DNA from: Gemmatimonadaceae bacterium
Lineage (GTDB): Bacteria; Gemmatimonadota; Gemmatimonadetes; Gemmatimonadales; Gemmatimonadaceae
NCBI GenBank assembly: GCA_019637445.1
Contig: JAHBVS010000001.1
Coordinates: 310,001-374,000, forward strand
Length of the DNA: 64,000 nt
Direction of reading: 5' to 3'
Part shown: positions 1 through 64,000 of the stretch, one piece after another
Layout: each line of letters starts with the position of its first letter
How positions within the stretch are numbered: position 1 is the first letter of the stretch
Translations under genes and position numbers: made by a program
The notes under the pieces: model-generated
What the model saw: only the letters and a program-made list of their open reading frames with translations
What the model was told of the DNA's origin: nothing
Databases searched by the model: none

Positions 1-494
1 AGCCCGTGGATCCGCGCGTAGTACGAGAGGTAGAGCTCGGTCGAGAACTTGGCGATCCCGTAGGGGCTCTCGGGATCCTTGGGATACGTCTCGACGTTTG
101 GCGGCTCCACGAAGTCGCCGTAGACGGCGCCGCCGGTGGACGCGAAGACGAACCGCGTCGCGCGACCCGACTGACGGATGGCCTCGACGAGATTCAGCGT
201 GCCCCGGATGTTGACGTCGACGTCGAAGCCGGGATCGGCCACGGACTTGCGCACGTCGATCTGCGCCGCGAGGTGGCAGACGAGGTCGAAGTTGCCGTCA
301 CGGATGAGCTCGGCGGCCTCTTCGGAGCGGATGTCGGCCCAGACGAAGCGTGCGCCGGCGGGAACCTGGTCCTGCTTACCGCTCGAGAGGTTGTCGAGCA
401 CGGTCACCGACCAGCCGGCCGCGAGCAACGCGTCCGTGACGTGCGAGCCAATGAATCCAGCACCACCGGTGACGAGGGCGTGTTTGGGAGTCAT
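1..494 (-). CDS. galE: NAD-dependent epimerase, GalE-like (3' end outside window)
   Basis: Only the N-terminal ~164 residues are inside the window. The gene starts at the ATG at 494 and runs off the left edge. The product opens with a Rossmann fold (GGAGFIGSH near residues 10-18), followed by HLAAQ, a Ser-Thr-Gly-Gly stretch (FASTGGAVYG) and the catalytic Tyr-x3-Lys as SPYGIAK. The STGG form is typical of bacterial UDP-glucose 4-epimerases, which interconvert UDP-glucose and UDP-galactose in the cytoplasm. Other extended-SDR sugar epimerases share these motifs, so the substrate is inferred. It lies 40 bases downstream of the LysM gene on the same strand and may be cotranscribed with it. Confidence 0.75.
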   Translation of the reverse strand, partial: MTPKHALVTGGAGFIGSHVTDALLAAGWSVTVLDNLSSGKQDQVPAGARFVWADIRSEEAAELIRDGNFDLVCHLAAQIDVRKSVADPGFDVDVNIRGTLNLVEAIRQSGRATRFVFASTGGAVYGDFVEPPNVETYPKDPESPYGIAKFSTELYLSYYARIHG

Positions 495-534
495 CCCTCG
501 AAGATATCCGGTGGCGCGGCCGCTTCCTACTCCG

Positions 535-1656
535 TCAGGGCATCTTCCCGGTGACGACCGCCGTCGTCCCCGCACCGACACCACCATCGGACTGGCTGAT
601 GATGATGGCGCTGGCCCCCCACTGCGTGACACGGACCACCTGCGCCACCGCGATACGCTGCGGCGCCAGTGACGCACCGGTCTCCCGGGCAGCCCGCGGC
701 CGCAGCAGGGTGAGTTGGTCGCCCGGCACCAAGCCGTCGCTGGCCCCCGCGGCGAGAATCAGCTGATGGCCGACCGGCGGTAGGACGGGGTCGCTGTAGA
801 CGTAGGCGACGCGAGTCTCGAGGCCGAACTCGACGTGCTGCGGCGTCGCGCCCTCGGCAATGACCAGCGTGTCCAGGGGCATCAGGCCGTGCGTCTCGAA
901 GACATCCTCGAACTTGTTGAGCAGCACGCCCCGAGCGACTCCATCGGCGGCGTCGGCGCTCAACCGTACGATGCCGGTGGGGACCACGACGCGTCCTTCG
1001 TTCTCAATCGTGGGGCCGTAGCGGAAGACGAGATACCGTTCGTCCTTGAGGCCTTGTGCGCCCTGAGGAGGCCGGACAATCACGGTCTCGAAGAGCTGGA
1101 TGGGTCGTTCCGTCAAGTCGACGCGCACGCCCGCCGCCTCGCTCGAGGTCTCGATCCGACCCGCGCCCTGGACCCCGTTGGCATCCCACAAGAACGGCGC
1201 CTGCATGAAGTCGCCGCTCCGAACGGCCGCGGGTGCTGAGCGTAACAGCAGCGACGTGCGCTCCCCGCGCACGACGCGATAGCGCTCAGGATTGAAGATC
1301 GTCATCGCCGGCGGCTCGGCATCCGGCATAGGGGTCGGCATAGGGGCCGTGGTGTCAGGCATCTGGGCCACCGGCGCGGCTTCATCCGGCGGGGTCCCCG
1401 GCGTCGGCATCACATCGCCATCGACCACCAGCACCTGGTCCGGATAGATCCAGTGCGGATCGGCGACCGTGCCCGTGTTGCGGCGGTAGATCTCGGGCCA
1501 CTTGAACGGGTCGCCAAGATAGGTCTGCGCGAGGTCCCAGAGGGTATCGCCGGGCTTCACGGTATGCGTCCGGCCCGTGCCCTGTGCCTCGATCGCCAGA
1601 GGCGAGAGGGCCAGGCCGAGCAGGACGGTCGCGAGGGTCGGTCGGAGGGCACGCAT
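535..1656 (-). CDS. Exported LysM-domain protein
   Basis: The protein has 373 residues. I chose the ATG at 1656 because it is followed directly by a signal peptide (residues 1-24, hydrophobic core LATVLLGLAL); the open frame runs further upstream without a credible start. A single LysM domain follows at about residues 30-80 (HTVKPGDTLWDLA, then WPEIYRRN and IYPDQVLVV), which in this family binds peptidoglycan glycan. A Pro/Met/Thr-rich linker covers roughly residues 83-115, and the remaining ~250 residues match no family I recognise. The 229-base gap before it holds the ssb terminator and an 8-bp hairpin at 1686-1706 that would lie in this gene's 5' leader. The cell-wall location is a family-based inference; the role is unknown. 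Confidence 0.75.
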   Translation of the reverse strand: MRALRPTLATVLLGLALSPLAIEAQGTGRTHTVKPGDTLWDLAQTYLGDPFKWPEIYRRNTGTVADPHWIYPDQVLVVDGDVMPTPGTPPDEAAPVAQMPDTTAPMPTPMPDAEPPAMTIFNPERYRVVRGERTSLLLRSAPAAVRSGDFMQAPFLWDANGVQGAGRIETSSEAAGVRVDLTERPIQLFETVIVRPPQGAQGLKDERYLVFRYGPTIENEGRVVVPTGIVRLSADAADGVARGVLLNKFEDVFETHGLMPLDTLVIAEGATPQHVEFGLETRVAYVYSDPVLPPVGHQLILAAGASDGLVPGDQLTLLRPRAARETGASLAPQRIAVAQVVRVTQWGASAIIISQSDGGVGAGTTAVVTGKMP

Positions 1657-1828
1657 CGGACTACTCTCGGGTGTGGGATACGGCAGCGCCCCCGGCGCGG
1701 GGGCGCGCTGGGGCGGTCTCAGGGGTGGACGACCGGACCGGCGGTGGTGCAACACGGCCCGAGGGCCACCCCAGGCCGACCGCCCCCGCGGGGCTCGTCC
1801 TTCAAATACTGAGTCGAACCGCCCCAGA

Positions 1829-1858
1829 CGGAAAGGGCGGCCCCGGATGGGGCCGCCC
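1829..1858 (-). terminator. Rho-independent terminator of ssb
   Basis: A perfect 10-bp GC stem (1835-1844 with 1849-1858) closes a 4-base loop. Read on the minus strand it is followed by TTTCCGTC. It begins 28 bases after the ssb stop, so it separates ssb from the LysM gene. Confidence 0.75.
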
Positions 1859-1885
1859 AAACCGCCGAGATAGTGAGTCGCGGGC

Positions 1886-2359
1886 TCAGAACGGCAGGTC
1901 GTCGTCCCCGTCCATCGCCTCGGGGAAGTCCGAGAAGCCGGCGTCCCCGCCCTTGCCACCGGCGGCCGCCTTGGACGGACGCGGGGCATCGAAGCCCTCG
2001 CCGCCGCCCCGGCCACCGAGGAGGAGGATCTCCCGCACGTTGATCTCGGTCACGTAGCGAGTCTGCTTGTCCTTGTCCTCGTACTGCCGGTACTCGATGC
2101 GCCCCTCGACGTAGAGCTTGTCGCCCTTCTTCACGTAGCGCTCGATGATGTCCGCCAAGCCGGTGCCGCGCGAGCCGGCGTTCCACGCCACGCACTTGTG
2201 CCACTCCGTCTTCTCCTGCTTCTCCCCCGCCTGCGAGTTCCACTGCCGGCTGGTGGCCAGCGAGAACTGCGCGACCTTGCTGCCGTTTGGCGTGGTCCGG
2301 ATCTCGGGGTCGGCGCCGAGGTTTCCGATGAGGGTGACTTTGTTCAAGCTGCGGCTCAC
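1886..2359 (-). CDS. ssb: Single-stranded DNA-binding protein
   Basis: The 157-residue product is a canonical bacterial SSB. The OB fold spans about residues 1-110, opening with LNKVTLIGNLGADPEIR and containing the aromatic strands WHKCVAWN and YVKKGDKLYVEGRIEYR. A Gly/Ala-rich linker leads to the acidic C-terminal tip DDDLPF, through which SSB recruits replication and repair partners. The start is GTG at 2359, backed by a Shine-Dalgarno AGGAGG five bases upstream. It binds ssDNA as a tetramer during replication, recombination and repair. A terminator follows, so it is probably a single-gene transcript. Confidence 0.97.
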   Translation of the reverse strand: MSRSLNKVTLIGNLGADPEIRTTPNGSKVAQFSLATSRQWNSQAGEKQEKTEWHKCVAWNAGSRGTGLADIIERYVKKGDKLYVEGRIEYRQYEDKDKQTRYVTEINVREILLLGGRGGGEGFDAPRPSKAAAGGKGGDAGFSDFPEAMDGDDDLPF

Positions 2360-2474
2360 AAGGCCTCCTGGTATGGGTCAGTCCGCGCCGGCAGTCTAGG
2401 GGCGGCGCGACCGAGCGCTGGTATCGTGGTGTTCCACTCCAAAGCTAATCCCTGCGGCCAGCGCGGTCAGCGGG

Positions 2475-2936
2475 TTACTGGAGGCTCCGACGCATCAGCA
2501 CCGCATCCTCGGTGGGATGCTGGTAGTAGGCCCGCCGCCGACCGACGACGTCGAATCCGCGCGACCGGTACAGGGCCTGCGCCGCCTCATTGCTGGCTCG
2601 CACCTCGAGATAGATCGCGAGCGTCGCGTGGGCCTGGGCGAACGCCAGCAGGTCGTCGAGCAACGCCGCGGCGATGCGTTGTCGCCTGAAGGCGGTCGCG
2701 ACCGCGAGGTTCGCCAACTCGGCTTCGTCAGCGACGTGCCAGGACACGCTGTACCCCTGCACGGCACCATCGACCACGGCGACACGGAGCCGAGCCGTGG
2801 TCGAGCGCAGGACCTCTCGGAAGCTCTCCGCGCTCCAGGGATCCGAGAAGCTCGCGCGCTCGAGCGCGACGAGGGCCGGGACATCCGCCGCCGTGGCATC
2901 GCGCAGCTGCGGTGCGGAAGCCGATTCGCGGGTCAC
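2475..2936 (-). CDS. rimI: Ribosomal protein S18 alanine N-acetyltransferase-like GNAT
   Basis: A 153-residue GNAT acetyltransferase. The GTG at 2936 is preferred because it overlaps the tsaB stop as GTGA; a longer start inside tsaB adds only low-complexity sequence. Family features include the N-terminal RDATAADVPALVALERASF, the substrate region DPWSAESF typical of RimI, and YRSRGFDVVGRRRAYY near the C-terminus. RimI acetylates the N-terminal alanine of ribosomal protein S18 using acetyl-CoA. The acetyl-CoA loop reads RRQRIAAALL where the family normally has RRxGIGxALL, so a Gly is replaced by Arg. Clustering with tsaB and tsaE is the usual arrangement and supports the assignment, but the exact substrate is inferred. 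Confidence 0.85.
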   Translation of the reverse strand: MTRESASAPQLRDATAADVPALVALERASFSDPWSAESFREVLRSTTARLRVAVVDGAVQGYSVSWHVADEAELANLAVATAFRRQRIAAALLDDLLAFAQAHATLAIYLEVRASNEAAQALYRSRGFDVVGRRRAYYQHPTEDAVLMRRSLQ

Positions 2937-3595
2937 AGCAGCAGGCGCCCGTGCGCCGCTTCCCATTTCACCTGCGCCTCGGCCAAGCGGCCATACACAG
3001 GTTCCCAAGCGGCCAGATCCACCGGCCCGGCCGCGAGCGTAAGCGCACCAGCACGCAGTAGTCCCCGCGCGTGCGGTGCAGCCTGCAGTTCGGCGTCGGG
3101 TCCTATCGGCGAGGCGACAAGCGCTTCAGCCCTGGCCGCGACTTCGCCGGCCGGCGCGAGCCCGAGGGATTCCACGCGCTCAAGCTGCCCATCCCCCGCC
3201 ACCGTGACCAAGGCGAGGTACCGGTCGCCGCGCATGGCGTCGAGCGTGGCGAGCCATCGCCCGCCCTGCGCCGTCCGCGGGTCCGCCGCGACGATGAGCG
3301 CCAAGGATGGCACGGCGAACAGCGGGCGATCGAGCCCCTGCGCGAACCCCTTCGCGGCGGCTCCGACGACACGCAACGACGTGAAGCTGCCGGGTCCGGC
3401 GCCGCACACGATGCGTGTGAGCGCTGCCGGTTCGACGCCCGCGTCAGCGAGCGCCGCGATGACCGCCGGCAGGAAACGCTCCTCGCGCTCGCTGCGCATC
3501 GTCACGCGACGTTCGGCGAGCAGGGCGCCGTCACGGATGACCGCAATCGTTCCCTCTCCAACGGCGGCGTCCAGCGCGAGGCTCAGTCCGTCCAC
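2933..3595 (-). CDS. tsaB: tRNA threonylcarbamoyladenosine biosynthesis protein TsaB
   Basis: A 220-residue member of the ASKHA/Gcp-like family. It has the N-terminal strand LALDAAVGEGTIAVIRDG and the TsaB signature GAGPGSFTSLRVVGAAAKGFAQGL around residues 66-89. TsaB is the dimerisation platform for TsaD in the complex that transfers threonylcarbamoyl to A37 of ANN-decoding tRNAs. The GTG start at 3595 lies inside the end of tsaE (13-base overlap), and the 3' end overlaps rimI by 4 bases. TsaE, TsaB and RimI therefore appear translationally coupled. TsaD and TsaC are not in the window. Confidence 0.95.
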   Translation of the reverse strand: MDGLSLALDAAVGEGTIAVIRDGALLAERRVTMRSEREERFLPAVIAALADAGVEPAALTRIVCGAGPGSFTSLRVVGAAAKGFAQGLDRPLFAVPSLALIVAADPRTAQGGRWLATLDAMRGDRYLALVTVAGDGQLERVESLGLAPAGEVAARAEALVASPIGPDAELQAAPHARGLLRAGALTLAAGPVDLAAWEPVYGRLAEAQVKWEAAHGRLLL

Positions 3596-4002
3596 GAGAG
3601 ACTCCTGACGTCAACGCGCCCCTGGACATGCTCGAGCCTCAGCGCGCGTGCGTCGGCGGGCAGCGCATCTGCCGCGCGTTCCGGCCACTCGATGAGGACA
3701 ACGTCACCCGACGCGAGGATGTCATCCCAGCCCAGTTGGGCGAGCTGGCCCGCGTCGCGGAGCCGGTAGAGATCGAGATGCCAGACCGTCCCCCGCGCCG
3801 AGCCGTACTCGTGCACCAGCGCATAGGTCGGGCTCGTGACGTCCTCGGTGACACCGAGGCCAGCCGCGATGGCTTGCGTCAGCGTCGTCTTGCCCGCCCC
3901 GAGGTCGCCGGAGAGCGCCACGACCGCCGGCGCGCGCAGCATGGCACCGTAGGCCTCGCCCCAGGCACGCAGCGCCGATTCGTCCAGCTCAGCGCGTGGC
4001 AC
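3583..4002 (-). CDS. tsaE: tRNA threonylcarbamoyladenosine biosynthesis ATPase TsaE
   Basis: The 139-residue product has the expected length and architecture for TsaE. It has a Walker A loop GDLGAGKTT at residues 32-40, the [11 protein letters not shown] motif, the DLYRL segment and the Walker B-like VVLIEWPER. TsaE is the small P-loop ATPase that regenerates the TsaBD complex during t6A tRNA modification. Translation starts at GTG 4002, 17 bases after the uvrB stop, so uvrB-tsaE-tsaB-rimI read as one minus-strand operon. Confidence 0.95.
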
Positions 4003-4019
4003 GCCGCGCCCCGAGGCGA

Positions 4020-6071
4020 TCAGCGCTTCGCACGCGCGGCCCGCGGCGAGCTGTCCCCCATCGCCGCCTTCAGATCGAAGAGCTCGTCACGCAGACGCGC
4101 CGCCGTCTCGAAGTCGAGATTCTTGGCCGCCGTGCGCATCTCCTCCTCCAGCCGCTGCACAAGGCCGGGCAGGTCGTCCGTGCCGTAGGCGCGCTGGGCC
4201 TCCGCCACCTTCTTCTGCTTCTTGCCACGGCGGCGGTCGCTCTCGCGCTCCTCCGTGCCCTCGCGCGCATCGGCCACGCGCGTGCTGAAGCGTACTTGGT
4301 CATGCGACTTGCGCACGCCGGCCGGGACGATGCCGTGCGCCTTGTTGTGCTCCTCCTGCACCGCGCGGCGCCGCGAGGTCTCGTCGAGGCAGCGCTGCAT
4401 CGAGCCCGTGACCTTGTCGGCGTAGAAGATCGCCCTGCCCTCGACGTGCCGCGCCGCGCGGCCCACGGTCTGGATCAGCGAACGGTCGGAGCGGAGGAAG
4501 CCCTCTTGGTCCGCGTCGAGGATGGCCACCAACGAGACTTCGGGGAGATCCAGTCCCTCTCGCAGCAGGTTGATGCCGATGAGCACGTCGAACTCGCCGA
4601 GGCGCAGGCCGCGGACGATCTCCATCCGCTCGATGGCATCGATGTCGGCGTGCATGTAGCGCACCCGCACCCCGACCTGCGCGAGATAGTCCGTCAGATC
4701 CTCGGCCATGCGCTTGGTCAGCGTGGTGACCAATACTCGCTCGCCCTTTCGTTCGCGCAGCCGAATCTCGTGCAGCAGGTCGTCCACCTGTCCCTTCACC
4801 GGTCGGATCTCGATCACCGGATCCAGCAGGCCCGTAGGGCGAATCACCTGCTCGACGACCACGCCCTCGGAGAGCTTGAGCTCCAGCTCGCCCGGCGTGG
4901 CGCTGACCATCACCGCGCGCGGCGTGAGGGCGAGAAACTCGTCGAACATCAGCGGGCGGTTGTCCAGCGCGCTGGGCAGGCGGAAGCCATACTCGACCAG
5001 CGTCGTCTTGCGGGCGCGGTCGCCATTGAACATCCCACCGATCTGCGGCAGCGTCACGTGCGACTCGTCCACGATGACGAGGAAGTCGTCGGGGAAGTAG
5101 TCAAAGAGCACGGCCGGCCGCGCGCCAGGCTCGCGGCCGGCGATGATGCGCGAATAGTTCTCGATGCCGGGACAGGTGCCGATCTCCAGGAGCATCTCGA
5201 TGTCGAAATTCGTGCGGCTCTCCAGCCGCTGCGCCTCGAGCAGCTTGCCGGCCTCCTTCAGCGCCGCCAGCCGCTCCACCAACTCGGCGCGAATCTCCTT
5301 CACTGCGCGCTCGATCGTCGGGCGCGTGGTCACGAAGTGCTTGGCCGGATACACCGCCGTGCGCTGCAGCGGCGTGATGGTCTGGCCGGTCAGCGGATCG
5401 ATCTTGCTGATGCGCTCGATCTCGTCGCCGAACATCTCGATGCGCACGGCCTGCTCCTCGTAGGCCGGCAGGATCTCCACCGTGTCGCCGCGCACGCGGA
5501 AGGTGCCGCGCTCGAACGAGGCATCGTTGCGGCCGTATTGGATGGCCACCAGCGCCTTGAGGATCTTGTCGCGCGGGATCTGCTGGCCGACGTGGAGCTG
5601 GACCATCGAGGCGCGATAGGTCTCCGGATCGCCGAGGCCGTAGATCGCCGACACCGTGGCGACGATGATGACGTCATCGCGCTCCATCAGCGACGACGTC
5701 GCACGCAACCGCAGCCGATCGATATCCTCGTTGATCGACGCGTCCTTCTCGATGTACGTGTCCGAGCTGGGGACGTAGGCCTCGGGCTGGTAGTAGTCGT
5801 AGTACGAGATGAAGTACTCGACGGCGTTGTTCGGGAAGAAGCCCTTGAGCTCGCCGTAGAGCTGCGCCGCCAACGTCTTGTTGTGCGACAGCACCAACGC
5901 CGGCTTGCCGAACTGCTGGATGACATTGGCCATCGTCATCGTCTTGCCGGAGCCGGTGACGCCCAGCAGCGTCTGGAAGCGGTCACCGCGCGCGAGGCCG
6001 GCGACCAACTCGCCGATGGCGCGCGGTTGGTCGCCCGCCGGCTGGAAGGGCGCCTGGAGCGAGTAGGTCAC
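4020..6071 (-). CDS. uvrB: UvrABC excinuclease subunit B
   Basis: This 683-residue protein is full length for UvrB, the DNA damage-verification helicase of nucleotide excision repair. It shows the Walker A GVTGSGKT at residues 37-44, the beta-hairpin region rich in Tyr ([16 protein letters not shown]), helicase motifs such as [30 protein letters not shown] and [14 protein letters not shown], and a C-terminal UVR domain ([19 protein letters not shown]) that contacts UvrC. The start is the GTG at 6071, directly followed by the conserved FQPAGDQP motif. It is the first gene of the uvrB-tsaE-tsaB-rimI series. Confidence 0.98.
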
Positions 6072-6087
6072 GGGCCGCGCGTGGGCG

Positions 6088-6531
6088 CTACATCCCGGGG
6101 AACAGGGCGCGCTGCCAGGGAATGCCCCAGAGCACCAGCGCCATCGTGATGCCCGAGAAGATCAGCGCCAGGCGGTGCCGCGCCGCGTCTGTCGCGGCGT
6201 TCTTGGCGACGAGGCTCCCCACCGTCATCAGGATGGCAGCGATCACCATCACCGTCGGGTGCTCGATGACGACCTTTCGCGTCGCGGCATCGGCCATCAC
6301 GGCGGCCATGTCACGCATCGCCGCCTTGACGGTCGGGCTGAAGAGGAAGAGCAGGAGCCCGAGCAGCAGCTGCAGGTGGAGCGCGCCCATGAACATCGCC
6401 GTGAACTTCCGTGTGGCGGCGTAGGGGCGGTCGCCCGAGAGTCCCTGGAACGCGCGCAGCACGGCGAGCACGCCGAGCGCGAGGACGATCCAGCGAACCA
6501 GGTTGTGCGAGTGGAGGATGGCGGCGTGCAT
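6088..6531 (-). CDS. Small four-helix integral membrane protein
   Basis: A 147-residue membrane protein read from ATG 6531; the open frame upstream is an Arg-rich shadow. Four hydrophobic segments are visible at about residues 10-28, 46-66, 86-106 and 116-136, with conserved-looking polar residues around them (HSHNLVRW near the start, [26 protein letters not shown]). I recall similar four-helix proteins in Bacteroidetes and related phyla, often loosely annotated as cytochrome b-like because of the spaced His residues, but no function is established. It lies 16 bases upstream of uvrB on the same strand. Haem binding would be a guess. Confidence 0.7.
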
Positions 6532-6667
6532 GGCGGACCGGAGAAGTGGAGGGACGGGCGAACTCGGAAGATACGATGCGTGGGAGCCCGCATAGGATTC
6601 CCTGCTCGCTGCCACCCGGCCTCGCAGTTGCCGCCGTGTGCCCGCCAAGCGGGCCCGGCGCCCGCGC

Positions 6668-8857
6668 CTAGCCCTCCTCCGCCCCCAGCCGCTCGCGTCG
6701 AGCCACCTCACTCACGCCCTTCACCCGGCGCGCCGTCTTGATGATGCGCTCCAAGTGCGCGAGGTTTTCGACCTCGACCAGCGCGGAACCGGACACGCGG
6801 CCGTCGATGGTCTTGAGTTCGAGCGAGCGGATGTCCGTCCCCGTGCCGCTCACCGCGGCGGCGAGGTCTGCGTAGAGCCCGCGTCGGTCCGTGCCCTCGA
6901 TCGAGAGCCGGATCACGAAGCGCTCGCCGGCCGTCTCCTGCCAGTCGATCTCCAGCCGCCGCTCGGGCTCGTGGCCGAGGTGCAGCAGGTTCGGGCAGTC
7001 CTGACGATGGATGCTCACGCCGCGCCCACGCGTCACGTAGCCCACGACCTTGTCGCCCGGCACCGGCTGGCAGCACTGCGCGTAGCGCACGAGCAGGCCG
7101 TCGGCGCCCTGGATCTTGAGGCCGCGCGAGGTCCCCGGGCGCCGCATGCGATCGATAAGCCGCTCAAGCGGACTCGGCTTGAGGACCGCGGCCTCGCTCT
7201 CGTCGAGGTCCGGGTAGATGGCCTTGAGCAACTGCGTGACGGTGATGTCACCCTGGCCGATGCTCGCGTAGATATGCTCGGCGTTCGCCAGCTTTAGCTC
7301 ACTGGCGCCACGCGCCAGTTCCGCGTCGGTGAGCTTCGCGTGCTTGCGGCGGCGCAGCTCGCGGTCGAGGATCTCCTGCCCGACCGTGACAAAGGTCTTC
7401 TGTTCCTCCGAGCGCAGCCACTGGCGGATACGATGTCGCGCCCGGCCCGTGCGCACATGGGAGAGCCAGTCGCGGCTTGGCCGCGCGTTCGGCGACCGGA
7501 TGATCTCGACCGTCTCCGAGTTCCGCAGCTCGCGCGACAGCGGGACGATGCGCCCGTTCACCCGCGCGCCCTGCGTGTGCAGACCCACCTGCGTGTGCAC
7601 TGCGAAGGCGAAGTCGAGCGGCGTCGCCCCCTTGGGCAGCTGGATCACGTCGCCGTTCGGCGTGAAGACGAAGATCTCGTCTTGGTACAGGTCCAGCTTG
7701 AGGAACTCGAGGAACTGGTCCGGCGTCTCGGCGTCCAGCTGCAGTTCCAGCACCTGGCGGAACCAAGCCAGATGTCGGTCGAGGTCGCGCTTGCCGCCCT
7801 TCTCGCCCTCCTTGTACAGCCAATGCGCCGCGATGCCGTACTCTGCCGTGCGGTGCATCTCGCGCGTGCGGATCTGGATCTCGAACAGCGTGCCGCGCGG
7901 TCCAAAGACCGTCGTGTGCAGCGACTGGTAGCCGTTGGACTTGGGGCTGGCGATGTAGTCCTTGATGCGCTCCTGCAGCGGCGTCCAGGCCCCGTGGATG
8001 ACGCCCAGCGCGTGGTAGCACTCCGGGACGTTCTCGACGAGCACGCGGATGGCGTAGAGGTCGTAGATCTCCTCGTACGGCTTGACGCGCTTCTCCATCT
8101 TCTTGTGGATGGACCACAGATGCTTCGGGCGGCCGCTGACTTCCAGCAGCTTCACGTCCGCCTCGCGCAGGCGGCGTTCGAGGGGTTCGGCCAGCTCGGT
8201 GGTCAGCGCGTCACGATCGGCCCGCGTCTGGGCGACCATCTTGGCCAACGCACGGTAGTCGTCCGTCTCCAGCCACTTGAAGGCCAGGTCCTCGAGCTCG
8301 GCCTTCATCGAGGCGAGGCCGAAGCGATGCGCCATCGGCGCGTAGAGGTCGCGCGTCTCCAGCGCGATGCGCGCGCGCTTGTCCTCCGGCATCCACTCCA
8401 GCGTGCGCATGTTGTGCAGGCGGTCCGCCAACTTCACGAGGATCACGCGCACATCCTTGGCCACGGAGAGCAGCAGCTTGCGATAGCTCTCCACCTGCCG
8501 CTCCTCGCGCGAGAGCATCGGCAGGTGCCCGATCTTGGTCAGCCCATCGACGATCTGCGCGATCTCGCGCCCGAACTCGCGCTCCACGTCCTCGACCGAG
8601 TACGCCGTGTCCTCGACGACATCGTGGATCAGCCCGCTGGCCACGGTGGTGGAGTCGAGTTGCAGGTCGGCGAGGATCTTCGCGACCTCGACGCAGTGGG
8701 TGACGTAGGGGTCCCCGTTCCGCCGCGTCTGCCCGCTATGCGCCTTCTCGGAAAACCGGTACGCGCGCGCCAACAGGTCCACGTCGAGACGCCCGGCAAC
8801 GCCGGGGTCCGCGAGGTCCCAGTTGGGGATGATGTCGGCGAGTACGGGGGCAGTCAC
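6668..8857 (-). CDS. rel: Bifunctional (p)ppGpp synthetase/hydrolase Rel
   Basis: A long RelA/SpoT homologue. Domains in order: an HD hydrolase domain (H78-D79 in GLIHDVVEDT plus KLADRLHNMRTL), a synthetase domain (KKMEKRVKPYEEIYDLYAIRVLV, SPKSNGYQSLHTTVFGP), a TGS domain (VFTPNGDVIQLPKGATPLDFAFAVH, shown in two parts here) and a C-terminal ACT domain (RLSIEGTDRRGLYADL). The intact HD residues indicate hydrolase as well as synthetase activity, so it should both make and degrade the stringent-response alarmone. I place the start at GTG 8857 (729 residues) because a sigma-70-like promoter sits at 8886-8914. An upstream in-frame GTG at 8923 would place the promoter inside the coding region. Confidence 0.93.
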   Translation of the reverse strand: MTAPVLADIIPNWDLADPGVAGRLDVDLLARAYRFSEKAHSGQTRRNGDPYVTHCVEVAKILADLQLDSTTVASGLIHDVVEDTAYSVEDVEREFGREIAQIVDGLTKIGHLPMLSREERQVESYRKLLLSVAKDVRVILVKLADRLHNMRTLEWMPEDKRARIALETRDLYAPMAHRFGLASMKAELEDLAFKWLETDDYRALAKMVAQTRADRDALTTELAEPLERRLREADVKLLEVSGRPKHLWSIHKKMEKRVKPYEEIYDLYAIRVLVENVPECYHALGVIHGAWTPLQERIKDYIASPKSNGYQSLHTTVFGPRGTLFEIQIRTREMHRTAEYGIAAHWLYKEGEKGGKRDLDRHLAWFRQVLELQLDAETPDQFLEFLKLDLYQDEIFVFTPNGDVIQLPKGATPLDFAFAVHTQVGLHTQGARVNGRIVPLSRELRNSETVEIIRSPNARPSRDWLSHVRTGRARHRIRQWLRSEEQKTFVTVGQEILDRELRRRKHAKLTDAELARGASELKLANAEHIYASIGQGDITVTQLLKAIYPDLDESEAAVLKPSPLERLIDRMRRPGTSRGLKIQGADGLLVRYAQCCQPVPGDKVVGYVTRGRGVSIHRQDCPNLLHLGHEPERRLEIDWQETAGERFVIRLSIEGTDRRGLYADLAAAVSGTGTDIRSLELKTIDGRVSGSALVEVENLAHLERIIKTARRVKGVSEVARRERLGAEEG

Positions 8858-8885
8858 GGCAGGCGAGTGGAGAGGGCTCACTCGG

Positions 8886-8914
8886 TATATGCCGGATGGA
8901 GGGAGGAGATTCAA
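8886..8914 (-). promoter_or_regulatory. Candidate sigma-70 promoter of rel
   Basis: On the minus strand TTGAAT (8909-8914) is separated by exactly 17 bases from CATATA (8886-8891). Transcription would start about 22 bases before the GTG at 8857. This choice of promoter also decides the rel start codon. Confidence 0.55.
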
Positions 8915-8953
8915 GCTCCCCACCGCCGCCCCGCCGCCGCCCCGCCGCGGCGG

Positions 8954-9631
8954 TCAGAGCAATCCCGACTCCGCGAATGACAGATAGCGCCCCCGCCCGA
9001 TCACCAGATGATCCTGGATCGGGATGTCCAGCAGCCTTCCGGCCGCGACCAGCTGCGCAGTAATGGCCCGGTCGTCCGCCGAGGGTGTGGGGTCGCCCGA
9101 CGGATGGTTGTGGACCAGCACCACCGAGGCTGCCCGCTCCGCGATCGCCTCCCGGAACACCTCCCGCGGGTGCACCAGACTCGAGTTCAGGATCCCGCGC
9201 GAGACGAGCACATCCCGCTCGAGCCGATGCTGCGCGTCCAGCACCGCCACGTGGAACTCCTCCACGGTGAGGCCCTCCATCCGCGGCGCGTAGTAGCGCC
9301 ACACATCGCGTGGGCCACGCAGGGGTTCGCCATCCGCATCCTCCGACGCGAGGCGCCGCCCCAGCTCGAGGGCGGCGTGGATCGCCAGCGCGCGCGCCTC
9401 ACCGAGGCCGTGCAACGCCACCAAGGTGGCCACCGGCAGTTGGCCCAGCCGGCGCAGCGAGCCCCCGCCCCGGAGCAGCAGGCGTTGGGCGGTGTCCAGC
9501 GATGAACGCCCCCCCGCGCCGGCGCCGAGCAGCAACGCCAGGAGTTCGACGGTGGTCAGGGAGGCGGCGCCCAGGGCGCGGAGGCGCTCTCGTGGCCGCT
9601 CGGAGGGCGGGAGTTCGAGGACGGATGGCAT
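8954..9631 (-). CDS. radC: RadC-family JAB1/MPN metalloprotein
   Basis: A 225-residue RadC protein starting at ATG 9631; a further in-frame start upstream adds 13 unconserved residues. The N-terminal helical region reads PRERLRALGAASLTTVELLALLLG. The C-terminal JAMM-like zinc motif is VLVHNHPSGDPTPSADD, preceded by SRGILNSSLVHPREVF, all typical of the family. RadC was once thought to be a repair protein, but that role has not held up and its true function remains unsettled. The gene stands alone between the rel promoter region and the secA terminator. Confidence 0.93.
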   Translation of the reverse strand: MPSVLELPPSERPRERLRALGAASLTTVELLALLLGAGAGGRSSLDTAQRLLLRGGGSLRRLGQLPVATLVALHGLGEARALAIHAALELGRRLASEDADGEPLRGPRDVWRYYAPRMEGLTVEEFHVAVLDAQHRLERDVLVSRGILNSSLVHPREVFREAIAERAASVVLVHNHPSGDPTPSADDRAITAQLVAAGRLLDIPIQDHLVIGRGRYLSFAESGLL

Positions 9632-9691
9632 GCGCGACAGGCTACGCCTCGGCAGCGAATCGGCCGCCACCGTTCGGTTGCCTCACGGCTC

Positions 9692-9730
9692 AAAAAGCAG
9701 ACGGGCGGGCCGCGTCAGCGGCCCGCCCGT
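9692..9730 (-). terminator. Rho-independent terminator of secA
   Basis: A perfect 13-bp stem (9701-9713 with 9718-9730) has a 4-base loop and on the minus strand is followed by CTGCTTTTTG. It begins 27 bases past the secA stop and separates secA from radC. Confidence 0.9.
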
Positions 9731-9757
9731 CCTCGAGTCCTACATCCCGCAGCGCCC

Positions 9758-12985
<3,228 letters not shown>

Positions 12986-12997
12986 TCGGTTAGTCGC

Positions 12998-13582
12998 TTA
13001 GTTGGTAGTGCGGTACAGCCCAGCGGATGCGATGTACTCGGCCACGGCGTCCGGGACGAACCCGCGGACGCTGCGACCGTCCCGAACACGCGCGCGGATC
13101 TCCGTGGCCGAGAGGTCCAGGCGCCGGGGTGGCAGCGAGACGACCCGAAAGCCTTCCGGGGCCGCCATCTCCGCCTCGCCGCGTCCGGCAATCGCCACGG
13201 TGACCAGTTCGGCCAGCGCGGTCGGCTCCCGCCACTGCGGCAGCGTCGCCGCCGTGTCCGCCCCCATCAGCAGGAAGAACTCGGCATCCGGCTGAGCGGC
13301 CCGGAACCCACGCATCGTGTCAACCGTGAAAGATAACCCCCCTCGGTCCGCTTCCGAGGTGTCGACGGCGAATCGCGGATCGGCCGCCGCGAGGGCCCGG
13401 ACCATCGCCACCCGGTGCTCGGGGGCGGTCATTGGCAGGCCCTGCTTCAGGGGCTGCCGCGCCGCTGGCACGAACAGCAGGCGATCAAGCTGCAGGGCGT
13501 CGGCAGCATCGAGAGCCAGGACGAGGTGGCCCGTGTGGGGCGGATCAAAGGTGCCGCCAAAGACGCCGATGCGCGTGGCCAC
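12998..13582 (-). CDS. nadD: Nicotinate-nucleotide adenylyltransferase
   Basis: A 194-residue NadD that joins ATP and nicotinate mononucleotide to form deamido-NAD in NAD biosynthesis. The nucleotidyltransferase signature GGTFDPPHTGH sits at residues 9-19. LLMGADTAATLPQW and the C-terminal LSATEIRARV match the conserved adenylate-binding motifs. The GTG at 13582 begins 9 bases after the stop of the BamD-like gene, and secA follows 12 bases later, so the three are probably cotranscribed. Confidence 0.95.
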   Translation of the reverse strand: MATRIGVFGGTFDPPHTGHLVLALDAADALQLDRLLFVPAARQPLKQGLPMTAPEHRVAMVRALAAADPRFAVDTSEADRGGLSFTVDTMRGFRAAQPDAEFFLLMGADTAATLPQWREPTALAELVTVAIAGRGEAEMAAPEGFRVVSLPPRRLDLSATEIRARVRDGRSVRGFVPDAVAEYIASAGLYRTTN

Positions 13583-13591
13583 TCCCCTCGA

Positions 13592-14367
13592 TCAGCGCCC
13601 GGGGGCAACGGACGTGCTGTCCGCGACGGGCAGCTTGCAGACCTGGAGCACCTCGCGGTCGCGGGGGAAGCCCGCCCGCAACGCCGCGCAGACCTCGGTC
13701 GCATCGTCCGTGTAGTTCATCTGCGGCAGGCGATAGATCTGCACGAGCTGCAACATCGCCTGGCGCGCCCGGTCCGTGTTCGGCCAGTTCGTCACCACAT
13801 CCTGGAAGTAGATGATGGCGGAATCGTAGGCGCGGCGCTTCACGTAGAACATGCCCGACTCGAAGTCCTTGGTCGCGAACCACTCGTCGAGACGCTCGAG
13901 TTCGACCTTCGCGGAATCGGCATAGGGCGAGTCCGGGAAGATGCCCTGCAGCAGCCGGAACTGGGCCTGCGAGAGGATGCCGTACTGGGGGTCGAGCTGC
14001 GGCTTGCGCCACAGTTCGCGATACGAGCGGCCCGACCAATAGAGGGCGTCGTCCGCCAGCGTATCGTCCGGGAAGAGCTCGGTGAGCCGAATGAAGCTCT
14101 GCGCGGCCAGCAGGCGCTCGTTGTTCTCGCGGCGCGCGTGTCCCAGGTACCAGTGCGCGCGCGACAGCAAGGTGTCCCGCGTGGGCAGGTCGAAGGTCAG
14201 CTTCTCGAAGGCCGTGATGGCGTTGACCCAGTCTTCCTGCTGATAGCGGGTCATGCCCGCCTCGTACAGCGCCGTGGAGGTCGTCAGGCGCCGGATGTTC
14301 AGCGACTTCGTGCAGGCGCCGAGGAACAGGAGAGCGAGGAGCAGCAGCGTGCGGTTCACGGATTGCA

Positions 14368-14368
<1 letters not shown>
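13592..14368 (-). CDS. bamD: BamD-like outer-membrane assembly lipoprotein
   Basis: A 258-residue lipoprotein. The ATG at 14368 is chosen because it gives an immediate signal peptide with lipobox LFLGAC (Cys19) and overlaps the preceding stop by one base (TGATG). The mature part is made of tetratricopeptide-like helices, such as ALYEAGMTRYQQEDWVNAI, FPDDTLADDALYWSGRSY, and FPDSPYADSAKVELERLDE with paired YAD/ADD signatures. This is the pattern of the BAM subunit BamD/YfiO, which helps insert beta-barrel proteins in the outer membrane. The family assignment is fairly secure. A paralogous TPR lipoprotein such as CpoB is the main alternative. Confidence 0.82.
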
Positions 14369-15320
<952 letters not shown>

Positions 15321-15324
<4 letters not shown>

Positions 15325-16628
15325 GCGCCCGCCCGACCGATGGAACGGTAGGTGAAGCCAAGCCCCGTCATCTTCTCGGGGTCATACAGGTTGCGGCCAT
15401 CGATCACGACCGGCTGGCGCAGCTCGGCCTTGATGCGGGCGAAGTCCGGGAAGCGGTACTCGTTCCAGTCGGTCACGATGACGAGGGCATCGGCACCCGT
15501 CGCGGCCTCGTGGCCCGTCTTGGCGTACTCGATGGCGTTCCCGATGCGACGCTCCGTCTCGTGCATCGCCGCCGGGTCGTGCGCCACGACGGTGGCGCCG
15601 GCGGCGCGGAGTTCCTCGATGAGCACCAGCGCCGGCGACTCCCGCATGTCGTCCGTGTTGGCCTTGAACGCCAGGCCCCAGAGCGCAATGCGCTTGCCGC
15701 GCAGGTCGCCGCCGAAGACCTCGCGCACCTTCTCGAAGAGGCGGTGCTTCTGCCGCTCGTTGGCGTCCTCCACGGCGCGCAGCACACCCATCGGGGCGCC
15801 ACGCTCCTCGGAGGTGCGCATCAGGGCCTTCACGTCCTTGGGGAAGCAGGAACCGCCGTAGCCAGGGCCCGGGAACAGGAACGCCGGGCCGATGCGGCTG
15901 TCCGAGCCAATGCCCTTGCGCACGAGATCCACGTTCGCGCCCACGCGCTCGCAGAGGTTCGCGATTTCGTTCATGAACGAGATGCGCGTCGCCAGCATGG
16001 CGTTGGCCGCGTACTTCGTCATCTCGGCGGACGGGATGTCCATGAAGATGATGGGCTTCCCCGTCCGCACGAAGGGCGCGTAGAGCTCGCCCATCCGCTC
16101 GCGCGCAAAGGTCGAGTCGACGCCGATCACGACACGGTCCGGCTTCATGAAGTCGTCGACGGCGGCGCCTTCCTTGAGGAACTCCGGATTGGAGCACATG
16201 TGGAAGGCGACCTTGGCCTGCGGGCGGATGGCCTCGGCGACCTTCTGTGCGGTACCCACGGGCACGGTGGACTTGGTCACCACCACAACCTCACGCGCCG
16301 CGTGCCGACCAATCTGGTCCGCCACGGCCAGCACGTGCTTGAGATCGGCCGAGCCGTCCTCGTCAGGCGGCGTGCCGACCGCGATGAAGATGACTTCCGC
16401 CGACGCGATGGCCGACGCCGTGTCGGTCGTGAAGCTCAGGCGGCCGGCGCGCTGGTTCCGCTCGACGAACTCCTCCAGTCCCGGCTCATAGATGGGCAGC
16501 ACGTTGCGCTTCAAGCCATCGATCTTCGCCTGGTCGAGGTCTGCGCAGACGACGTCGTTGCCCGTCTCCGCGAGACAGGCGCCGACCACCAAGCCCACGT
16601 AGCCCGTCCCGATCACCGTCACCTTCAT
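15321..16628 (-). CDS. ugd: UDP-glucose 6-dehydrogenase
   Basis: A 435-residue member of the UDP-glucose/GDP-mannose dehydrogenase family. The N-terminal Rossmann motif is [17 protein letters not shown]. The active-site cysteine sits in [16 protein letters not shown] near residue 263, and a second Rossmann-like C-terminal domain contains [16 protein letters not shown]. The enzyme oxidises UDP-glucose in two NAD-dependent steps to UDP-glucuronate. The Cys context (YGGSCFPKD) is that of glucose-type rather than N-acetylhexosamine-type enzymes, which distinguishes it from the next gene upstream. It is coupled to uxs by a 4-base overlap. Confidence 0.95.
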
Positions 16629-16643
16629 CGTGCGTGAGCTCCC

Positions 16644-17984
16644 TTACGCCACTGCGGGCGCGCTGCTGGTCAGTTGGATGACGCGGGCCTTGGCCCCGCG
16701 CGTCGCCGCCATTGCGTGACGGGTGTCCACCACGATGCGCGTGTGATCCGCCACGAGTTGGTAGTCCACCGACTTGTGGTCGGTGATGAGCACCACGGCA
16801 TCGGCGGCCTCGAGTTCCTTGGCCGTCAGCGGCACGCTCGACATCTCGTGCCCGTCCTCGCGGAACGTCGGCACGTGCGGATCGTGGTAGACCACCGTCG
16901 CGCCGCGCTGCTCGAGCAGGCGCATGACATCGAGCGCTGGGCTCTCGCGCATGTCGTCGATGTCGCGCTTGTACGCGATGCCCAGCACGAGGACACGGCT
17001 GCCGTTCACAGCCTTCCGGTCATCGTTCAGGGCCCGCGAGATCTTCTCGACCACGAAGTCCGGCATCGAGGAGTTCACCTCGGACGCCAGGTCGATGAAG
17101 CGCGTCTTGTAGTTCAGCGCGCGCATCTTCCACGCGAGATAGTGCGGGTCCAGCGGAATGCAGTGCCCGCCGATGCCGGGGCCGGGCGTGAACTTCATGA
17201 AGCCGAAGGGCTTCGTCGCCGCGGCCTCGATGACCTCCCAGATGTCCACGCCCAAGCGGTCGCAGACGATGGCCATCTCGTTCACCAGGCCGATGTTCAC
17301 CGAGCGGAAGGTGTTCTCGAGCAGCTTCACGAGCTCCGCCGCCTCGGGCGACGACACCGGCACCACCGTGTCGATGGTGGACGAGTAGAACGCGCGGGCC
17401 ACCTCGTTGCAGGCCGGCGTGATGCCGCCCACAACCTTTGGCGTGTTCTTCGTGTGGTAGGTCGGGTTGCCGGGGTCCACGCGCTCGGGACTGAAGGCGA
17501 GGAACACGTCCTTGCCGATGGTCAGCCCCCTGCCCTCCAGGCGCGGCTGCAGCAGTTCGCGCGTCGTGCCCGGGTACGTCGTGCTCTCGAGCACGATCAG
17601 CATGCCGGGGTGGGCCTGTGCGGCGATCGTCTCGGACGCCGAGACGACGTACGACATGTCCGGGTCGCGGGTCTTGGCCAGCGGCGTCGGCACGGCAATC
17701 GACACCGTGTCCGCCTCGCGCAGGCGCGCGGCGTCGGTGGTGGCGACGAACTTGCCCGCCTTGACCTGCTTGGCCACCTGCGACGCCGGCACGTCCTGGA
17801 TGTGCGATTCGCCGCGCATCAGCAAGCCCACGACGCGTTCGCTGACGTCGTAGCCGATCACCTGGAAGCCCGCTTCGCAGAGCTCCATCGCCAACGGCAG
17901 GCCGACGTAGCCAAGGCCAATCACCGACGTCGTGGCGCTGCGGTCCGTGATCTTCTGCAGCAGGGCGGACTTGTGGTCAGTCAT
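16644..17984 (-). CDS. wbpA: UDP-N-acetylglucosamine 6-dehydrogenase, WbpA-like
   Basis: A 446-residue nucleotide-sugar dehydrogenase of the same superfamily as ugd, but with the HexNAc-type active site GPGIGGHCIPLDPHYLAWK. The Rossmann motif is GLGYVGLPLAMELCEAGF and the C-terminal domain has [15 protein letters not shown]. WbpA enzymes oxidise UDP-GlcNAc to UDP-GlcNAc-uronate. Neighbouring WbpE-, WbpB- and WbpD-like genes complete the route to UDP-2,3-diacetamido-2,3-dideoxyglucuronate, which makes this substrate more likely than UDP-ManNAc. It lies 15 bases upstream of ugd and 21 bases downstream of the aminotransferase. Confidence 0.9.
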   Translation of the reverse strand: MTDHKSALLQKITDRSATTSVIGLGYVGLPLAMELCEAGFQVIGYDVSERVVGLLMRGESHIQDVPASQVAKQVKAGKFVATTDAARLREADTVSIAVPTPLAKTRDPDMSYVVSASETIAAQAHPGMLIVLESTTYPGTTRELLQPRLEGRGLTIGKDVFLAFSPERVDPGNPTYHTKNTPKVVGGITPACNEVARAFYSSTIDTVVPVSSPEAAELVKLLENTFRSVNIGLVNEMAIVCDRLGVDIWEVIEAAATKPFGFMKFTPGPGIGGHCIPLDPHYLAWKMRALNYKTRFIDLASEVNSSMPDFVVEKISRALNDDRKAVNGSRVLVLGIAYKRDIDDMRESPALDVMRLLEQRGATVVYHDPHVPTFREDGHEMSSVPLTAKELEAADAVVLITDHKSVDYQLVADHTRIVVDTRHAMAATRGAKARVIQLTSSAPAVA

Positions 17985-18005
17985 TCGAGTGGCGAGAGGT
18001 TGGGC

Positions 18006-19118
18006 TTACTTGCCGAAGAAGCCGCGCACGGCGGCGATGACCTCGTCCAGCTGGGCGCGCGTCAGTTCCGGGAACACCGGCAGCGACACGACTTCCTTGG
18101 ACGCCTTCTCGGCCTCGGGGCAGGCCCCTTCCTTGTAGCCGAGGTACGCGAAGCAGGGCTGGAGATGCAGCGGCAGCGGATAGTACACGGAGTGCCCGAT
18201 GCCCTTGGCCTTCAGATGGTCCTTGAGCGCGTCGCGCTTGGGCACCCGGAGCGTGTACTGGTTGTAGATCGACTCGTTGGCGGGGTCGACGAACGGCGTC
18301 ACGATGTCCGAGACGTCGGCAAAGGCCGCGTTGTAGTACTCCGCGTTGGCGCGGCGCTTGGCGCTCCAAGCCGGCAGGTGCGGCAGCTTCGCCGAGAGCA
18401 CGGCCGCCTGCAGCGCGTCAAGCCTCGAGTTGTAGCCCACTTCCTCGTGGAAGTAGGTCGTGACCGACCCGTGCGTGCGCAGGCGCTGCAGCCGCTTGAA
18501 GAGCGCATCATCCTGCGTCACGATCATCCCGCCGTCGCCGTAGCCGCCAAGGTTCTTGGACGGGAAGAACGAGAAGGTGCCGATGGTCGCCGCCTCGCCG
18601 GCCATGCGCCACTGTCCGTCGATCTTCCGGCGCGCGCCGATGCTCTGCGCGGCGTCCTCGATGATCGGCATCTGCGGCAGCAACCGCCGGACCTCCTCGA
18701 TCGCCGCCATCTGGCCGAACAGGTCCACAGGGATCACGGCCTTGGTCTGCGGCGTGACGGCGGCAGCCGCCAGGTCCGGCCGGATGTTGAACGTCTTGGG
18801 GTCAATGTCGACGAACACGGCCTTGGCGCCGACATTGTGGATCGTGCCGGCCGTGGCGAAGAACGTAAACGGCGTGGTCACGACCTCATCGCCACGGCCG
18901 ATGTCGAGCGCGCGCATCGCGATGAGGATGGCGTCGGTGCCGTTCGCGCAGCCGACCGCGTACTTCGTGTTGGAGAGAGCGGCGACGTCGGCCTCGAGCT
19001 TCGCCACCGGCGAACCGAGAATGAACGCCTGATCGTCGACGACCTGCATCATCGCACGCACGGCCTCATCGCGGATGGTCGCGTGCTGCGCCTTGAGGTC
19101 AAGAAGGGGGACTGCCAT
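18006..19118 (-). CDS. wbpE: DegT-family sugar-nucleotide aminotransferase, WbpE-like
   Basis: A 370-residue PLP enzyme of the DegT/DnrJ/EryC1/StrS family. The internal aldimine lysine lies in SFFPSKNLGGYGDGG. Other family marks are the N-terminal PLLDLKAQHATIRDE, the PVDLFGQ motif and the PLP-contacting IEDAAQSIGA. WbpE transfers an amino group from glutamate to the 3-keto-GlcNAc-uronate made by WbpB. Gene order puts it between the WbpB-like and WbpA-like genes, but an intrinsic terminator 16 bases upstream separates it from wbpB. It therefore probably has its own promoter in the 102-base gap. Confidence 0.9.
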   Translation of the reverse strand: MAVPLLDLKAQHATIRDEAVRAMMQVVDDQAFILGSPVAKLEADVAALSNTKYAVGCANGTDAILIAMRALDIGRGDEVVTTPFTFFATAGTIHNVGAKAVFVDIDPKTFNIRPDLAAAAVTPQTKAVIPVDLFGQMAAIEEVRRLLPQMPIIEDAAQSIGARRKIDGQWRMAGEAATIGTFSFFPSKNLGGYGDGGMIVTQDDALFKRLQRLRTHGSVTTYFHEEVGYNSRLDALQAAVLSAKLPHLPAWSAKRRANAEYYNAAFADVSDIVTPFVDPANESIYNQYTLRVPKRDALKDHLKAKGIGHSVYYPLPLHLQPCFAYLGYKEGACPEAEKASKEVVSLPVFPELTRAQLDEVIAAVRGFFGK

Positions 19119-19134
19119 TTGAGTCGCTCAGAGG

Positions 19135-19172
19135 GGTCAAGAAAAGGCTCGCACGGGAACCGTGCGAGCCTT
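19135..19172 (-). terminator. Terminator between wbpB-like and wbpE-like genes
   Basis: A perfect 13-bp stem (19144-19156 with 19160-19172) closes a 3-base loop and on the minus strand is followed by TTCTTGACC. It splits the UDP-2,3-diacetamido sugar pathway into two transcription units. A second short dyad (ccccct/aggggg) lies at 19182-19195. Confidence 0.8.
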
Positions 19173-19220
19173 GTAAGTTCGCCCCCTGTAGGGGGATAGT
19201 CAACGAATCCGGCCCACCAA

Positions 19221-20261
19221 TCAGAGGGTCGCCCGGAGCGGAAGCGGCACCTCTCGGCCGGTCTTCGCCGACTCATAGATCCCCAGGATCAGCTCCAGCG
19301 ATTTCCGGCCCATCCGGCCGTCGGTGTCGGGCACGGCCTGGCCCTGCAGCACCTTCAGCACGTTCCGGTAGTACGGCTCGTGGCCGAATCCGTAGACCGA
19401 GGGCGGATTGCTGTTCACCCCTGCCACCAAGTCGTCATCGGGGTCCGAGTCCGCGAACGACCAGTGCTCGATCTCGTTGACGGCGGTCCCGCCGATCTTC
19501 ACCGTGCCCTTCTCCCCGATGAGCGTGAAGGAGCCCTCAAGGTTCTTCGGGTAGGTGAGCATGGTCACCTGGATCACGCCGAGGGCGCCGTTTCGGAACT
19601 TCAGCACGGCGGCCCCGGTGTCCTCGGACTCGATCCGGCGCGCCATCGTCGCCGTCTTGGCGATCACGCTCTCGACCGGACCGACCATCCACTGCATCAG
19701 GTCCACGTAGTGCGACGCCTGATTCATGAACGCGCCGCCGTCAAACTCCCAGGTCCCGCGCCAGGGGGCCTGGTCGTAGTACTCCTGCGGCCGCGACCAG
19801 AACACCGTCGTGTTCGCCAGGTAGATGCGCCCGAACCGACCCTTTTCGAGCGCACGCTTCACCAGCTGTACCGTGGCGTTGAGTCGGTTCTGCTTGACGA
19901 CGAAAAGCCGCACGCCGGCGGCGTCGCAGGCGTTCACGAGGGCGTCGGCACCGGCCAGCGAGATCGCCATCGGCTTCTCACTGATCACGTGCTTGCCCGC
20001 CTTCGCCGCCAGCACACCCTGCGTCGGATGCAGGCCACTTGGCGTGGCAATCGCCACGGCCTCGCAGGGCGCCTCGGCCAGCATCTGCTCGTAGTTGGTG
20101 AACCAGGGCACGCCCTGGGCTTTGCCCGCCGCCTCTGCGCGCGCCGCGTCGGCATCGCAGACGGCGCTGAGCGCCAGCCCATCCACCTTCGCGATGGCCG
20201 AAAAGTGGTTGGCGCTGATGCGGCCGCAGCCGACCAGCGCAATGCGGATGGGAGCCGTCAC
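19221..20261 (-). CDS. wbpB: Gfo/Idh/MocA oxidoreductase, WbpB-like
   Basis: A 346-residue oxidoreductase starting at the GTG (20261) that overlaps the previous stop as GTGA. The NAD-binding N-terminus reads [19 protein letters not shown], and the catalytic EKPM motif (ISEKPMAI) is present. The C-terminal fold carries [22 protein letters not shown] (in two parts: [10 protein letters not shown], then [10 protein letters not shown]), typical of the family that oxidises the 3-OH of UDP-GlcNAc-uronate. Flanking WbpD-, WbpE- and WbpA-like genes make UDP-N-acetyl-2-amino-2-deoxyglucuronate the likely substrate, by pathway logic. Confidence 0.88.
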
Positions 20262-20848
20262 GAGGCCGCCTGCAGCGCCAGGGCCCCGTCGCGCTCGACG
20301 TAGGCACTGCCACAGGCCGTGCAGCGCAGGGGCGCGGACGCCGGCAGCACCTCGCCGCAGCGGCAGACCCACCCCGTGCGCCGCGCGGGGACGCCGGTCA
20401 TCAGGGCGAAGGCGGGCACATCCTTGGTCACCACCGCGCCAGCCCCGACGAAGGCGTACTCGCCCAGCGTGATGCCGCAGAGCAGCGTGGCGTTGGCCCC
20501 GATGCTCGCGCCCCGCTTCACCAGCGTCCGGCGAAACTCGTGCCTCCGCGACACGTGGCTGCGCGGATTCACCACGTTGGTGAACACCATCGAGGGACCA
20601 CAGAACACGTCGTCCTCAAGCTCCACGCCCTCGTAGATGGACACGTTGTTCTGCACCTTCACGTTGCGGCCGAGCCGCGTGCCGTTCATCACGAAGACGT
20701 TCTGGCCCAACGAACAGTCCTCGCCGATGACGGCCCCGGGCATCACGTGGCAGAAGTGCCAGATCTTCGTGCCGCGTCCGACCGTCGCCCCTTCATCGAC
20801 GCAGGCCGAGGGATGCACGTAGTAGTCGAGGCCGCTGGCATCGCTCAC
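20258..20848 (-). CDS. wbpD: Sugar-nucleotide N-acetyltransferase, WbpD-like
   Basis: A 196-residue left-handed beta-helix acyltransferase. Hexapeptide repeats run through most of the protein ([36 protein letters not shown]). The catalytic-type segment is [21 protein letters not shown] in that region, and the end carries a zinc ribbon-like CRCGEVL...CTAC. WbpD acetylates the 3-amino group using acetyl-CoA, the last step to UDP-2,3-diacetamido-2,3-dideoxyglucuronate. The GTG start at 20848 overlaps the carB stop by 4 bases, and its own stop overlaps the oxidoreductase by 4 bases. Confidence 0.9.
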
Positions 20849-23800
20849 GCGATGCCCTCCTGCCACTCCTGCAACGAGCGCACGGTGGGCGCCTCCGTGT
20901 TCATCGCCTCGATGGCCGCACAGGCGGCCGTGGCGGCCGACAGCGTGGTCGTGTAGGGCACCCGGTTCGCGATGGCCGCCTGCCGCAAGGTGTAGTCGTC
21001 CTCCTGCGCCCGCTCGCCGAGCGGCGTGTTGATCAGCAGCTGCAGCTCGCCATTCAGCATGAGGTCGAGCCCGTTCGGCCGCCCCACCCCGATCTTGAAC
21101 ACGCGGTCGGTGGAGACCCCAAGCCCTTCGAGGTGTTGCTGCGTGCCACCCGTGGCCGAGAGGTCAAAGCCCAGCGACTTGAAGCGCTTGGCCAAGGGAC
21201 CCGCCGAGGGCTTGTCGTGGTCGTTCACGGTGATCATCACGCGCCCTTCCCGCGGCAACCCGTTGCCTGCCGAGAGTTGCGCCTTGGCAAAGGCGGTCCC
21301 GAAGGTCGACGCCACGCCCATCACCTCACCGGTGCTGCGCATCTCCGGGCCGAGGATCGGATCGAACTCGCGGAACTTGGTGAACGGGAACACCGCCTCC
21401 TTCACGCTCACGTAGGGCGCGATGATCTCCTCGGTGTAGCCAAGGTCGACGAGCTTCTCGCCCATCATGACGCGCGCGGCCAGCGAGGCCAGCGGCCTGC
21501 CGATGGTCTTGGAGACGAACGGCACGGTACGCGACGCGCGCGGGTTCACCTCGAGCACGTAGACCACACCGTCCTTCAGCGCGTACTGCACGTTGATCAG
21601 GCCCACCACGCCCAGCGCCTTGGCGAAGGCGATGGTGTGCGCCCGCATCTCGTCCTGCTTGTCCTGCGGGATGAGGTACGGCGGCAGCACGCAGGCCGAG
21701 TCGCCGGAGTGGATGCCGGCGTCCTCGATGTGCTGCATCACGCCACCGATGACCACCGTCTCGCCGTCGGAAAGCGCGTCCACGTCGGCCTCGTAGGCGT
21801 CCTCGAGGAAGGCGTCCACGAGCACCGGCCGCTCCTCGCTGACGCGCACGGCGCGCTCGAAGTAGTCGCGCAGCGAAGCCTCGTTGTACACGATCTCCAT
21901 CGCGCGGCCGCCGAGGACGTAACTCGGGCGCAGCAGCACGGGGTAGCCGATGCGGTCGGCGATCGCCACGGCCTCGGGCACGCTGGTCGCCGTCCCGTTG
22001 GGCGGTTGCGTCACATCCAACTCGCGCGCCAACTGCTCGAAGCGCTTGCGGTCCTCGGCGATGTCAATCGCCTCGGGGCTGGTGCCGAGGATCTTCACGC
22101 CCGCGGCCTCCAACGGCTTCACCAGCTTGAGCGGCGTCTGGCCGCCGAGTTGCACGATCACGCCCTCGGGCTGCTCACGCTGGATGATCTCCAGCACGTC
22201 CTCGAAGGTCAGCGGCTCGAAGTACAGCTTGTCTGAGGTGTCGTAGTCCGTCGAGACGGTCTCGGGGTTCGAGTTGACCATGATCGTCTCGTAGCCCGCC
22301 TCGCGCAGCGCGATGGCCGCCCGCACGCAGCAGTAGTCGAACTCCACGCCCTGGCCGATGCGGTTCGGGCCGGAGCCGAGGATGATGACCGACTTGCGGC
22401 CCGTGCGCGGCATCTCGCTTTCCTCGTCGTAGGACGAGTAGAGATACGGCGTGTTCGAGGGGAACTCGCCGGCGCAGGTGTCCACCATCTTGTACGCGGG
22501 ACGAATGTCGAAGCCCCAGCGGCGCTCGCGGGCCTGCTTCTCCGTCTCGCCACGCAGCAGCGCCATCTGGCGGTCGGAGAAGCCCATCCGCTTCATACGG
22601 CGGATCATCCGCGCATCGGGCGCCTTTGCGGCGGCATAGGCCTTCTCGGCGTCGATGAGTTCCTCGAACTGCCGCAGGAACCACGGATCCATGCCCGTGC
22701 GCTTCTGGATTTCCTCAACGGTCATCCCGAGCAGCATCGCACGCTTGACCTGGAACATGCGCTCCGGCACCGGCGTGATGAGCGCGGACTTCACGGCGTC
22801 GAGCGAATCGTCGGCGACGCGGTCATCGGAGGGGCGCTCGCCAACGACCCAACCGCTACGTCCGGCCTCGAGCGCACGCAGGCCCTTCTGGAAGGCCTCC
22901 TTGAAGGTGCGGCCGATGGCCATCGACTCACCGACGGACTTCATCTGCGTCGTCAGCGTCGGGTCGGCGCCCGGGAACTTCTCGAACGCAAAGCGCGGCA
23001 CCTTCACGACCACGTAGTCGAGCACGGGCTCGAAGCTCGCCGGCGTGGTCTTCGTGATGTCGTTGGTGATCTCATCCAGCGCGTAGCCCACCGCCAACTT
23101 GGTGCCGATGCGCGCGATGGCGAATCCCGTCGCCTTCGACGCCAGGGCCGATGAGCGCGACACGCGCGGGTTCATCTCGATGACGACCATCTCGCCGTTC
23201 GTCGGATTCACCGCGAACTGGATGTTGCAGCCGCCGGCCGCGACGCCGATCTCGCGGATGATCGCCAGCGACGCATCGCGCATCACCTGATACTCGCGGT
23301 CCGACAGCGTCATCGCCGGCGCGCAGGTGATCGAGTCACCCGTGTGGATGCCCATCGGATCGAGGTTCTCGATCGAGCAGATGATGACCACGTTGTCCTG
23401 CGAGTCGCGCATCACCTCGAGCTCGTACTCCTTCCAGCCGAGCAGCGAGCGCTCGATCAGCACCTGCGAGATCGGCGACTCGGCGAGCCCGCGTTTGACG
23501 ATGCGCTCGTATTCCTCGCGGTTATAGGCCACGCCGCCACCGGAGCCGCCGAGCGTGAAGGCGGGGCGGATGATGGCCGGGAATCCCGTCCACTCCGCGA
23601 TCTCCAGCGCTTCCGCCCAGGTCGTGGCGATGCGGCCCTCGGGACACTTGAGCCCGATCTTCGTCATCGCCTCGCCGAAGAGCTTGCGGTCCTCGGCCAC
23701 CGCGATGGCGCGCGCATTCGCGCCGATCAGCTCCACGCCGTGCTTCTCGAGCACGCCGCGCTCGTGCAGGGCCATGGCCACGTTGAGCGCCGTCTGTCCG

Positions 23801-24072
23801 CCCATCGTGGGCAGCAGCGCATCCGGCTTCTCGCGCTCGATGATCAGCTCCACGTACTCCGGCGTCACCGGCTCGATGTACGTGCGGTCGGCGATCTCCG
23901 GGTCCGTCATGATGGTCGCCGGATTCGAGTTCACGAGGATGACCTCGTAACCCTCTTCCTTCAGCGCCTTGGCGGCCTGCGTGCCGGAGTAGTCGAACTC
24001 GGCGCCCTGCCCGATGACGATGGGGCCGGAACCGATGAGGAGAACGCGATGGATATCGTTACGACGCGGCAT
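20845..24072 (-). CDS. carB: Carbamoyl-phosphate synthase large subunit
   Basis: A 1075-residue CarB with two homologous ATP-grasp halves. The first begins [19 protein letters not shown]; the second begins [20 protein letters not shown] near residue 560. Both carry [34 protein letters not shown]-type loops. An MGS-like allosteric domain closes the protein. It makes carbamoyl phosphate from bicarbonate, ammonia from the CarA glutaminase and two ATP, for pyrimidine and arginine synthesis. The start is ATG 24072, which overlaps rmd by 14 bases; its stop overlaps wbpD by 4. No carA is adjacent, and location within a sugar-nucleotide operon is unusual. Confidence 0.98.
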
Positions 24073-25024
24073 CGATGAGGTCTGAAATGATGTCGGTGCG
24101 ACTGCGGCGGGGGGTCCAACCGGTGTCGCGACGGAGCTTGGCGGGGTCGCCGACGAGCGCAGGGACGTCCACCGCGCGCTGCAGCGCGGGATCGACGCTG
24201 AGGGGCGTTCGGACGCCGGTCGCGGCCAGGACGTCGGCGGCAAGGTCCGCCACGGCCACGCCCTCCCCACTGCACACGTTGTAGACCTCGCCCGGCGTGC
24301 CGCGCGAAACCAGTGAAATATAGGCGGAGACCACGTCCTCGACGTGGAGAAAATCGCGGATCACGTCGGTGTTGCCGATCGTGACGGGCGGTCCACCGGC
24401 GCGGGCCGTCAGCGCGCGGGCCACCAGTGAGGGCAGGAGGAACGGTGCCGACTGTCCCCGGCCGGAATGGTTGAACGAGCGCGTCGCCACGATACGCAGC
24501 CCCTCGCTGCGCTGCGCGGCCAGCGCCACCGACTCCTGGGCCAGCTTCGTGGCGCCGTAAAACGTGGCTGGCCGGCACTCGGCGGTCTCCGGCAGCGGCA
24601 GCGAGTTGGCGTCGTGGCGCCCGTACTGCTCGCCGCTGCCGATGACGAGCACGGTCGGGTCGATGACGCCCGCCGCCCGTGGCTCGCGCAGGCCGTCAAG
24701 CAGCGTGACCAGGCCACCCACGTTGATGGCGAATGCCGCCGACTGGTCGGCGCTCACGGCTGGCTGGTACGCCACGCCGGCGAGATGGAAGACCGCATCG
24801 GGCGGCTGCGCTTCCAGCAGCGCGCGCACCGAGCGGCGCTCCGGCGCACCGACCGCAAGGTCAATGGCGCGCCAATGGATGGCGGCCATCTCCGATTGAT
24901 CGAGCAGCGCGTCTTTCGGGAGCGTGCCGACCGTGACGCCCGCCACCTGCCAGCCATCACGGAGCAACTGCCGGCACAGCCACTGGCCGACAAATCCCGC
25001 TGCTCCCGTGACGAGGGCGCGCAT
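24059..25024 (-). CDS. rmd: GDP-4-keto-6-deoxy-D-mannose reductase-like epimerase
   Basis: A 321-residue extended SDR protein: GAAGFVGQW near residues 7-15, YGATK as catalytic Tyr-x3-Lys, SFNHSGRGQ and [10 protein letters not shown]. The SFNHxGxGQ and RDF motifs are those of RMD-type reductases, which reduce the 4-keto sugar made by Gmd to GDP-D-rhamnose. A 4-reductase giving GDP-6-deoxytalose is an alternative. Gmd lies one base upstream, so the pair forms a functional unit. The 3' end overlaps carB by 14 bases. Confidence 0.85.
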
Positions 25025-25025
25025 C

Positions 25026-26027
<1,002 letters not shown>

Positions 26028-26065
26028 CTAGAGAAACGGGGAGAGCGCTCACACGCTCCCCCCGT
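26028..26065 (-). terminator. Rho-independent terminator of the alpha operon (after rpmB)
   Basis: Arms 26036-26047 and 26054-26065 pair over 12 positions with one mismatch and a 6-base loop. On the minus strand the stem is followed by TTTCTCT. It begins 24 bases past the rpmB stop. Confidence 0.75.
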
Positions 26066-26088
26066 CACGGAATGCAAGAAGCGCGCCC

Positions 26089-26310
26089 TCAGACCGAGGT
26101 CAGCGCCTTGCGCGGCGCGCGCTGGATCTTGCCGGCGTTCAGGCAGCGGGTGCAGACCTTCACCTTTACCGTCTTGCCGTCCAGCACGATGCGGGCGACC
26201 TGGAGGTTTGGCTTCCAGGTGCGACGCGTCTTGTTGTTGGCGTGCGAGACGTTGTTGCCGTGCGAGACACCCTTGCCGCAGGTGTAGCAGATATTGCGCT
26301 GGATGGCCAT
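26089..26310 (-). CDS. rpmB: 50S ribosomal protein L28
   Basis: A 73-residue L28. The N-terminus CYTCGKG and the later VCTRCLN supply two CxxC pairs, indicating the zinc-binding form. [15 protein letters not shown] is the family core. L28 sits on the large subunit and is needed late in its assembly. In many bacteria rpmB travels with rpmG; here it follows rplQ by 3 bases at the end of the alpha operon, so it is likely cotranscribed with rpoA. Confidence 0.96.
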
Positions 26311-26313
26311 CGC

Positions 26314-26670
26314 TCAGTTCTCCACGAGTTCGATTCGCGCCATCTCCGCCCCGTCGCCCTTGCGGAAGCCGGTCTTGAGGATGCGCGTGTAGCCGCCCGG
26401 GCGCTTGGCGAACTTCGGGCCAATCTCCTGGAACAGCTTGTCCGCCGCCTCGCGCTTCTGCACGTGGCGACCGGCGAGCCGACGGGAATGCAGCGTCCCG
26501 GTGCGCGCCTTGGTGATCAGCTTCTCGACGAAGGGGCGGAGCTCCTTGGCCTTGGCCTCGGTGGTCTCGATCGCGCCCTGCTCGATGAGCGAGGTGGCGA
26601 GGTTACGGAGCAGCGCGAGGCGCTGCTCGGAAGTGCGGCGCAGGCTGCGCCCGGCCTTACGGTGACGCAT
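26314..26670 (-). CDS. rplQ: 50S ribosomal protein L17
   Basis: A 118-residue L17, recognisable from MRHRKAGRSLRRTSEQRLALLRNLATSLI (start segment MRHRKAGRSLRRTSEQR) and the C-terminal PGGYTRILKTGFRKGDGAEMARIELVE. It binds 23S rRNA near the exit-tunnel side of the large subunit. It lies 6 bases downstream of rpoA, as in most bacteria. Confidence 0.98.
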   Translation of the reverse strand: MRHRKAGRSLRRTSEQRLALLRNLATSLIEQGAIETTEAKAKELRPFVEKLITKARTGTLHSRRLAGRHVQKREAADKLFQEIGPKFAKRPGGYTRILKTGFRKGDGAEMARIELVEN

Positions 26671-26676
26671 CGGGTG

Positions 26677-27750
26677 CTACTCCTCTTCTTCGTCGTCAGG
26701 CGCGGCGGCGGCGGCGCGGCTCGGCGGCGTGCCCATATCGGTCACGCGCACCCCATCCGGCGACTCCTCGAACCGCATCCCGAAATTGAGTCCTTCCTTC
26801 TCGAGGAGGTCGGCGATCTCCTGGAGGGACTTCTTGCCGAAATTCTTGACCTGCAGGATCTGCGCCTCGGTCTGCCGGACGAGATCGCCGAGCGAGCGGA
26901 TGCTCGAGTTCTTCAGCGAGTTCACCGAGCGGACCGACAGCTGGAGATCGTCGATCGGGGTCCGGAGCAGCTCGGCCAGTTGGGCCGCATCCGAGTTCCC
27001 CTCTGCCCCCGGCACCGCCACCGCGGCGGCCGCGTGCGTGCCGAACGAGGCGAAGTACTGGAAGTGCGTCTGCGCCAGCGCGGCGGCGTAGCTGACCGCC
27101 TGCTCGGGCGAGATGGTGCCGTTGGTCTCGACCGTCAGCGAAAGACGGTCATAGTCCGTGCGCTGGCCCACGCGCGTCTCGGCGACGGCGAAGTTTGTGC
27201 GCTTGACCGGCGAGTAGATCGAGTCGATGCGGACCAGGTCCACCGGCAGCGAGCGGTCGAACGGATGCTGCTCCGCCTCGACGTAGCCGCGGCCCTTGTT
27301 CACGTACAGCTCGACCGTCAGCTCGCGGTCGTCCTGCAGCGTGAGGATGTGGTGCGCGGGGTTGATCACCGTGGCACCGCCCGGCAGATCCAGCTGGCCG
27401 GCGGTGATGGCGCCGCCCTTTGTGACGCGCACGCGAAGGATCGTGTCCTCCACGTCCTCGTCCAGCGCGAGGACCAGCGTCTTCAGGTTGGCGATGATCT
27501 GGTGGACGTCTTCCACGACGCCCGGGATGGTCTGGTGCTCGTGGAGCACGCCATCGATGCGGAAGCCCCACACGGCGGCGCCGCGGAGGCTCGAGAGGAG
27601 CATCCGGCGCATGGAGTTGCCGAGCGTGTGGCCGAAGCCGCGCTCGAGGGGCTGCAAGCGGAACTCCGCGACATTGGCGTTGTCGTCGCGCTTCGTCATT
27701 TCAACGAGCTGCGGACGGACGAGGCCGCGGAGATCGATCGACTGGGACAT
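26677..27750 (-). CDS. rpoA: RNA polymerase alpha subunit
   Basis: A 357-residue alpha subunit. The N-terminal assembly domain contains FRLQPLERGFGHTLGNSMRRMLLSSL, here seen around residues 29-54, and AVWGFRIDGVLHEH. An acidic, Ala-rich linker precedes the C-terminal domain (ELLRTPIDDLQLSVRSVNSLK, VKNFGKKSLQEI), which contacts UP elements and activators. The ATG at 27750 is preferred to a longer in-frame start because family homology begins there. It is separated from rpsD by a 200-base gap containing a repeat hairpin, which is unusually long for this operon. Confidence 0.98.
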   Translation of the reverse strand: MSQSIDLRGLVRPQLVEMTKRDDNANVAEFRLQPLERGFGHTLGNSMRRMLLSSLRGAAVWGFRIDGVLHEHQTIPGVVEDVHQIIANLKTLVLALDEDVEDTILRVRVTKGGAITAGQLDLPGGATVINPAHHILTLQDDRELTVELYVNKGRGYVEAEQHPFDRSLPVDLVRIDSIYSPVKRTNFAVAETRVGQRTDYDRLSLTVETNGTISPEQAVSYAAALAQTHFQYFASFGTHAAAAVAVPGAEGNSDAAQLAELLRTPIDDLQLSVRSVNSLKNSSIRSLGDLVRQTEAQILQVKNFGKKSLQEIADLLEKEGLNFGMRFEESPDGVRVTDMGTPPSRAAAAAPDDEEEE

Positions 27751-27877
27751 CGGAGAGGATCCTTGGGAGAGAAGTATCACGATGGCTTCACGCGCCACCG
27801 ACGCCGTACCCCGCCCCTGACGCGCGGTACGCTCGTAAGACTGTCAGGGAGTCTTTTTCCAACTGCAGTTGTCAGTG

Positions 27878-27935
27878 GTGAGTTGTGAGTCGTGAGTGAA
27901 CGGCGGTTGCTCTTCACTTACGACTCATAACTCAC
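27878..27935. repeat. Palindrome built of 7-base GTGAGTY units between rpsD and rpoA
   Basis: The left arm (27878-27900) is three tandem units GTGAGTT-GTGAGTC-GTGAGTG. The right arm (27913-27935) is its inverted counterpart, matching 21 of 23 positions, with a 12-base spacer. Further ACTCAC units continue to 27942. The two mismatches are G:T pairs if the plus strand is transcribed and A:C if the operon's minus strand is. It sits 15 bases downstream of rpsD. Confidence 0.85.
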
Positions 27936-27950
27936 GACTCACCTCTGCGG

Positions 27951-28583
27951 TTACTTCGAGTAGAGCTCCACCACCAGCTGCTCCTGCGCGGCGATCGGGA
28001 TCGCCTGGCGCTGCGGACGCTCGAGCATCCGGCCGCTGAACGTGTCCTTGTCCACGGCGAGCCAGGTGGGCGCGGCGCCACGGGCGGCGACCTCGAGGGC
28101 CTCCTTCACGGCGACGAGCTCACGCGAGGCCTGGCGCATCCGGATTTCCTGACCCGGGTGCACGAGGTAGCTGGGGATGTCGACCGACTTGCCGTCGACT
28201 TCGATGTGGCGGTGGCGGATCAGCTGACGCGCGGCCGCACGGCTCGCGGCGAAGCCCATCCGGTACACCATGTTGTCGAGGCGGCTCTCAAGCGCGGCCA
28301 AGAGATTGTGGCCCGTCACGCCCGGAAGCGTGGAGACCTTCTCGAACGTGTTGCGGAACTGACGCTCCGACACGCCGTAGATGCGCTTGATCTTCTGCTT
28401 CTCACGCAGCTGCTTGGCGTACTCACTCACCTTGCGGCGACGCGCGGTGTTCTGGCCGTGCTGGCCTGGGGCGTACGGACGGCGCTCGACCGGGCACTTC
28501 TCGGTGAAGCACTTGGTGCCCTTGAGGAACAGCTTCGTACCTTCACGCCGGCACTGCCGGCAGACTGGACCTGTGTAACGCAT
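27951..28583 (-). CDS. rpsD: 30S ribosomal protein S4
   Basis: A 210-residue S4, a primary 16S rRNA binder that nucleates small-subunit assembly and in many bacteria represses its own operon. The N-terminus carries the zinc-binding cysteine set (C8, C11, C25, C30). The S4 RNA-binding domain follows at about residues 98-160 (LESRLDNMVYRMGFAASRAAARQ, beginning at residue 98, and HRHIEVDGKSVDIPSY). The gene lies 3 bases downstream of rpsK. Autoregulation is plausible from the family but no leader structure was identified. Confidence 0.98.
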   Translation of the reverse strand: MRYTGPVCRQCRREGTKLFLKGTKCFTEKCPVERRPYAPGQHGQNTARRRKVSEYAKQLREKQKIKRIYGVSERQFRNTFEKVSTLPGVTGHNLLAALESRLDNMVYRMGFAASRAAARQLIRHRHIEVDGKSVDIPSYLVHPGQEIRMRQASRELVAVKEALEVAARGAAPTWLAVDKDTFSGRMLERPQRQAIPIAAQEQLVVELYSK

Positions 28584-28586
28584 CGG

Positions 28587-28964
28587 TTAGACCCTCCGGC
28601 GCTTCGGCGGCCGGCAGCCGTTATGCGGAATCGGCGTCACGTCCTTGATGGACTTGACGGTGAGGCCGGCGGCGGCGAGCGCCTGGATGGCGGACTCACG
28701 GCCCGAGCCGGGCCCCTGCACGCGCACGTGCACGCGGCGGACGCCAAGCGCCAGCGCCTCGCGGGCGCACTGCTCGGCGGCCACGGTCGCGGCGAAGGGC
28801 GTGGACTTCTTCGACCCCTTGAAGCCCGCCTTGCCGGCGGTGCCCCACGCCACGGCGTTGCCGTGCGCGTCGGTGATCGTGATCAGCGTGTTGTTGAAGG
28901 TCGCATTGACGTGCGCGACGCCCTCGGCGTCCACGACCTTCTTCGTCTTCTTCCCGACGGCCAT
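28587..28964 (-). CDS. rpsK: 30S ribosomal protein S11
   Basis: A 125-residue S11, identified by [33 protein letters not shown] and the C-terminal [20 protein letters not shown]. It forms part of the small-subunit platform near the E site. Its ATG shares one base with the rpsM stop, suggesting translational coupling. Confidence 0.98.
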
Positions 28965-29341
28965 TACTTGGTCACCTTCTTCTTGCCCGCGATCGCGCGG
29001 CGCGGCCCCTTCTTCGTGCGGGCGTTGGTATGCGTGCGCTGGCCACGGACGGGCAGGCCACGGCGGTGGCGGATGCCACGGTACGAGCCGATGTCCATGA
29101 GGCGCTTGATGTTCATCGCGATCTCGGTGCGCAGGGCGCCCTCGACGCGGTACATCCGCTCAATCTCCTGACGGAGCTTGTTGACGTCGGCATCCGACAG
29201 GTCCCGGACGCGCTGCTCGGGGTTCACCCCGGTCGCCTCGAGAATGCGGCGCGCAAGTACGCGCCCGATGCCGTAGATGTAGGTAAGGCCGATCTCGACC
29301 TTCTTGTCGCGCGGAAGATCCACGCCGGAAATACGAGCCAT
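28964..29341 (-). CDS. rpsM: 30S ribosomal protein S13
   Basis: A 125-residue S13 in the head of the small subunit, contacting P-site tRNA and L5. Diagnostic segments are [33 protein letters not shown], and the basic tail [20 protein letters not shown]. It lies 6 bases downstream of rpmJ. Confidence 0.98.
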
Positions 29342-29347
29342 GTGTGA

Positions 29348-29464
29348 TTAACCCTGACGCTGCTTGTGCTTGGGATTGCGCTTGCAGATGATGCGCGTCA
29401 CACCTGCCCGCTTCACCACCTTGCAGTGCTCGCAAATCGGCTTGACGCTGCTACGGACTTTCAC
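29348..29464 (-). CDS. rpmJ: 50S ribosomal protein L36
   Basis: A 38-residue protein starting at GTG 29464: [20 protein letters not shown], then [12 protein letters not shown]. The zinc ligands C11, C14, C27 and H33 are all present, marking the zinc-containing form. It is the first gene of the alpha operon here. infA, which often precedes it, is absent; pyrF lies upstream instead. Confidence 0.97.
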
Positions 29465-29536
29465 TCTGCACTCCACTCGGTTTCGGCTGCGAAAACACGG
29501 AAATCGTTGCGACTACCCGTTTTCGGGCAGACACGC

Positions 29537-29565
29537 AGGATAATCTCGCGCACCCCTTGACACAA
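29537..29565 (-). promoter_or_regulatory. Candidate promoter of the rpmJ operon with overlapping dyad
   Basis: On the minus strand TTGTGT (29560-29565) is 17 bases from TATCCT (29537-29542), about 70 bases before rpmJ. The palindrome CCCCTTG-ACA-CAAGGGG (29553-29569) covers the -35 element and could be an operator. The -35 match is weak. Confidence 0.38.
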
Positions 29566-29733
29566 GGGGGACACTGACGTGTACACAAAGCGTTGCGGGA
29601 TGCGGGGCGGCACGGACGAAGCGGGAAACGGGGGTGATGCGGGGGGCGGGATGCGGAGTCGGCTCGCATCCTTGCACTCCGAGGATGTGGCCGGGCTCCG
29701 GCACGGCCGGCCCAACCCTCGCGCACGGCTGGC

Positions 29734-30426
29734 CTACGCCAGGCTTTGCCTGATCTGGCGCAGCGTGGATGCGGGGTCTGGGGACTCGGTAACTGCCCGT
29801 CCCAGAACCAGATAGGCCGCTCCGTCGTCAGCGGCGCGCTCGGGGGTCGTGATGCGCGCCTGGTCGTGAGCGGCGCCGCCTGCCAACCGGATGCCGGGGA
29901 CCAGCGGGCGTAGGCGCGGGAAGGTCGCGCGCACGGCGCGCACCTCGTGACCGCTACAGACGATCCCGTGAGCGCCTGCCTTCTCGGCAACCCTGGCCAG
30001 GCGCACGACCTCTTCGCCCATCTCCGGGGTCTCGCGGCCGAGGGCCACGCCGAGCCCCGGCGCATCGAAACTCGTGAGCACCGTGACCACAAGGATGCCC
30101 GTCTCGGCGCCGGCGCCCTCCACCGCCGCCTCGACCATCGCCGCGCCGCCGTAGCCATGCACGGTCAGCAGCGAGGCACCCATCGCGGCGGCGCTGCGCG
30201 CCGCGCCGCGCACCGTGTTCGGGATGTCGTGCAGCTTGAGATCGAGAAAGACGCGCTTCCCCTCCCCGCGCAGCCACTCGACGACGCGCGGTCCCTCGGC
30301 CGTGAAGAGCTCGAGGCCGACCTTCACGTAGTCGGCGTCGGGACCAAGACGCTCCACCAGCGCGCGCGTGGCGGCGAGCGACGGCACGTCGAGTGCGATG
30401 ATGGGTTGGGCACGAAGCTCAGTCAT
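29734..30426 (-). CDS. pyrF: Orotidine-5'-phosphate decarboxylase
   Basis: A 230-residue PyrF converting OMP to UMP, the last de novo step to UMP. The catalytic DxKxxD array is in FLDLKLHDIPNT (D62, K64, D67), and the C-terminal phosphate loop reads PGIRLAGGAAHDQARITTP. ATG 30426 is used since the family N-terminus (PIIALDVPS) follows directly. It lies 46 bases downstream of pyrD, forming a pyrimidine pair. The 269 bases after its stop, before rpmJ, carry no gene I can recognise. Confidence 0.96.
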   Translation of the reverse strand: MTELRAQPIIALDVPSLAATRALVERLGPDADYVKVGLELFTAEGPRVVEWLRGEGKRVFLDLKLHDIPNTVRGAARSAAAMGASLLTVHGYGGAAMVEAAVEGAGAETGILVVTVLTSFDAPGLGVALGRETPEMGEEVVRLARVAEKAGAHGIVCSGHEVRAVRATFPRLRPLVPGIRLAGGAAHDQARITTPERAADDGAAYLVLGRAVTESPDPASTLRQIRQSLA

Positions 30427-30472
30427 CCGGAAGTCCAAACGCGGCCTGAGGTGGGAAGGTTGAAGCGCGCGG

Positions 30473-31402
30473 CTACTGGGGCCACTCGAGGGTGCCGACG
30501 AGGTCGGCCACACTCGACACGCCGTGGGCTTCGCACCAACGCTTGAGGTCGCGGACAATTCGCGCCGGCAGCTTGGGGTCCGCCAGCGCCGCGGTGCCGA
30601 TGGCGACCGCGCTCGCGCCGGCCACCAGAAACTGCACCACGTCGGTCGCGGACTGCACTCCGCCGGCACCGAGGATCGGCACGGACACCGCCTGTCGCAC
30701 GCGCCAGGTGGCCAAGAGTCCAATCGCGAGGAGCCCAGGGCCACTGACGCCCCCGGAGCCAAATCCGATCATTGGGCGACGGCGCTCAACGTCTACCACC
30801 AGGCCGGGAATCGTGTTGATGACCGTGATGCCGTCGGCACCGGCGTCCACCGCGCGGCGCGCCACGTCGCCGATCTGCGGCAGCGTCGGTGAGAGCTTCA
30901 CGAACAGCGGTCGCTTCGTTGCCGCGCGCGCACCACGGACAACGGCATCGAGTGCCGCGGGGTCCGCCCCGAACTCCATCCCACCCTGCTTCACGTTCGG
31001 GCAGGAGACGTTGAGCTCAAAGCCGGCGAAGCCCGCCGCATCGTCGAGCCGTTCAACCACCGCGCCGAAGTCGGGCGCCTCGCGGCCGACGACGTTCACC
31101 AGTACGCGAGGGCGCCGCAGGTGCTGCGCGATCCACGGCAGGTCTTCCGCCTTCACGGCGTCGACGCCCGGGTTCGCCAGTCCGACGGCGTTGATCATGC
31201 CCCCGTCGAAATCCGCCACGCGCGGTGCCGGTGCCCCCTTCCGGACCTCGAGGCTGACCGCCTTGGTCACGAAGCCGCCGAGTGCCTCGAGATCCATCAC
31301 GTCCGCGAGCTCACGACCGTACGCCGCGGTTCCCGCGGCGAGCAGGACGGGGTTCTGGAACGTGATGCCGGCGACCGTGACCTCGAGTCGCGTGGCCGGC
31401 AT
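30473..31402 (-). CDS. pyrD: Dihydroorotate dehydrogenase, class 1B catalytic subunit
   Basis: A 309-residue FMN enzyme. The catalytic cysteine lies in ELNVSCPNVKQGG, and NPVLLAAGTAAYGRE and the C-terminal GAGGVQSATDVVQFLVAGAS are the flavin-binding segments. The Cys base places it in class 1, and the length and sequence fit the 1B form, which normally works with the Fe-S/FAD subunit PyrK and NAD. No pyrK is adjacent, so the partner, if any, is elsewhere. It oxidises dihydroorotate to orotate and overlaps the upstream amidase gene by one base. Confidence 0.93.
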   Translation of the reverse strand: MPATRLEVTVAGITFQNPVLLAAGTAAYGRELADVMDLEALGGFVTKAVSLEVRKGAPAPRVADFDGGMINAVGLANPGVDAVKAEDLPWIAQHLRRPRVLVNVVGREAPDFGAVVERLDDAAGFAGFELNVSCPNVKQGGMEFGADPAALDAVVRGARAATKRPLFVKLSPTLPQIGDVARRAVDAGADGITVINTIPGLVVDVERRRPMIGFGSGGVSGPGLLAIGLLATWRVRQAVSVPILGAGGVQSATDVVQFLVAGASAVAIGTAALADPKLPARIVRDLKRWCEAHGVSSVADLVGTLEWPQ

Positions 31403-32655
31403 CAGCGCGGCGCGGCGCGTGTGCGCCGCTCGTAGTGCTGCAGATACTCGACGATGCCGTCGGCGACCGACACGGCGATATCGCGCTGGCCCTCGGCGCT
31501 GTTCATCCAGCGGGCATCGCTGAGGTTCGTGCCGAAGCCGACCTCCACGAGGATCGCCGGCATGTACGCGGTGGAGAGCACGACCAGTGGCGACTGTTTC
31601 ACGCCACGGTCCGGACCCGGATGCTTCGCCGCTAGCTTGCCCTGCACCAGGGTGGCCAGGTCGAACGACTCACGGAGATGCTCGTTCTGCGCGAGGTCGT
31701 TCAGGATGAACGACAGCGGATCGCCCTTCTCGGCGACGGTCTCGGTCTCGAAGCGCACGACGTCGTTCTCCATCGCCGCCACGCGCCGCTCGTCCTCGGT
31801 GCGCGCGGTGGAGAGGAAGTAGGTCTCGACACCGCGCACCGAGGAGCCATTTCGCCAGTTCGGATTGAAGGCGTTGGTGTGCAGCGACACGAAGAGGTCG
31901 GCCTTCCGCGCATTCGAGAGCGGGCCGCGATCGTACAGGTTGATCAGCGTGTCCCGTCGGCGCGTCATCACGACGTCGAGCCCGCGGTTCTTGAGTTCGA
32001 GTTCCACCGCCAGCGCCATGGCGAGGGTCAACTTGGACTCGTTGATGCGACGCCCACCGATCACCACGCCGCCATTGCCCGGGTCCCGACCGCCGTGGCC
32101 CGCGTCCACCGCGATCACGTAGCGGCGCGACAGGCCGGCTGGCCCACGAGGCGCGTTGTTGGCGACCGTTGCCACCGGGGTCTTCGACGCGACGTCCCGT
32201 GCGGGGGCAGGCTCCTCGCGCCGCGCGATCCCCTGGAACAACTGCACCTCGCGCCGCGCCGCGTCCCAACGCACCCCGACGCCGAAGCGCGGGATAATCT
32301 CACTGAAGACCTGCAGCGGCACCTGCGCGGTACCGGCGACTTCCCGGACCTCCTCCACCAGCGGCAGCGCGAACCCGTTGTACGCCGCGAATGGGCTCCC
32401 CGCCTGGAACTCCAGCGTCGATTCGCCGAGCCGGAGGCGCCAGCGGTGGCCTGCGGCGGGCTCGAGGGAGCCACCCAGCAGGCGCGCCATCACATCTAGC
32501 CGCAGCAGTCCACCGGCGGCCGAGGGCTGCAGCGCGACCGCGGTGTCGCCGGACACGCCGCGCACGCGTACGCTGTCGTCTGCCATCGGCGCGGCGCCAA
32601 GGAGCACGCCGAGCGTGAGCGTGAGAATGGTGACCGACCGTCGCGCGGCGATCAT
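31402..32655 (-). CDS. Exported N-acetylmuramoyl-L-alanine amidase (Amidase_3)
   Basis: A 417-residue protein with an N-terminal signal sequence (SVTILTLTLGVLLGA). A ~140-residue N-terminal region resembles small beta-rich domains that precede such amidases. It is followed by a catalytic Amidase_3 domain from about residue 178. Zinc ligands and catalytic residues are visible in IAVDAGHGGRDPG, INESKLTLAMA, LFVSLHTNAF and ILVEVGFGTN. These enzymes cut the bond between MurNAc and the stem peptide, usually during septum splitting or wall turnover in the periplasm. It overlaps smpB by 4 bases and pyrD by one. Confidence 0.9.
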   Translation of the reverse strand: MIAARRSVTILTLTLGVLLGAAPMADDSVRVRGVSGDTAVALQPSAAGGLLRLDVMARLLGGSLEPAAGHRWRLRLGESTLEFQAGSPFAAYNGFALPLVEEVREVAGTAQVPLQVFSEIIPRFGVGVRWDAARREVQLFQGIARREEPAPARDVASKTPVATVANNAPRGPAGLSRRYVIAVDAGHGGRDPGNGGVVIGGRRINESKLTLAMALAVELELKNRGLDVVMTRRRDTLINLYDRGPLSNARKADLFVSLHTNAFNPNWRNGSSVRGVETYFLSTARTEDERRVAAMENDVVRFETETVAEKGDPLSFILNDLAQNEHLRESFDLATLVQGKLAAKHPGPDRGVKQSPLVVLSTAYMPAILVEVGFGTNLSDARWMNSAEGQRDIAVSVADGIVEYLQHYERRTRAAPR

Positions 32656-33128
32656 CTATCGCTCCGGAGCGCGCGCTGCACCTCGCGCGCGTCGTCCTTG
32701 GCCTTCAGGTCGGCGCGCTTGTCGTGCAGCTTCTTGCCGCGTCCCAGCCCCAGCTTGAGCTTGGCGCGGCCGTGCTTGAAGTAGAGGTCGAGTGCCACCA
32801 GCGTCAGTCCCTTGCGTTCCACGGCGCCGATCAGATGGCGGATCTCCTTGGCGTTGAGCAGAAGCTTCCGCGTCCGAACCGGGTCGTGGTTCCAGATGTT
32901 GCCCTGTGCGTACGGTGCGATGTGTGCATTCAGCAGCCACACCTCGCCGTCCTTCAGGATGCCATAGGCGTCCGTGATCTGCGCCCGTCCGTCGCGCAAC
33001 GACTTCACCTCGGTCCCCGTCAGCACGATGCCGGCCTCCCACGTCTCGAGAATCTCGTAGTCGTGTCGGGCCCGCTTGTTCCGGGCGATGGGGACGATGG
33101 CGTCGTCGGGCGCAGGCTTAGCGGTCAC
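32652..33128 (-). CDS. smpB: SsrA-binding protein SmpB
   Basis: A 158-residue SmpB beginning at GTG 33128. The core NKRARHDYEILETWEAGIVL and LTGTEVKSLRDGRAQITDAY (from about residue 35) and the C-terminal LGLGRGKKLHDKRADLKAKD are diagnostic. SmpB carries tmRNA into stalled ribosomes and mimics the missing codon-anticodon interaction during trans-translation. The tmRNA gene ssrA is not in the window. Upstream lies the divergent promoter and gene for tRNA-Leu. Confidence 0.97.
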   Translation of the reverse strand: MTAKPAPDDAIVPIARNKRARHDYEILETWEAGIVLTGTEVKSLRDGRAQITDAYGILKDGEVWLLNAHIAPYAQGNIWNHDPVRTRKLLLNAKEIRHLIGAVERKGLTLVALDLYFKHGRAKLKLGLGRGKKLHDKRADLKAKDDAREVQRALRSDR

Positions 33129-33151
33129 GCCTGAAGGATGACGACTCAGCG

Positions 33152-33180
33152 TTGACTTGGGTATCCGCCCCCGATACGTT
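33152..33180 (+). promoter_or_regulatory. Sigma-70 promoter of tRNA-Leu
   Basis: TTGACT (33152-33157) and TACGTT (33175-33180) are 17 bases apart, placing the transcription start a few bases before the mature 5' end at 33191. Confidence 0.65.
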
Positions 33181-33190
33181 CCCTGTCCAC

Positions 33191-33275
<85 letters not shown>

Positions 33276-33299
33276 CAGCACGACAGACCGAATGCAACA

Positions 33300-33330
33300 A
33301 CGGGGGCCCCAAGGGGCCCCCGTTTGCGTT
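33300..33330 (+). terminator. Terminator after tRNA-Leu, possibly bidirectional
   Basis: A near-perfect palindrome (33300-33310 with 33313-33323) has a very short loop and is followed by TTGCGTT on the plus strand. The minus-strand reading would serve the convergent hypothetical gene at 33350. Confidence 0.75.
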
Positions 33331-33349
33331 GCGCGACTCCGGGAGGCGA

Positions 33350-33913
33350 TCACGTGCTGCGCAGCACCGAGGGCGGCACATCTTCCGGCAGACGCGCCTC
33401 GCCATAGATCCGGCGCAGCAGTTCGCCGGCCTCGTCGGAATAGCGCGCCATCAACTCGATGGCGTACGCCAACGGCGTGCCGGCCGTGCGCGCGCCATCG
33501 CTGGCGAAGGCCAGGAGGCAACGTCCCGCGGCATCGGCCGGGGTCACCGGTCCACCGCGCAGCTGCAGGGCCTCACGATACGCCAGCAGGCGCTCGTTGA
33601 ACTGGCGCGCCGCCAGCTCCCGGCGGTCGTCCGCAATTCTTCCGTCGTGCTCGAAGGCCTCGCTGATCGCCGCGGCAATCTCGGCCGCCGTGCGGTCGTC
33701 CAGCGCATCCCGCTGCGAGACGAGCAGGCCCAGCGCTGCCCGCGCATAGCGCAGTTCCCAGCGTGCGTGGTCCTGGTCGCCATTCGAGGCGGCGTCGGAG
33801 AGCCAGACGACGTCGTCTCCGTCGGGCTCCGCACGCAGGGCCGACACCACGGCAGCCGCGCGGCGGCGCCGGTCGCGCTCGGTTCGCCAGGCCGCCGTGA
33901 ACGGCAGTGCCAT
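33350..33913 (-). CDS. Hypothetical protein next to Rrf2 regulator
   Basis: A 187-residue product read from ATG 33913. No family is recognised. The sequence is Ala/Arg-rich and appears mostly helical, with no signal peptide or membrane segment, so it should be cytosolic. It contains a short acidic stretch (AEPDGDDVVWLSD) and no obvious metal or nucleotide motif. It lies 8 bases after the rrf2 stop and converges on the tRNA-Leu terminator, so it is very likely cotranscribed with rrf2. That is the only clue to its role. Confidence 0.6.
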   Translation of the reverse strand: MALPFTAAWRTERDRRRRAAAVVSALRAEPDGDDVVWLSDAASNGDQDHARWELRYARAALGLLVSQRDALDDRTAAEIAAAISEAFEHDGRIADDRRELAARQFNERLLAYREALQLRGGPVTPADAAGRCLLAFASDGARTAGTPLAYAIELMARYSDEAGELLRRIYGEARLPEDVPPSVLRST

Positions 33914-33921
33914 CGCCGAGC

Positions 33922-34377
33922 TCAGCCCTGCAGGACCGGCAGGCCCACGCGCTGCCGCACTTCGGGCTCGGCTTCCATCAAGTCGGCCAAGCACACCGAG
34001 TCGAGCACCTCGTCGATGCGCTGCTGCAGCATCACCCAGACCGGGCGGATCGAACAATCACAGGACTGCGAACAGCGCTCCGACCCTAGGGGATGCGCCT
34101 CGCAATGCAGGTCAAAGGTCACCAGCTCAGCCGCGGTGATGATCTCCCGTACCGTGATCTGCTCGGCGGGTCGGGCCAACGCGTAGCCTCCCTTCGCGCC
34201 TCGCGTGCTCTGCACGATGCCGGCGCGGCGCAGCCGCAGGAGGATCTGCTCCACGTAGTCGCCGGGCAGGCGCTCGCGGGCCGCCACATCACGTCCGGTG
34301 ATTGGGCCTTCGTCCGTGCGACGCGCGAGGTGCAGCGCGCAGATGACTCCGTACTCGGCCCAGGTTGTGATCCGCAT
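33922..34377 (-). CDS. Rrf2-family transcriptional regulator with Fe-S cysteines
   Basis: A 151-residue winged-helix regulator: MRITTWAEYGVICALHLARR at the start, the recognition-helix region ERLPGDYVEQILLRLRRAGIV and the wing RGAKGGYALARP. Four cysteines cluster in the C-terminal half (C92, C102, C106, C108), the arrangement of cluster-binding members such as IscR, NsrR and RsrR. It probably senses iron-sulfur status, NO or redox state, but which one cannot be told. No isc/suf operon is adjacent; an A-type carrier gene lies 14 kb away. Confidence 0.88.
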   Translation of the reverse strand: MRITTWAEYGVICALHLARRTDEGPITGRDVAARERLPGDYVEQILLRLRRAGIVQSTRGAKGGYALARPAEQITVREIITAAELVTFDLHCEAHPLGSERCSQSCDCSIRPVWVMLQQRIDEVLDSVCLADLMEAEPEVRQRVGLPVLQG

Positions 34378-34422
34378 AGCCGAAAGATGCCCGCTCGCAG
34401 CTATCGGGACAAGCGTTGTCGG

Positions 34423-35832
34423 TTACCCGTCCGCGCCCGGAACCCCAATGTCCGTGAGGCGCTGGAGGTCCAAGACCTGCTCGGCCTCCTCGGCCGTGAG
34501 CACCCCTTCACGAACCACGAGTTCGCGGATCGGGATGCCTTCCGCGATCGAGCGCTTGGTGATGGAGGCCGCGGCGGCGTACCCGATCCGCGGTGCCAGC
34601 GCCGTCGCGAGCGCGGCCGTGCGCTCCACCCAGTACTGGAGCATCGGCTCGTTGGGCGTCATCCCGCGTACACAGCGCTTCTCGAGCACGGCGGCGGCGT
34701 TCCCGAGGATGCGGATTCCCGCCAGCAGGTTATGGGCGATCACTGGCATCATCACGTTCAACTCCAGCTGCCCCTGCTCCGCCGCGGCACTCACAGTGGC
34801 GTCGTGACCCATCACCTGGAACACGACCTGGTTCACCATCTCGGCGATGCTCGGGTTGACCTTGCCAGGCATGATGCTGGAACCCGGCTGTACTGCAGGA
34901 AGGCGCAGTTCATCCAGCCCAGTCCGCGGGCCACTGGCGAGCAGGCGCAGATCGCTGGCGATCTTGCCCAAATCCAGCGCGAGGGTACGCCAGGCGGCGC
35001 TCAGGCCAGCCACGTCGCCCATGCTCTGCATGAGTTGCACGCGATCCGCACCCTCGCGCAGGGGCAGTCCAGTCAAGGTCCGGAGTTCCTCCACCATCAG
35101 CGACGGATACTGCGCCTGGGCGTTCATGCCTGTTCCGACGGCCGTGCCCCCGATCCCGAGATCCAGCAGGTAGTCCGCCGACTCGCGCACGCGGCGCGTC
35201 CCGCGCTCGATCGATCCGGCCCATCCGCCAACCTCCTGACCGAGCCGGATCGGCATCGCATCCTGCAGGTGCGTGCGGCCAGCCTTGACCAACTCGTCCC
35301 ACTCGTCGGCGCGGGCGCGCAATGACGCGGCCAACACGGTCATCGCATCCAGTGCGGGGCCTAGCCGGGAGAGGGCCGCGAGACGCATCGCGGTGGGAAT
35401 CACGTCGTTGGTGGACTGCGCCATGTTGACGTGATCGTTGGGATGCACGGGGTCGTAGCTCCCCAGCGCACCGCCGAGCGTCCGCGTCGCGAGATTTGCG
35501 AGGACCTCGTTGACGTTCATGTGCAGCGAGGTGCCTGCGCCGGCCTGATACACATCGACCACGAACTGCTCGCGGTGCGCGCCCGCAAGGACTTCGTCGG
35601 CGGCCGCGACGATGGCGTCGGCCCGCGCGGCATCAAGGCGGCCGGTGCGCCGATGCACCGACGCCGCCGCGCGCTTGATGCGCACGACGGCGTCGATGAG
35701 TGCCGGGTCTGCCCGGAGGCCGCTGATTGGATAGTTGGCGACCGCGCGCACCGTCTGCGCTCCGTACAGCGCATCCGCTGGTACCTCGACCGGGCCCAGC
35801 GGATCGCGTTCGGTGCGCAGCGTCGGGCTCAC
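34423..35832 (-). CDS. aspA: Aspartate ammonia-lyase
   Basis: A 469-residue member of the fumarase/aspartase superfamily, starting at the GTG (35832) that overlaps the preceding stop as GTGA. The substrate-binding loop GSSIMPGKVNPSIAEMVNQV favours aspartase over class II fumarase, which usually has PTQCE after the Asn-Pro. VPADALYGAQT, MAQSTNDVIPTA and GRTHLQDAMPI are the other conserved regions. The enzyme reversibly deaminates aspartate to fumarate and ammonia. Residual fumarase identity is possible and would need alignment. Confidence 0.87.
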   Translation of the reverse strand: MSPTLRTERDPLGPVEVPADALYGAQTVRAVANYPISGLRADPALIDAVVRIKRAAASVHRRTGRLDAARADAIVAAADEVLAGAHREQFVVDVYQAGAGTSLHMNVNEVLANLATRTLGGALGSYDPVHPNDHVNMAQSTNDVIPTAMRLAALSRLGPALDAMTVLAASLRARADEWDELVKAGRTHLQDAMPIRLGQEVGGWAGSIERGTRRVRESADYLLDLGIGGTAVGTGMNAQAQYPSLMVEELRTLTGLPLREGADRVQLMQSMGDVAGLSAAWRTLALDLGKIASDLRLLASGPRTGLDELRLPAVQPGSSIMPGKVNPSIAEMVNQVVFQVMGHDATVSAAAEQGQLELNVMMPVIAHNLLAGIRILGNAAAVLEKRCVRGMTPNEPMLQYWVERTAALATALAPRIGYAAAASITKRSIAEGIPIRELVVREGVLTAEEAEQVLDLQRLTDIGVPGADG

Positions 35833-36629
35833 GGGTCCGCCAGCGCGGGCGTCGGAACGTCGAAGTACGAGAACAGGACGAGTCGGGTGCGCTCGTCGAT
35901 GGTCACGATGCTGCGGCGCACGCGCGACGCGAACACGGAGCGGCTCTCGACCACCGACGACTTCCAGGCAATCGCGAGATTGGCGTCGATGCTGCCCGCG
36001 CCGTCGTCCTGGAACACGCAGAACAGCTGCGCATTTGGTTCGCTGGAGATGCCGGTGGAGTTGAAGCGCAGCGAGAAGAACACGAAGGAGCCGGGCACCG
36101 CCGCGGCCTGCCACGAGAGCGGCAGGGCCTCACCGTCCCCTGGCTCACCCACGGGATCGAAGTTGAATCGCTCGGCCAGGCGCACGCTGGCCTGCACGGG
36201 CGGGAAGCCGTCCACGTCGCCGGGCACCGTCAGCCGCAGCGTGTCGCCCGAGCTGAAGGGAATGCCCAGCGTCGAGACCAATTGGTAGATCGTCAGGCCT
36301 GACGCCGAACTCCGGAACAACGTATCCACGCGGCCCGCGACGTTGGTGAACAGGAACTGGCCCGCGTTCAGGGTGGGCAGGTACGCGACGCCCGGCGGGT
36401 TCACGGAGTACGCATAGATGCCGCAGACGTCCGGCGTGTCGATGGCCGACGCCGCCTGCTCGGTGCGGTAGAACGCGCCCGTGAGCTTGAGGTGGTAGGT
36501 CGAGTCGGCCGCCTGGTGGGTCACCGCGGTGACGTAGGCGGTCCGTTCATTGGTGGTCTCGAGACCCTTGATGCAGGCCGTGCTCGAAAGGGCGACGGCA
36601 ACGACGAGAGCGAGCTTGGGAATGGACAT
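35829..36629 (-). CDS. Hypothetical lipoprotein
   Basis: A 266-residue protein with a type II signal peptide (MSIPKLALVVAVALSSTAC, lipid-modified Cys19). The mature part looks beta-rich and has no recognised domain; it ends in SYFDVPTPALADP. It is probably anchored in the outer membrane or facing the periplasm. Its stop overlaps the aspA start by 4 bases, so the two are coupled, although no functional link is evident. About 90 bases of non-coding DNA precede it. Confidence 0.7.
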   Translation of the reverse strand: MSIPKLALVVAVALSSTACIKGLETTNERTAYVTAVTHQAADSTYHLKLTGAFYRTEQAASAIDTPDVCGIYAYSVNPPGVAYLPTLNAGQFLFTNVAGRVDTLFRSSASGLTIYQLVSTLGIPFSSGDTLRLTVPGDVDGFPPVQASVRLAERFNFDPVGEPGDGEALPLSWQAAAVPGSFVFFSLRFNSTGISSEPNAQLFCVFQDDGAGSIDANLAIAWKSSVVESRSVFASRVRRSIVTIDERTRLVLFSYFDVPTPALADP

Positions 36630-36719
36630 GGTTGGCGGCAGTGGAGAGGGACCCTCAACGAAGGTAGTACCCCTCGACGATACGGAACGTTACCAAGAGC
36701 CAGGCGATGCGTGCAGTGC

Positions 36720-37364
36720 TCAGCCGCGGGCGATGCGCGCGGTACCATTGAGGAAGGGATTCACGATGAGTTCCCGTCCCACGGTGGTTTCCTCCCCGTG
36801 CCCCGGAAGGACGCGGGTCCCCCGGGGCAGCGTAGCCAGGCGTTCAATCGATCGTTGCAGGGCGGAAGGATCGCAGAGCGGCAGGTCCGTGCGGCCCACC
36901 GATCCCGCGAACAGGACGTCGCCGGACAGGCAGAGCCCCGCCCCGACGAACGCGACGTGCCCCGGCGCGTGACCCGGGAGGTGCCAGACCTCGAAGTTGG
37001 CACCACCGAAGGGCAGCACATCGCCTTCGGCGAGCGACTGCGTGGGCGCCGGCGGCGCATCGAAGGGCAATCCGTAGCCCGCGGCGATGCGCGGCGCATA
37101 CTCCCAGAGCGGCGCATCCAGCGGATGCGCGTGGATTGGGACTTCGGGCCAGACCTCCCGCACACCGGCGATGCCACCGATGTGGTCAATGTGCCCGTGC
37201 GTGACCCAGATGGCCCGCAGGCGCGCGCCGAGTCGCTCGATTTCCGCACACAGATGCCGCGGCTCGGCGCCGGGGTCCACGAGCACCACCTCGCGCGCAT
37301 CCTCGTCGTGCAGAAACCAGGTGTTCTCGGCAAACGCCCCGACGGTCAGGGCGTGGGTGTTCAT
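36720..37364 (-). CDS. Metallo-beta-lactamase-fold hydrolase (glyoxalase II-like)
   Basis: A 214-residue MBL-fold enzyme. The metal motif THGHIDHIGG supplies H56, H58, D60 and H61, and further ligands are in LPGHAPGH, FAGSVGRTDLP and LPGHGEETTVG. The GRTDLP and PGHGxxT motifs are those of the YcbL/glyoxalase II-like group that hydrolyses thioesters. Its actual substrate is unknown. It overlaps trxB by 4 bases (ATGA). Confidence 0.88.
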   Translation of the reverse strand: MNTHALTVGAFAENTWFLHDEDAREVVLVDPGAEPRHLCAEIERLGARLRAIWVTHGHIDHIGGIAGVREVWPEVPIHAHPLDAPLWEYAPRIAAGYGLPFDAPPAPTQSLAEGDVLPFGGANFEVWHLPGHAPGHVAFVGAGLCLSGDVLFAGSVGRTDLPLCDPSALQRSIERLATLPRGTRVLPGHGEETTVGRELIVNPFLNGTARIARG

Positions 37365-38353
37365 CCCGTGGTCGCCGCCGGCAGGAGCATCGGTGTCGCC
37401 GGCGGGGCCGGCTGGCCGCTCTTGCGGGCGGTCAGGAACTTCTCGACCGCGATCGCCGCGGTCGTGGCGTCGCCGACGGCGGTCGTGACCTGCCGCGTCA
37501 GCTGCGCCCGCACGTCACCAGCGGCATAGAGACCCGGTACCGAGGTCTGCATGTGCGAGTCGGTGATCAAGTAACCCGTCGCGTCGTGCTCGACATGCTC
37601 CTTGATGATGCCGGTGTTCGGCGTGAAGCCGATGAAGATGAAGATGCCGGTTGCCGTGAGATCGGAGGTGGCGCCGGTCTTCACGTTCTTGAGACGCGCG
37701 TGGGTCATGAGCCCGTCCTTGCCGAGCACTTCCTCCGCCACCGTATCCCAGATGACCTCGATCTTCGGATTCTCGAAGACGCGCTGCTGCACGATCTTCG
37801 AGGCGCGGAACTCGTCGCGCCGGTGCACGAGGTAGACCTTCTCGGCGTAGCGCGTGAGGAAGTCCGCCTCCTCGCAGGCGGCGTCGCCGCCGCCGACCAC
37901 CATGATGGTGTGTCCGCGATAGAAGGCCCCGTCGCAGATCGCGCAGTACGAGACGCCCTTGCCGGCGTACTCCAACTCACCGGGGATGCCGAGCTTGATC
38001 GGCGTACCGCCAGCGGTGACAATCACCGCTGGCGCGCGGTACACGTCGCCGTTCTCGACCGTGACGTTAAAGATTCCATCGTCGGCCCGGCGGATGCTCT
38101 CGACGGGCGTCGACGTGCGGATGTCGGCCCCGAACTTCTCGGCGTGCGACTGAAACTTGGTGGCGAGCTCGTGGCCCAGCACGTGCTCGAAGCCGATGTA
38201 GTCCTCGATCACCTCGGTGTTGAGCAACTCGCCGCCGGGGAAGCCGCGCTCCAGGACCACGCCCTTGAGCATCGAGCGACCCGCGTACATCCCGGCGCAC
38301 ATACCCGCCGGACCGGCCCCGATGATGATCACCTCGAACTCGTGTACCGCCAC
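37361..38353 (-). CDS. trxB: Thioredoxin-disulfide reductase
   Basis: A 330-residue low-molecular-weight TrxB. The FAD loop is IIIGAGPAGMCAGMYAGR, the redox-active pair is C137-A-I-C140 in YCAICDGAF, and the NADPH loop is VVGGGDAACEEADFL. The C-terminal FAD motif is VPGLYAAGDVR. It passes electrons from NADPH to thioredoxin; a TrxC-like thioredoxin is encoded at 62957. It starts with GTG 38353. Upstream is a 206-base gap without a recognisable gene. Confidence 0.97.
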   Translation of the reverse strand: MAVHEFEVIIIGAGPAGMCAGMYAGRSMLKGVVLERGFPGGELLNTEVIEDYIGFEHVLGHELATKFQSHAEKFGADIRTSTPVESIRRADDGIFNVTVENGDVYRAPAVIVTAGGTPIKLGIPGELEYAGKGVSYCAICDGAFYRGHTIMVVGGGDAACEEADFLTRYAEKVYLVHRRDEFRASKIVQQRVFENPKIEVIWDTVAEEVLGKDGLMTHARLKNVKTGATSDLTATGIFIFIGFTPNTGIIKEHVEHDATGYLITDSHMQTSVPGLYAAGDVRAQLTRQVTTAVGDATTAAIAVEKFLTARKSGQPAPPATPMLLPAATTG

Positions 38354-38559
38354 AATCGCTCCACTCGTATGAATCGTCGAAATCTAGATGGCCGAAGTGG
38401 GTGATTCCACGCCATCGGGCCGCATCCCAGCAACCCGCGAGAGGCACTGCCGGGTTCCGCGGGGCACGCCCGGACTACCGCAGCTTGTCGCCGATCGCGG
38501 CCGTTCCCTGCTATGCGTTGCCGATCGCTGCGCCGATCCACCTGCGCGGCCGCGTCGCG

Positions 38560-39285
38560 CTAGCGACGCACGCGCCGCCCGCCGTCCACGAACAGCGTCT
38601 CGCCCGTGACGAATCCCGCGTCGGCGAGGAATCGAACCGCCGACGCCACGTCCTCCGGCGCGCCAATCCGTGCGAGCGGCGTGTCCGCCGCGAAGGCATC
38701 GACCTCGGCCTGCGGCATGCCGGGCGGCGCGAGCACAAATCCTGGCGCGACCGCGCTCACGCGGATGTCCGGCGCCAGGGCGGCGGCTAGGTGCCGCGTC
38801 ATCGCCATCACCCCAGCCTTTGCGATGCCGTGCACGCTGTAGTCCGGCCAGGGCTCCTCGGCCATGTGGTCGGCGATGTTGACGATGGCGCTTCCCGCCG
38901 GCATCACGCGTGCGGCCGCCTGCGCAAGGAGAAACGGCGCACGCAGGTTCAGCGCGATGATCGCGTCGAACTCCTCGGCGCGCACGTGACCGAGTCGCGT
39001 GCGTTCCATCCCCGCCGCCGAGTTCACGAGCAGGTCGAGGCGCTGGAAATGATCGTAGGCGTCCGAGACGAGCTGGTCGCAGGCGGCCGGCTGGCTGAGA
39101 TCCGCCTGGAACGCTCGCGCGATTCCGCCGGCAGCCTCGACCTCGCGCACGAGCGAGTTGGCACCGTCGGCGGATGCGTGGTAGTGCACCGCAATGGCCC
39201 AACCGTGCGCCGCGAGCTCCTTCGCAATGGCCCGTCCGACGCGCTGTCCCGCCCCCGTGACGAGGGCGACGCGAGTGGCGCTCAC
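38560..39285 (-). CDS. Short-chain dehydrogenase, pteridine-reductase-like, atypical active site
   Basis: A 241-residue classical SDR starting at GTG 39285 (GTGA overlap). The cofactor motif TGAGQRVGRAIA with RVG resembles FolM/PTR1-type pteridine reductases, as do VHYHASADGA and the C-terminal LFVDGGRRV. The segment that should hold the catalytic Tyr-x3-Lys reads DYSVHGIAKAG, so the Tyr position is His152 with Lys156 retained. A Tyr lies three residues earlier. Pteridine reductase homologues usually have YCIAKAG here. The enzyme may be catalytically altered. It is translationally coupled to the PHP gene upstream. Confidence 0.82.
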   Translation of the reverse strand: MSATRVALVTGAGQRVGRAIAKELAAHGWAIAVHYHASADGANSLVREVEAAGGIARAFQADLSQPAACDQLVSDAYDHFQRLDLLVNSAAGMERTRLGHVRAEEFDAIIALNLRAPFLLAQAAARVMPAGSAIVNIADHMAEEPWPDYSVHGIAKAGVMAMTRHLAAALAPDIRVSAVAPGFVLAPPGMPQAEVDAFAADTPLARIGAPEDVASAVRFLADAGFVTGETLFVDGGRRVRR

Positions 39286-40142
39286 GTCCCGCTCCGCCGC
39301 TGCTCGACCCGCTGGCGCTGCGCCTCGACCCACGCGTAGGGCACCTTCATCGCGCCCAGCACGCGCGCGCCGTGCATCGCCCCGTGCCAATCGGAACCAC
39401 CGCTCTTCACCAAGCCGAAATGTTCGGTCAATGCGGTGAGCCGCTGCTCGTCCTCACGCGAATGGCTGGGATGCCGGACCTCGATGCCGTCCAGGCCTTC
39501 TGGCACGAGCGCTTCGACCAGCGCCCGCGTGCCATCGCTGCCCAGGTGCGCAATGACCGCGATGCCACCCGTGCGGTGCACCATGGCGATCCCGTCAGCT
39601 ACGTCGAGACGCTGCTTGTCCACGTACGCCGCCTTGCCATAGGCCAGCCAGCGATCGAAGGCCTCGCGGATGTCGCGCACGTGTCCGGCGGCGACCATCG
39701 CGCGTGCGACATGCGGGCGTCCGATGGCTCCCGTCCCAGCCTGCGCGAGCACGGCTTCCATCGTGACGTCGATGCCCGCCGACTGCAGGCGCAGCACCAT
39801 CTCCTCCGCCCGCGTGCGGCGATGACCGCGAATGGTCTCGAGCGATTGCTGCAGGGGCTCGACGTCCCGCACGTGCAGGCCGAGGAGGTGGAACTCATCC
39901 TCGCCGTGATGTACGCTGAGCTCCACACCCGCGATCAGCTCGAGCCCGAGCGCGTCGGCCTTGGCCTGCGCCTCGGGGATTCCAGCGAGGGTGTCGTGGT
40001 CCGTGAGCGCGAACGCGCGCAACCCAGCCGCGTGCGCCGCCGCGACGGCCTCGGTAGGCGGCAGCGCGCCGTCGGAGGCCGTGGAATGCGCGTGCAGGTC
40101 CACGAAGGCGTCGCCGGCTGTCGCGCCGGCCCCTTCACTCAC
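39282..40142 (-). CDS. PHP-domain phosphoesterase (RNase AM/TrpH-like)
   Basis: A 286-residue PHP-fold enzyme: VDLHAHSTASDG and LTDHDTLAGIPEA give the first two metal motifs, IAGVELSV the Glu, and KSGGSDWHG the last His/Asp set. This arrangement matches YciV/TrpH-type proteins, which remove 5' nucleotides from short RNAs or hydrolyse 3',5'-nucleoside bisphosphates. The length fits that group. Start GTG 40142; it overlaps both neighbours by 4 bases, forming a tight run from 42008 to 38560. Confidence 0.87.
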   Translation of the reverse strand: MSEGAGATAGDAFVDLHAHSTASDGALPPTEAVAAAHAAGLRAFALTDHDTLAGIPEAQAKADALGLELIAGVELSVHHGEDEFHLLGLHVRDVEPLQQSLETIRGHRRTRAEEMVLRLQSAGIDVTMEAVLAQAGTGAIGRPHVARAMVAAGHVRDIREAFDRWLAYGKAAYVDKQRLDVADGIAMVHRTGGIAVIAHLGSDGTRALVEALVPEGLDGIEVRHPSHSREDEQRLTALTEHFGLVKSGGSDWHGAMHGARVLGAMKVPYAWVEAQRQRVEQRRSGT

Positions 40143-40405
40143 GAGGCGTAACCGGCCTCGGGCGAGCGCACGCTGGGCTGCGACATCGCGAAGAGCCGCG
40201 ACAGCTCGGCATCGCTCAACTCGCCGAGCGACTGCTCGCGCGACTTGGCGCCGGTGGGGGAATAGCGCGTGAGGCGCACCACACGCTCGTCGGCCACGCC
40301 GTGCACGAAGATGAGGCCGAACTCGTCGGCATCGTACTGCGTGACATAGCCCGAGGGATACACTTGCCAGGTCTTGCCTTCGATCGTGATGCGACGGGTC
40401 GGCAT
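40139..40405 (-). CDS. Small conserved-looking hypothetical protein (88 aa)
   Basis: An 88-residue cytosolic protein. The first ~45 residues look like beta strands (RRITIEGKTWQVYPSGYVTQ, GLIFVHG), and the rest is helical (LGELSDAELSRLFAMS). No family is recognised. Its ATG shares a base with the stop of the 86-residue gene upstream, and its stop overlaps the PHP gene by 4 bases. This indicates coupled translation, and the genuine coding status rests mainly on that tight packing. Confidence 0.7.
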   Translation of the reverse strand: MPTRRITIEGKTWQVYPSGYVTQYDADEFGLIFVHGVADERVVRLTRYSPTGAKSREQSLGELSDAELSRLFAMSQPSVRSPEAGYAS

Positions 40406-40665
40406 CAGGACAGCTCCACTTGTGTGTAGATGCGCCCGGGGTCGCGCACCGGCTCGGGCGCGGCCGCGTGGGCGGCGGACAGCGCGGCGGGGGAATCCGC
40501 CTCGCAGAACTCGACGAAGGCTCCCGGGAGCGCGTGCTCCTCGAAAGCCCAGAACCGGCAGCCCTGCCCCACGTAGTGCGACTCCTTCCGCTTGAGACGC
40601 TCGAAGTACTTCGCGCGCTCGGCGGGCGGGATCACGATGCGGTGGATGGTCAAGGCGCGCGACAT
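40405..40665 (-). CDS. Small hypothetical protein, possible dimeric alpha/beta barrel
   Basis: An 86-residue protein: a strand (LTIHRIVIP), a helix (ERAKYFERLKRKESHY), strands around CRFWAFEE and GAFVEFCEA, and a second helix (SPAALSAAHAAA). This order resembles ferredoxin-like dimeric alpha/beta-barrel proteins, but that is a guess from secondary-structure impression. It shares one base with the stop of the E2 gene, so it is coupled to 2-oxoacid dehydrogenase E2 expression. Confidence 0.65.
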   Translation of the reverse strand: MSRALTIHRIVIPPAERAKYFERLKRKESHYVGQGCRFWAFEEHALPGAFVEFCEADSPAALSAAHAAAPEPVRDPGRIYTQVELS

Positions 40666-42008
40666 CAGCCGGTGACGGTCTCCAGCGTCTTCTTCAGGTC
40701 ACCCATGAAGCGGTCGGCATCGGCGCCGTCCACCACGCGGTGGTCGAACGAGAGCGAGAAGTACGCGCAGGTGCGGATGGCAATGGTGTCCTCGCCGTCC
40801 GGGCCCGTGATGACCTTGGGTCGCTTCTCGATGGCGCCGAGGCAGAGGATCGCCGTGGTGCCGACGGGGATGATCGGCGTGCCGGTGAGCGAGCCGAAGG
40901 TTCCCGGGTTGGTGATCGTGAACGTGGCGTCCTGCACGTCCATCGGGCTCAGCTTCTTGCTGCGCGCGCGGGCGGCGAGGTCGTTCGTGCCGCGCGTGAT
41001 GCCCGTGAGGTTGAGGCCGTCGGCGTCCTTCAGCACCGGCACGATCAAACCCGTGGGTTCCAACGCGACGGCGATGCCGACGTTGTAGCGCTTGCGCAGG
41101 ATCACGTCCGTGCCGCTCACCGTGGCGTTGATCACCGGGTGGCGACGCAGGCACTCGATCACGCTGCGGATGATGAACGGCAGGTAGGTGAGCTTCTGGC
41201 CCGTCTCCTTCTCGAACTCGGCGCGGCGTTCCGCGCGCAGCCGCGCGATGCGCGTCAGGTCGATCTCGAAGAACGTCGTGACGTGCGCGGCCACCTGCTT
41301 GGCCTGCCGCATATGGTCGGCCGTGAGGCGGCGGATCTTCGACATCGGCTCGACGACATCGCCGGGCCAGGCGTGGAAGACCGGATCGTTGCCGTGGGCG
41401 ACGGGCACGCTGACGCTGCCTGCGAGGCCGCCGGGCAAGCTGCTCGGCACGGCGGTGACGGCGCCGCTCTCGAGGTAGGCAACCAGGTCCTTCTTGGTGA
41501 CGCGACCCGCGACCCCACTCCCCTCGAGCCCGGCGATGTCCACGCCCGCGTCGGCAGCCATGCGGCGCACGAGGGGCGAGGACTTGGTGCGCACGCGATC
41601 CTCGAAGCTGTTGCCGTTGCCCGCGGGACGAGCGGTTGCGGGACGCGCGGCGCTGGCGCCAGCAGCGGCGACCGGTGCAGCGGCGGCCGGCTTGCTGGCG
41701 GCGGCCGGAGCGGCGGGTGCCGCCGCGGGGGCGGGCGTCTCGGCGGCCGGCGCGATCGACGCGCCCTTCTCCGTCTCGATGCGGGCCACGACCTCGTTCA
41801 CGGGCACCGTCGTGCCCTCCTTCACGATGATCTCGGCCAGCACGCCGGCGCTGGGCGCGGGGATCTCCGCATCCACCTTGTCGGTGGAGATCTCGAAGAT
41901 CGGTTCGTCGCGCTTCACTTCGTCGCCGACCTTCTTGAGCCAGCGCGAGAGCGTGCCCTCGGCGATGGATTCGCCCATCTGCGGCATGATGACGTCTACA
42001 CGAGCCAT
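40665..42008 (-). CDS. Dihydrolipoamide acyltransferase (E2) of a 2-oxoacid dehydrogenase complex
   Basis: A 447-residue E2. The N-terminal lipoyl domain carries the modified lysine K44 in EISTDKVDAEIP. An Ala/Pro-rich hinge spans about residues 85-125, a peripheral subunit-binding domain (SSPLVRRMAADAGVDIAGL) lies near residue 142, and the C-terminal acyltransferase core ends with the catalytic H423-RVVD427-G. The lipoyl context (TDKVDAEI) is that of 2-oxoglutarate or branched-chain E2 rather than pyruvate E2. E1 and E3 are not in the window, so sucB or bkdB cannot be decided. Confidence 0.9.
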   Translation of the reverse strand: MARVDVIMPQMGESIAEGTLSRWLKKVGDEVKRDEPIFEISTDKVDAEIPAPSAGVLAEIIVKEGTTVPVNEVVARIETEKGASIAPAAETPAPAAAPAAPAAASKPAAAAPVAAAGASAARPATARPAGNGNSFEDRVRTKSSPLVRRMAADAGVDIAGLEGSGVAGRVTKKDLVAYLESGAVTAVPSSLPGGLAGSVSVPVAHGNDPVFHAWPGDVVEPMSKIRRLTADHMRQAKQVAAHVTTFFEIDLTRIARLRAERRAEFEKETGQKLTYLPFIIRSVIECLRRHPVINATVSGTDVILRKRYNVGIAVALEPTGLIVPVLKDADGLNLTGITRGTNDLAARARSKKLSPMDVQDATFTITNPGTFGSLTGTPIIPVGTTAILCLGAIEKRPKVITGPDGEDTIAIRTCAYFSLSFDHRVVDGADADRFMGDLKKTLETVTG

Positions 42009-42022
42009 TCCAGCAACCTCGG

Positions 42023-42304
42023 TCAGGTCTTCTTGTCAGGGGCGTCGGCGGAGGGAGGCGCGCTCCGCAGGGCCGACACCACGAGCCAGGACAGCGAGAG
42101 GGCGCCGATGGCGCCCCCGGCGAGCATATAAATGTACCAGTCGCAGGTCGGGATGCCGTCGCACTTCGGCGCCCGCGTGAAAAACGCGACGGCCTTCGAG
42201 ACCAACACGCCGATCATCCCGCCGGAGAAAAAGCCGATGACGGCCATGAAACAGCCGATGCCGGCCGTCCGGGCAAGGGACGCCGGCGCCGCGTCGGACG
42301 GCAT
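42023..42304 (-). CDS. Small membrane protein (two transmembrane helices)
   Basis: A 93-residue protein with two hydrophobic segments (about residues 13-33 GIGCFMAVIGFFSGGMIGVL and 58-78 YMLAGGAIGALSLSWLVVSA). A loop between them has two cysteines spaced CDGIPTC, which could form a disulfide if periplasmic. No family recognised. It lies 2 bases downstream of the 103-residue gene and 14 bases upstream of the E2 gene. Confidence 0.65.
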   Translation of the reverse strand: MPSDAAPASLARTAGIGCFMAVIGFFSGGMIGVLVSKAVAFFTRAPKCDGIPTCDWYIYMLAGGAIGALSLSWLVVSALRSAPPSADAPDKKT

Positions 42305-42306
42305 CG

Positions 42307-42618
42307 TCAGTACGCGGGCGCGAACGTGTGCTTCGGGTCCACCTGCGTGTGGAGCTGCACGAAGAACTTCTTGACGTTGCGGTCGAGGCGGCTCTCACCC
42401 ATCAGGTCCGTGTGGGCCTCGACGAACACGTAGTGGCCGCCCTCCATCTTCACGCTGAGGGTCAGTGTCGAGGGCACTTCCGGCGTGCCCACCGAGCCCT
42501 TGAACGTGCGCGAGCGCGGGCCCTGCCCGGCCGGCATCATCCCAATCGTGGGGAAGAACGCGTCGGCGGTGGCGAGGACGGCATCAGGATGCAGCTGCGT
42601 GCGATGGAAATGACGCAT
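42307..42618 (-). CDS. Hypothetical protein (103 aa)
   Basis: Read from ATG 42618, giving 103 residues. No signal peptide, membrane segment or known motif is evident. There are alternating strands (TLTLSVKMEGGHYVFVEAHT) and a basic helix (RLDRNVKKFFVQLHTQ). It is packed 2 bases from the membrane-protein gene and 17 bases from the lipoprotein gene. The function is unknown. Confidence 0.6.
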   Translation of the reverse strand: MRHFHRTQLHPDAVLATADAFFPTIGMMPAGQGPRSRTFKGSVGTPEVPSTLTLSVKMEGGHYVFVEAHTDLMGESRLDRNVKKFFVQLHTQVDPKHTFAPAY

Positions 42619-42635
42619 TGGAGTCTGAAGTGGGG

Positions 42636-43109
42636 TCAGGGAACGGACGGCGGCGTGATGACGGCACCATCTTCGCCCGGCGGGGCCTCGTTGCGCACCG
42701 CCTGGCGCCAATCGAGCGTGCGTTGCAGGACCTGCGTGGAGTCGCGGCGGAAGCGGAGTCCCATCGCCCAATCGCCCGCCGTCACGAAGGTCAGGGTCGC
42801 GCGATAGGTCCCCGCCTCGGGACCGTACGTGAAACCGTTGTAGACAGTCTTGCGGTCAGCATTGGTCGCGAAGATCTGGCCTTCGCCGTTCACCACGGGT
42901 GCGCGCGACTCCTTCTCGAGCACGGTGATGGTGTACGTGATGCGCTCCAGCGCGCGCGGCGGCGTGACGTCGGCGACGATGCGGAACTCGAAATCGTCCG
43001 TCCAGGCGCGCAGCACACCGGCGTCAGGCGGCGGCCCGCAGCTGGCGGCACCAACAATGCCGGCCGCGAGCAACAGGGCGTACAATCGGGGGGATGGGCG
43101 AGCGGACAT
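42636..43109 (-). CDS. Hypothetical lipoprotein with beta-sandwich-like domain
   Basis: A 157-residue protein with an N-terminal lipoprotein signal (RLYALLLAAGIVGAASC, lipobox GAAS-C). The mature domain is strand-rich (FRIVADVTPPRALERITYTI, then GTYRATLTFVTAGDWAMGLR), suggesting an immunoglobulin-like sandwich of the YtkA/CopC kind. It is probably periplasmic and membrane-anchored. Upstream are 92 non-coding bases, then the CDP-alcohol phosphotransferase gene on the same strand. Confidence 0.65.
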   Translation of the reverse strand: MSARPSPRLYALLLAAGIVGAASCGPPPDAGVLRAWTDDFEFRIVADVTPPRALERITYTITVLEKESRAPVVNGEGQIFATNADRKTVYNGFTYGPEAGTYRATLTFVTAGDWAMGLRFRRDSTQVLQRTLDWRQAVRNEAPPGEDGAVITPPSVP

Positions 43110-43201
43110 TGTAGGGACTCCCGTGGGACTGGGCGCTTCCAGTGGGCGAAAGATAGCCGCGCGACGCCCTTCGCGAGAGTTCCGACCGCCTCGACGCAGC
43201 G

Positions 43202-43834
43202 TCAGCCGATGCCGCGCGCAACGGCGCGGGTGCGCTGCACGACCGTCCACACTGCAGTCGTCGCGAGCAGGATTACGACCGCGCGCAGGATCCAGCCATC
43301 CGCCATCAGTCCGAAGAAGGCCTGTGGGGCCGCCAGCAGCGTGATGCGCTCCGGTCGCTCCAGTGCCCCGACGCCCTTGAGGTCGACCCCGAGCGCGTCC
43401 GCCTTCGCCCTCGTGTACGACGTGATCTGCACGGCCGACAGCGCGACCAGCGCCACGCCGAGCATCGGCAGGCTGCGATGCGGACCATCGGCGGCGAAGA
43501 ACCACGCCAGCCCGCCGAACAGCAGCGCGTCGGCCACTCGATCGAGCGTGGAGTCGAAGAAGCCACCGAAGGTGCTGGCCCGGCCACTGCGGCGCGCCAC
43601 GGCGCCGTCGATGACATCAAAGAAGGCGGTCAGGCCGAGCGTCCAGCCACCCGCGCGAATCCATCCAGTGGCGAACATCGTGCCGGCCGCGGCGCAGGCC
43701 AGCGTCCCCAGCACCGTGAGCGCGTTGGGCGACACGCGATGCGCCACGCACCAGTCGATCAGGGGCTCGATGAGGCGCAGGTAGCCCGCACGGATGCCGT
43801 GCCAGAGCGAGAGTGGGAACGGGGCCGAGGCCAC
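43202..43834 (-). CDS. CDP-alcohol phosphatidyltransferase
   Basis: A 210-residue integral membrane enzyme. The family signature D-x2-DG-x2-AR-x8-G-x3-D-x3-D is intact in DVIDGAVARRSGRASTFGGF and the following DSTLDRVAD (about residues 73-102). Five to six hydrophobic helices are visible. These enzymes displace CMP from a CDP-lipid with an alcohol such as glycerol-3-phosphate, inositol phosphate or serine. The alcohol here cannot be read from sequence. The GTG start at 43834 lies 3 bases after the namZ stop, so it may be cotranscribed with namZ. Confidence 0.88.
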   Translation of the reverse strand: MASAPFPLSLWHGIRAGYLRLIEPLIDWCVAHRVSPNALTVLGTLACAAAGTMFATGWIRAGGWTLGLTAFFDVIDGAVARRSGRASTFGGFFDSTLDRVADALLFGGLAWFFAADGPHRSLPMLGVALVALSAVQITSYTRAKADALGVDLKGVGALERPERITLLAAPQAFFGLMADGWILRAVVILLATTAVWTVVQRTRAVARGIG

Positions 43835-43837
43835 GGT

Positions 43838-45115
43838 TCAGCGATACAGCTGGAATCGCCGCGTGGCCTGCTCGAAGGCGACGACCGACGGCAGGAAGCG
43901 ATCCACCACCTCGTCTGGATCCTCGCCCCGCAGCAGCGCTTGCCGCACCGCGGCATCGCCCAGCCGCTCGTCGAATCCGCGCTCGGTGATGCGCAGGGAG
44001 TCGCCGTGCACGCGCCCCAGCGCCCAGAGAATCGCAGCGCCGACCCGCGCCACCTGCACCCGCGCTGGGTCATCGATGACCATTCGCACGGAGGGAATCG
44101 CCTGGCCACCGAACTTCCCGTCCGTCGGGCGCTGCGGCGTCACCCGTTCGACCTCGAAGTGCACGCCCGAGAGTCGCCGGTCCTGAAGAAGCGCGGCCAC
44201 CGAGTCCGCATCCATCCACGGCGCGCCGAAGCGCTGGAACGGCCGGTCGGTGCCACGCCCCACGGACACATTGGCCCGCTCGAAGGCCACCAGTGCCGGA
44301 TAGAGCAGTGCGCTCGAAGTCGACACCATCGCCGGCGAGGGCACGACCCACGGCAGCTTGGTGTCCTCCCAATACATCGAGCGCCGCCAGCCATCCATCG
44401 GCATCACGTGCAGGCGCACGGGAATATCCAACGCCGCCGCGTAGAACCGAGCCATCTCACCCATCGTCATCCCGTGCCGCAGGGGCAGCGGGTATAATGC
44501 GTAAGCCAGCCCGCGACGCCCGGGCGCCGGATCCTCGGCGTTCGCCAAGGAGGCCTGCAGCAGCGGTCCCTCCACACGCCCGGACAGCGGGTTGGGGCGA
44601 TCCAGCACGATGAACGCAATGTCCGCGCGCGCCGCGGCGCGCATTGCATAGACCAGCAACCCCACATACGTCCACGTGCGCGTACCGATGTCCTGCAGGT
44701 CGAAGATCAGCGCGTCGAGGTCCCGCAGCAGGCTGTCGGGCGGCGGCACGGTCTCGCTGCGGTACAGCGAGTGCACCACAAGCCCGGTCGCGGCGTCGAC
44801 TTCATTGGGGAGATTCGCCACGTCGGCGGTGCCGCGGATGCCGTGCTCCGGGGAGAACAACCGGACCAGCCTGACGTTGGCACGCCGCACGCGTGCATCC
44901 CTCGTCAGCAAGTCGGCATCACTCGCGCCCGTTGCGTCCACCCCGGTCTGGTTCGTCACCAAGGCAACGCGCTTGCCAGCAATCAGGGTGAGCGAGTCCT
45001 CCAAAAGAACCGTGATGCCCGGCCGCACCGCTGGCGGCGCCTCGCGACGGCCCTGGGCCGCCGGCGTCGTCGCGCAGCCAAGCAGGCCCAAGGCCAGGCC
45101 CACCACCATCCGCAC
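43838..45115 (-). CDS. namZ: Exo-beta-N-acetylmuramidase NamZ-like lipoprotein (DUF1343)
   Basis: A protein of about 425 residues. I chose GTG 45115 (VRMVVGL) since it gives a positively charged n-region before the lipobox LLGC (Cys14); ATG 45109 is the alternative. The very long open frame upstream is a shadow of the divergent gene. Family stretches are ALVTNQTGVD, FSPEHGIRGTAD, FDLQDIGTRTWTYVG and VLDRPNPLSGRVEGPLL. DUF1343 enzymes (NamZ) release MurNAc from the non-reducing end of peptidoglycan fragments. Opposite lies a NagZ-AmiE fusion, exactly the partners expected for sequential wall breakdown. Confidence 0.9.
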   Translation of the reverse strand: MRMVVGLALGLLGCATTPAAQGRREAPPAVRPGITVLLEDSLTLIAGKRVALVTNQTGVDATGASDADLLTRDARVRRANVRLVRLFSPEHGIRGTADVANLPNEVDAATGLVVHSLYRSETVPPPDSLLRDLDALIFDLQDIGTRTWTYVGLLVYAMRAAARADIAFIVLDRPNPLSGRVEGPLLQASLANAEDPAPGRRGLAYALYPLPLRHGMTMGEMARFYAAALDIPVRLHVMPMDGWRRSMYWEDTKLPWVVPSPAMVSTSSALLYPALVAFERANVSVGRGTDRPFQRFGAPWMDADSVAALLQDRRLSGVHFEVERVTPQRPTDGKFGGQAIPSVRMVIDDPARVQVARVGAAILWALGRVHGDSLRITERGFDERLGDAAVRQALLRGEDPDEVVDRFLPSVVAFEQATRRFQLYR

Positions 45116-45130
45116 CCCACGTCCCGCGCT

Positions 45131-48100
45131 GTGAACCTCCACCGTCTCTCGCTCCTCGCCCTCTCGGGCCTCGTGTTCGCGTCCTGTACCCAGACGACGC
45201 CACCGGCGGTCCCGGCACCGGGCCTTCCCGCGGACTCCACCGCCGAGGCGGTACTCGCGCCGCGTGTGCTCACGGAGCCCGCGCCGGCAGACGCAACCGC
45301 CCCAAGCCATCCGCCCCGCCCAACGCTGCGCGAGGTGCCGCCCGACCTGAACGCTCCGCTGAGCGTCGCAGCGCAGCGGTGGATCGACCGAACCATCGCG
45401 GCGATGCCGCTCCATGACCAGGTCGCACAGATGGTGATGATCTGGGTCCTGGGGGACTATACCAGCACGAGCGACTCGTCGTACATCCTCGCCCTGCAAG
45501 GCGTCCGCGACCACAAGGTCGGCGGCGTGATCATGTCGCTGGGGTCGCCGATCGAGGTGGCCGAGAAGGTCAACGCCCTGCAGCGCGCCGCGGCCCTGCC
45601 GCTGCTCGTGGCCTCCGACGTCGAGCCCGGGCTCGGGCGGCTCGAAGGCGGCGTCTTCGCGCCGGGCAGCCTCTTGGCGGGCAGTGCCACCGTGCTGCCG
45701 AGCAACATGGCGATCGGTGCCACGCGCCGACTCGAGCACGCGCGCGCCGCGGGCCACATCACCGGCGAGGAATCCCGGGCGGTGGGCATCCACCTGGCGT
45801 TCGCGCCAACGGCGGACGTGAACAACAACCCGTCGAACCCGGTCATCAACGTGCGCTCGTTCGGCGAGGATCCGTTGCTCGTCGCCGCGATGACCGCCGC
45901 CTTCGTGGAAGGCGTGCAGGAAGCCGGGGTCGCCGCCACGCTGAAGCACTTCCCCGGCCACGGCGACACAGACGTAGATTCGCACAATGCGCTGCCGGTG
46001 ATCCGCGCCTCGCGTGATCGCCTTGACGCCATCGAACTGGTGCCCTTCCGGGCGGCCATCGACGCCGGTGTCGCGGCGGTGATGAGCGCCCACATCGCCC
46101 TGCCGCGGATCACGCGTGACTCGGTGCCGGCCACGCTCACCCCGAGCATCCTCACGGGCCTGCTGCGTGACACGCTCGGTTTCCAGGGCCTCGTGCTCAC
46201 GGACGCCATGGACATGCGCGGCATCGCCAATGGCTACGGCGTGGCCGAGAGCAGCGTGCTCGCGGTGCAGGCCGGCGCGGATGTGTTGCTGATGCCGCCG
46301 AGCGTTCCGACGGCGATCGGGGCGGTGGTCGCGGCGGTGGAGCGCGGCACGATCTCGCGCGAACGCATCGAGACCTCGGTCCGCCGCATCCTCGAACTCA
46401 AGCTGCGCACGGGCGCCATCCAGCGTCCGCTGGTCCCGCTGGACTCCCTGCGTGAGATCGTCGGCCAGCGCGCGCATCGCGAGCGGGCACAGGCCATCGC
46501 GCAGGACGCCATCACGCTGCTGCGCGACGATCGTCGGCAACTCCCACTGGCGACGGCGCAGCCCCAGCTCGTGCTCACCTACGCCAGCGACAACGACATC
46601 ACGGCCGGTCGCTGGTTCCAGTCGGAAGTTCGCGGCGCGCTGCTCAGCTCCCGAACCGCGCGCATTACACCGTCGACGCCCCGTGCGCGGCTCGACTCCA
46701 TCGCGCGCTCGACGCCCGACCCCATCGTGCTCGCCAGCTTCGTGCGCACCATCGAAGGCGAGGGGCGATTTGCGGTGGCGGAGCACGTGGCGCGCTGGGT
46801 CGACTCAGTGGCAGCCACCCGGCCGATAACCGTCGTGGCCTTCTCAAACCCGTACGTCCTGCGCGAGATGCCGCGCGTCAGCGGCTACGTGGCGGCCTAC
46901 GGGCGTGGGGAGGCGGTGGAGCGCGCCGCGGCCCGCGCGCTCATCGGCAAGGCGCGGTTCAGCGGGACCGTGCCGACATCGCTGCCCGGCTTGTTCGCCG
47001 AAGGCCAGTCCTACCAGCGGCCCAAGCCTGCGTGGACCGCTGCCGTGACCGACTCGGTGCGCCGCGTGCTCGAGCGCGCGCAGCGCGACTCGGTCTTCCC
47101 GGGTGGCGTGGCAATCATCGGCACCCGCACGGACATCGTCGCCGAGATCGCGGTCGGGCGCATCGACCGCGACTCCGCCGCCCCGGCGCCGGATGCACAG
47201 ACGATCTGGGACATCGCCTCGCTGACCAAGGTGGTCGGCATGACGACGGCAATGATGCAGTTGGTGGAGACACGCCGCGTGCTGCTCGACGCGCCGGTAC
47301 AGACCTACCTGCCCGAGTGGCAAGGCCAGTGGAAGGATCGGGTGACGGTGCGGCACCTGCTCACCCATTCATCGGGCCTGCGCGCCCACCGCGAACTCTT
47401 CCGCGAGGTGGAGACCGCGCCGGAAGCGCAGCAGCTCGTGCTGGCCACCCCGCTCGACACGATGCCAGGTGTTCGCTACGTGTACTCCGACCTTGGCGCG
47501 ATCCTGCTGGGCATGATCATCGAGCGCGTGACCGGCGAAGCGCTCGACCAGTACCTGCAGCAACGGATCTTTGGGCCCCTGCGCATGGTCGACACGCGCT
47601 ACCACCCCGCGTTGGCGGACATCGAGCGCGTCGCGCCCACCGAGATGGACCCGTGGCGCGGCCGCCACCTGCGCGGCGAGGTCCACGACGAGAACGCGTT
47701 CCGACTCGGCGGGATCTCCGCGCACGCCGGACTGTTCAGCACGGGGGCGGACCTCGCCCGCTTCGCGCAGATGCTGCTGAACGGCGGCGAGCTGGGCGGC
47801 GTGCGCGTCGTGCGCCCGACCACCATCGCCGAGTTCACGAAGGTGCAGGACCCCAAGCTCTCGCACCGCGCGCTGGGCTGGGAGACGCCCAACGGCACCA
47901 ACTCCGCCGGCCGGGTGATGAAGGCGCCGGCCTTTGGCCACACCGGCTTCACGGGTACGTCCATCTGGATCGACCCGGCCAACGACCTGTTCATCATCCT
48001 GCTGACGAACCGGGTGAACCCCAGCCGCGAGAACTCAAGGATCGGGCCGGTCCGGACCACGATCGCGGACGTTGCGGCCCGGGCCGCCGCCACGGCGTCC

Positions 48101-48136
48101 AGCTCCGCCGCCTCGTCCGCCCGGGGCACGCCGTAG
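45131..48136 (+). CDS. Lipoprotein fusing a NagZ-type GH3 hexosaminidase and an AmiE-like serine hydrolase
   Basis: A 1001-residue two-enzyme protein starting at GTG 45131, directly followed by a lipoprotein signal (lipobox VFASC, Cys19). The GH3 domain (about residues 75-600) has the NagZ motif KHFPGHG (272-278) with H285 and the nucleophile Asp358 in LTDAMDM. The C-terminal PF00144-type domain (about 640-980) has S697-LTK, Y785-S-D and HTG (937-939) as the serine beta-lactamase-like triad, plus FRLGGISAHAGLFST, common in AmiE-type MurNAc-L-Ala amidases. It should cleave GlcNAc-MurNAc and then the peptide, in the periplasm. In Bacillus subtilis these are separate genes (nagZ, amiE) beside namZ. 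Confidence 0.9.
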   Translation: MNLHRLSLLALSGLVFASCTQTTPPAVPAPGLPADSTAEAVLAPRVLTEPAPADATAPSHPPRPTLREVPPDLNAPLSVAAQRWIDRTIAAMPLHDQVAQMVMIWVLGDYTSTSDSSYILALQGVRDHKVGGVIMSLGSPIEVAEKVNALQRAAALPLLVASDVEPGLGRLEGGVFAPGSLLAGSATVLPSNMAIGATRRLEHARAAGHITGEESRAVGIHLAFAPTADVNNNPSNPVINVRSFGEDPLLVAAMTAAFVEGVQEAGVAATLKHFPGHGDTDVDSHNALPVIRASRDRLDAIELVPFRAAIDAGVAAVMSAHIALPRITRDSVPATLTPSILTGLLRDTLGFQGLVLTDAMDMRGIANGYGVAESSVLAVQAGADVLLMPPSVPTAIGAVVAAVERGTISRERIETSVRRILELKLRTGAIQRPLVPLDSLREIVGQRAHRERAQAIAQDAITLLRDDRRQLPLATAQPQLVLTYASDNDITAGRWFQSEVRGALLSSRTARITPSTPRARLDSIARSTPDPIVLASFVRTIEGEGRFAVAEHVARWVDSVAATRPITVVAFSNPYVLREMPRVSGYVAAYGRGEAVERAAARALIGKARFSGTVPTSLPGLFAEGQSYQRPKPAWTAAVTDSVRRVLERAQRDSVFPGGVAIIGTRTDIVAEIAVGRIDRDSAAPAPDAQTIWDIASLTKVVGMTTAMMQLVETRRVLLDAPVQTYLPEWQGQWKDRVTVRHLLTHSSGLRAHRELFREVETAPEAQQLVLATPLDTMPGVRYVYSDLGAILLGMIIERVTGEALDQYLQQRIFGPLRMVDTRYHPALADIERVAPTEMDPWRGRHLRGEVHDENAFRLGGISAHAGLFSTGADLARFAQMLLNGGELGGVRVVRPTTIAEFTKVQDPKLSHRALGWETPNGTNSAGRVMKAPAFGHTGFTGTSIWIDPANDLFIILLTNRVNPSRENSRIGPVRTTIADVAARAAATASSSAASSARGTP

Positions 48137-48144
48137 CGGGGAGC

Positions 48145-48172
48145 TTGTCCCCGGAACCCCGAACCCTATATT
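48145..48172 (+). promoter_or_regulatory. Candidate sigma-70 promoter of the Fe-S carrier gene
   Basis: TTGTCC (48145-48150) and TATATT (48167-48172) are 16 bases apart. Transcription would begin near 48179, leaving a leader of about 54 bases with a good Shine-Dalgarno GGGAGG at 48221-48226. Confidence 0.55.
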
Positions 48173-48232
48173 CAGGATTAGCAATATCGCGCGGCGGTTG
48201 CCACGTTGATTGAGGAACCTGGGAGGGATCTG

Positions 48233-48589
48233 ATGAGCACGATGAATTCGCCGGAAGTGCTGGTAACGATTACGCCTCAGGCGGGTGCCGAGGTGCAGCG
48301 GTTCATGCAGGCCGACAAGGTCCCTGCGGACGTTGGTGGACTCCGCGTGGCCGTGCAGCCCGGCGGCTGCTCGGGCTTCAAGTACACGCTGCTGGTCGAG
48401 GACAAGCCAGCGGATGACGACACGGTGCTACCGATGGACGGCTTCCAGGTGTTCGTGGATCCGTTCTCGATGCAGTACCTGAGTGGCGTGACGATCGACT
48501 ACGTGAGCTCGATGCAGGGCTCGGGCTTCACGTTCAAGAACCCGAACGCCACCGGCGGCTGCGGCTGCGGCTCCAGCTTCTCGGCGTAA
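48233..48589 (+). CDS. A-type iron-sulfur carrier (IscA/ErpA/SufA family)
   Basis: A 118-residue protein from ATG 48233, placed by the Shine-Dalgarno GGGAGG about 6 bases upstream. The three conserved cysteines are present: C46 in VQPGGCSGFKY, and C110 and C112 in GCGCGSSF. A-type carriers accept and pass 2Fe-2S or 4Fe-4S clusters to apoproteins. Which subtype it is cannot be told. It has its own promoter and terminator, so it is a single-gene unit sitting inside the muropeptide locus without an evident functional link. Confidence 0.94.
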   Translation: MSTMNSPEVLVTITPQAGAEVQRFMQADKVPADVGGLRVAVQPGGCSGFKYTLLVEDKPADDDTVLPMDGFQVFVDPFSMQYLSGVTIDYVSSMQGSGFTFKNPNATGGCGCGSSFSA

Positions 48590-48609
48590 ACGTCCCTCCG
48601 CGGGTCCTG

Positions 48610-48646
48610 ACGGGCGCCCCTCGATGAGGGGCGCCCGTCGTGTTTT
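48610..48646 (+). terminator. Rho-independent terminator of the A-type carrier gene
   Basis: A perfect 12-bp stem (48610-48621 with 48627-48638) closes a 5-base loop and is followed by CGTGTTTT. It ends 18 bases before the symporter start. Confidence 0.9.
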
Positions 48647-48663
48647 GCGGCGATATTTCCGCG

Positions 48664-50181
48664 ATGCCTGACTCCGGAAGCGCCTTCACCTCGCTCGACT
48701 GGGTCGTCCTCGTGCTCTACCTCGTGGGCACGACCGTGCTCGGCGTCCGGCTCGGACGTGGCCAGAAGAATGCCCGCGATTACTTCGTGGCCGACGGGAC
48801 GATCCCGTGGTGGGCGGTGCTCTTCTCGGTCGTGGCCACGGAGACCAGCGCGCTCACGTTCATCTCGATCCCCGGGCTCGCGTACCTAGGAGACCTCGGC
48901 TTCCTCCAGGTTGCCACAGGCTACCTGCTCGGCCGCGTGGTCGTCGCGTACACGCTGTTGCCTCGCTATGCAGAGGGCGAACTGGTCACCGCGTACGCGC
49001 TGTTGGAGCGGCGTTTTGGGCTCGCGACACGACGCTTCGCCTCGGTGACGTTCATGGTCACGCGGGCCTTCGGCGATTCCGTGCGATTGTTCGCGACCTC
49101 GATTCCAGTCGCCCTGATCCTGTCGGGCATCTTCGCGCCGAGGCTCGCCGCGCCACTAGCCATCCTCGTGCTGGGCATCGCGACGGTGATCTACACGTAT
49201 CACGGCGGCATGCGCGCCGTCGTCTGGACGGACGTACTTCAGATGGGCGTGTACCTGCTCGGCGGGCTTGGCGCGCTGTGGCTGATCGGCGCCGGCGTGG
49301 ACGGCGGCTGGGGCGAGATTCTTTCGCGCGCCGGTGAGGCGGGCAAGCTCAAGATGCTGGACTTCCACACAGGCTTCGATCGTCCGCACACGGTGTTCGC
49401 AGGCCTGCTCGGTGGCGGCTTCCTCGCGATGGCTTCCCACGGCGCCGACCAGATCATCGTGCAGCGGCTGCTGGCCTCGGGCTCGCTGCGCGATGCCCGG
49501 CGCGCGCTCATCGGCAGCGGCGTGATCGTCATCGCCCAGTTCGCGCTGTTCCTGCTGATCGGTATCGGGCTCTGGGCGTTCTACGACGCGCAGGCCTTCC
49601 CTGCCCCGGACCGCATCTTCCCGGCCTTCATCATCGCCGAGATGCCGCCGGTGATGACGGGCGTCGTGATCGCCGCCATCCTCGCGGCAGCGATGAGCAC
49701 GGTGTCGGGCTCGCTGAACGCGCTCGCGGCGTCGACGCTGCACGACCTCTATGCGCCGCTGCGTGGCGCACCGGAGGGCGCCGAGGGGCTGCGGCTCTCG
49801 CGGGTGTTCACGCTGCTGTGGGCGGTCGTGCTGGTCGGGGGCGCACTGCTGTACCGCGCCGAGGGCACGCCAGTGGTGGTGATCGCGCTGAGCATCGCGA
49901 GCTTCACCTACGGCGGCCTGCTCGGCGGGTTCTTTCTCGCCATGCTGTGGCCCCGCGCCACGCAGCGGGATGCCGTGACTGGGATGGCCGTGGGTATCTT
50001 TGTGATGAGCATCGTGGTGTTTGCGGGACGGCTCGTCGCGGCGTTTCCGCAGCTCGCGGGTCCGCTGGCACCGGTCACTGGAATCGCCTGGCCGTGGTTC
50101 GTGTTGATTGGCACGGCCGTGACACTCACGGTGGGCATCGTTTCGTCGTACACACACGCGGCGCCACGCTCGGCGCCCTGA
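48664..50181 (+). CDS. Sodium:solute symporter (SSS family)
   Basis: A 505-residue membrane protein from ATG 48664 with about 13 hydrophobic helices, as usual for the SSS family. Family marks are ARDYFVADGTIPWWAV near residue 38, ETSALTFISIPG in the second helix region, and the C-terminal AAAMSTVSGSLNALAASTLHD (the segment AAMSTVSGSLNALA). Na+ drives uptake of sugars, amino acids or other solutes. Its neighbours, a BadF-type sugar kinase 23 bases downstream and the NagZ/NamZ enzymes upstream, suggest GlcNAc, MurNAc or anhydro-sugar uptake across the inner membrane. That is inference from context. Confidence 0.88.
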   Translation: MPDSGSAFTSLDWVVLVLYLVGTTVLGVRLGRGQKNARDYFVADGTIPWWAVLFSVVATETSALTFISIPGLAYLGDLGFLQVATGYLLGRVVVAYTLLPRYAEGELVTAYALLERRFGLATRRFASVTFMVTRAFGDSVRLFATSIPVALILSGIFAPRLAAPLAILVLGIATVIYTYHGGMRAVVWTDVLQMGVYLLGGLGALWLIGAGVDGGWGEILSRAGEAGKLKMLDFHTGFDRPHTVFAGLLGGGFLAMASHGADQIIVQRLLASGSLRDARRALIGSGVIVIAQFALFLLIGIGLWAFYDAQAFPAPDRIFPAFIIAEMPPVMTGVVIAAILAAAMSTVSGSLNALAASTLHDLYAPLRGAPEGAEGLRLSRVFTLLWAVVLVGGALLYRAEGTPVVVIALSIASFTYGGLLGGFFLAMLWPRATQRDAVTGMAVGIFVMSIVVFAGRLVAAFPQLAGPLAPVTGIAWPWFVLIGTAVTLTVGIVSSYTHAAPRSAP

Positions 50182-50204
50182 CCCTTCCCTTTGCTGGACG
50201 CGCA

Positions 50205-51128
50205 ATGGCACAGATCGTCGTCGGTGTGGATGGTGGTGGCAGCAAGACGCAGGTGATCGTGGCGAACGCCAAGGGCAAGGAACTCTCGTCGATCACCGGC
50301 GACGGCAGCGCCCTGCGCCCCGGCGAGGCGCTGGCCTCGGCCGAGATCATCGGCAGCCTGGTCCGCGACGCGCTGGCGGCCGCGGAGATCGAGGATCGTC
50401 CGGCCCTCGTGGTCGTGGGCGTGGCGGGCGCCGGCCGCGAGAAGGAGCGCAAGGCGCTGCTGCGCGCGCTGCGCGGCGAGACGGTGGCGGACGAGATCGA
50501 GGTGGTCACCGACGCCGAGATCGCGCTGGCGGATGCGTTTGGTCGCGACGGCGCGGGCCTGCTGCTGGTGGCGGGCACGGGCTCGGTGGCCTTCGGCCGG
50601 GGCCCCGCCGGCGAGTTCCGTCGCTGCGGTGGCTGGGGCCCGGACATCGGCGACGAGGGCAGCGGCGCCTGGATCGGACGTCGTGCGCTGAGCGTCGTGA
50701 CGTCGTCGTCGGACGGCCGCGAGCCGGAGACGCGACTGACGGGCGCGCTGATGACGGCACTTGAGCTCGAGACGCTCGAGGACCTGATTCCCTGGGCGGC
50801 GAACGCCTCGCCGAAGGACCTGGCGGGCTTGGCCGCGCACGTGATGACGCTGGCCTCGGACAAGGACTTACGGGCCAACTCGATCTGCACGGTCGCGGCG
50901 GAGGAACTTGTGCTCCACGTCCGCACTTTGGCGCGGCAACTCTTCGTGGACGAGCGCGCCGCGGTGCCGGTGGCCTTGGCTGGCGGCCTGATGGCGCGCG
51001 GGTCCTACGTGCGCCGCCTGGTGGAGCATCGGCTCAAGTCCGCCGTGCCTGGGTCACAGCTGCACGCCGAGGAGGTCGTGCCGGCGCGTGGGGCGGTCAA
51101 GTTGGCTGTTTCGCTGGCAAAGGTCTGA
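50205..51128 (+). CDS. BadF/BadG-type amino-sugar kinase (NagK/MurK-like)
   Basis: A 307-residue ASKHA-fold kinase. The phosphate-1 loop is GVDGGGSKTQVIVA (residues 7-20), and further motifs are LLLVAGTGSVAFGRGP and GWGPDIGDEGSGAWIGR, typical of N-acetylglucosamine kinases and the MurNAc/GlcNAc kinase MurK. It would phosphorylate amino sugars brought in by the symporter 23 bases upstream. No murQ (MurNAc-6-phosphate etherase) or nagA/nagB is seen nearby, so the downstream steps must be encoded elsewhere. A terminator follows inside the CACAGAG repeat. Confidence 0.88.
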   Translation: MAQIVVGVDGGGSKTQVIVANAKGKELSSITGDGSALRPGEALASAEIIGSLVRDALAAAEIEDRPALVVVGVAGAGREKERKALLRALRGETVADEIEVVTDAEIALADAFGRDGAGLLLVAGTGSVAFGRGPAGEFRRCGGWGPDIGDEGSGAWIGRRALSVVTSSSDGREPETRLTGALMTALELETLEDLIPWAANASPKDLAGLAAHVMTLASDKDLRANSICTVAAEELVLHVRTLARQLFVDERAAVPVALAGGLMARGSYVRRLVEHRLKSAVPGSQLHAEEVVPARGAVKLAVSLAKV

Positions 51129-51167
51129 GCGCCGTTCGAGGGTCGCGACTTGGCTAGATCTTCTTGA

Positions 51168-51358
51168 TTGCCACAGAGGCACAGAGACACAGAGGTGTCA
51201 GGACGCGCGCTGGCCTCTGTGCCTAGTCCAAGAACAACTGCTTAGGGGGCTCGGCGGACAGCTATGTTCGCCGAGCCCCTTTCTGTTCCAACAAAGAAGA
51301 AGACACAGAGGTGTCGGCTTGCTCCGACGCCCTCTGTGTCTCTGTGCCTCTGTGGCAA
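51168..51358. repeat. 191-base element bounded by perfect 28-bp inverted CACAGAG repeats
   Basis: The left arm 51168-51195 (beginning TTGCCACAGAGGCACAGAG) and right arm 51331-51358 are perfect inverted copies. The inside holds a second copy of GACACAGAGGTGTC (51186-51199 and 51302-51315) and an intrinsic terminator. It contains no gene and sits between convergent transcription units. Confidence 0.9.
51245..51288 (+). terminator. Rho-independent terminator of the amino-sugar kinase gene
   Basis: An 11-bp perfect stem (51246-51256 with 51269-51279) has a 12-base loop and is followed by TTTCTGTT. It lies within the CACAGAG element, about 117 bases past the kinase stop. Confidence 0.75.
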
Positions 51359-51380
51359 ACTCAGCGCACCAAACCCAGCC

Positions 51381-52709
51381 CTACGCCGTCGTTGGCGCCT
51401 CGGCGGGGATGCTTGCCGCGGACCAGACCTTTTCGGACGACGCCACGAAGGTGGTGGCCGAGATGTCCGAGGCCACGTTCACCACGGTGCGCGTCATGTC
51501 GAGGATGCGGTCCACGCCGAGCACGATCGCGATCGCCTCGCCGGGCACGCCCATCATCGCCAGGATGCCGACCAGCAGCGGGATCGAGCCCCCGGGCACG
51601 CCGGCCGCGCCGATGGCCGTGATCACGCTCATGATGATCACTACCACCATCCCGCCCAGCGAGAGGTCCACGCCGAAGACCTGGCAGAGGAAGATGACCG
51701 TGATGCCCTCGAAGATGCTCGTACCGTTCATGCACATCGTGGAGCCCAACGGCAGCACGAAACCGGCGATCTTGGGCGGCACACCCAGGCCCTCCTGCGA
51801 CGCGCGCAGCGCCGCGGGCAGGGTGGCCGAGCTCGAGCTGGTCGAGAAGGCCGTCACCAGCGCGCCCTTGATGCGCGAGAAGTATGTGACCGGGCTGATG
51901 CCGATGATGAACTTCAGGATGAGCGAAAGGTTCACGAACATGTGCAGCAGCAGCGCGCTCATCACCACGATGACGTAGCCGCCGAGCGGTTTGAGCAACG
52001 CGAAGCCGAAGCGCGAGGTGACGCCGAAGATCAGGCCGGCCACACCGTAGGGCGCGAGTCTCATCGCCATCCCTACGATGACGATGACGACTTCATACAA
52101 CGACTCGAGGAACTTGATCATCGGGGCCGACTGCTCCGGCTTGAGCTGCGTGAGCGCCGCGCCGAAGATGAGGCCGAAGAAGATCACGCCGAGCATGTCC
52201 GTGTCCGCGGCCGACTTCACCGGGTTGCGCGTCACGATGTTCACGAAGGTGTTGATGCCAAAGCCACCTGTTGCGTTCTGCTCGACCTTTGCCGAGGCGT
52301 CGTCGGCGTAGACCTCCATCAGCTCGACCTTCACGTTCTCCGGCACGGACGAGCCAGGGTCAATGATGTTCACCATCAGCAGGCCGAAGGTCGCCGCAAC
52401 GGCCGTCGTGCCGAAGAAATAGCCGATGGCCTTGCCGCCCACCTTGCCGACCTTTCGCAGGTCTCCGAGCCCCGCCACGCCAAGCGCGATGGACGAGAAC
52501 ACCAGCGGCATCACGATCATGAACAGCATCCGCAGGAAGATCTGGCCGACCGGCCCCGCGAGATACGTGTTGACCCAGACCACCCGGCCGTCGTCGCCAC
52601 CCAGCGTGAGGTTCGCCACCACACCGGCGACGCCACCCAGCACGAGCGCCAGCAGGATCTTGGTGTGGAGCTTCATGCCCTTGCCGCTACCGCCGATCGA
52701 TTCCGACAT
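51381..52709 (-). CDS. Dicarboxylate/amino acid:cation symporter (DAACS family)
   Basis: A 442-residue secondary transporter of the glutamate/aspartate symporter fold, with eight transmembrane helices and two hairpins. HP1 shows the serine-rich STSSSSATLP (residues 289-298). TM8 keeps GVDRILDMTRTVVNVASD, whose Asp and Arg bind substrate. The TM7 cation-binding motif normally NMDGT reads CMNGT at residues 326-330, so the sodium-coordinating Asp is Asn328. Ion coupling may therefore differ. A periplasmic insertion at about residues 120-165 is present. The APC permease gene stops immediately upstream of it, so the two transporters are cotranscribed. Confidence 0.92.
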   Translation of the reverse strand: MSESIGGSGKGMKLHTKILLALVLGGVAGVVANLTLGGDDGRVVWVNTYLAGPVGQIFLRMLFMIVMPLVFSSIALGVAGLGDLRKVGKVGGKAIGYFFGTTAVAATFGLLMVNIIDPGSSVPENVKVELMEVYADDASAKVEQNATGGFGINTFVNIVTRNPVKSAADTDMLGVIFFGLIFGAALTQLKPEQSAPMIKFLESLYEVVIVIVGMAMRLAPYGVAGLIFGVTSRFGFALLKPLGGYVIVVMSALLLHMFVNLSLILKFIIGISPVTYFSRIKGALVTAFSTSSSSATLPAALRASQEGLGVPPKIAGFVLPLGSTMCMNGTSIFEGITVIFLCQVFGVDLSLGGMVVVIIMSVITAIGAAGVPGGSIPLLVGILAMMGVPGEAIAIVLGVDRILDMTRTVVNVASDISATTFVASSEKVWSAASIPAEAPTTA

Positions 52710-54152
52710 CTAGTCCTCGCTGGGCCGGGCGCTGGCGCCCCGGCGTTGGGTCAGGAGATAGACGGGCACGCCGAGCAGCACGACGACCAGCCCCGAGAGC
52801 GCCTGCGCGCGCGTCTTGTCCGCGAACAGCAGGATGATGGCCACGGCCGCGGCCGAGACGATGTACAGGCCTGGCAGCACGGGATAACCGATGGCCTTGT
52901 ACGGACGGGGCTCGTCCGGCCGCTTGGCCCGCAACACGAACAGCCCCGCCGTGGTCAGCGCGTAGAACACCAGCGCCGCAAAGATCACATAGTCGAGCAG
53001 CTGCCCATACGTACCGGTGAGGCAGAGGATGCTGGTCCAGATGGCCTGCGCCACCAGCGCCCAGGCGGGCACGCCGGCCGCGCTCAACGTGCCGGCCTTG
53101 CGGAAGAAGAGCCCGTCCTTGGCCATCGCCCAATACACGCGGGCGCCGGCGAGGATGAGGCCGTTGTTGCAGCCAAATGTCGAGATGAGGATGGCGATCG
53201 CCATCAAGGTGCCGCCGCTGCTGCCGAAGATGCCCTCGGCCACCGCCGTGCCCACGCGGTCCTGCGGCGCGTTCTGGATGCCCTCGAAGGGCAGCACGCT
53301 CAGATACGACACGTTCGCCAGGACGTACAACAGTGTGACCAGCCCCGTGCCCAACAGCAGCGAGCGCGGCAAGTTCTTCTCGGCGTTCTGCACCTCGGAG
53401 GCGGCCGAGGTCACGCCGTGCCAGGAGTCGCTGGAGAACAGCGAGCCCACGAGCGCCGCGCCGAAGGCGAGCGCGAAACCGCTGGAGAGCGCGCTGCCGC
53501 CCGGCGTGGCGCCGAAGAAGTTCGCGCCGAAGTTCGCGGCGATGGCGTCCGCGTTGCGGCCGATGGTCAGGCCCAGAGCCACGAGCGCGAGCAGGGCGCC
53601 CGTCTTCACGACCGTCAGCGTGGTCTGCACGAGCTTGCCCTCGCGCACGCCCCGCAGGTTGATCCAGGTGAGGATCCAGATGGAGATCAGGGCCACCAGC
53701 CGCTGTGGCGTGAGGCCCAGTTCGATCACACCGCCCGGCGTCATCACGTCGAACTGGGGGAACCAGCCGTAGCGATCCGGCGAGATGGCCGGCCAGAGCA
53801 CACCGAGAAAGCGGCCGAAGGCAACGCCCACGGCCGCGATCGTTCCCGTCTGGATGACGACAAAGAGGGTCCATCCGTAGAGGAAGCCCATCAGCGGGCC
53901 CATCGCCTCTCGGAGGAAGGTGTACTGGCCGCCGGCGCGGGGATACATCGCCGCGAGTTCGCCGTAGGCGAGGGCGCCGAGGAGCGTCATCGCCCCGGTC
54001 ACGATCCACGCCATCAGGAGCCAGAAGGGAGAGCCGAGCGTGCGCGCCATGTCGGCGCTGACGATGAAGATGCCTGAACCGATCATCGTGCCCGCGACGA
54101 GCATCGTCGCGTCGGTCAGGGTCATCGCCTTGACGAATCCGGGGGAGGACAT
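52710..54152 (-). CDS. APC-superfamily amino acid permease
   Basis: A 480-residue permease with about 12 hydrophobic helices. The unwound TM1 motif AGTMIGSGIFIVSADMAR (residues 20-37), the TM6 region FSSDSWHGVTSAASEV and the following NAEKNLPRSLLLGT are typical of L-type amino acid transporters or exchangers. Substrate cannot be read from the sequence. It abuts the dicarboxylate/amino-acid symporter without a gap, suggesting both handle related amino acids. Confidence 0.9.
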   Translation of the reverse strand: MSSPGFVKAMTLTDATMLVAGTMIGSGIFIVSADMARTLGSPFWLLMAWIVTGAMTLLGALAYGELAAMYPRAGGQYTFLREAMGPLMGFLYGWTLFVVIQTGTIAAVGVAFGRFLGVLWPAISPDRYGWFPQFDVMTPGGVIELGLTPQRLVALISIWILTWINLRGVREGKLVQTTLTVVKTGALLALVALGLTIGRNADAIAANFGANFFGATPGGSALSSGFALAFGAALVGSLFSSDSWHGVTSAASEVQNAEKNLPRSLLLGTGLVTLLYVLANVSYLSVLPFEGIQNAPQDRVGTAVAEGIFGSSGGTLMAIAILISTFGCNNGLILAGARVYWAMAKDGLFFRKAGTLSAAGVPAWALVAQAIWTSILCLTGTYGQLLDYVIFAALVFYALTTAGLFVLRAKRPDEPRPYKAIGYPVLPGLYIVSAAAVAIILLFADKTRAQALSGLVVVLLGVPVYLLTQRRGASARPSED

Positions 54153-54202
54153 TCGGCGGAAACTACGCCGGCCCCGGAGGCTCCACCAGTCGCTGGAAGC
54201 GG

Positions 54203-55045
54203 TTACGGCGCCTCGGCGACGATATACGCGGTGTCACGGACCGCGGTGCCGTCGGCACGGGTGGCTGGGCGGAAGCGCACCTCGGAGAGCATCTCGCGGA
54301 TCTTGCGGTTGTAGCCCGCGTCCCGCGAGGGATTGAAGCCGATCAACTTGGCGTTGCCGCGCTCGTCGACATCGAACTGGGCGACCATCTTGTACGGCCG
54401 CACGCGGGCGGGCACCGGAATGGGCAGGATGGCGAGATTGGTCACCGTCGGAGGGAAGATCTGGTCCCCGCCACCGCCTGTCCCAGGCCCCACGCCCGAG
54501 CCGCGCCCCGTCCCCACCCCGCTGCCCACGCCGCCACCGCTGCCGGGCCCATTCCCGCCGCTGCCGTCGTTTCCGCTTCCACCACCGAGCCCCGGCATCG
54601 GGATGGTCGGGGCCAACAAGCTGCTCGCTGGCTCAAGCTCCGCCGGCTTGGTCGTGACCTCTGGCTCAGGGGTCGGGGGAGGCGGTGGCACCGGCGTGGG
54701 GGTCGGCACCGGCTTCTGCTCAGGCGGCGGCGTAGGTGCGCTGGCGCTGGGCGCCACGTGGAGGAAGCGGAGCCGCTCCGGCGTCACTTCGCCTCCACTG
54801 CCGCGGGTGCCGCCGCCTCCGCCACCTGCGGGCCCCGGACCGCCGGCGCCGGTCGCGTCCGGGGCCGTCAGCTGCTTGGCCACCAATGGGGGCAGCAGCA
54901 GGGCGACAATGATGAGCAGGTGGATGAGCGTCGACACCAGCATGCCCGTACGACCACCGGGCGCGGGGTCCGGGATCCCGTGGAGGGGCCGGAGCGGGCG
55001 CTTGGGCTTGTCTGGGGGCGGAGGCAGCGAATCGGGCACAGGCAC
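54203..55045 (-). CDS. TonB-family protein with Pro-rich and Gly-rich linker
   Basis: A 280-residue inner-membrane-anchored protein starting at GTG 55045. A single transmembrane helix at about residues 35-58 (MLVSTLIHLLIIVALLLPPL) follows a basic, proline-rich N-terminus. The periplasmic part has a Pro-rich stretch (about 105-135) and a long Gly/Ser run (about 150-190), then a C-terminal domain resembling TonB_C (RVRPYKMVAQFDVDERG, KIREMLSEVRFRPATRADG). It lies after the ExbD terminator and may have its own promoter. A canonical TonB is encoded at 56867, so this could be a second TonB or a related energiser. Confidence 0.78.
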   Translation of the reverse strand: MPVPDSLPPPPDKPKRPLRPLHGIPDPAPGGRTGMLVSTLIHLLIIVALLLPPLVAKQLTAPDATGAGGPGPAGGGGGGTRGSGGEVTPERLRFLHVAPSASAPTPPPEQKPVPTPTPVPPPPPTPEPEVTTKPAELEPASSLLAPTIPMPGLGGGSGNDGSGGNGPGSGGGVGSGVGTGRGSGVGPGTGGGGDQIFPPTVTNLAILPIPVPARVRPYKMVAQFDVDERGNAKLIGFNPSRDAGYNRKIREMLSEVRFRPATRADGTAVRDTAYIVAEAP

Positions 55046-55093
55046 AGCGTGGGAACGGGGAACGGGTCCCGCGACCGCTGGCCGCGGGTCTCC

Positions 55094-55136
55094 ACAAAAC
55101 TATACGGCGGGCGACCCTGAAAAGGTTCGCCCGCCG
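55094..55136 (-). terminator. Rho-independent terminator of the TonB-ExbBD operon
   Basis: Arms 55105-55114 and 55127-55136 pair perfectly over 10 bp with further inner pairing around a GAAA-type loop. On the minus strand the stem is followed by TATAGTTTTG. Confidence 0.85.
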
Positions 55137-55157
55137 CAGGTCCAACTGGTACAGGGA

Positions 55158-55574
55158 CTACTTCGTGTCCTTGGGCGGGATGCCGATGACCTTCACCCCG
55201 GCGCCACGGGCCACGTCCATCGCGAAGATGATGTCCTGATACTTCACGGCCGGGTCACCCTTCACGAAGATGATCTTGTCCGGGCGCGGGTCGTAGATCT
55301 CCGTGAGGCGCTCGGCCAGGCGCTCCTTGGTCAGGGGCTCCTTGTTGACGGCAAAGCTGCCGTCGGCGAGCACTTCGAGCACGATCTGGTCCGACGCCTG
55401 GTTGGCGGTGACCACGGCAGGCGTGGGGTCCGGCAGCTGCAGGTCCACGGCCTTCCGCATCATCGGCTGCATGATCATGAAGATGATGAGCAGCACGAGC
55501 ATGATGTCGATCATCGGCACCACGTTCGGCTCGCTGTTCATCCCCGAGCTGTTTCCTCCGACGCTCATTCCCAT
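55158..55574 (-). CDS. exbD: ExbD/TolR-family biopolymer transport protein (second copy)
   Basis: A 138-residue ExbD with the proton-path aspartate in the single helix (PNVVPMIDIMLVLLIIFMIM, Asp about residue 23) and a periplasmic ExbD domain (DQIVLEVLADGSFAVNKEPL). It works with ExbB to use the proton gradient to power TonB. The neighbouring copy is 156 residues; having two ExbD genes after one ExbB is common in TonB systems of Bacteroidetes-type organisms. Confidence 0.93.
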   Translation of the reverse strand: MGMSVGGNSSGMNSEPNVVPMIDIMLVLLIIFMIMQPMMRKAVDLQLPDPTPAVVTANQASDQIVLEVLADGSFAVNKEPLTKERLAERLTEIYDPRPDKIIFVKGDPAVKYQDIIFAMDVARGAGVKVIGIPPKDTK

Positions 55575-55586
55575 CGTCGGCTCTCC

Positions 55587-56057
55587 TTAAGGCGTCTTGG
55601 TGGTGCCCGACGTCACCTCGTCGCCGGCCACCGAGGACACCGTCCCCGGCTGCTGGTCCGAAATGGCGCCGACCATGCGCACCCCGTTCTTCGACGCGAT
55701 GTCCATCGCGTCCAGGATGCGGCCGTACTCAAGGTCCTTGTCGGCCTTGATGTAGAGGATCTGGTCGATGGTCCGCTGCGAATAGATGTTCTGCAGCATC
55801 GCGCCCAGGTCTTCGTTCTGGATGGCCCGCTTGTTCAGGTAATACTGGCCGTACTTGTCGATGCCGAGGACCTGGTCCTCATCGACCTCCGGATGCGCCT
55901 TCAGGTTGATGCCGCTGGGCGGCGTCGCGGTGAAGCCGGCCGAAATGGCCGGCGTCACCACCATGAAGATGATCAGGAGCACCAGCATCACGTCGATCAT
56001 GGGGACGACGTTCGGCTCGGCCTTGACGCCGCCCCCGGTGCTTACCGACATGCCCAT
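55587..56057 (-). CDS. exbD: ExbD/TolR-family biopolymer transport protein (first copy)
   Basis: A 156-residue ExbD paralogue starting at ATG 56057 with Shine-Dalgarno AGGAGG upstream. The transmembrane segment VVPMIDVMLVLLIIFMVVTP keeps the essential Asp. The periplasmic domain contains LGIDKYGQYYLNKRAIQNED. A Ser/Thr-rich tail (SSVAGDEVTSGTTKTP) follows. It lies 12 bases upstream of the second ExbD and 28 bases downstream of exbB. Confidence 0.93.
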   Translation of the reverse strand: MGMSVSTGGGVKAEPNVVPMIDVMLVLLIIFMVVTPAISAGFTATPPSGINLKAHPEVDEDQVLGIDKYGQYYLNKRAIQNEDLGAMLQNIYSQRTIDQILYIKADKDLEYGRILDAMDIASKNGVRMVGAISDQQPGTVSSVAGDEVTSGTTKTP

Positions 56058-56085
56058 CTGGATGCCCTCCTAAGGGACGCGGGTC

Positions 56086-56826
56086 TTACTGCGAGATCGG
56101 CGACGCGCCCTTCTGGGCGGCCGTGTTGAACTCACGCGTGAAGCGCGAGCGGCCGAACTCACCCGAGACACCCTTGATCAGGTAATCGATCATCTCCTTC
56201 GAGACGTAGGTCATCTCGGAGGTGAGGTTGTCGATCTTGGTCTGGAAGTAGTTGAAGGCCCACACCGCGGGGATGGCGACCATGAGGCCGAAGCCCGTGG
56301 CGATCAGCGCCTCGGCGATGCCGACGGCGATGGCCTGGATGCCCGACGAACCGGCGGCGCCCATGCCGGCGAAGGCGTTGATGATGCCGAACACGGTGCC
56401 GAGGAGGCCGACGAACGGCGAGGTCGAACCCACCGTCGCCAGGATGGCCAGACCGCGCTTCAGCGACACGATCTCGACGAGCATGTTGCGCTCGACCGCA
56501 CGCTCGGCCGAGTTGATGTCGGACACGGTGACGGAGCCGTCGAGGATCAGCGGCTTGACTTCGTCAAGCGCGCCGCCGAGGACGCGGGCCACGTGCGACT
56601 TCTTGTACGACTGCGCCAGGTTGATGGCCTCGGTGAGGTTGTCCTCCTCGAGGAACTGCGAGAACTCGGGCGCGAACTTGAGGGTTTCCTTCTGCGCCTT
56701 GCGCAGGTTCCACCACTTGCCGAAGGCCACCGAGAGGGACCAGAGCGACATGATCGCGAGGACGACCCAGATGCCCTTGGCGAACGGCGGGCTGTGCTCC
56801 CAGATGAAACCGATGGACATGTTCAT
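56086..56826 (-). CDS. exbB: ExbB/TolQ-family proton channel protein
   Basis: A 246-residue MotA/TolQ/ExbB protein with three transmembrane helices (about residues 18-40, 130-155 and 175-195). The second and third include the conserved GSTSPFVGLLGTVFGIINAF and AEALIATGFGLMVAIPAV. These form the pentameric proton channel that energises TonB with ExbD. Gene order tonB-exbB-exbD-exbD and spacing of 28-40 bases show one operon. Confidence 0.95.
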   Translation of the reverse strand: MNMSIGFIWEHSPPFAKGIWVVLAIMSLWSLSVAFGKWWNLRKAQKETLKFAPEFSQFLEEDNLTEAINLAQSYKKSHVARVLGGALDEVKPLILDGSVTVSDINSAERAVERNMLVEIVSLKRGLAILATVGSTSPFVGLLGTVFGIINAFAGMGAAGSSGIQAIAVGIAEALIATGFGLMVAIPAVWAFNYFQTKIDNLTSEMTYVSKEMIDYLIKGVSGEFGRSRFTREFNTAAQKGASPISQ

Positions 56827-56866
56827 AACAGCTGTCTCCTAGACGAACTGGTTGTGGTGGACTGCG

Positions 56867-57580
56867 TTAGCGCTGCAAGGCGAACACGAAGGGCTGCTGC
56901 ACGAGCTGCTTCACCTTCCGGCCGCCGACCTCGGCGGGCAGGAAGCGCATCTGCGTGAGGGACGAGCGGACGGCCTGCTCGAACATCGCGTGGTCCGAGC
57001 GGAGCACCTTGAAGGAGGCGACCTCGACGCGGCCCGTCGTGTCGACGACGAACTGCGCGAGCACCTGGCCTTCCACGCCGCCGGAGCGGAGGATGTCCGG
57101 GTAGCGCGGGCCCTGGCTGCCGGGCAGCGGGGCGACGGGCTTCTCGACCTGGAAGTCGAAGTAGGGCTGGTCCGTGTTCACCGGACCCGTGCCGCCCACG
57201 ACGCCCGAGGCCACACCACCGGCGACACCCTTGCCGGAGAAGTCCGCTTCGTTGGTCAGGGCCTTCGAGAGGTCGATCTCGGGGATGACGTCGGGGATGC
57301 TCACCGGCGCGGCGAGCACCTGGAAGCCCTTCGGCGGCGGCGGCGCGATGACGGCATCGGGCGGCGGCGGCGGGGCCTCTTCCTTCGGCGGAGGCGGTTC
57401 GTCCTTCTTTACCTCGACGAAGTCGATCTTCTGGACGACCTCCTCCTGCTTCTCCACCGTGGCGTTGGCCGTGGCGATGATGGAGGCTCCGATGATCGCG
57501 ACGTGAAAGAACGTCGAGAACATCGAGGCGCCGAAGGACTTCTGCTTGACCGGCTTGGACTCGATCAGGTTGTTGAACAC
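56867..57580 (-). CDS. tonB: TonB energy-transducing protein
   Basis: A 237-residue TonB starting at GTG 57580. One N-terminal transmembrane helix (about residues 18-38, MFSTFFHVAIIGASIIATAN) anchors it. A Glu/Lys/Pro-rich periplasmic linker (KKDEPPPPKEEAPPPPPD) follows, and the C-terminal TonB domain has YPDILRSGGVEGQVLAQFVV and SSLTQMRFLPAEV. It transmits the proton-driven motion of ExbBD to outer-membrane receptors for iron chelates, vitamin B12 or carbohydrates. It is the first gene of its operon. A candidate regulator box lies at 57687-57703, 107 bases upstream. Confidence 0.92.
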   Translation of the reverse strand: MFNNLIESKPVKQKSFGASMFSTFFHVAIIGASIIATANATVEKQEEVVQKIDFVEVKKDEPPPPKEEAPPPPPDAVIAPPPPKGFQVLAAPVSIPDVIPEIDLSKALTNEADFSGKGVAGGVASGVVGGTGPVNTDQPYFDFQVEKPVAPLPGSQGPRYPDILRSGGVEGQVLAQFVVDTTGRVEVASFKVLRSDHAMFEQAVRSSLTQMRFLPAEVGGRKVKQLVQQPFVFALQR

Positions 57581-57686
57581 GCAAGCACTCCCTTGGACGT
57601 AGCCAGGCGTGAATCGTGCAGCCCAGCCGATGCTGGACTCGCGTAAGAACGTACCCAGCCTAGGTTAGGCCCGTAATCGGGAAAAC

Positions 57687-57703
57687 ATTAAGATTCCCTT
57701 AAT
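57687..57703. promoter_or_regulatory. PmrA/QseB-like response-regulator box upstream of tonB
   Basis: The 17 bases ATTAAG-ATTCC-CTTAAT form a dyad whose TTAAG/CTTAA half-sites with 5-base spacing resemble the boxes bound by PmrA/QseB-type OmpR-family regulators. It lies between the tonB operon and the genes of an OmpR-type system and is AT-rich against a GC-rich background. Confidence 0.4.
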
Positions 57704-57730
57704 CGCCCGTGAGCTTTCGTAACGATGCGC

Positions 57731-59179
57731 TCAGGGCTCCGCAGAGGGCCGCTGCAGGGGCAGCGTGACGGTGAAGGTGCTCCCGCGCCCAAGGCGCGAG
57801 CCCACGCTGATGAAGCCCCCGTGCGCGTGGGCAATCCACTGGGCAATCGACAGCCCGAGTCCGACCCCGCCGCGTTCGCCGCGTGACCGCACCCGGTCCG
57901 CGCGCCAGAAGCGGTCGAAGATGAACGGCAGGTCCGCCGCCGCGATGCCCACGCCACTGTCCTGCACCACGAATGCCGCGTGGTCCCCGCGGTCCTCGAG
58001 CGCGATGGAGACGCTGCCCTCGGCGGACGTGTATTTCACCGCGTTGGTCGCCAGGTTCAGGAAGAGCTGCCGGAGCCGCACCGGATCGCCCTCGAGTTCC
58101 ACCGGATCGACGCGATCCAGCGTCACTGCAACACGCGCCTCCTCACCGAGGATCTGGGCGGTCTCGACCACCTCCTGCACGATCGGCACGAGGTCCACCC
58201 GCTCGCGGTGCAGGTCGAAGCGCCCTTCGTCCGCACGCGCGAGGGTCAGCAGCGAGTCCACCAAGTCGGCCATGCGCGTCGTCTCGGCGAGCGCCTCCTC
58301 AAGTGGCGGCAGGTGCTCGTCCGCCAGGTTGGAGGCCTGCATCACGCGTTCGATGTCGGCCCGCAGCACGGTCAGCGGCGTCTTCAGCTCGTGGCTGGCA
58401 TCGGCGGTGAAGCGCCGCAGGGCGGCGAAGGAACTCTCCAGCCGCGCGACCATCGCATTGATGTTCGACGAGAGCCGATCGACCTCGTTCTCGTCGGAGT
58501 CGACGGGGAGCCTGCGGTGCAGCGAACGGCCGTCCTGGATGGCCTCGAGGTCGGAGATGAGGCGCTCCATGGGCTGCAGCGCGCTCCCGGTCATGATCCA
58601 CGCGATCAGGGCCGAGAGGATCAGGAGCAGCGGCACCGTGATGAGGATCGGACTGAGCAACTTGCCCTGCGAGTCCTCGATGGCATCGACCGACTCACCC
58701 GCCACGATGCGCATCGAGGGGAACTCCCGCGACAGCGACTCGAAATGCGAGACGATAAAGACGTTGGACGTCGAGTCCATGAGGACCACGGACGCGGGTT
58801 GCTGGACCGTGCGCCGAAAGACGGCGTTGATGAGCCGTCGACGGTCGTCGTCCAAGAGGCCGTTCACGGCGACGTTGGTGTAGAGGACGCCTGCCGAGTC
58901 GGCGACGATCAGGTAGCCGGGGAGCGCATCCAGCAACCGGCGGGCGGCCGGCTCCTGCGTCGGCCCGACCAGCGCATCCTCCGTCACGACCATGGCGATG
59001 CCAACGTTCGTCTGGCGCAGGATTGTGGTTGCCATGTCGGCGACCACGTCGGCGCGGCGCTGCAGCGTGCGCATGTCGTTCGTCTGCGCCGCGGACCAGA
59101 GGACGATCGCGAACACCGTCAACGTGCCCGCCAAGGCGAGCACATACGACAGCGTGAGCCGCGACCGGATGCTCGTCAC
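57731..59179 (-). CDS. Membrane sensor histidine kinase (HAMP, EnvZ/BaeS type)
   Basis: A 482-residue sensor kinase from GTG 59179. Two transmembrane helices (about residues 10-30 and 177-200) bracket a ~145-residue periplasmic domain. HAMP, the DHp helix with the phospho-accepting His in ASHELKTPLTVLRADI (near residue 265) and the ATPase domain (LNLATNAVKYTSAEG, DSGVGIAAADL, GVGLGLSIAQWIAHAHGG) follow. It should phosphorylate the OmpR-type regulator encoded 6 bases upstream. The signal is unknown. Being last in a three-gene operon, it is probably the cognate kinase of that regulator. Confidence 0.93.
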   Translation of the reverse strand: MTSIRSRLTLSYVLALAGTLTVFAIVLWSAAQTNDMRTLQRRADVVADMATTILRQTNVGIAMVVTEDALVGPTQEPAARRLLDALPGYLIVADSAGVLYTNVAVNGLLDDDRRRLINAVFRRTVQQPASVVLMDSTSNVFIVSHFESLSREFPSMRIVAGESVDAIEDSQGKLLSPILITVPLLLILSALIAWIMTGSALQPMERLISDLEAIQDGRSLHRRLPVDSDENEVDRLSSNINAMVARLESSFAALRRFTADASHELKTPLTVLRADIERVMQASNLADEHLPPLEEALAETTRMADLVDSLLTLARADEGRFDLHRERVDLVPIVQEVVETAQILGEEARVAVTLDRVDPVELEGDPVRLRQLFLNLATNAVKYTSAEGSVSIALEDRGDHAAFVVQDSGVGIAAADLPFIFDRFWRADRVRSRGERGGVGLGLSIAQWIAHAHGGFISVGSRLGRGSTFTVTLPLQRPSAEP

Positions 59180-59185
59180 GGCCGC

Positions 59186-59854
59186 CTAGCCCTTGAGCAC
59201 GTAGCCCACGCCGCGCACGGTGTGAATCAGCTTCTTCTCGTGCGGCGCATCGATCTTCTTGCGCAGGTGGTTGATGACAACGTCCACGATGTTCGTGCCG
59301 GGGTCGAAGTGATAGCCCCAGGCATACTCCGTGATCAGGGTGCGGCTGAGGACCCGCCCGGCGTGACGCGCCAGATACTCCAGCACGAGGAACTCCTTGG
59401 GCGTCAGCTCGATGGCCGCACCGGCACGCCGCACCTCCCGCGCGTCGAGGTCGACGTCGAGGTCCGCCACGCTGATCTTTGGCGAGACGATGGCCCGTGG
59501 CCGACGCGCCAGCGCCTCCACGCGCGCCAACAACTCCTCGAAGGCGAAGGGCTTGGTCACATAGTCGTCCGCGCCGGCGCGCAGCGTCTCGACCTTGGCG
59601 TCCACGGCGTCCTGCGCCGTGAGCACCAGCACCGGCTTCTCGAACCCGCGCGCCCGCAGGTTCTTCAGGACCTCCTGGCCCGAGCGGCCCGGAAGCCGAA
59701 GGTCCAGCACGATGAGATCGTAGGGCTGCGACTTGGCCAGCTGCTCGCCTTGTTCGCCATCGGCGACCAGGTCCACCGACCATCGCGCCTCCTCCAGCCC
59801 GCGCTTCACAAATTGGCCGACCGTCGGGTCGTCCTCGATCACCAGGATCTTCAC
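59186..59854 (-). CDS. OmpR/PhoB-family response regulator
   Basis: A 222-residue regulator. The receiver domain has the acidic pair E8-D9 with the phospho-acceptor D51 (VLDLRLPG) and the conserved TKPFAFEEL lysine. The C-terminal winged helix shows LTPKEFLVLEYLARHAGRVL and VVDVVINHLRKKI, IHTVRGVGYVL. It starts at GTG 59854, overlapping the upstream kinase by 4 bases, and ends 6 bases before the second kinase. Targets are unknown; the box near tonB is a candidate. Confidence 0.95.
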   Translation of the reverse strand: MKILVIEDDPTVGQFVKRGLEEARWSVDLVADGEQGEQLAKSQPYDLIVLDLRLPGRSGQEVLKNLRARGFEKPVLVLTAQDAVDAKVETLRAGADDYVTKPFAFEELLARVEALARRPRAIVSPKISVADLDVDLDAREVRRAGAAIELTPKEFLVLEYLARHAGRVLSRTLITEYAWGYHFDPGTNIVDVVINHLRKKIDAPHEKKLIHTVRGVGYVLKG

Positions 59855-61416
59855 GCGGCCACCACCGGCAGCGTGACGCGGAACGTGGTGCCCTGCCCGA
59901 GCGTGCTCTCCACTTCGATGGTCCCTCCGTGCTCCTGCACGATGCCGTAGCAGATGGAGAGGCCGAGCCCCGTCCCCTGCCCAGGCTCCTTGGTCGTATA
60001 GAACGGCTCGAAGATCTTGCCCAACTCGCTGCGGGCGATGCCGTGGCCCTGGTCCACCACCTCAAGAATGGCCCCGTGCTCGGCGTCCGGGCCCGCCTTG
60101 GACACGATCTGCACCGTGCCGCGCTCGCCCATCGCGTCCATCGCGTTGATGAGCAGGGCCATCAACACCTGCACGAGTTGCTCGGAGTTCGCCTGCGGCA
60201 CGCGCCCGATGGTGGGGTCCAGTTCGGTCACCACACCCAGCTTCTTGAAGCGCACGTGGTGCTTGAGCAGGAACAGCGTGCGCTCCACCACCTCATTGAT
60301 GTTCACGCGCTCCTTGCGCGCCTGCTTGGGTCGGCTGAAGTCGAGCAGGCCGTCCACGATCTGCTTGCAGCGCACGACCTCGTTCTCGATGATGCCGACG
60401 AAGTCGTGCGTCTCCGGCGCAATCGTCACGCCGCTCTTCACCAAGTCCTCGATGCGGTAGCTCAGGGACTCGGCGCAGGCCGCGATGGTGGCCAGCGGGT
60501 TGTTGATCTCGTGCATCACGCCGGCCGCGAGCTGGCCGATGGCCGCGAGCTTCTCCGCCTGGGAGAAGCGCGCCTGCGCCTCCTTCCAGTCGGTGACGTC
60601 CTCGCCGATGGTGATGACGTGGGTGACGGGCCCGTCGCCCAGGCGCATCGGGATCTTGGTGATGCGATACGTCCGCGCCTCGCCGGAGGCCACGGACTCC
60701 ATCTGGTATTCCTGCATACGGCCAGTCGAGAACACGTCGTCGAACTCGCGGCGCAGCATCTCCGCCGGCTGGCGGTGCAGAATCTGGAAGATGGTCTTGC
60801 CGATGGCCTGCTCGCGGGACACGCCCTGCATGCCGGTCTCGCGCTTGCGATTCCAGCTTTGGATCTTGTACTCGCGGTCAATCACGTACAGGCCGAGTGG
60901 CAGCGAGTCGATGATCTTCTCGGTGAATCGGCGGCCGCGCTCGATCTCGGCCGTGCGTGCCGCGACCTCGACCTCCAGCTGCCGCGATCGCTCGGCGTGG
61001 GCCAACTCCGGGGCGAGCAGGTTGGCCAAGGTCATCAGGGCCATCCGCTCTTCATCGCCGAGGGTGCGCGTGGTGCGCACCGCGAGAGCCCCGACGCGCC
61101 GGTCGCCGAGGACGATCGGCGCCACGTCGAGGTCGGCGACACTGGCCAAGGTATCGCCGAGCCGCAGCGCACCGCGCACGTCATCCTCGATGGTCGACTC
61201 GGTGCCCACGCACCATCCGCGCGAGAGCCCCTGCGGCGTATGCAGCCACAGCGAGACCTCAGCAGCGTCGAGGAAGGCCCGCAGGGTGCCGAGGGCGCGC
61301 TCTACCGTGCTCTCAACCGAGCGGGCCGCGGCCAGCTCCGTGCTGATGCCGGCGAGCGCGGAGAGGGCGCGTGCCGCGCGGGCGTCGGCGGCGTCGGGAG
61401 GCAAAGGGCTTGTCAC
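59851..61416 (-). CDS. Cytosolic GAF/PAS sensor histidine kinase (NtrB-like)
   Basis: A 521-residue kinase without membrane segments, starting at GTG 61416. A GAF-like region spans about residues 20-135, followed by a PAS domain (about 165-285: DSLPLGLYVIDREYKIQSWN) and a coiled-coil. The H-box is of the NtrB/HPK4 type (GVMHEINNPLATI), followed by LMALLINAMDAMGE and GTGLGLSICYGIVQEHGG. HPK4 kinases usually pair with NtrC-type activators of sigma-54, whereas here the coupled regulator is of the OmpR type. A separate NtrC-like partner encoded elsewhere is conceivable. It is the first gene of the kinase-regulator-kinase operon, with hsp20 divergent. Confidence 0.9.
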   Translation of the reverse strand: MTSPLPPDAADARAARALSALAGISTELAAARSVESTVERALGTLRAFLDAAEVSLWLHTPQGLSRGWCVGTESTIEDDVRGALRLGDTLASVADLDVAPIVLGDRRVGALAVRTTRTLGDEERMALMTLANLLAPELAHAERSRQLEVEVAARTAEIERGRRFTEKIIDSLPLGLYVIDREYKIQSWNRKRETGMQGVSREQAIGKTIFQILHRQPAEMLRREFDDVFSTGRMQEYQMESVASGEARTYRITKIPMRLGDGPVTHVITIGEDVTDWKEAQARFSQAEKLAAIGQLAAGVMHEINNPLATIAACAESLSYRIEDLVKSGVTIAPETHDFVGIIENEVVRCKQIVDGLLDFSRPKQARKERVNINEVVERTLFLLKHHVRFKKLGVVTELDPTIGRVPQANSEQLVQVLMALLINAMDAMGERGTVQIVSKAGPDAEHGAILEVVDQGHGIARSELGKIFEPFYTTKEPGQGTGLGLSICYGIVQEHGGTIEVESTLGQGTTFRVTLPVVAA

Positions 61417-61551
61417 AGGTTCCTGGCGGTGTCGCGAGGGAAGCTATGGATGGGCCCCGAAGGCGACAAGAGAATGGACGCCCCTGCTTGCCGCAGTGAC
61501 AGTCCGGATGTCGCGGAGGCAGCCCAGTGCGCCGTGTCGGCAAGTCCCGCG

Positions 61552-61566
61552 TGGCACGCCCGATGC
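61552..61566 (+). promoter_or_regulatory. Candidate sigma-54 promoter of hsp20
   Basis: TGGCACG-CCCG-ATGC matches the -24/-12 consensus TGGCACG-N4-TTGC at all but one core position with exact spacing. It lies 69 bases before the hsp20 start. Inverted CTTGCCG/CGGCAAG arms at 61487-61493 and 61538-61544 lie upstream and might bind an activator. Confidence 0.5.
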
Positions 61567-61635
61567 GCATCTCGTCGCCGACGGGGCGCGACAGGCCTCG
61601 AGACCACCAACCGATCCAAGTGGAGGAGCCAACCA

Positions 61636-62064
61636 ATGGTGTACCGCACGACCTTGGCGCCGCTGTTCACGCTGCGCCGCGAGATGGACCGCCTGTTTGA
61701 CGACGTCGTGGGCCGCGGCAGCGAGTCCGCGAGCCAGTGGGTGCCGGCCGTGGATGTCCGGGAGGACGAGCAGGGCTATCGCTTTGAGCTGGAGCTGCCG
61801 GGTGTGGATCCGGCGCGCGTGGAGATCACGGCCGACAACGGCGTGCTCACCGTGCGTGGAGACAAAGTGTCCGAGCGCCGTGAGTCCGAGTCGGCGCGCT
61901 GGCACGTCGTGGAGCGCGTGACGGGCTCGTTCCGTCGCAGCTTCCAGCTGCCGCAGAACGTCGCCGAGGACCGCATCGAGGCCGACTTCGCGCAGGGCCT
62001 GCTGACCGTGCGGGTGCCGAAGGCGGAGCTGCCCAAGCCCAAGAAGATCGAGATCAAGGTCTGA
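61636..62064 (+). CDS. hsp20: Small heat-shock protein Hsp20
   Basis: A 142-residue sHsp with an alpha-crystallin domain at about residues 35-130 (YRFELELPGVDPARVEITAD, WHVVERVTGSFRRSFQLP) and a C-terminal extension lacking the usual Ile-x-Ile but with KKIEIKV. These chaperones hold unfolding proteins for refolding by Hsp70. The ATG is fixed by Shine-Dalgarno GGAGGAG eight bases upstream. A sigma-54-like promoter is present; no CIRCE or sigma-32 site was seen. Confidence 0.95.
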   Translation: MVYRTTLAPLFTLRREMDRLFDDVVGRGSESASQWVPAVDVREDEQGYRFELELPGVDPARVEITADNGVLTVRGDKVSERRESESARWHVVERVTGSFRRSFQLPQNVAEDRIEADFAQGLLTVRVPKAELPKPKKIEIKV

Positions 62065-62206
62065 GCGACGCGCAGGGACGCGTGGGTCCGGGGGCCGGCG
62101 GCCGGGGGGTCCGCCGCGCGCTCGGATCCGCGTGTGCGGCGTGAAGAATCGTGGCGGGCTGGCAGCTGTGCCCTGCCACCGCCTGCGCCGCTCGATCTGC
62201 GACGAC

Positions 62207-62683
62207 CTAGAGCTTCGCGATCTCCGCGAGGATCTCCGCGTTCTCGCGCCGGTGCCCTGGCGTCGCCTCGACGTGGGACCAGCGCACGACGCCTTGCTTG
62301 TCGATTAGGAAGTAGGCGCGGTTCGAGAAGAACGTGTGCTCCAGCAGGGTGCCGTAGGCCCGCGAGACCTGGCGCCGGAAATCCGAGGCCAGCTCGACCG
62401 CCAACTTGTACTGTGCCTTGTAGGCCTTGAGCGACGGCACGGCATCCACGCTGATGGGAATGACGACGACGTCCTGCCGCTCGAACTCCGCGTACTCGTC
62501 CGTGAACGCGCACATCTCGGCCGTGCAGGTCGAGGTGAAGGCCAGCGGAAAGAACGCCAGCAGCACGTTCGACTTGCCGCGGAAGCTGGAGAGCGTGACC
62601 TGCGCCCCACTGGTGGTGTCGACCGTGAAGTCGGGGGCGACGGAGCCGACCGCGGGGACGGCGGACACTTGAGTGGAAGTCAT
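62207..62683 (-). CDS. Peroxiredoxin (BCP/PrxQ-AhpE-like)
   Basis: A 158-residue thiol peroxidase. The catalytic motif is PLAFTSTCTAEMCAF with peroxidatic C53 and a second C58 spaced CxxxxC as in PrxQ/BCP. The PLAFT start resembles AhpE. SNVLLAFFP and the ISVDAVPSLKAYKAQY segment complete the fold. It reduces hydrogen or organic peroxides, probably with thioredoxin (trxB at 37361, trx at 62957). Upstream on the same strand is tRNA-Ala. The 142 bases downstream, towards hsp20, are GC-rich with no recognised terminator. Confidence 0.93.
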   Translation of the reverse strand: MTSTQVSAVPAVGSVAPDFTVDTTSGAQVTLSSFRGKSNVLLAFFPLAFTSTCTAEMCAFTDEYAEFERQDVVVIPISVDAVPSLKAYKAQYKLAVELASDFRRQVSRAYGTLLEHTFFSNRAYFLIDKQGVVRWSHVEATPGHRRENAEILAEIAKL

Positions 62684-62770
62684 CGGAGTGCTGTGCGAAA
62701 GGGTGGCGACACGGGCAGGTGCACAACGGGCCGCCGCGGCGACGCAGCGCCGCGACGACCCGAGGTGGAA

Positions 62771-62843
62771 TGGAGCGTGCCGGGATCGAACCGGCGACCC
62801 CCTGCTTGCAAAGCAGGTGCTCTCCCAGCTGAGCTAACGCCCC
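62771..62843 (-). tRNA. tRNA-Ala(UGC)
   Basis: The 73-base molecule has acceptor GGGGCGT/ACGCTCC with the G3:U70 pair that defines alanine tRNAs. The anticodon loop TTTGCAA (anticodon TGC) sits in stem CTGCT/AGCAG. The D arm GCTCAGCTGGGAGAGC and T arm GCCGG-TTCGATC-CCGGC are regular. CCA is not encoded. TATCTT at 62852-62857 would serve as -10, with a poor -35. Confidence 0.97.
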
Positions 62844-62956
62844 GCACCCGTAAGATAATGCCCCACGCCGGTGAGGGCAGTCCGCCGATAGGCGAACTCC
62901 GCGACGGCGTCTAGGATTTCTTAGGCAGCAGACCGAACCCTCGACCCGCCCGCTCC

Positions 62957-63409
62957 ATGCACGAGACCACTGCCGAGCCCCTCTCGCAGCACTACACGCT
63001 GCCCTGCCCCTTCTGCGCGCGCTGGAACCGCGTGTCCGCCGAGCGCGCCGCGGACCGCCCCAAGTGCGGGGACTGCGGCAAGCCCATCCTGCTCGACCGC
63101 CCCTTTATGCTCCACGCCGACAGCTTCCATCGCGTGGTCAGCGAGAGCAGCGTGCCCGTCTTGGTGGACTACTACGCCGACTGGTGCGGCCCCTGCAAGA
63201 TGATGGCGCCGGTGTTCGACGAGTTCGCCGCCAAGCACATCGGGAAGTTCCTCGTCGCCAAGCTCGACACCGACCGCGCCCAGGCGATCGCCCAGTTGCA
63301 CAACATCCGCGGCATCCCGACGCTGATTCTCTACGAGGGCGGCAAGGAACTGCGCCGGGTGTCGGGGGCGATGGGCTTGGGAGATATGGAGAGGTTTGCG
63401 TTGGGCTGA
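62957..63409 (+). CDS. trxC: Thioredoxin with N-terminal zinc ribbon (TrxC-like)
   Basis: A 150-residue thioredoxin 2. The N-terminal zinc ribbon uses C17, C20, C37 and C40 (CPFC and CGDCG). The thioredoxin domain has the active site WCGPC (C77, C80) and the cis-proline region RGIPTLILYEGG. TrxC is often induced by oxidative stress and reduces the same partners as Trx1. TrxB at 37361 is the likely reductase. It converges on the actF gene. Confidence 0.95.
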   Translation: MHETTAEPLSQHYTLPCPFCARWNRVSAERAADRPKCGDCGKPILLDRPFMLHADSFHRVVSESSVPVLVDYYADWCGPCKMMAPVFDEFAAKHIGKFLVAKLDTDRAQAIAQLHNIRGIPTLILYEGGKELRRVSGAMGLGDMERFALG

Positions 63410-63411
63410 GA

Positions 63412-63518
63412 GACGGAGGACGGAGGACAGCAGCGAACGACAAGACAATGCGGGGATCGGCGCCAAGCCGACCCCCGCATTGCTGTTTGCCTCCGTCCTA
63501 CTACCTCCGTCCTTCGTC
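63412..63518. repeat. GACGGAG-type inverted repeat around a terminator, copy 2
   Basis: The 17-mer GACGGAGGACGGAGGAC (63412-63428) is identical to 26011-26027. A degenerate inverted partner built of CCTCCGTCC units lies at 63490-63518. Between them stands the terminator hairpin at 63446-63482. Confidence 0.75.
63446..63491. terminator. Bidirectional terminator between trxC and actF
   Basis: Arms 63446-63461 and 63467-63482 pair at 15 of 16 positions with a 5-base loop. On the plus strand CTGTTTGCC follows; on the minus strand TCTTGTCG follows. It separates convergent genes. Confidence 0.75.
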
Positions 63519-64000
63519 TTACTCGTGCGCCGGCAACGGCTCCATCGTCTTCGGATCCACCGGCACCTGCACCTCGTCGCGATACGGCGACGTCATCTTG
63601 AAGACCTGCGCCTTCGGGAAGGCGTCCATGAACTGCGCGTAGGCCCAGGCAAAGAGGCCGGCGAAGCCGGCGAAGATGCCGACCTCCCAGAGGCCCAGCG
63701 GCGCGTGCTCGGCGTGGGCGCCGAATACTGACGGATAGATCTCCGTGTAGCGCGAGAACCAGAGGCCCACAAACGAGCAGGCCGCGAAGAAGATCATCGT
63801 CGGCGAGAAGGTCTTGGCCTTGACCGAGAGCAGGCCGAAGAACGGCAGCACGAAGGTCAGCACCGCCGCCGCCATCGTCGTCGTGCCCCAGGTGTGGTTG
63901 AGGCGCACGGTGAAGAAGTGCGTCTCCTCCGCCAGGTTGCCGTACCAGATGATCAGGAACTGCGAGAAGGTCAGGTAGCCCCAGAACGCGGTGAACGCGA
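63519..64000 (-). CDS. actF: Alternative complex III subunit ActF (5' end outside window)
   Basis: Coding sequence enters from the right edge and ends at 63519, giving about the last 160 residues of an integral membrane subunit. The stretch YLTFSQFLIIWYGNLAEET followed by helices TTTMAAAVLTFVLPFFGLL and MIFFAACSFVGLWFSR matches ActF of alternative complex III, a menaquinol:cytochrome c or copper-protein oxidoreductase that replaces bc1. Helices run at about 30-residue spacing. A C-terminal tail (YRDEVQVPVDPKTMEPLPAHE) faces a compartment not determined. The in-frame GTG at 63908 is internal. The rest of the act operon should lie beyond the window. Confidence 0.86.
   Translation of the reverse strand, partial: AFTAFWGYLTFSQFLIIWYGNLAEETHFFTVRLNHTWGTTTMAAAVLTFVLPFFGLLSVKAKTFSPTMIFFAACSFVGLWFSRYTEIYPSVFGAHAEHAPLGLWEVGIFAGFAGLFAWAYAQFMDAFPKAQVFKMTSPYRDEVQVPVDPKTMEPLPAHE

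What the first reader, a model, noticed from the sequence alone, without database searches (positions are those of the whole stretch)
51168..51358. Perfect 28-bp inverted CACAGAG repeats bounding a 191-base non-coding element
Two 28-base arms made of CACAGAG-like units are perfect inverted copies 135 bases apart. The interior repeats GACACAGAGGTGTC and holds an intrinsic terminator. Low-complexity but perfectly palindromic DNA of this kind is not explained by the flanking genes. It may be a dispersed non-autonomous element, a cruciform-forming site, or a terminator module that moves as a unit.
Basis: seen in the sequence. Interest (0 to 1): 0.62.

Follow-up and report, generated by a model that had tools for sequence, protein, structure and literature searches.

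The report
Dispersed palindromic repeat between convergent genes
This 191-base stretch is one of about fifty related fold-back DNA repeats in this bacterium; they mostly fill the gap between two genes that run towards each other, where they probably help end transcription, and jumping genes of the IS110 family land exactly inside their arms, apparently steered by a guide RNA that matches the arm.

Summary
In detail: perfect 28-nt inverted arms (51168-51195 / 51331-51358) enclose a GC-rich palindrome.

It is not a one-off. The host genome holds about 50 related elements: a ~187-199 nt form and a ~75 nt hairpin-only form. They favour convergent gene pairs (33/50 elements against 45/330 sampled gene neighbours) and avoid divergent ones (0/50). 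Most lie within tens of bases of stop codons. Arms are ~96% identical between 19 full-length copies and interiors 55-68%; the central stem shows compensatory changes.

Related species at the same orthologous gap carry a different CACAGAG element, a CACGAAG-unit hairpin, a simple hairpin, or nothing. Short CACAGAG hairpins occur in many phyla.

Best reading: a REP-like intergenic palindrome family acting as a bidirectional 3'-end/terminator hairpin. It is not a classical REP (no GTAG/CGTC tag, no RAYT in the genome) and not a demonstrated MITE (no target-site duplication).

Unexpected: all 11 IS110 transposons of one group (2/2 in this genome, 8 in G012, 1 in G008) sit at a CT core inside an arm. 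Their putative bridge-RNA guide reads CACAGAG where the host repeat is CACAGAG, and CACGAAG or CACGGAG in the CACGAAG hosts.

Termination and mobility were not tested experimentally.

The parts
51168..51195 (+). left 28-nt arm TTGCCACAGAGGCACAGAGACACAGAGG (three CACAGAG units)
   Evidence: 96% mean pairwise column identity over 19 full-length copies
51331..51358 (-). right 28-nt arm, exact inverted copy
51188..51221 (.). left side hairpin: CACAGAGG 51188-51195 with CCTCTGTG 51214-51221, variable loop
   Evidence: read from the sequence; same layout in many full-length copies
51304..51338 (.). right side hairpin: CACAGAGG 51304-51311 with CCTCTGTG 51331-51338, variable loop
   Evidence: read from the sequence
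51246..51279 (.). central GC-rich palindrome, terminator-like; homologous in the other full-length copies with compensatory changes
51359..51386 (-). outer flank module of type A1; reverse complement GGGCTGGGTTTGGTGCGCTGAGTTT read from the symporter side, a similar module is seen beside many copies (overlaps the last bases of the symporter gene)
49818..51128 (+). ORF holding a BadF/BadG-type ATPase gene (GVDGGGSKTQ motif; real start inside the ORF), convergent partner on the left
   Evidence: family named from its motif, not scanned
51381..52709 (-). sodium:dicarboxylate symporter (SDF, PF00375), convergent partner on the right

Best explanation
The element is one copy of a species-specific, REP-like family of dispersed intergenic palindromes. 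It fills the gap between two convergent genes and most likely acts, at the RNA level and in both directions, as a 3'-end structure. A transcript leaving either gene first makes a purine-rich CACAGAG arm and then a strong GC hairpin, at which polymerase stops or 3' trimming halts. If polymerase runs on, the second arm pairs with the first into a 28-bp stem that caps the RNA. Because the element is a palindrome, one copy serves both genes. Shown: copy number, architecture, convergent bias, arm conservation, central-stem covariation, replacement at the orthologous site, and IS110 insertion at a fixed point in the arms. Inferred: termination or 3'-end protection, and the reason the arms are conserved. 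The way copies spread is unknown.
For: Copies: about 50 elements, ~187-199 nt or ~75 nt. Context: 33 convergent, 17 tandem, 0 divergent, mostly within tens of bases of stop codons; a 400-kb sample of the genome has 45/241/44 neighbours by type, with an element in 6 of 45 convergent, 4 of 241 tandem and 0 of 44 divergent gaps; Fisher p 2.8e-14 for elements, 6e-4 for gaps. Conservation: arms 0.96 against interior 0.55-0.68. Central stem: 9 pairs with changes on both sides against 4.9+-1.4 in shuffles, covariation score reached by 0/500 shuffles, slid versions clearly lower. Orthologous site: G001, G007 and G009 carry a plain GC hairpin where G000 and G002 carry CACAGAG elements and G012 a CACGAAG hairpin. 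Folding z -11.9.
Against: U-tracts after the hairpins are short. In G005 and G008 the same gene pair has touching or overlapping stop codons and no hairpin, so the element is dispensable there. In other phyla only 28/109 hairpins are convergent and 12/109 divergent, so the role cannot be only that of a convergent terminator. Shuffle controls ignore relatedness of copies. The convergent bias could come from tolerance of insertion rather than from function. Gene calls used a home-made codon model.
Confidence: 0.6

Rival explanations
1. A selfish non-autonomous mobile element (MITE-like) spread by an unidentified transposase that reads the arms as terminal inverted repeats; it sits between convergent genes only because insertion there does least harm.
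For: Uniform lengths and homologous interiors of many copies; patchy presence among close species; species-specific unit types; the same site bare in G005 and G008.
Against: No target-site duplication at the arm ends; no Y1 transposase in the genome; left and right outer flanks are independent modules; arms hardly diverge while interiors differ by 30-45%, unlike a uniformly decaying element.
Confidence: 0.25
2. A target array: the arms exist mainly as landing sites maintained for, or by, bridge-RNA-guided IS110 elements.
For: All 11 IS110 copies of this group insert at the CT core of an arm, and the guide follows the unit.
Against: IS110 copies are far fewer than palindromes (2 against about 50 in G000) and insert without moving the palindrome; G002 and G016 have arms but no detected IS110 (G002 is only 71% complete). 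IS110 as a parasite of existing repeats is simpler and is the known relation to REPs (PMC1525189).
Confidence: 0.05
3. A DNA-level site: a cruciform, or a binding site for a nucleoid protein or gyrase that relieves positive supercoils between convergent genes, as proposed for REPs.
For: Perfect palindromy, DNA folding z -10.5, convergent bias, near-invariant 8-nt periodic arm units.
Against: Central-stem changes fit equally an RNA hairpin; nothing here tests protein binding.
Confidence: 0.1

Closest known systems
REP / BIME elements (GTAG- and CGTC-tagged palindromes; RAYT-associated)
   Same: High-copy intergenic palindromes, mainly between convergent or co-directional genes (PMC3733652), and IS110-family targets such as ISPa11 6/6 and ISPpu9 7/7 (PMC1525189).
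   Different: Much longer (75-199 nt against 20-40), no GTAG or CGTC tag at the stem base, no RAYT in this genome, and built of tandem 8-nt CACAGAG units.
Stem-loop-containing repeat families (PMC1590033, PMC2267715)
   Same: Intergenic repeat families with a shared predicted stem-loop, proposed to act as RNA.
   Different: Those are described per species; here the same 7-mer recurs in hairpins of many phyla.
MITEs
   Same: Terminal inverted repeats, dispersed, non-coding.
   Different: No target-site duplication and no matching transposase found.
Bidirectional intrinsic terminators of convergent genes
   Same: GC-rich palindrome between convergent stop codons; other convergent pairs in the genome carry single hairpins there.
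   Different: Here the hairpin is wrapped in side hairpins and a conserved 28-bp outer stem, repeated at dozens of loci.
IS621 and other IS110 elements with bridge RNA (PMC11208160)
   Same: CT core, right guide on the 3' side of the target loop pairing with the top strand, palindromic repeat as target.
   Different: Target is the CACAGAG/CACGAAG arm; homologous guides differ between species in step with the repeat unit.

Membership tests
REP (GTAG/CGTC) | high-copy intergenic palindrome | tested here: met
REP (GTAG/CGTC) | GTAG or CGTC tetranucleotide at one end of the palindrome | tested here: not met
   arm ends are TTGCC/GGCAA in G000
REP (GTAG/CGTC) | size 20-40 bp | tested here: not met
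   main forms ~75 and ~187-199 nt
REP (GTAG/CGTC) | RAYT (Y1_Tnp) gene in the genome | tested here: not met
   PF01797 absent; 5 of 14 control genomes positive
MITE | terminal inverted repeats | tested here: met
MITE | target-site duplication | tested here: not met
   40 elements
MITE | cognate autonomous transposase with the same ends | tested here: inconclusive
   none seen; only PF01797 and PF01548 were searched genome-wide
bidirectional intrinsic terminator | GC-rich palindrome between convergent stop codons | tested here: met
bidirectional intrinsic terminator | U-tract on both sides | tested here: inconclusive
   TTTCTGTT on +, CTAAGC on -
bidirectional intrinsic terminator | transcripts end there | not testable with these tools
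   needs RNA data
IS110 target site (bridge RNA) | IS110 recombinase domain in the inserted elements | tested here: met
   PF01548 in all 11 copies
IS110 target site (bridge RNA) | insertion at a fixed CT core in the arm | tested here: met
IS110 target site (bridge RNA) | guide complementary to the target | tested here: inconclusive
   right guide 9-10 nt paired, reached by 9-37 of 1000 shuffles per element; left guide weak in G000

The most novel reading that the evidence does not exclude
CACAGAG-type palindromes form one bacterial repeat class found across many phyla, whose 8-nt arm units are kept by a trans-acting factor or by an unknown copying process, and IS110 transposons in this genus have followed the changing unit by mutating their bridge-RNA target guide: a natural record of RNA-guided retargeting tied to a host repeat.
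Probability: 0.3. Interest if true: 0.78.

Novelty: new variant of a known kind. Interest (0 to 1): 0.55.

Why it matters
If right, it adds a large REP-like palindrome family in phyla where such repeats are little described, links it to the ends of convergent genes, and offers a natural pair of homologous IS110 elements whose right target guides differ as their host repeats do. That makes guide/target co-change directly testable. It may also explain an assembly break: contig C1 of this genome starts inside an IS110 copy whose right end lies in an arm.

Tried and rejected
One-off duplication: rejected. RAYT-driven REP: rejected for this genome. Known RNA family: no Rfam match at gathering score; weak hits are most likely chance. 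Classical transposon ends with target duplications: none found. Chance low-complexity motif: rejected by folding z-scores and copy number. Literature: no open-access paper in the library holds the CACAGAG or CACGAAG double-unit strings searched; the library lacks most subscription journals. Taxonomy: comparing sample proteins with the named loci gave no close relative, so the organism's phylum is not settled. The G005 IS110 copies that were read lie in other contexts.

Full report
Observation. The two 28-nt arms are real and perfect, in a 252-nt gap between a BadF/BadG-type gene ending at 51128 and a sodium:dicarboxylate symporter ending at 51381 on the other strand. The stretch folds as one long hairpin with a z-score near -12.

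Copies. The host genome (3.35 Mb, 7 contigs) holds CACAGAGNCACAGAG 91 times on one strand and 101 on the other. BLAST with the 191-mer finds about 20 full-length relatives of ~187-193 nt at 73-83% identity, and many shorter pieces. Reading about 50 loci shows a common plan: TTGCC + three CACAGAG units, a side hairpin, a spacer, a central GC palindrome, and the mirror image of all this. Hairpin-only forms of ~75 nt have the two arms and a ~19-nt loop. A CACGGAG variant shares the central palindrome. Outer flanks are modular (GTGCGCTGAG- or AACTGC-type) and the two sides are often of different type.

Conservation. In 19 full-length copies arms agree at 96%, the rest at 55-68%. The central stem holds 9 pairs with double changes; shuffles reach that in 2 of 500 and the covariation score in 0 of 500, and sliding the partner drops pairing from 86% to 39-53%. 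The copies are related to one another, so the shuffle control is generous.

Context. With a codon-usage gene caller, 33 of 50 elements lie between convergent genes, 17 between tandem genes and none between divergent genes. In 400 kb of the same genome the neighbours are 45 convergent, 241 tandem and 44 divergent; elements occur in 6, 4 and 0 of these gaps (tests). Other convergent gaps in the sample hold single GC hairpins, and some carry similar layered palindromes with GATGAAG- or GACGAAG-type arms.

Relatives. Only 8 of 61 genomes, G000 itself included, have the CACAGAG motif. G012 has mainly a CACGAAG family (52+49 hits), G008 has both, G000 has no CACGAAG. At the orthologous symporter/BadF gap G002 has a CACAGAG element with another inner hairpin, G012 a CACGAAG hairpin, G001, G007 and G009 a plain GC hairpin, and in G005 and G008 the stop codons touch or overlap. 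G000, G005, G008, G012 and G002 form one clade, so the site has changed state more than once.

Breadth. Many are metagenome bins, so single assignments may be wrong. There the convergent excess is milder (28/109 against 74/590) and 12/109 are divergent.

IS110. In G012 wide-set arms turned out to flank insertion sequences: IS30-like and IS481-like elements in the interior and IS110-family elements inside an arm. A PF01548 search found 2 copies in G000, 14 in G012 and 1 in G008. Both G000 copies, 8 of the G012 copies (all members of two types) and the G008 copy lie in an arm at the same kind of point, with CT at the junctions: CTCTGTGC-CT-CTGTGG in G000, CTTCGTGC-CT-TCGTGG in G012 (one copy is in a CTCTGTGC-CT-CCGTGG arm), CTTCGTGT-CT-TCGTGG in G008. 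For the G000 C1 copy only the right end is on the contig. The left non-coding end has the bridge-RNA layout described for IS621 (PMC11208160). At the homologous place it reads GTCACAGAG in G000, GTCACGAAG in G012 type 2 and G008, and GCCACGGAG in G012 type 1; the G000 and G012 type 2 elements are 82% identical. Each fits its own target over 9-10 nt with wobbles. The single-element match is not overwhelming (9-37 of 1000 shuffles), the G012 type 1 guide would also fit a CACAGAG arm with one wobble, and the left guide in G000 fits poorly; the difference between the closely related G000 and G012 type 2 guides is the stronger point. This is the known REP-IS110 relation (PMC1525189) with a new repeat.

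Mechanism. Best supported is a bidirectional 3'-end or terminator hairpin that spreads or is replaced quickly. Position, palindromy and covariation are shown; termination is inferred. What copies the element is unknown: no RAYT, no target duplication.

Limits.

Noticed in passing
L317 (G000:C2:196841-200260), L311 (G000:C1:1-1926), L308-L310, L314, L320, L322, L324, L326, L328: Eleven IS110-family elements inserted at a CT core inside the palindrome arms; the putative bridge-RNA right guide reads CACAGAG in G000 and CACGAAG or CACGGAG in G012/G008.
   Followed up: partly
L289 (G012:C1:333800-337200), L290 (G012:C1:1139200-1142500): An IS30-like (HTH_38 + rve) and an IS481-like transposon sit in the interior of CACGAAG palindromes.
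   Followed up: partly
L270 and L294 (G012), L297 and L298 (G002): CACGAAG and CACAGAG/CACGGAG arms are nested or interleaved in one gap, with different module order on the two sides in L270.
   Followed up: no
L229 ~1756, L240 ~731, L247 ~8743 (G000); G015: Other layered palindromes at convergent gaps built of GATGAAG or GACGAAG 7-mers; G015 has 11+5 GGATGAAGGATGAAGG hits.
   Followed up: no
L321, L323, L325, L327, L329 (G005): IS110-family copies embedded in ~1.5-kb repeats bounded by TAACGTGTGCTTCTGCTGC / GCAAGCGTCGTTA, resembling integron attC sites.
   Followed up: no
L111, L140, L218: In some other phyla the palindrome extends 10-20 bases beyond the CACAGAG arms into the flanks.
   Followed up: no
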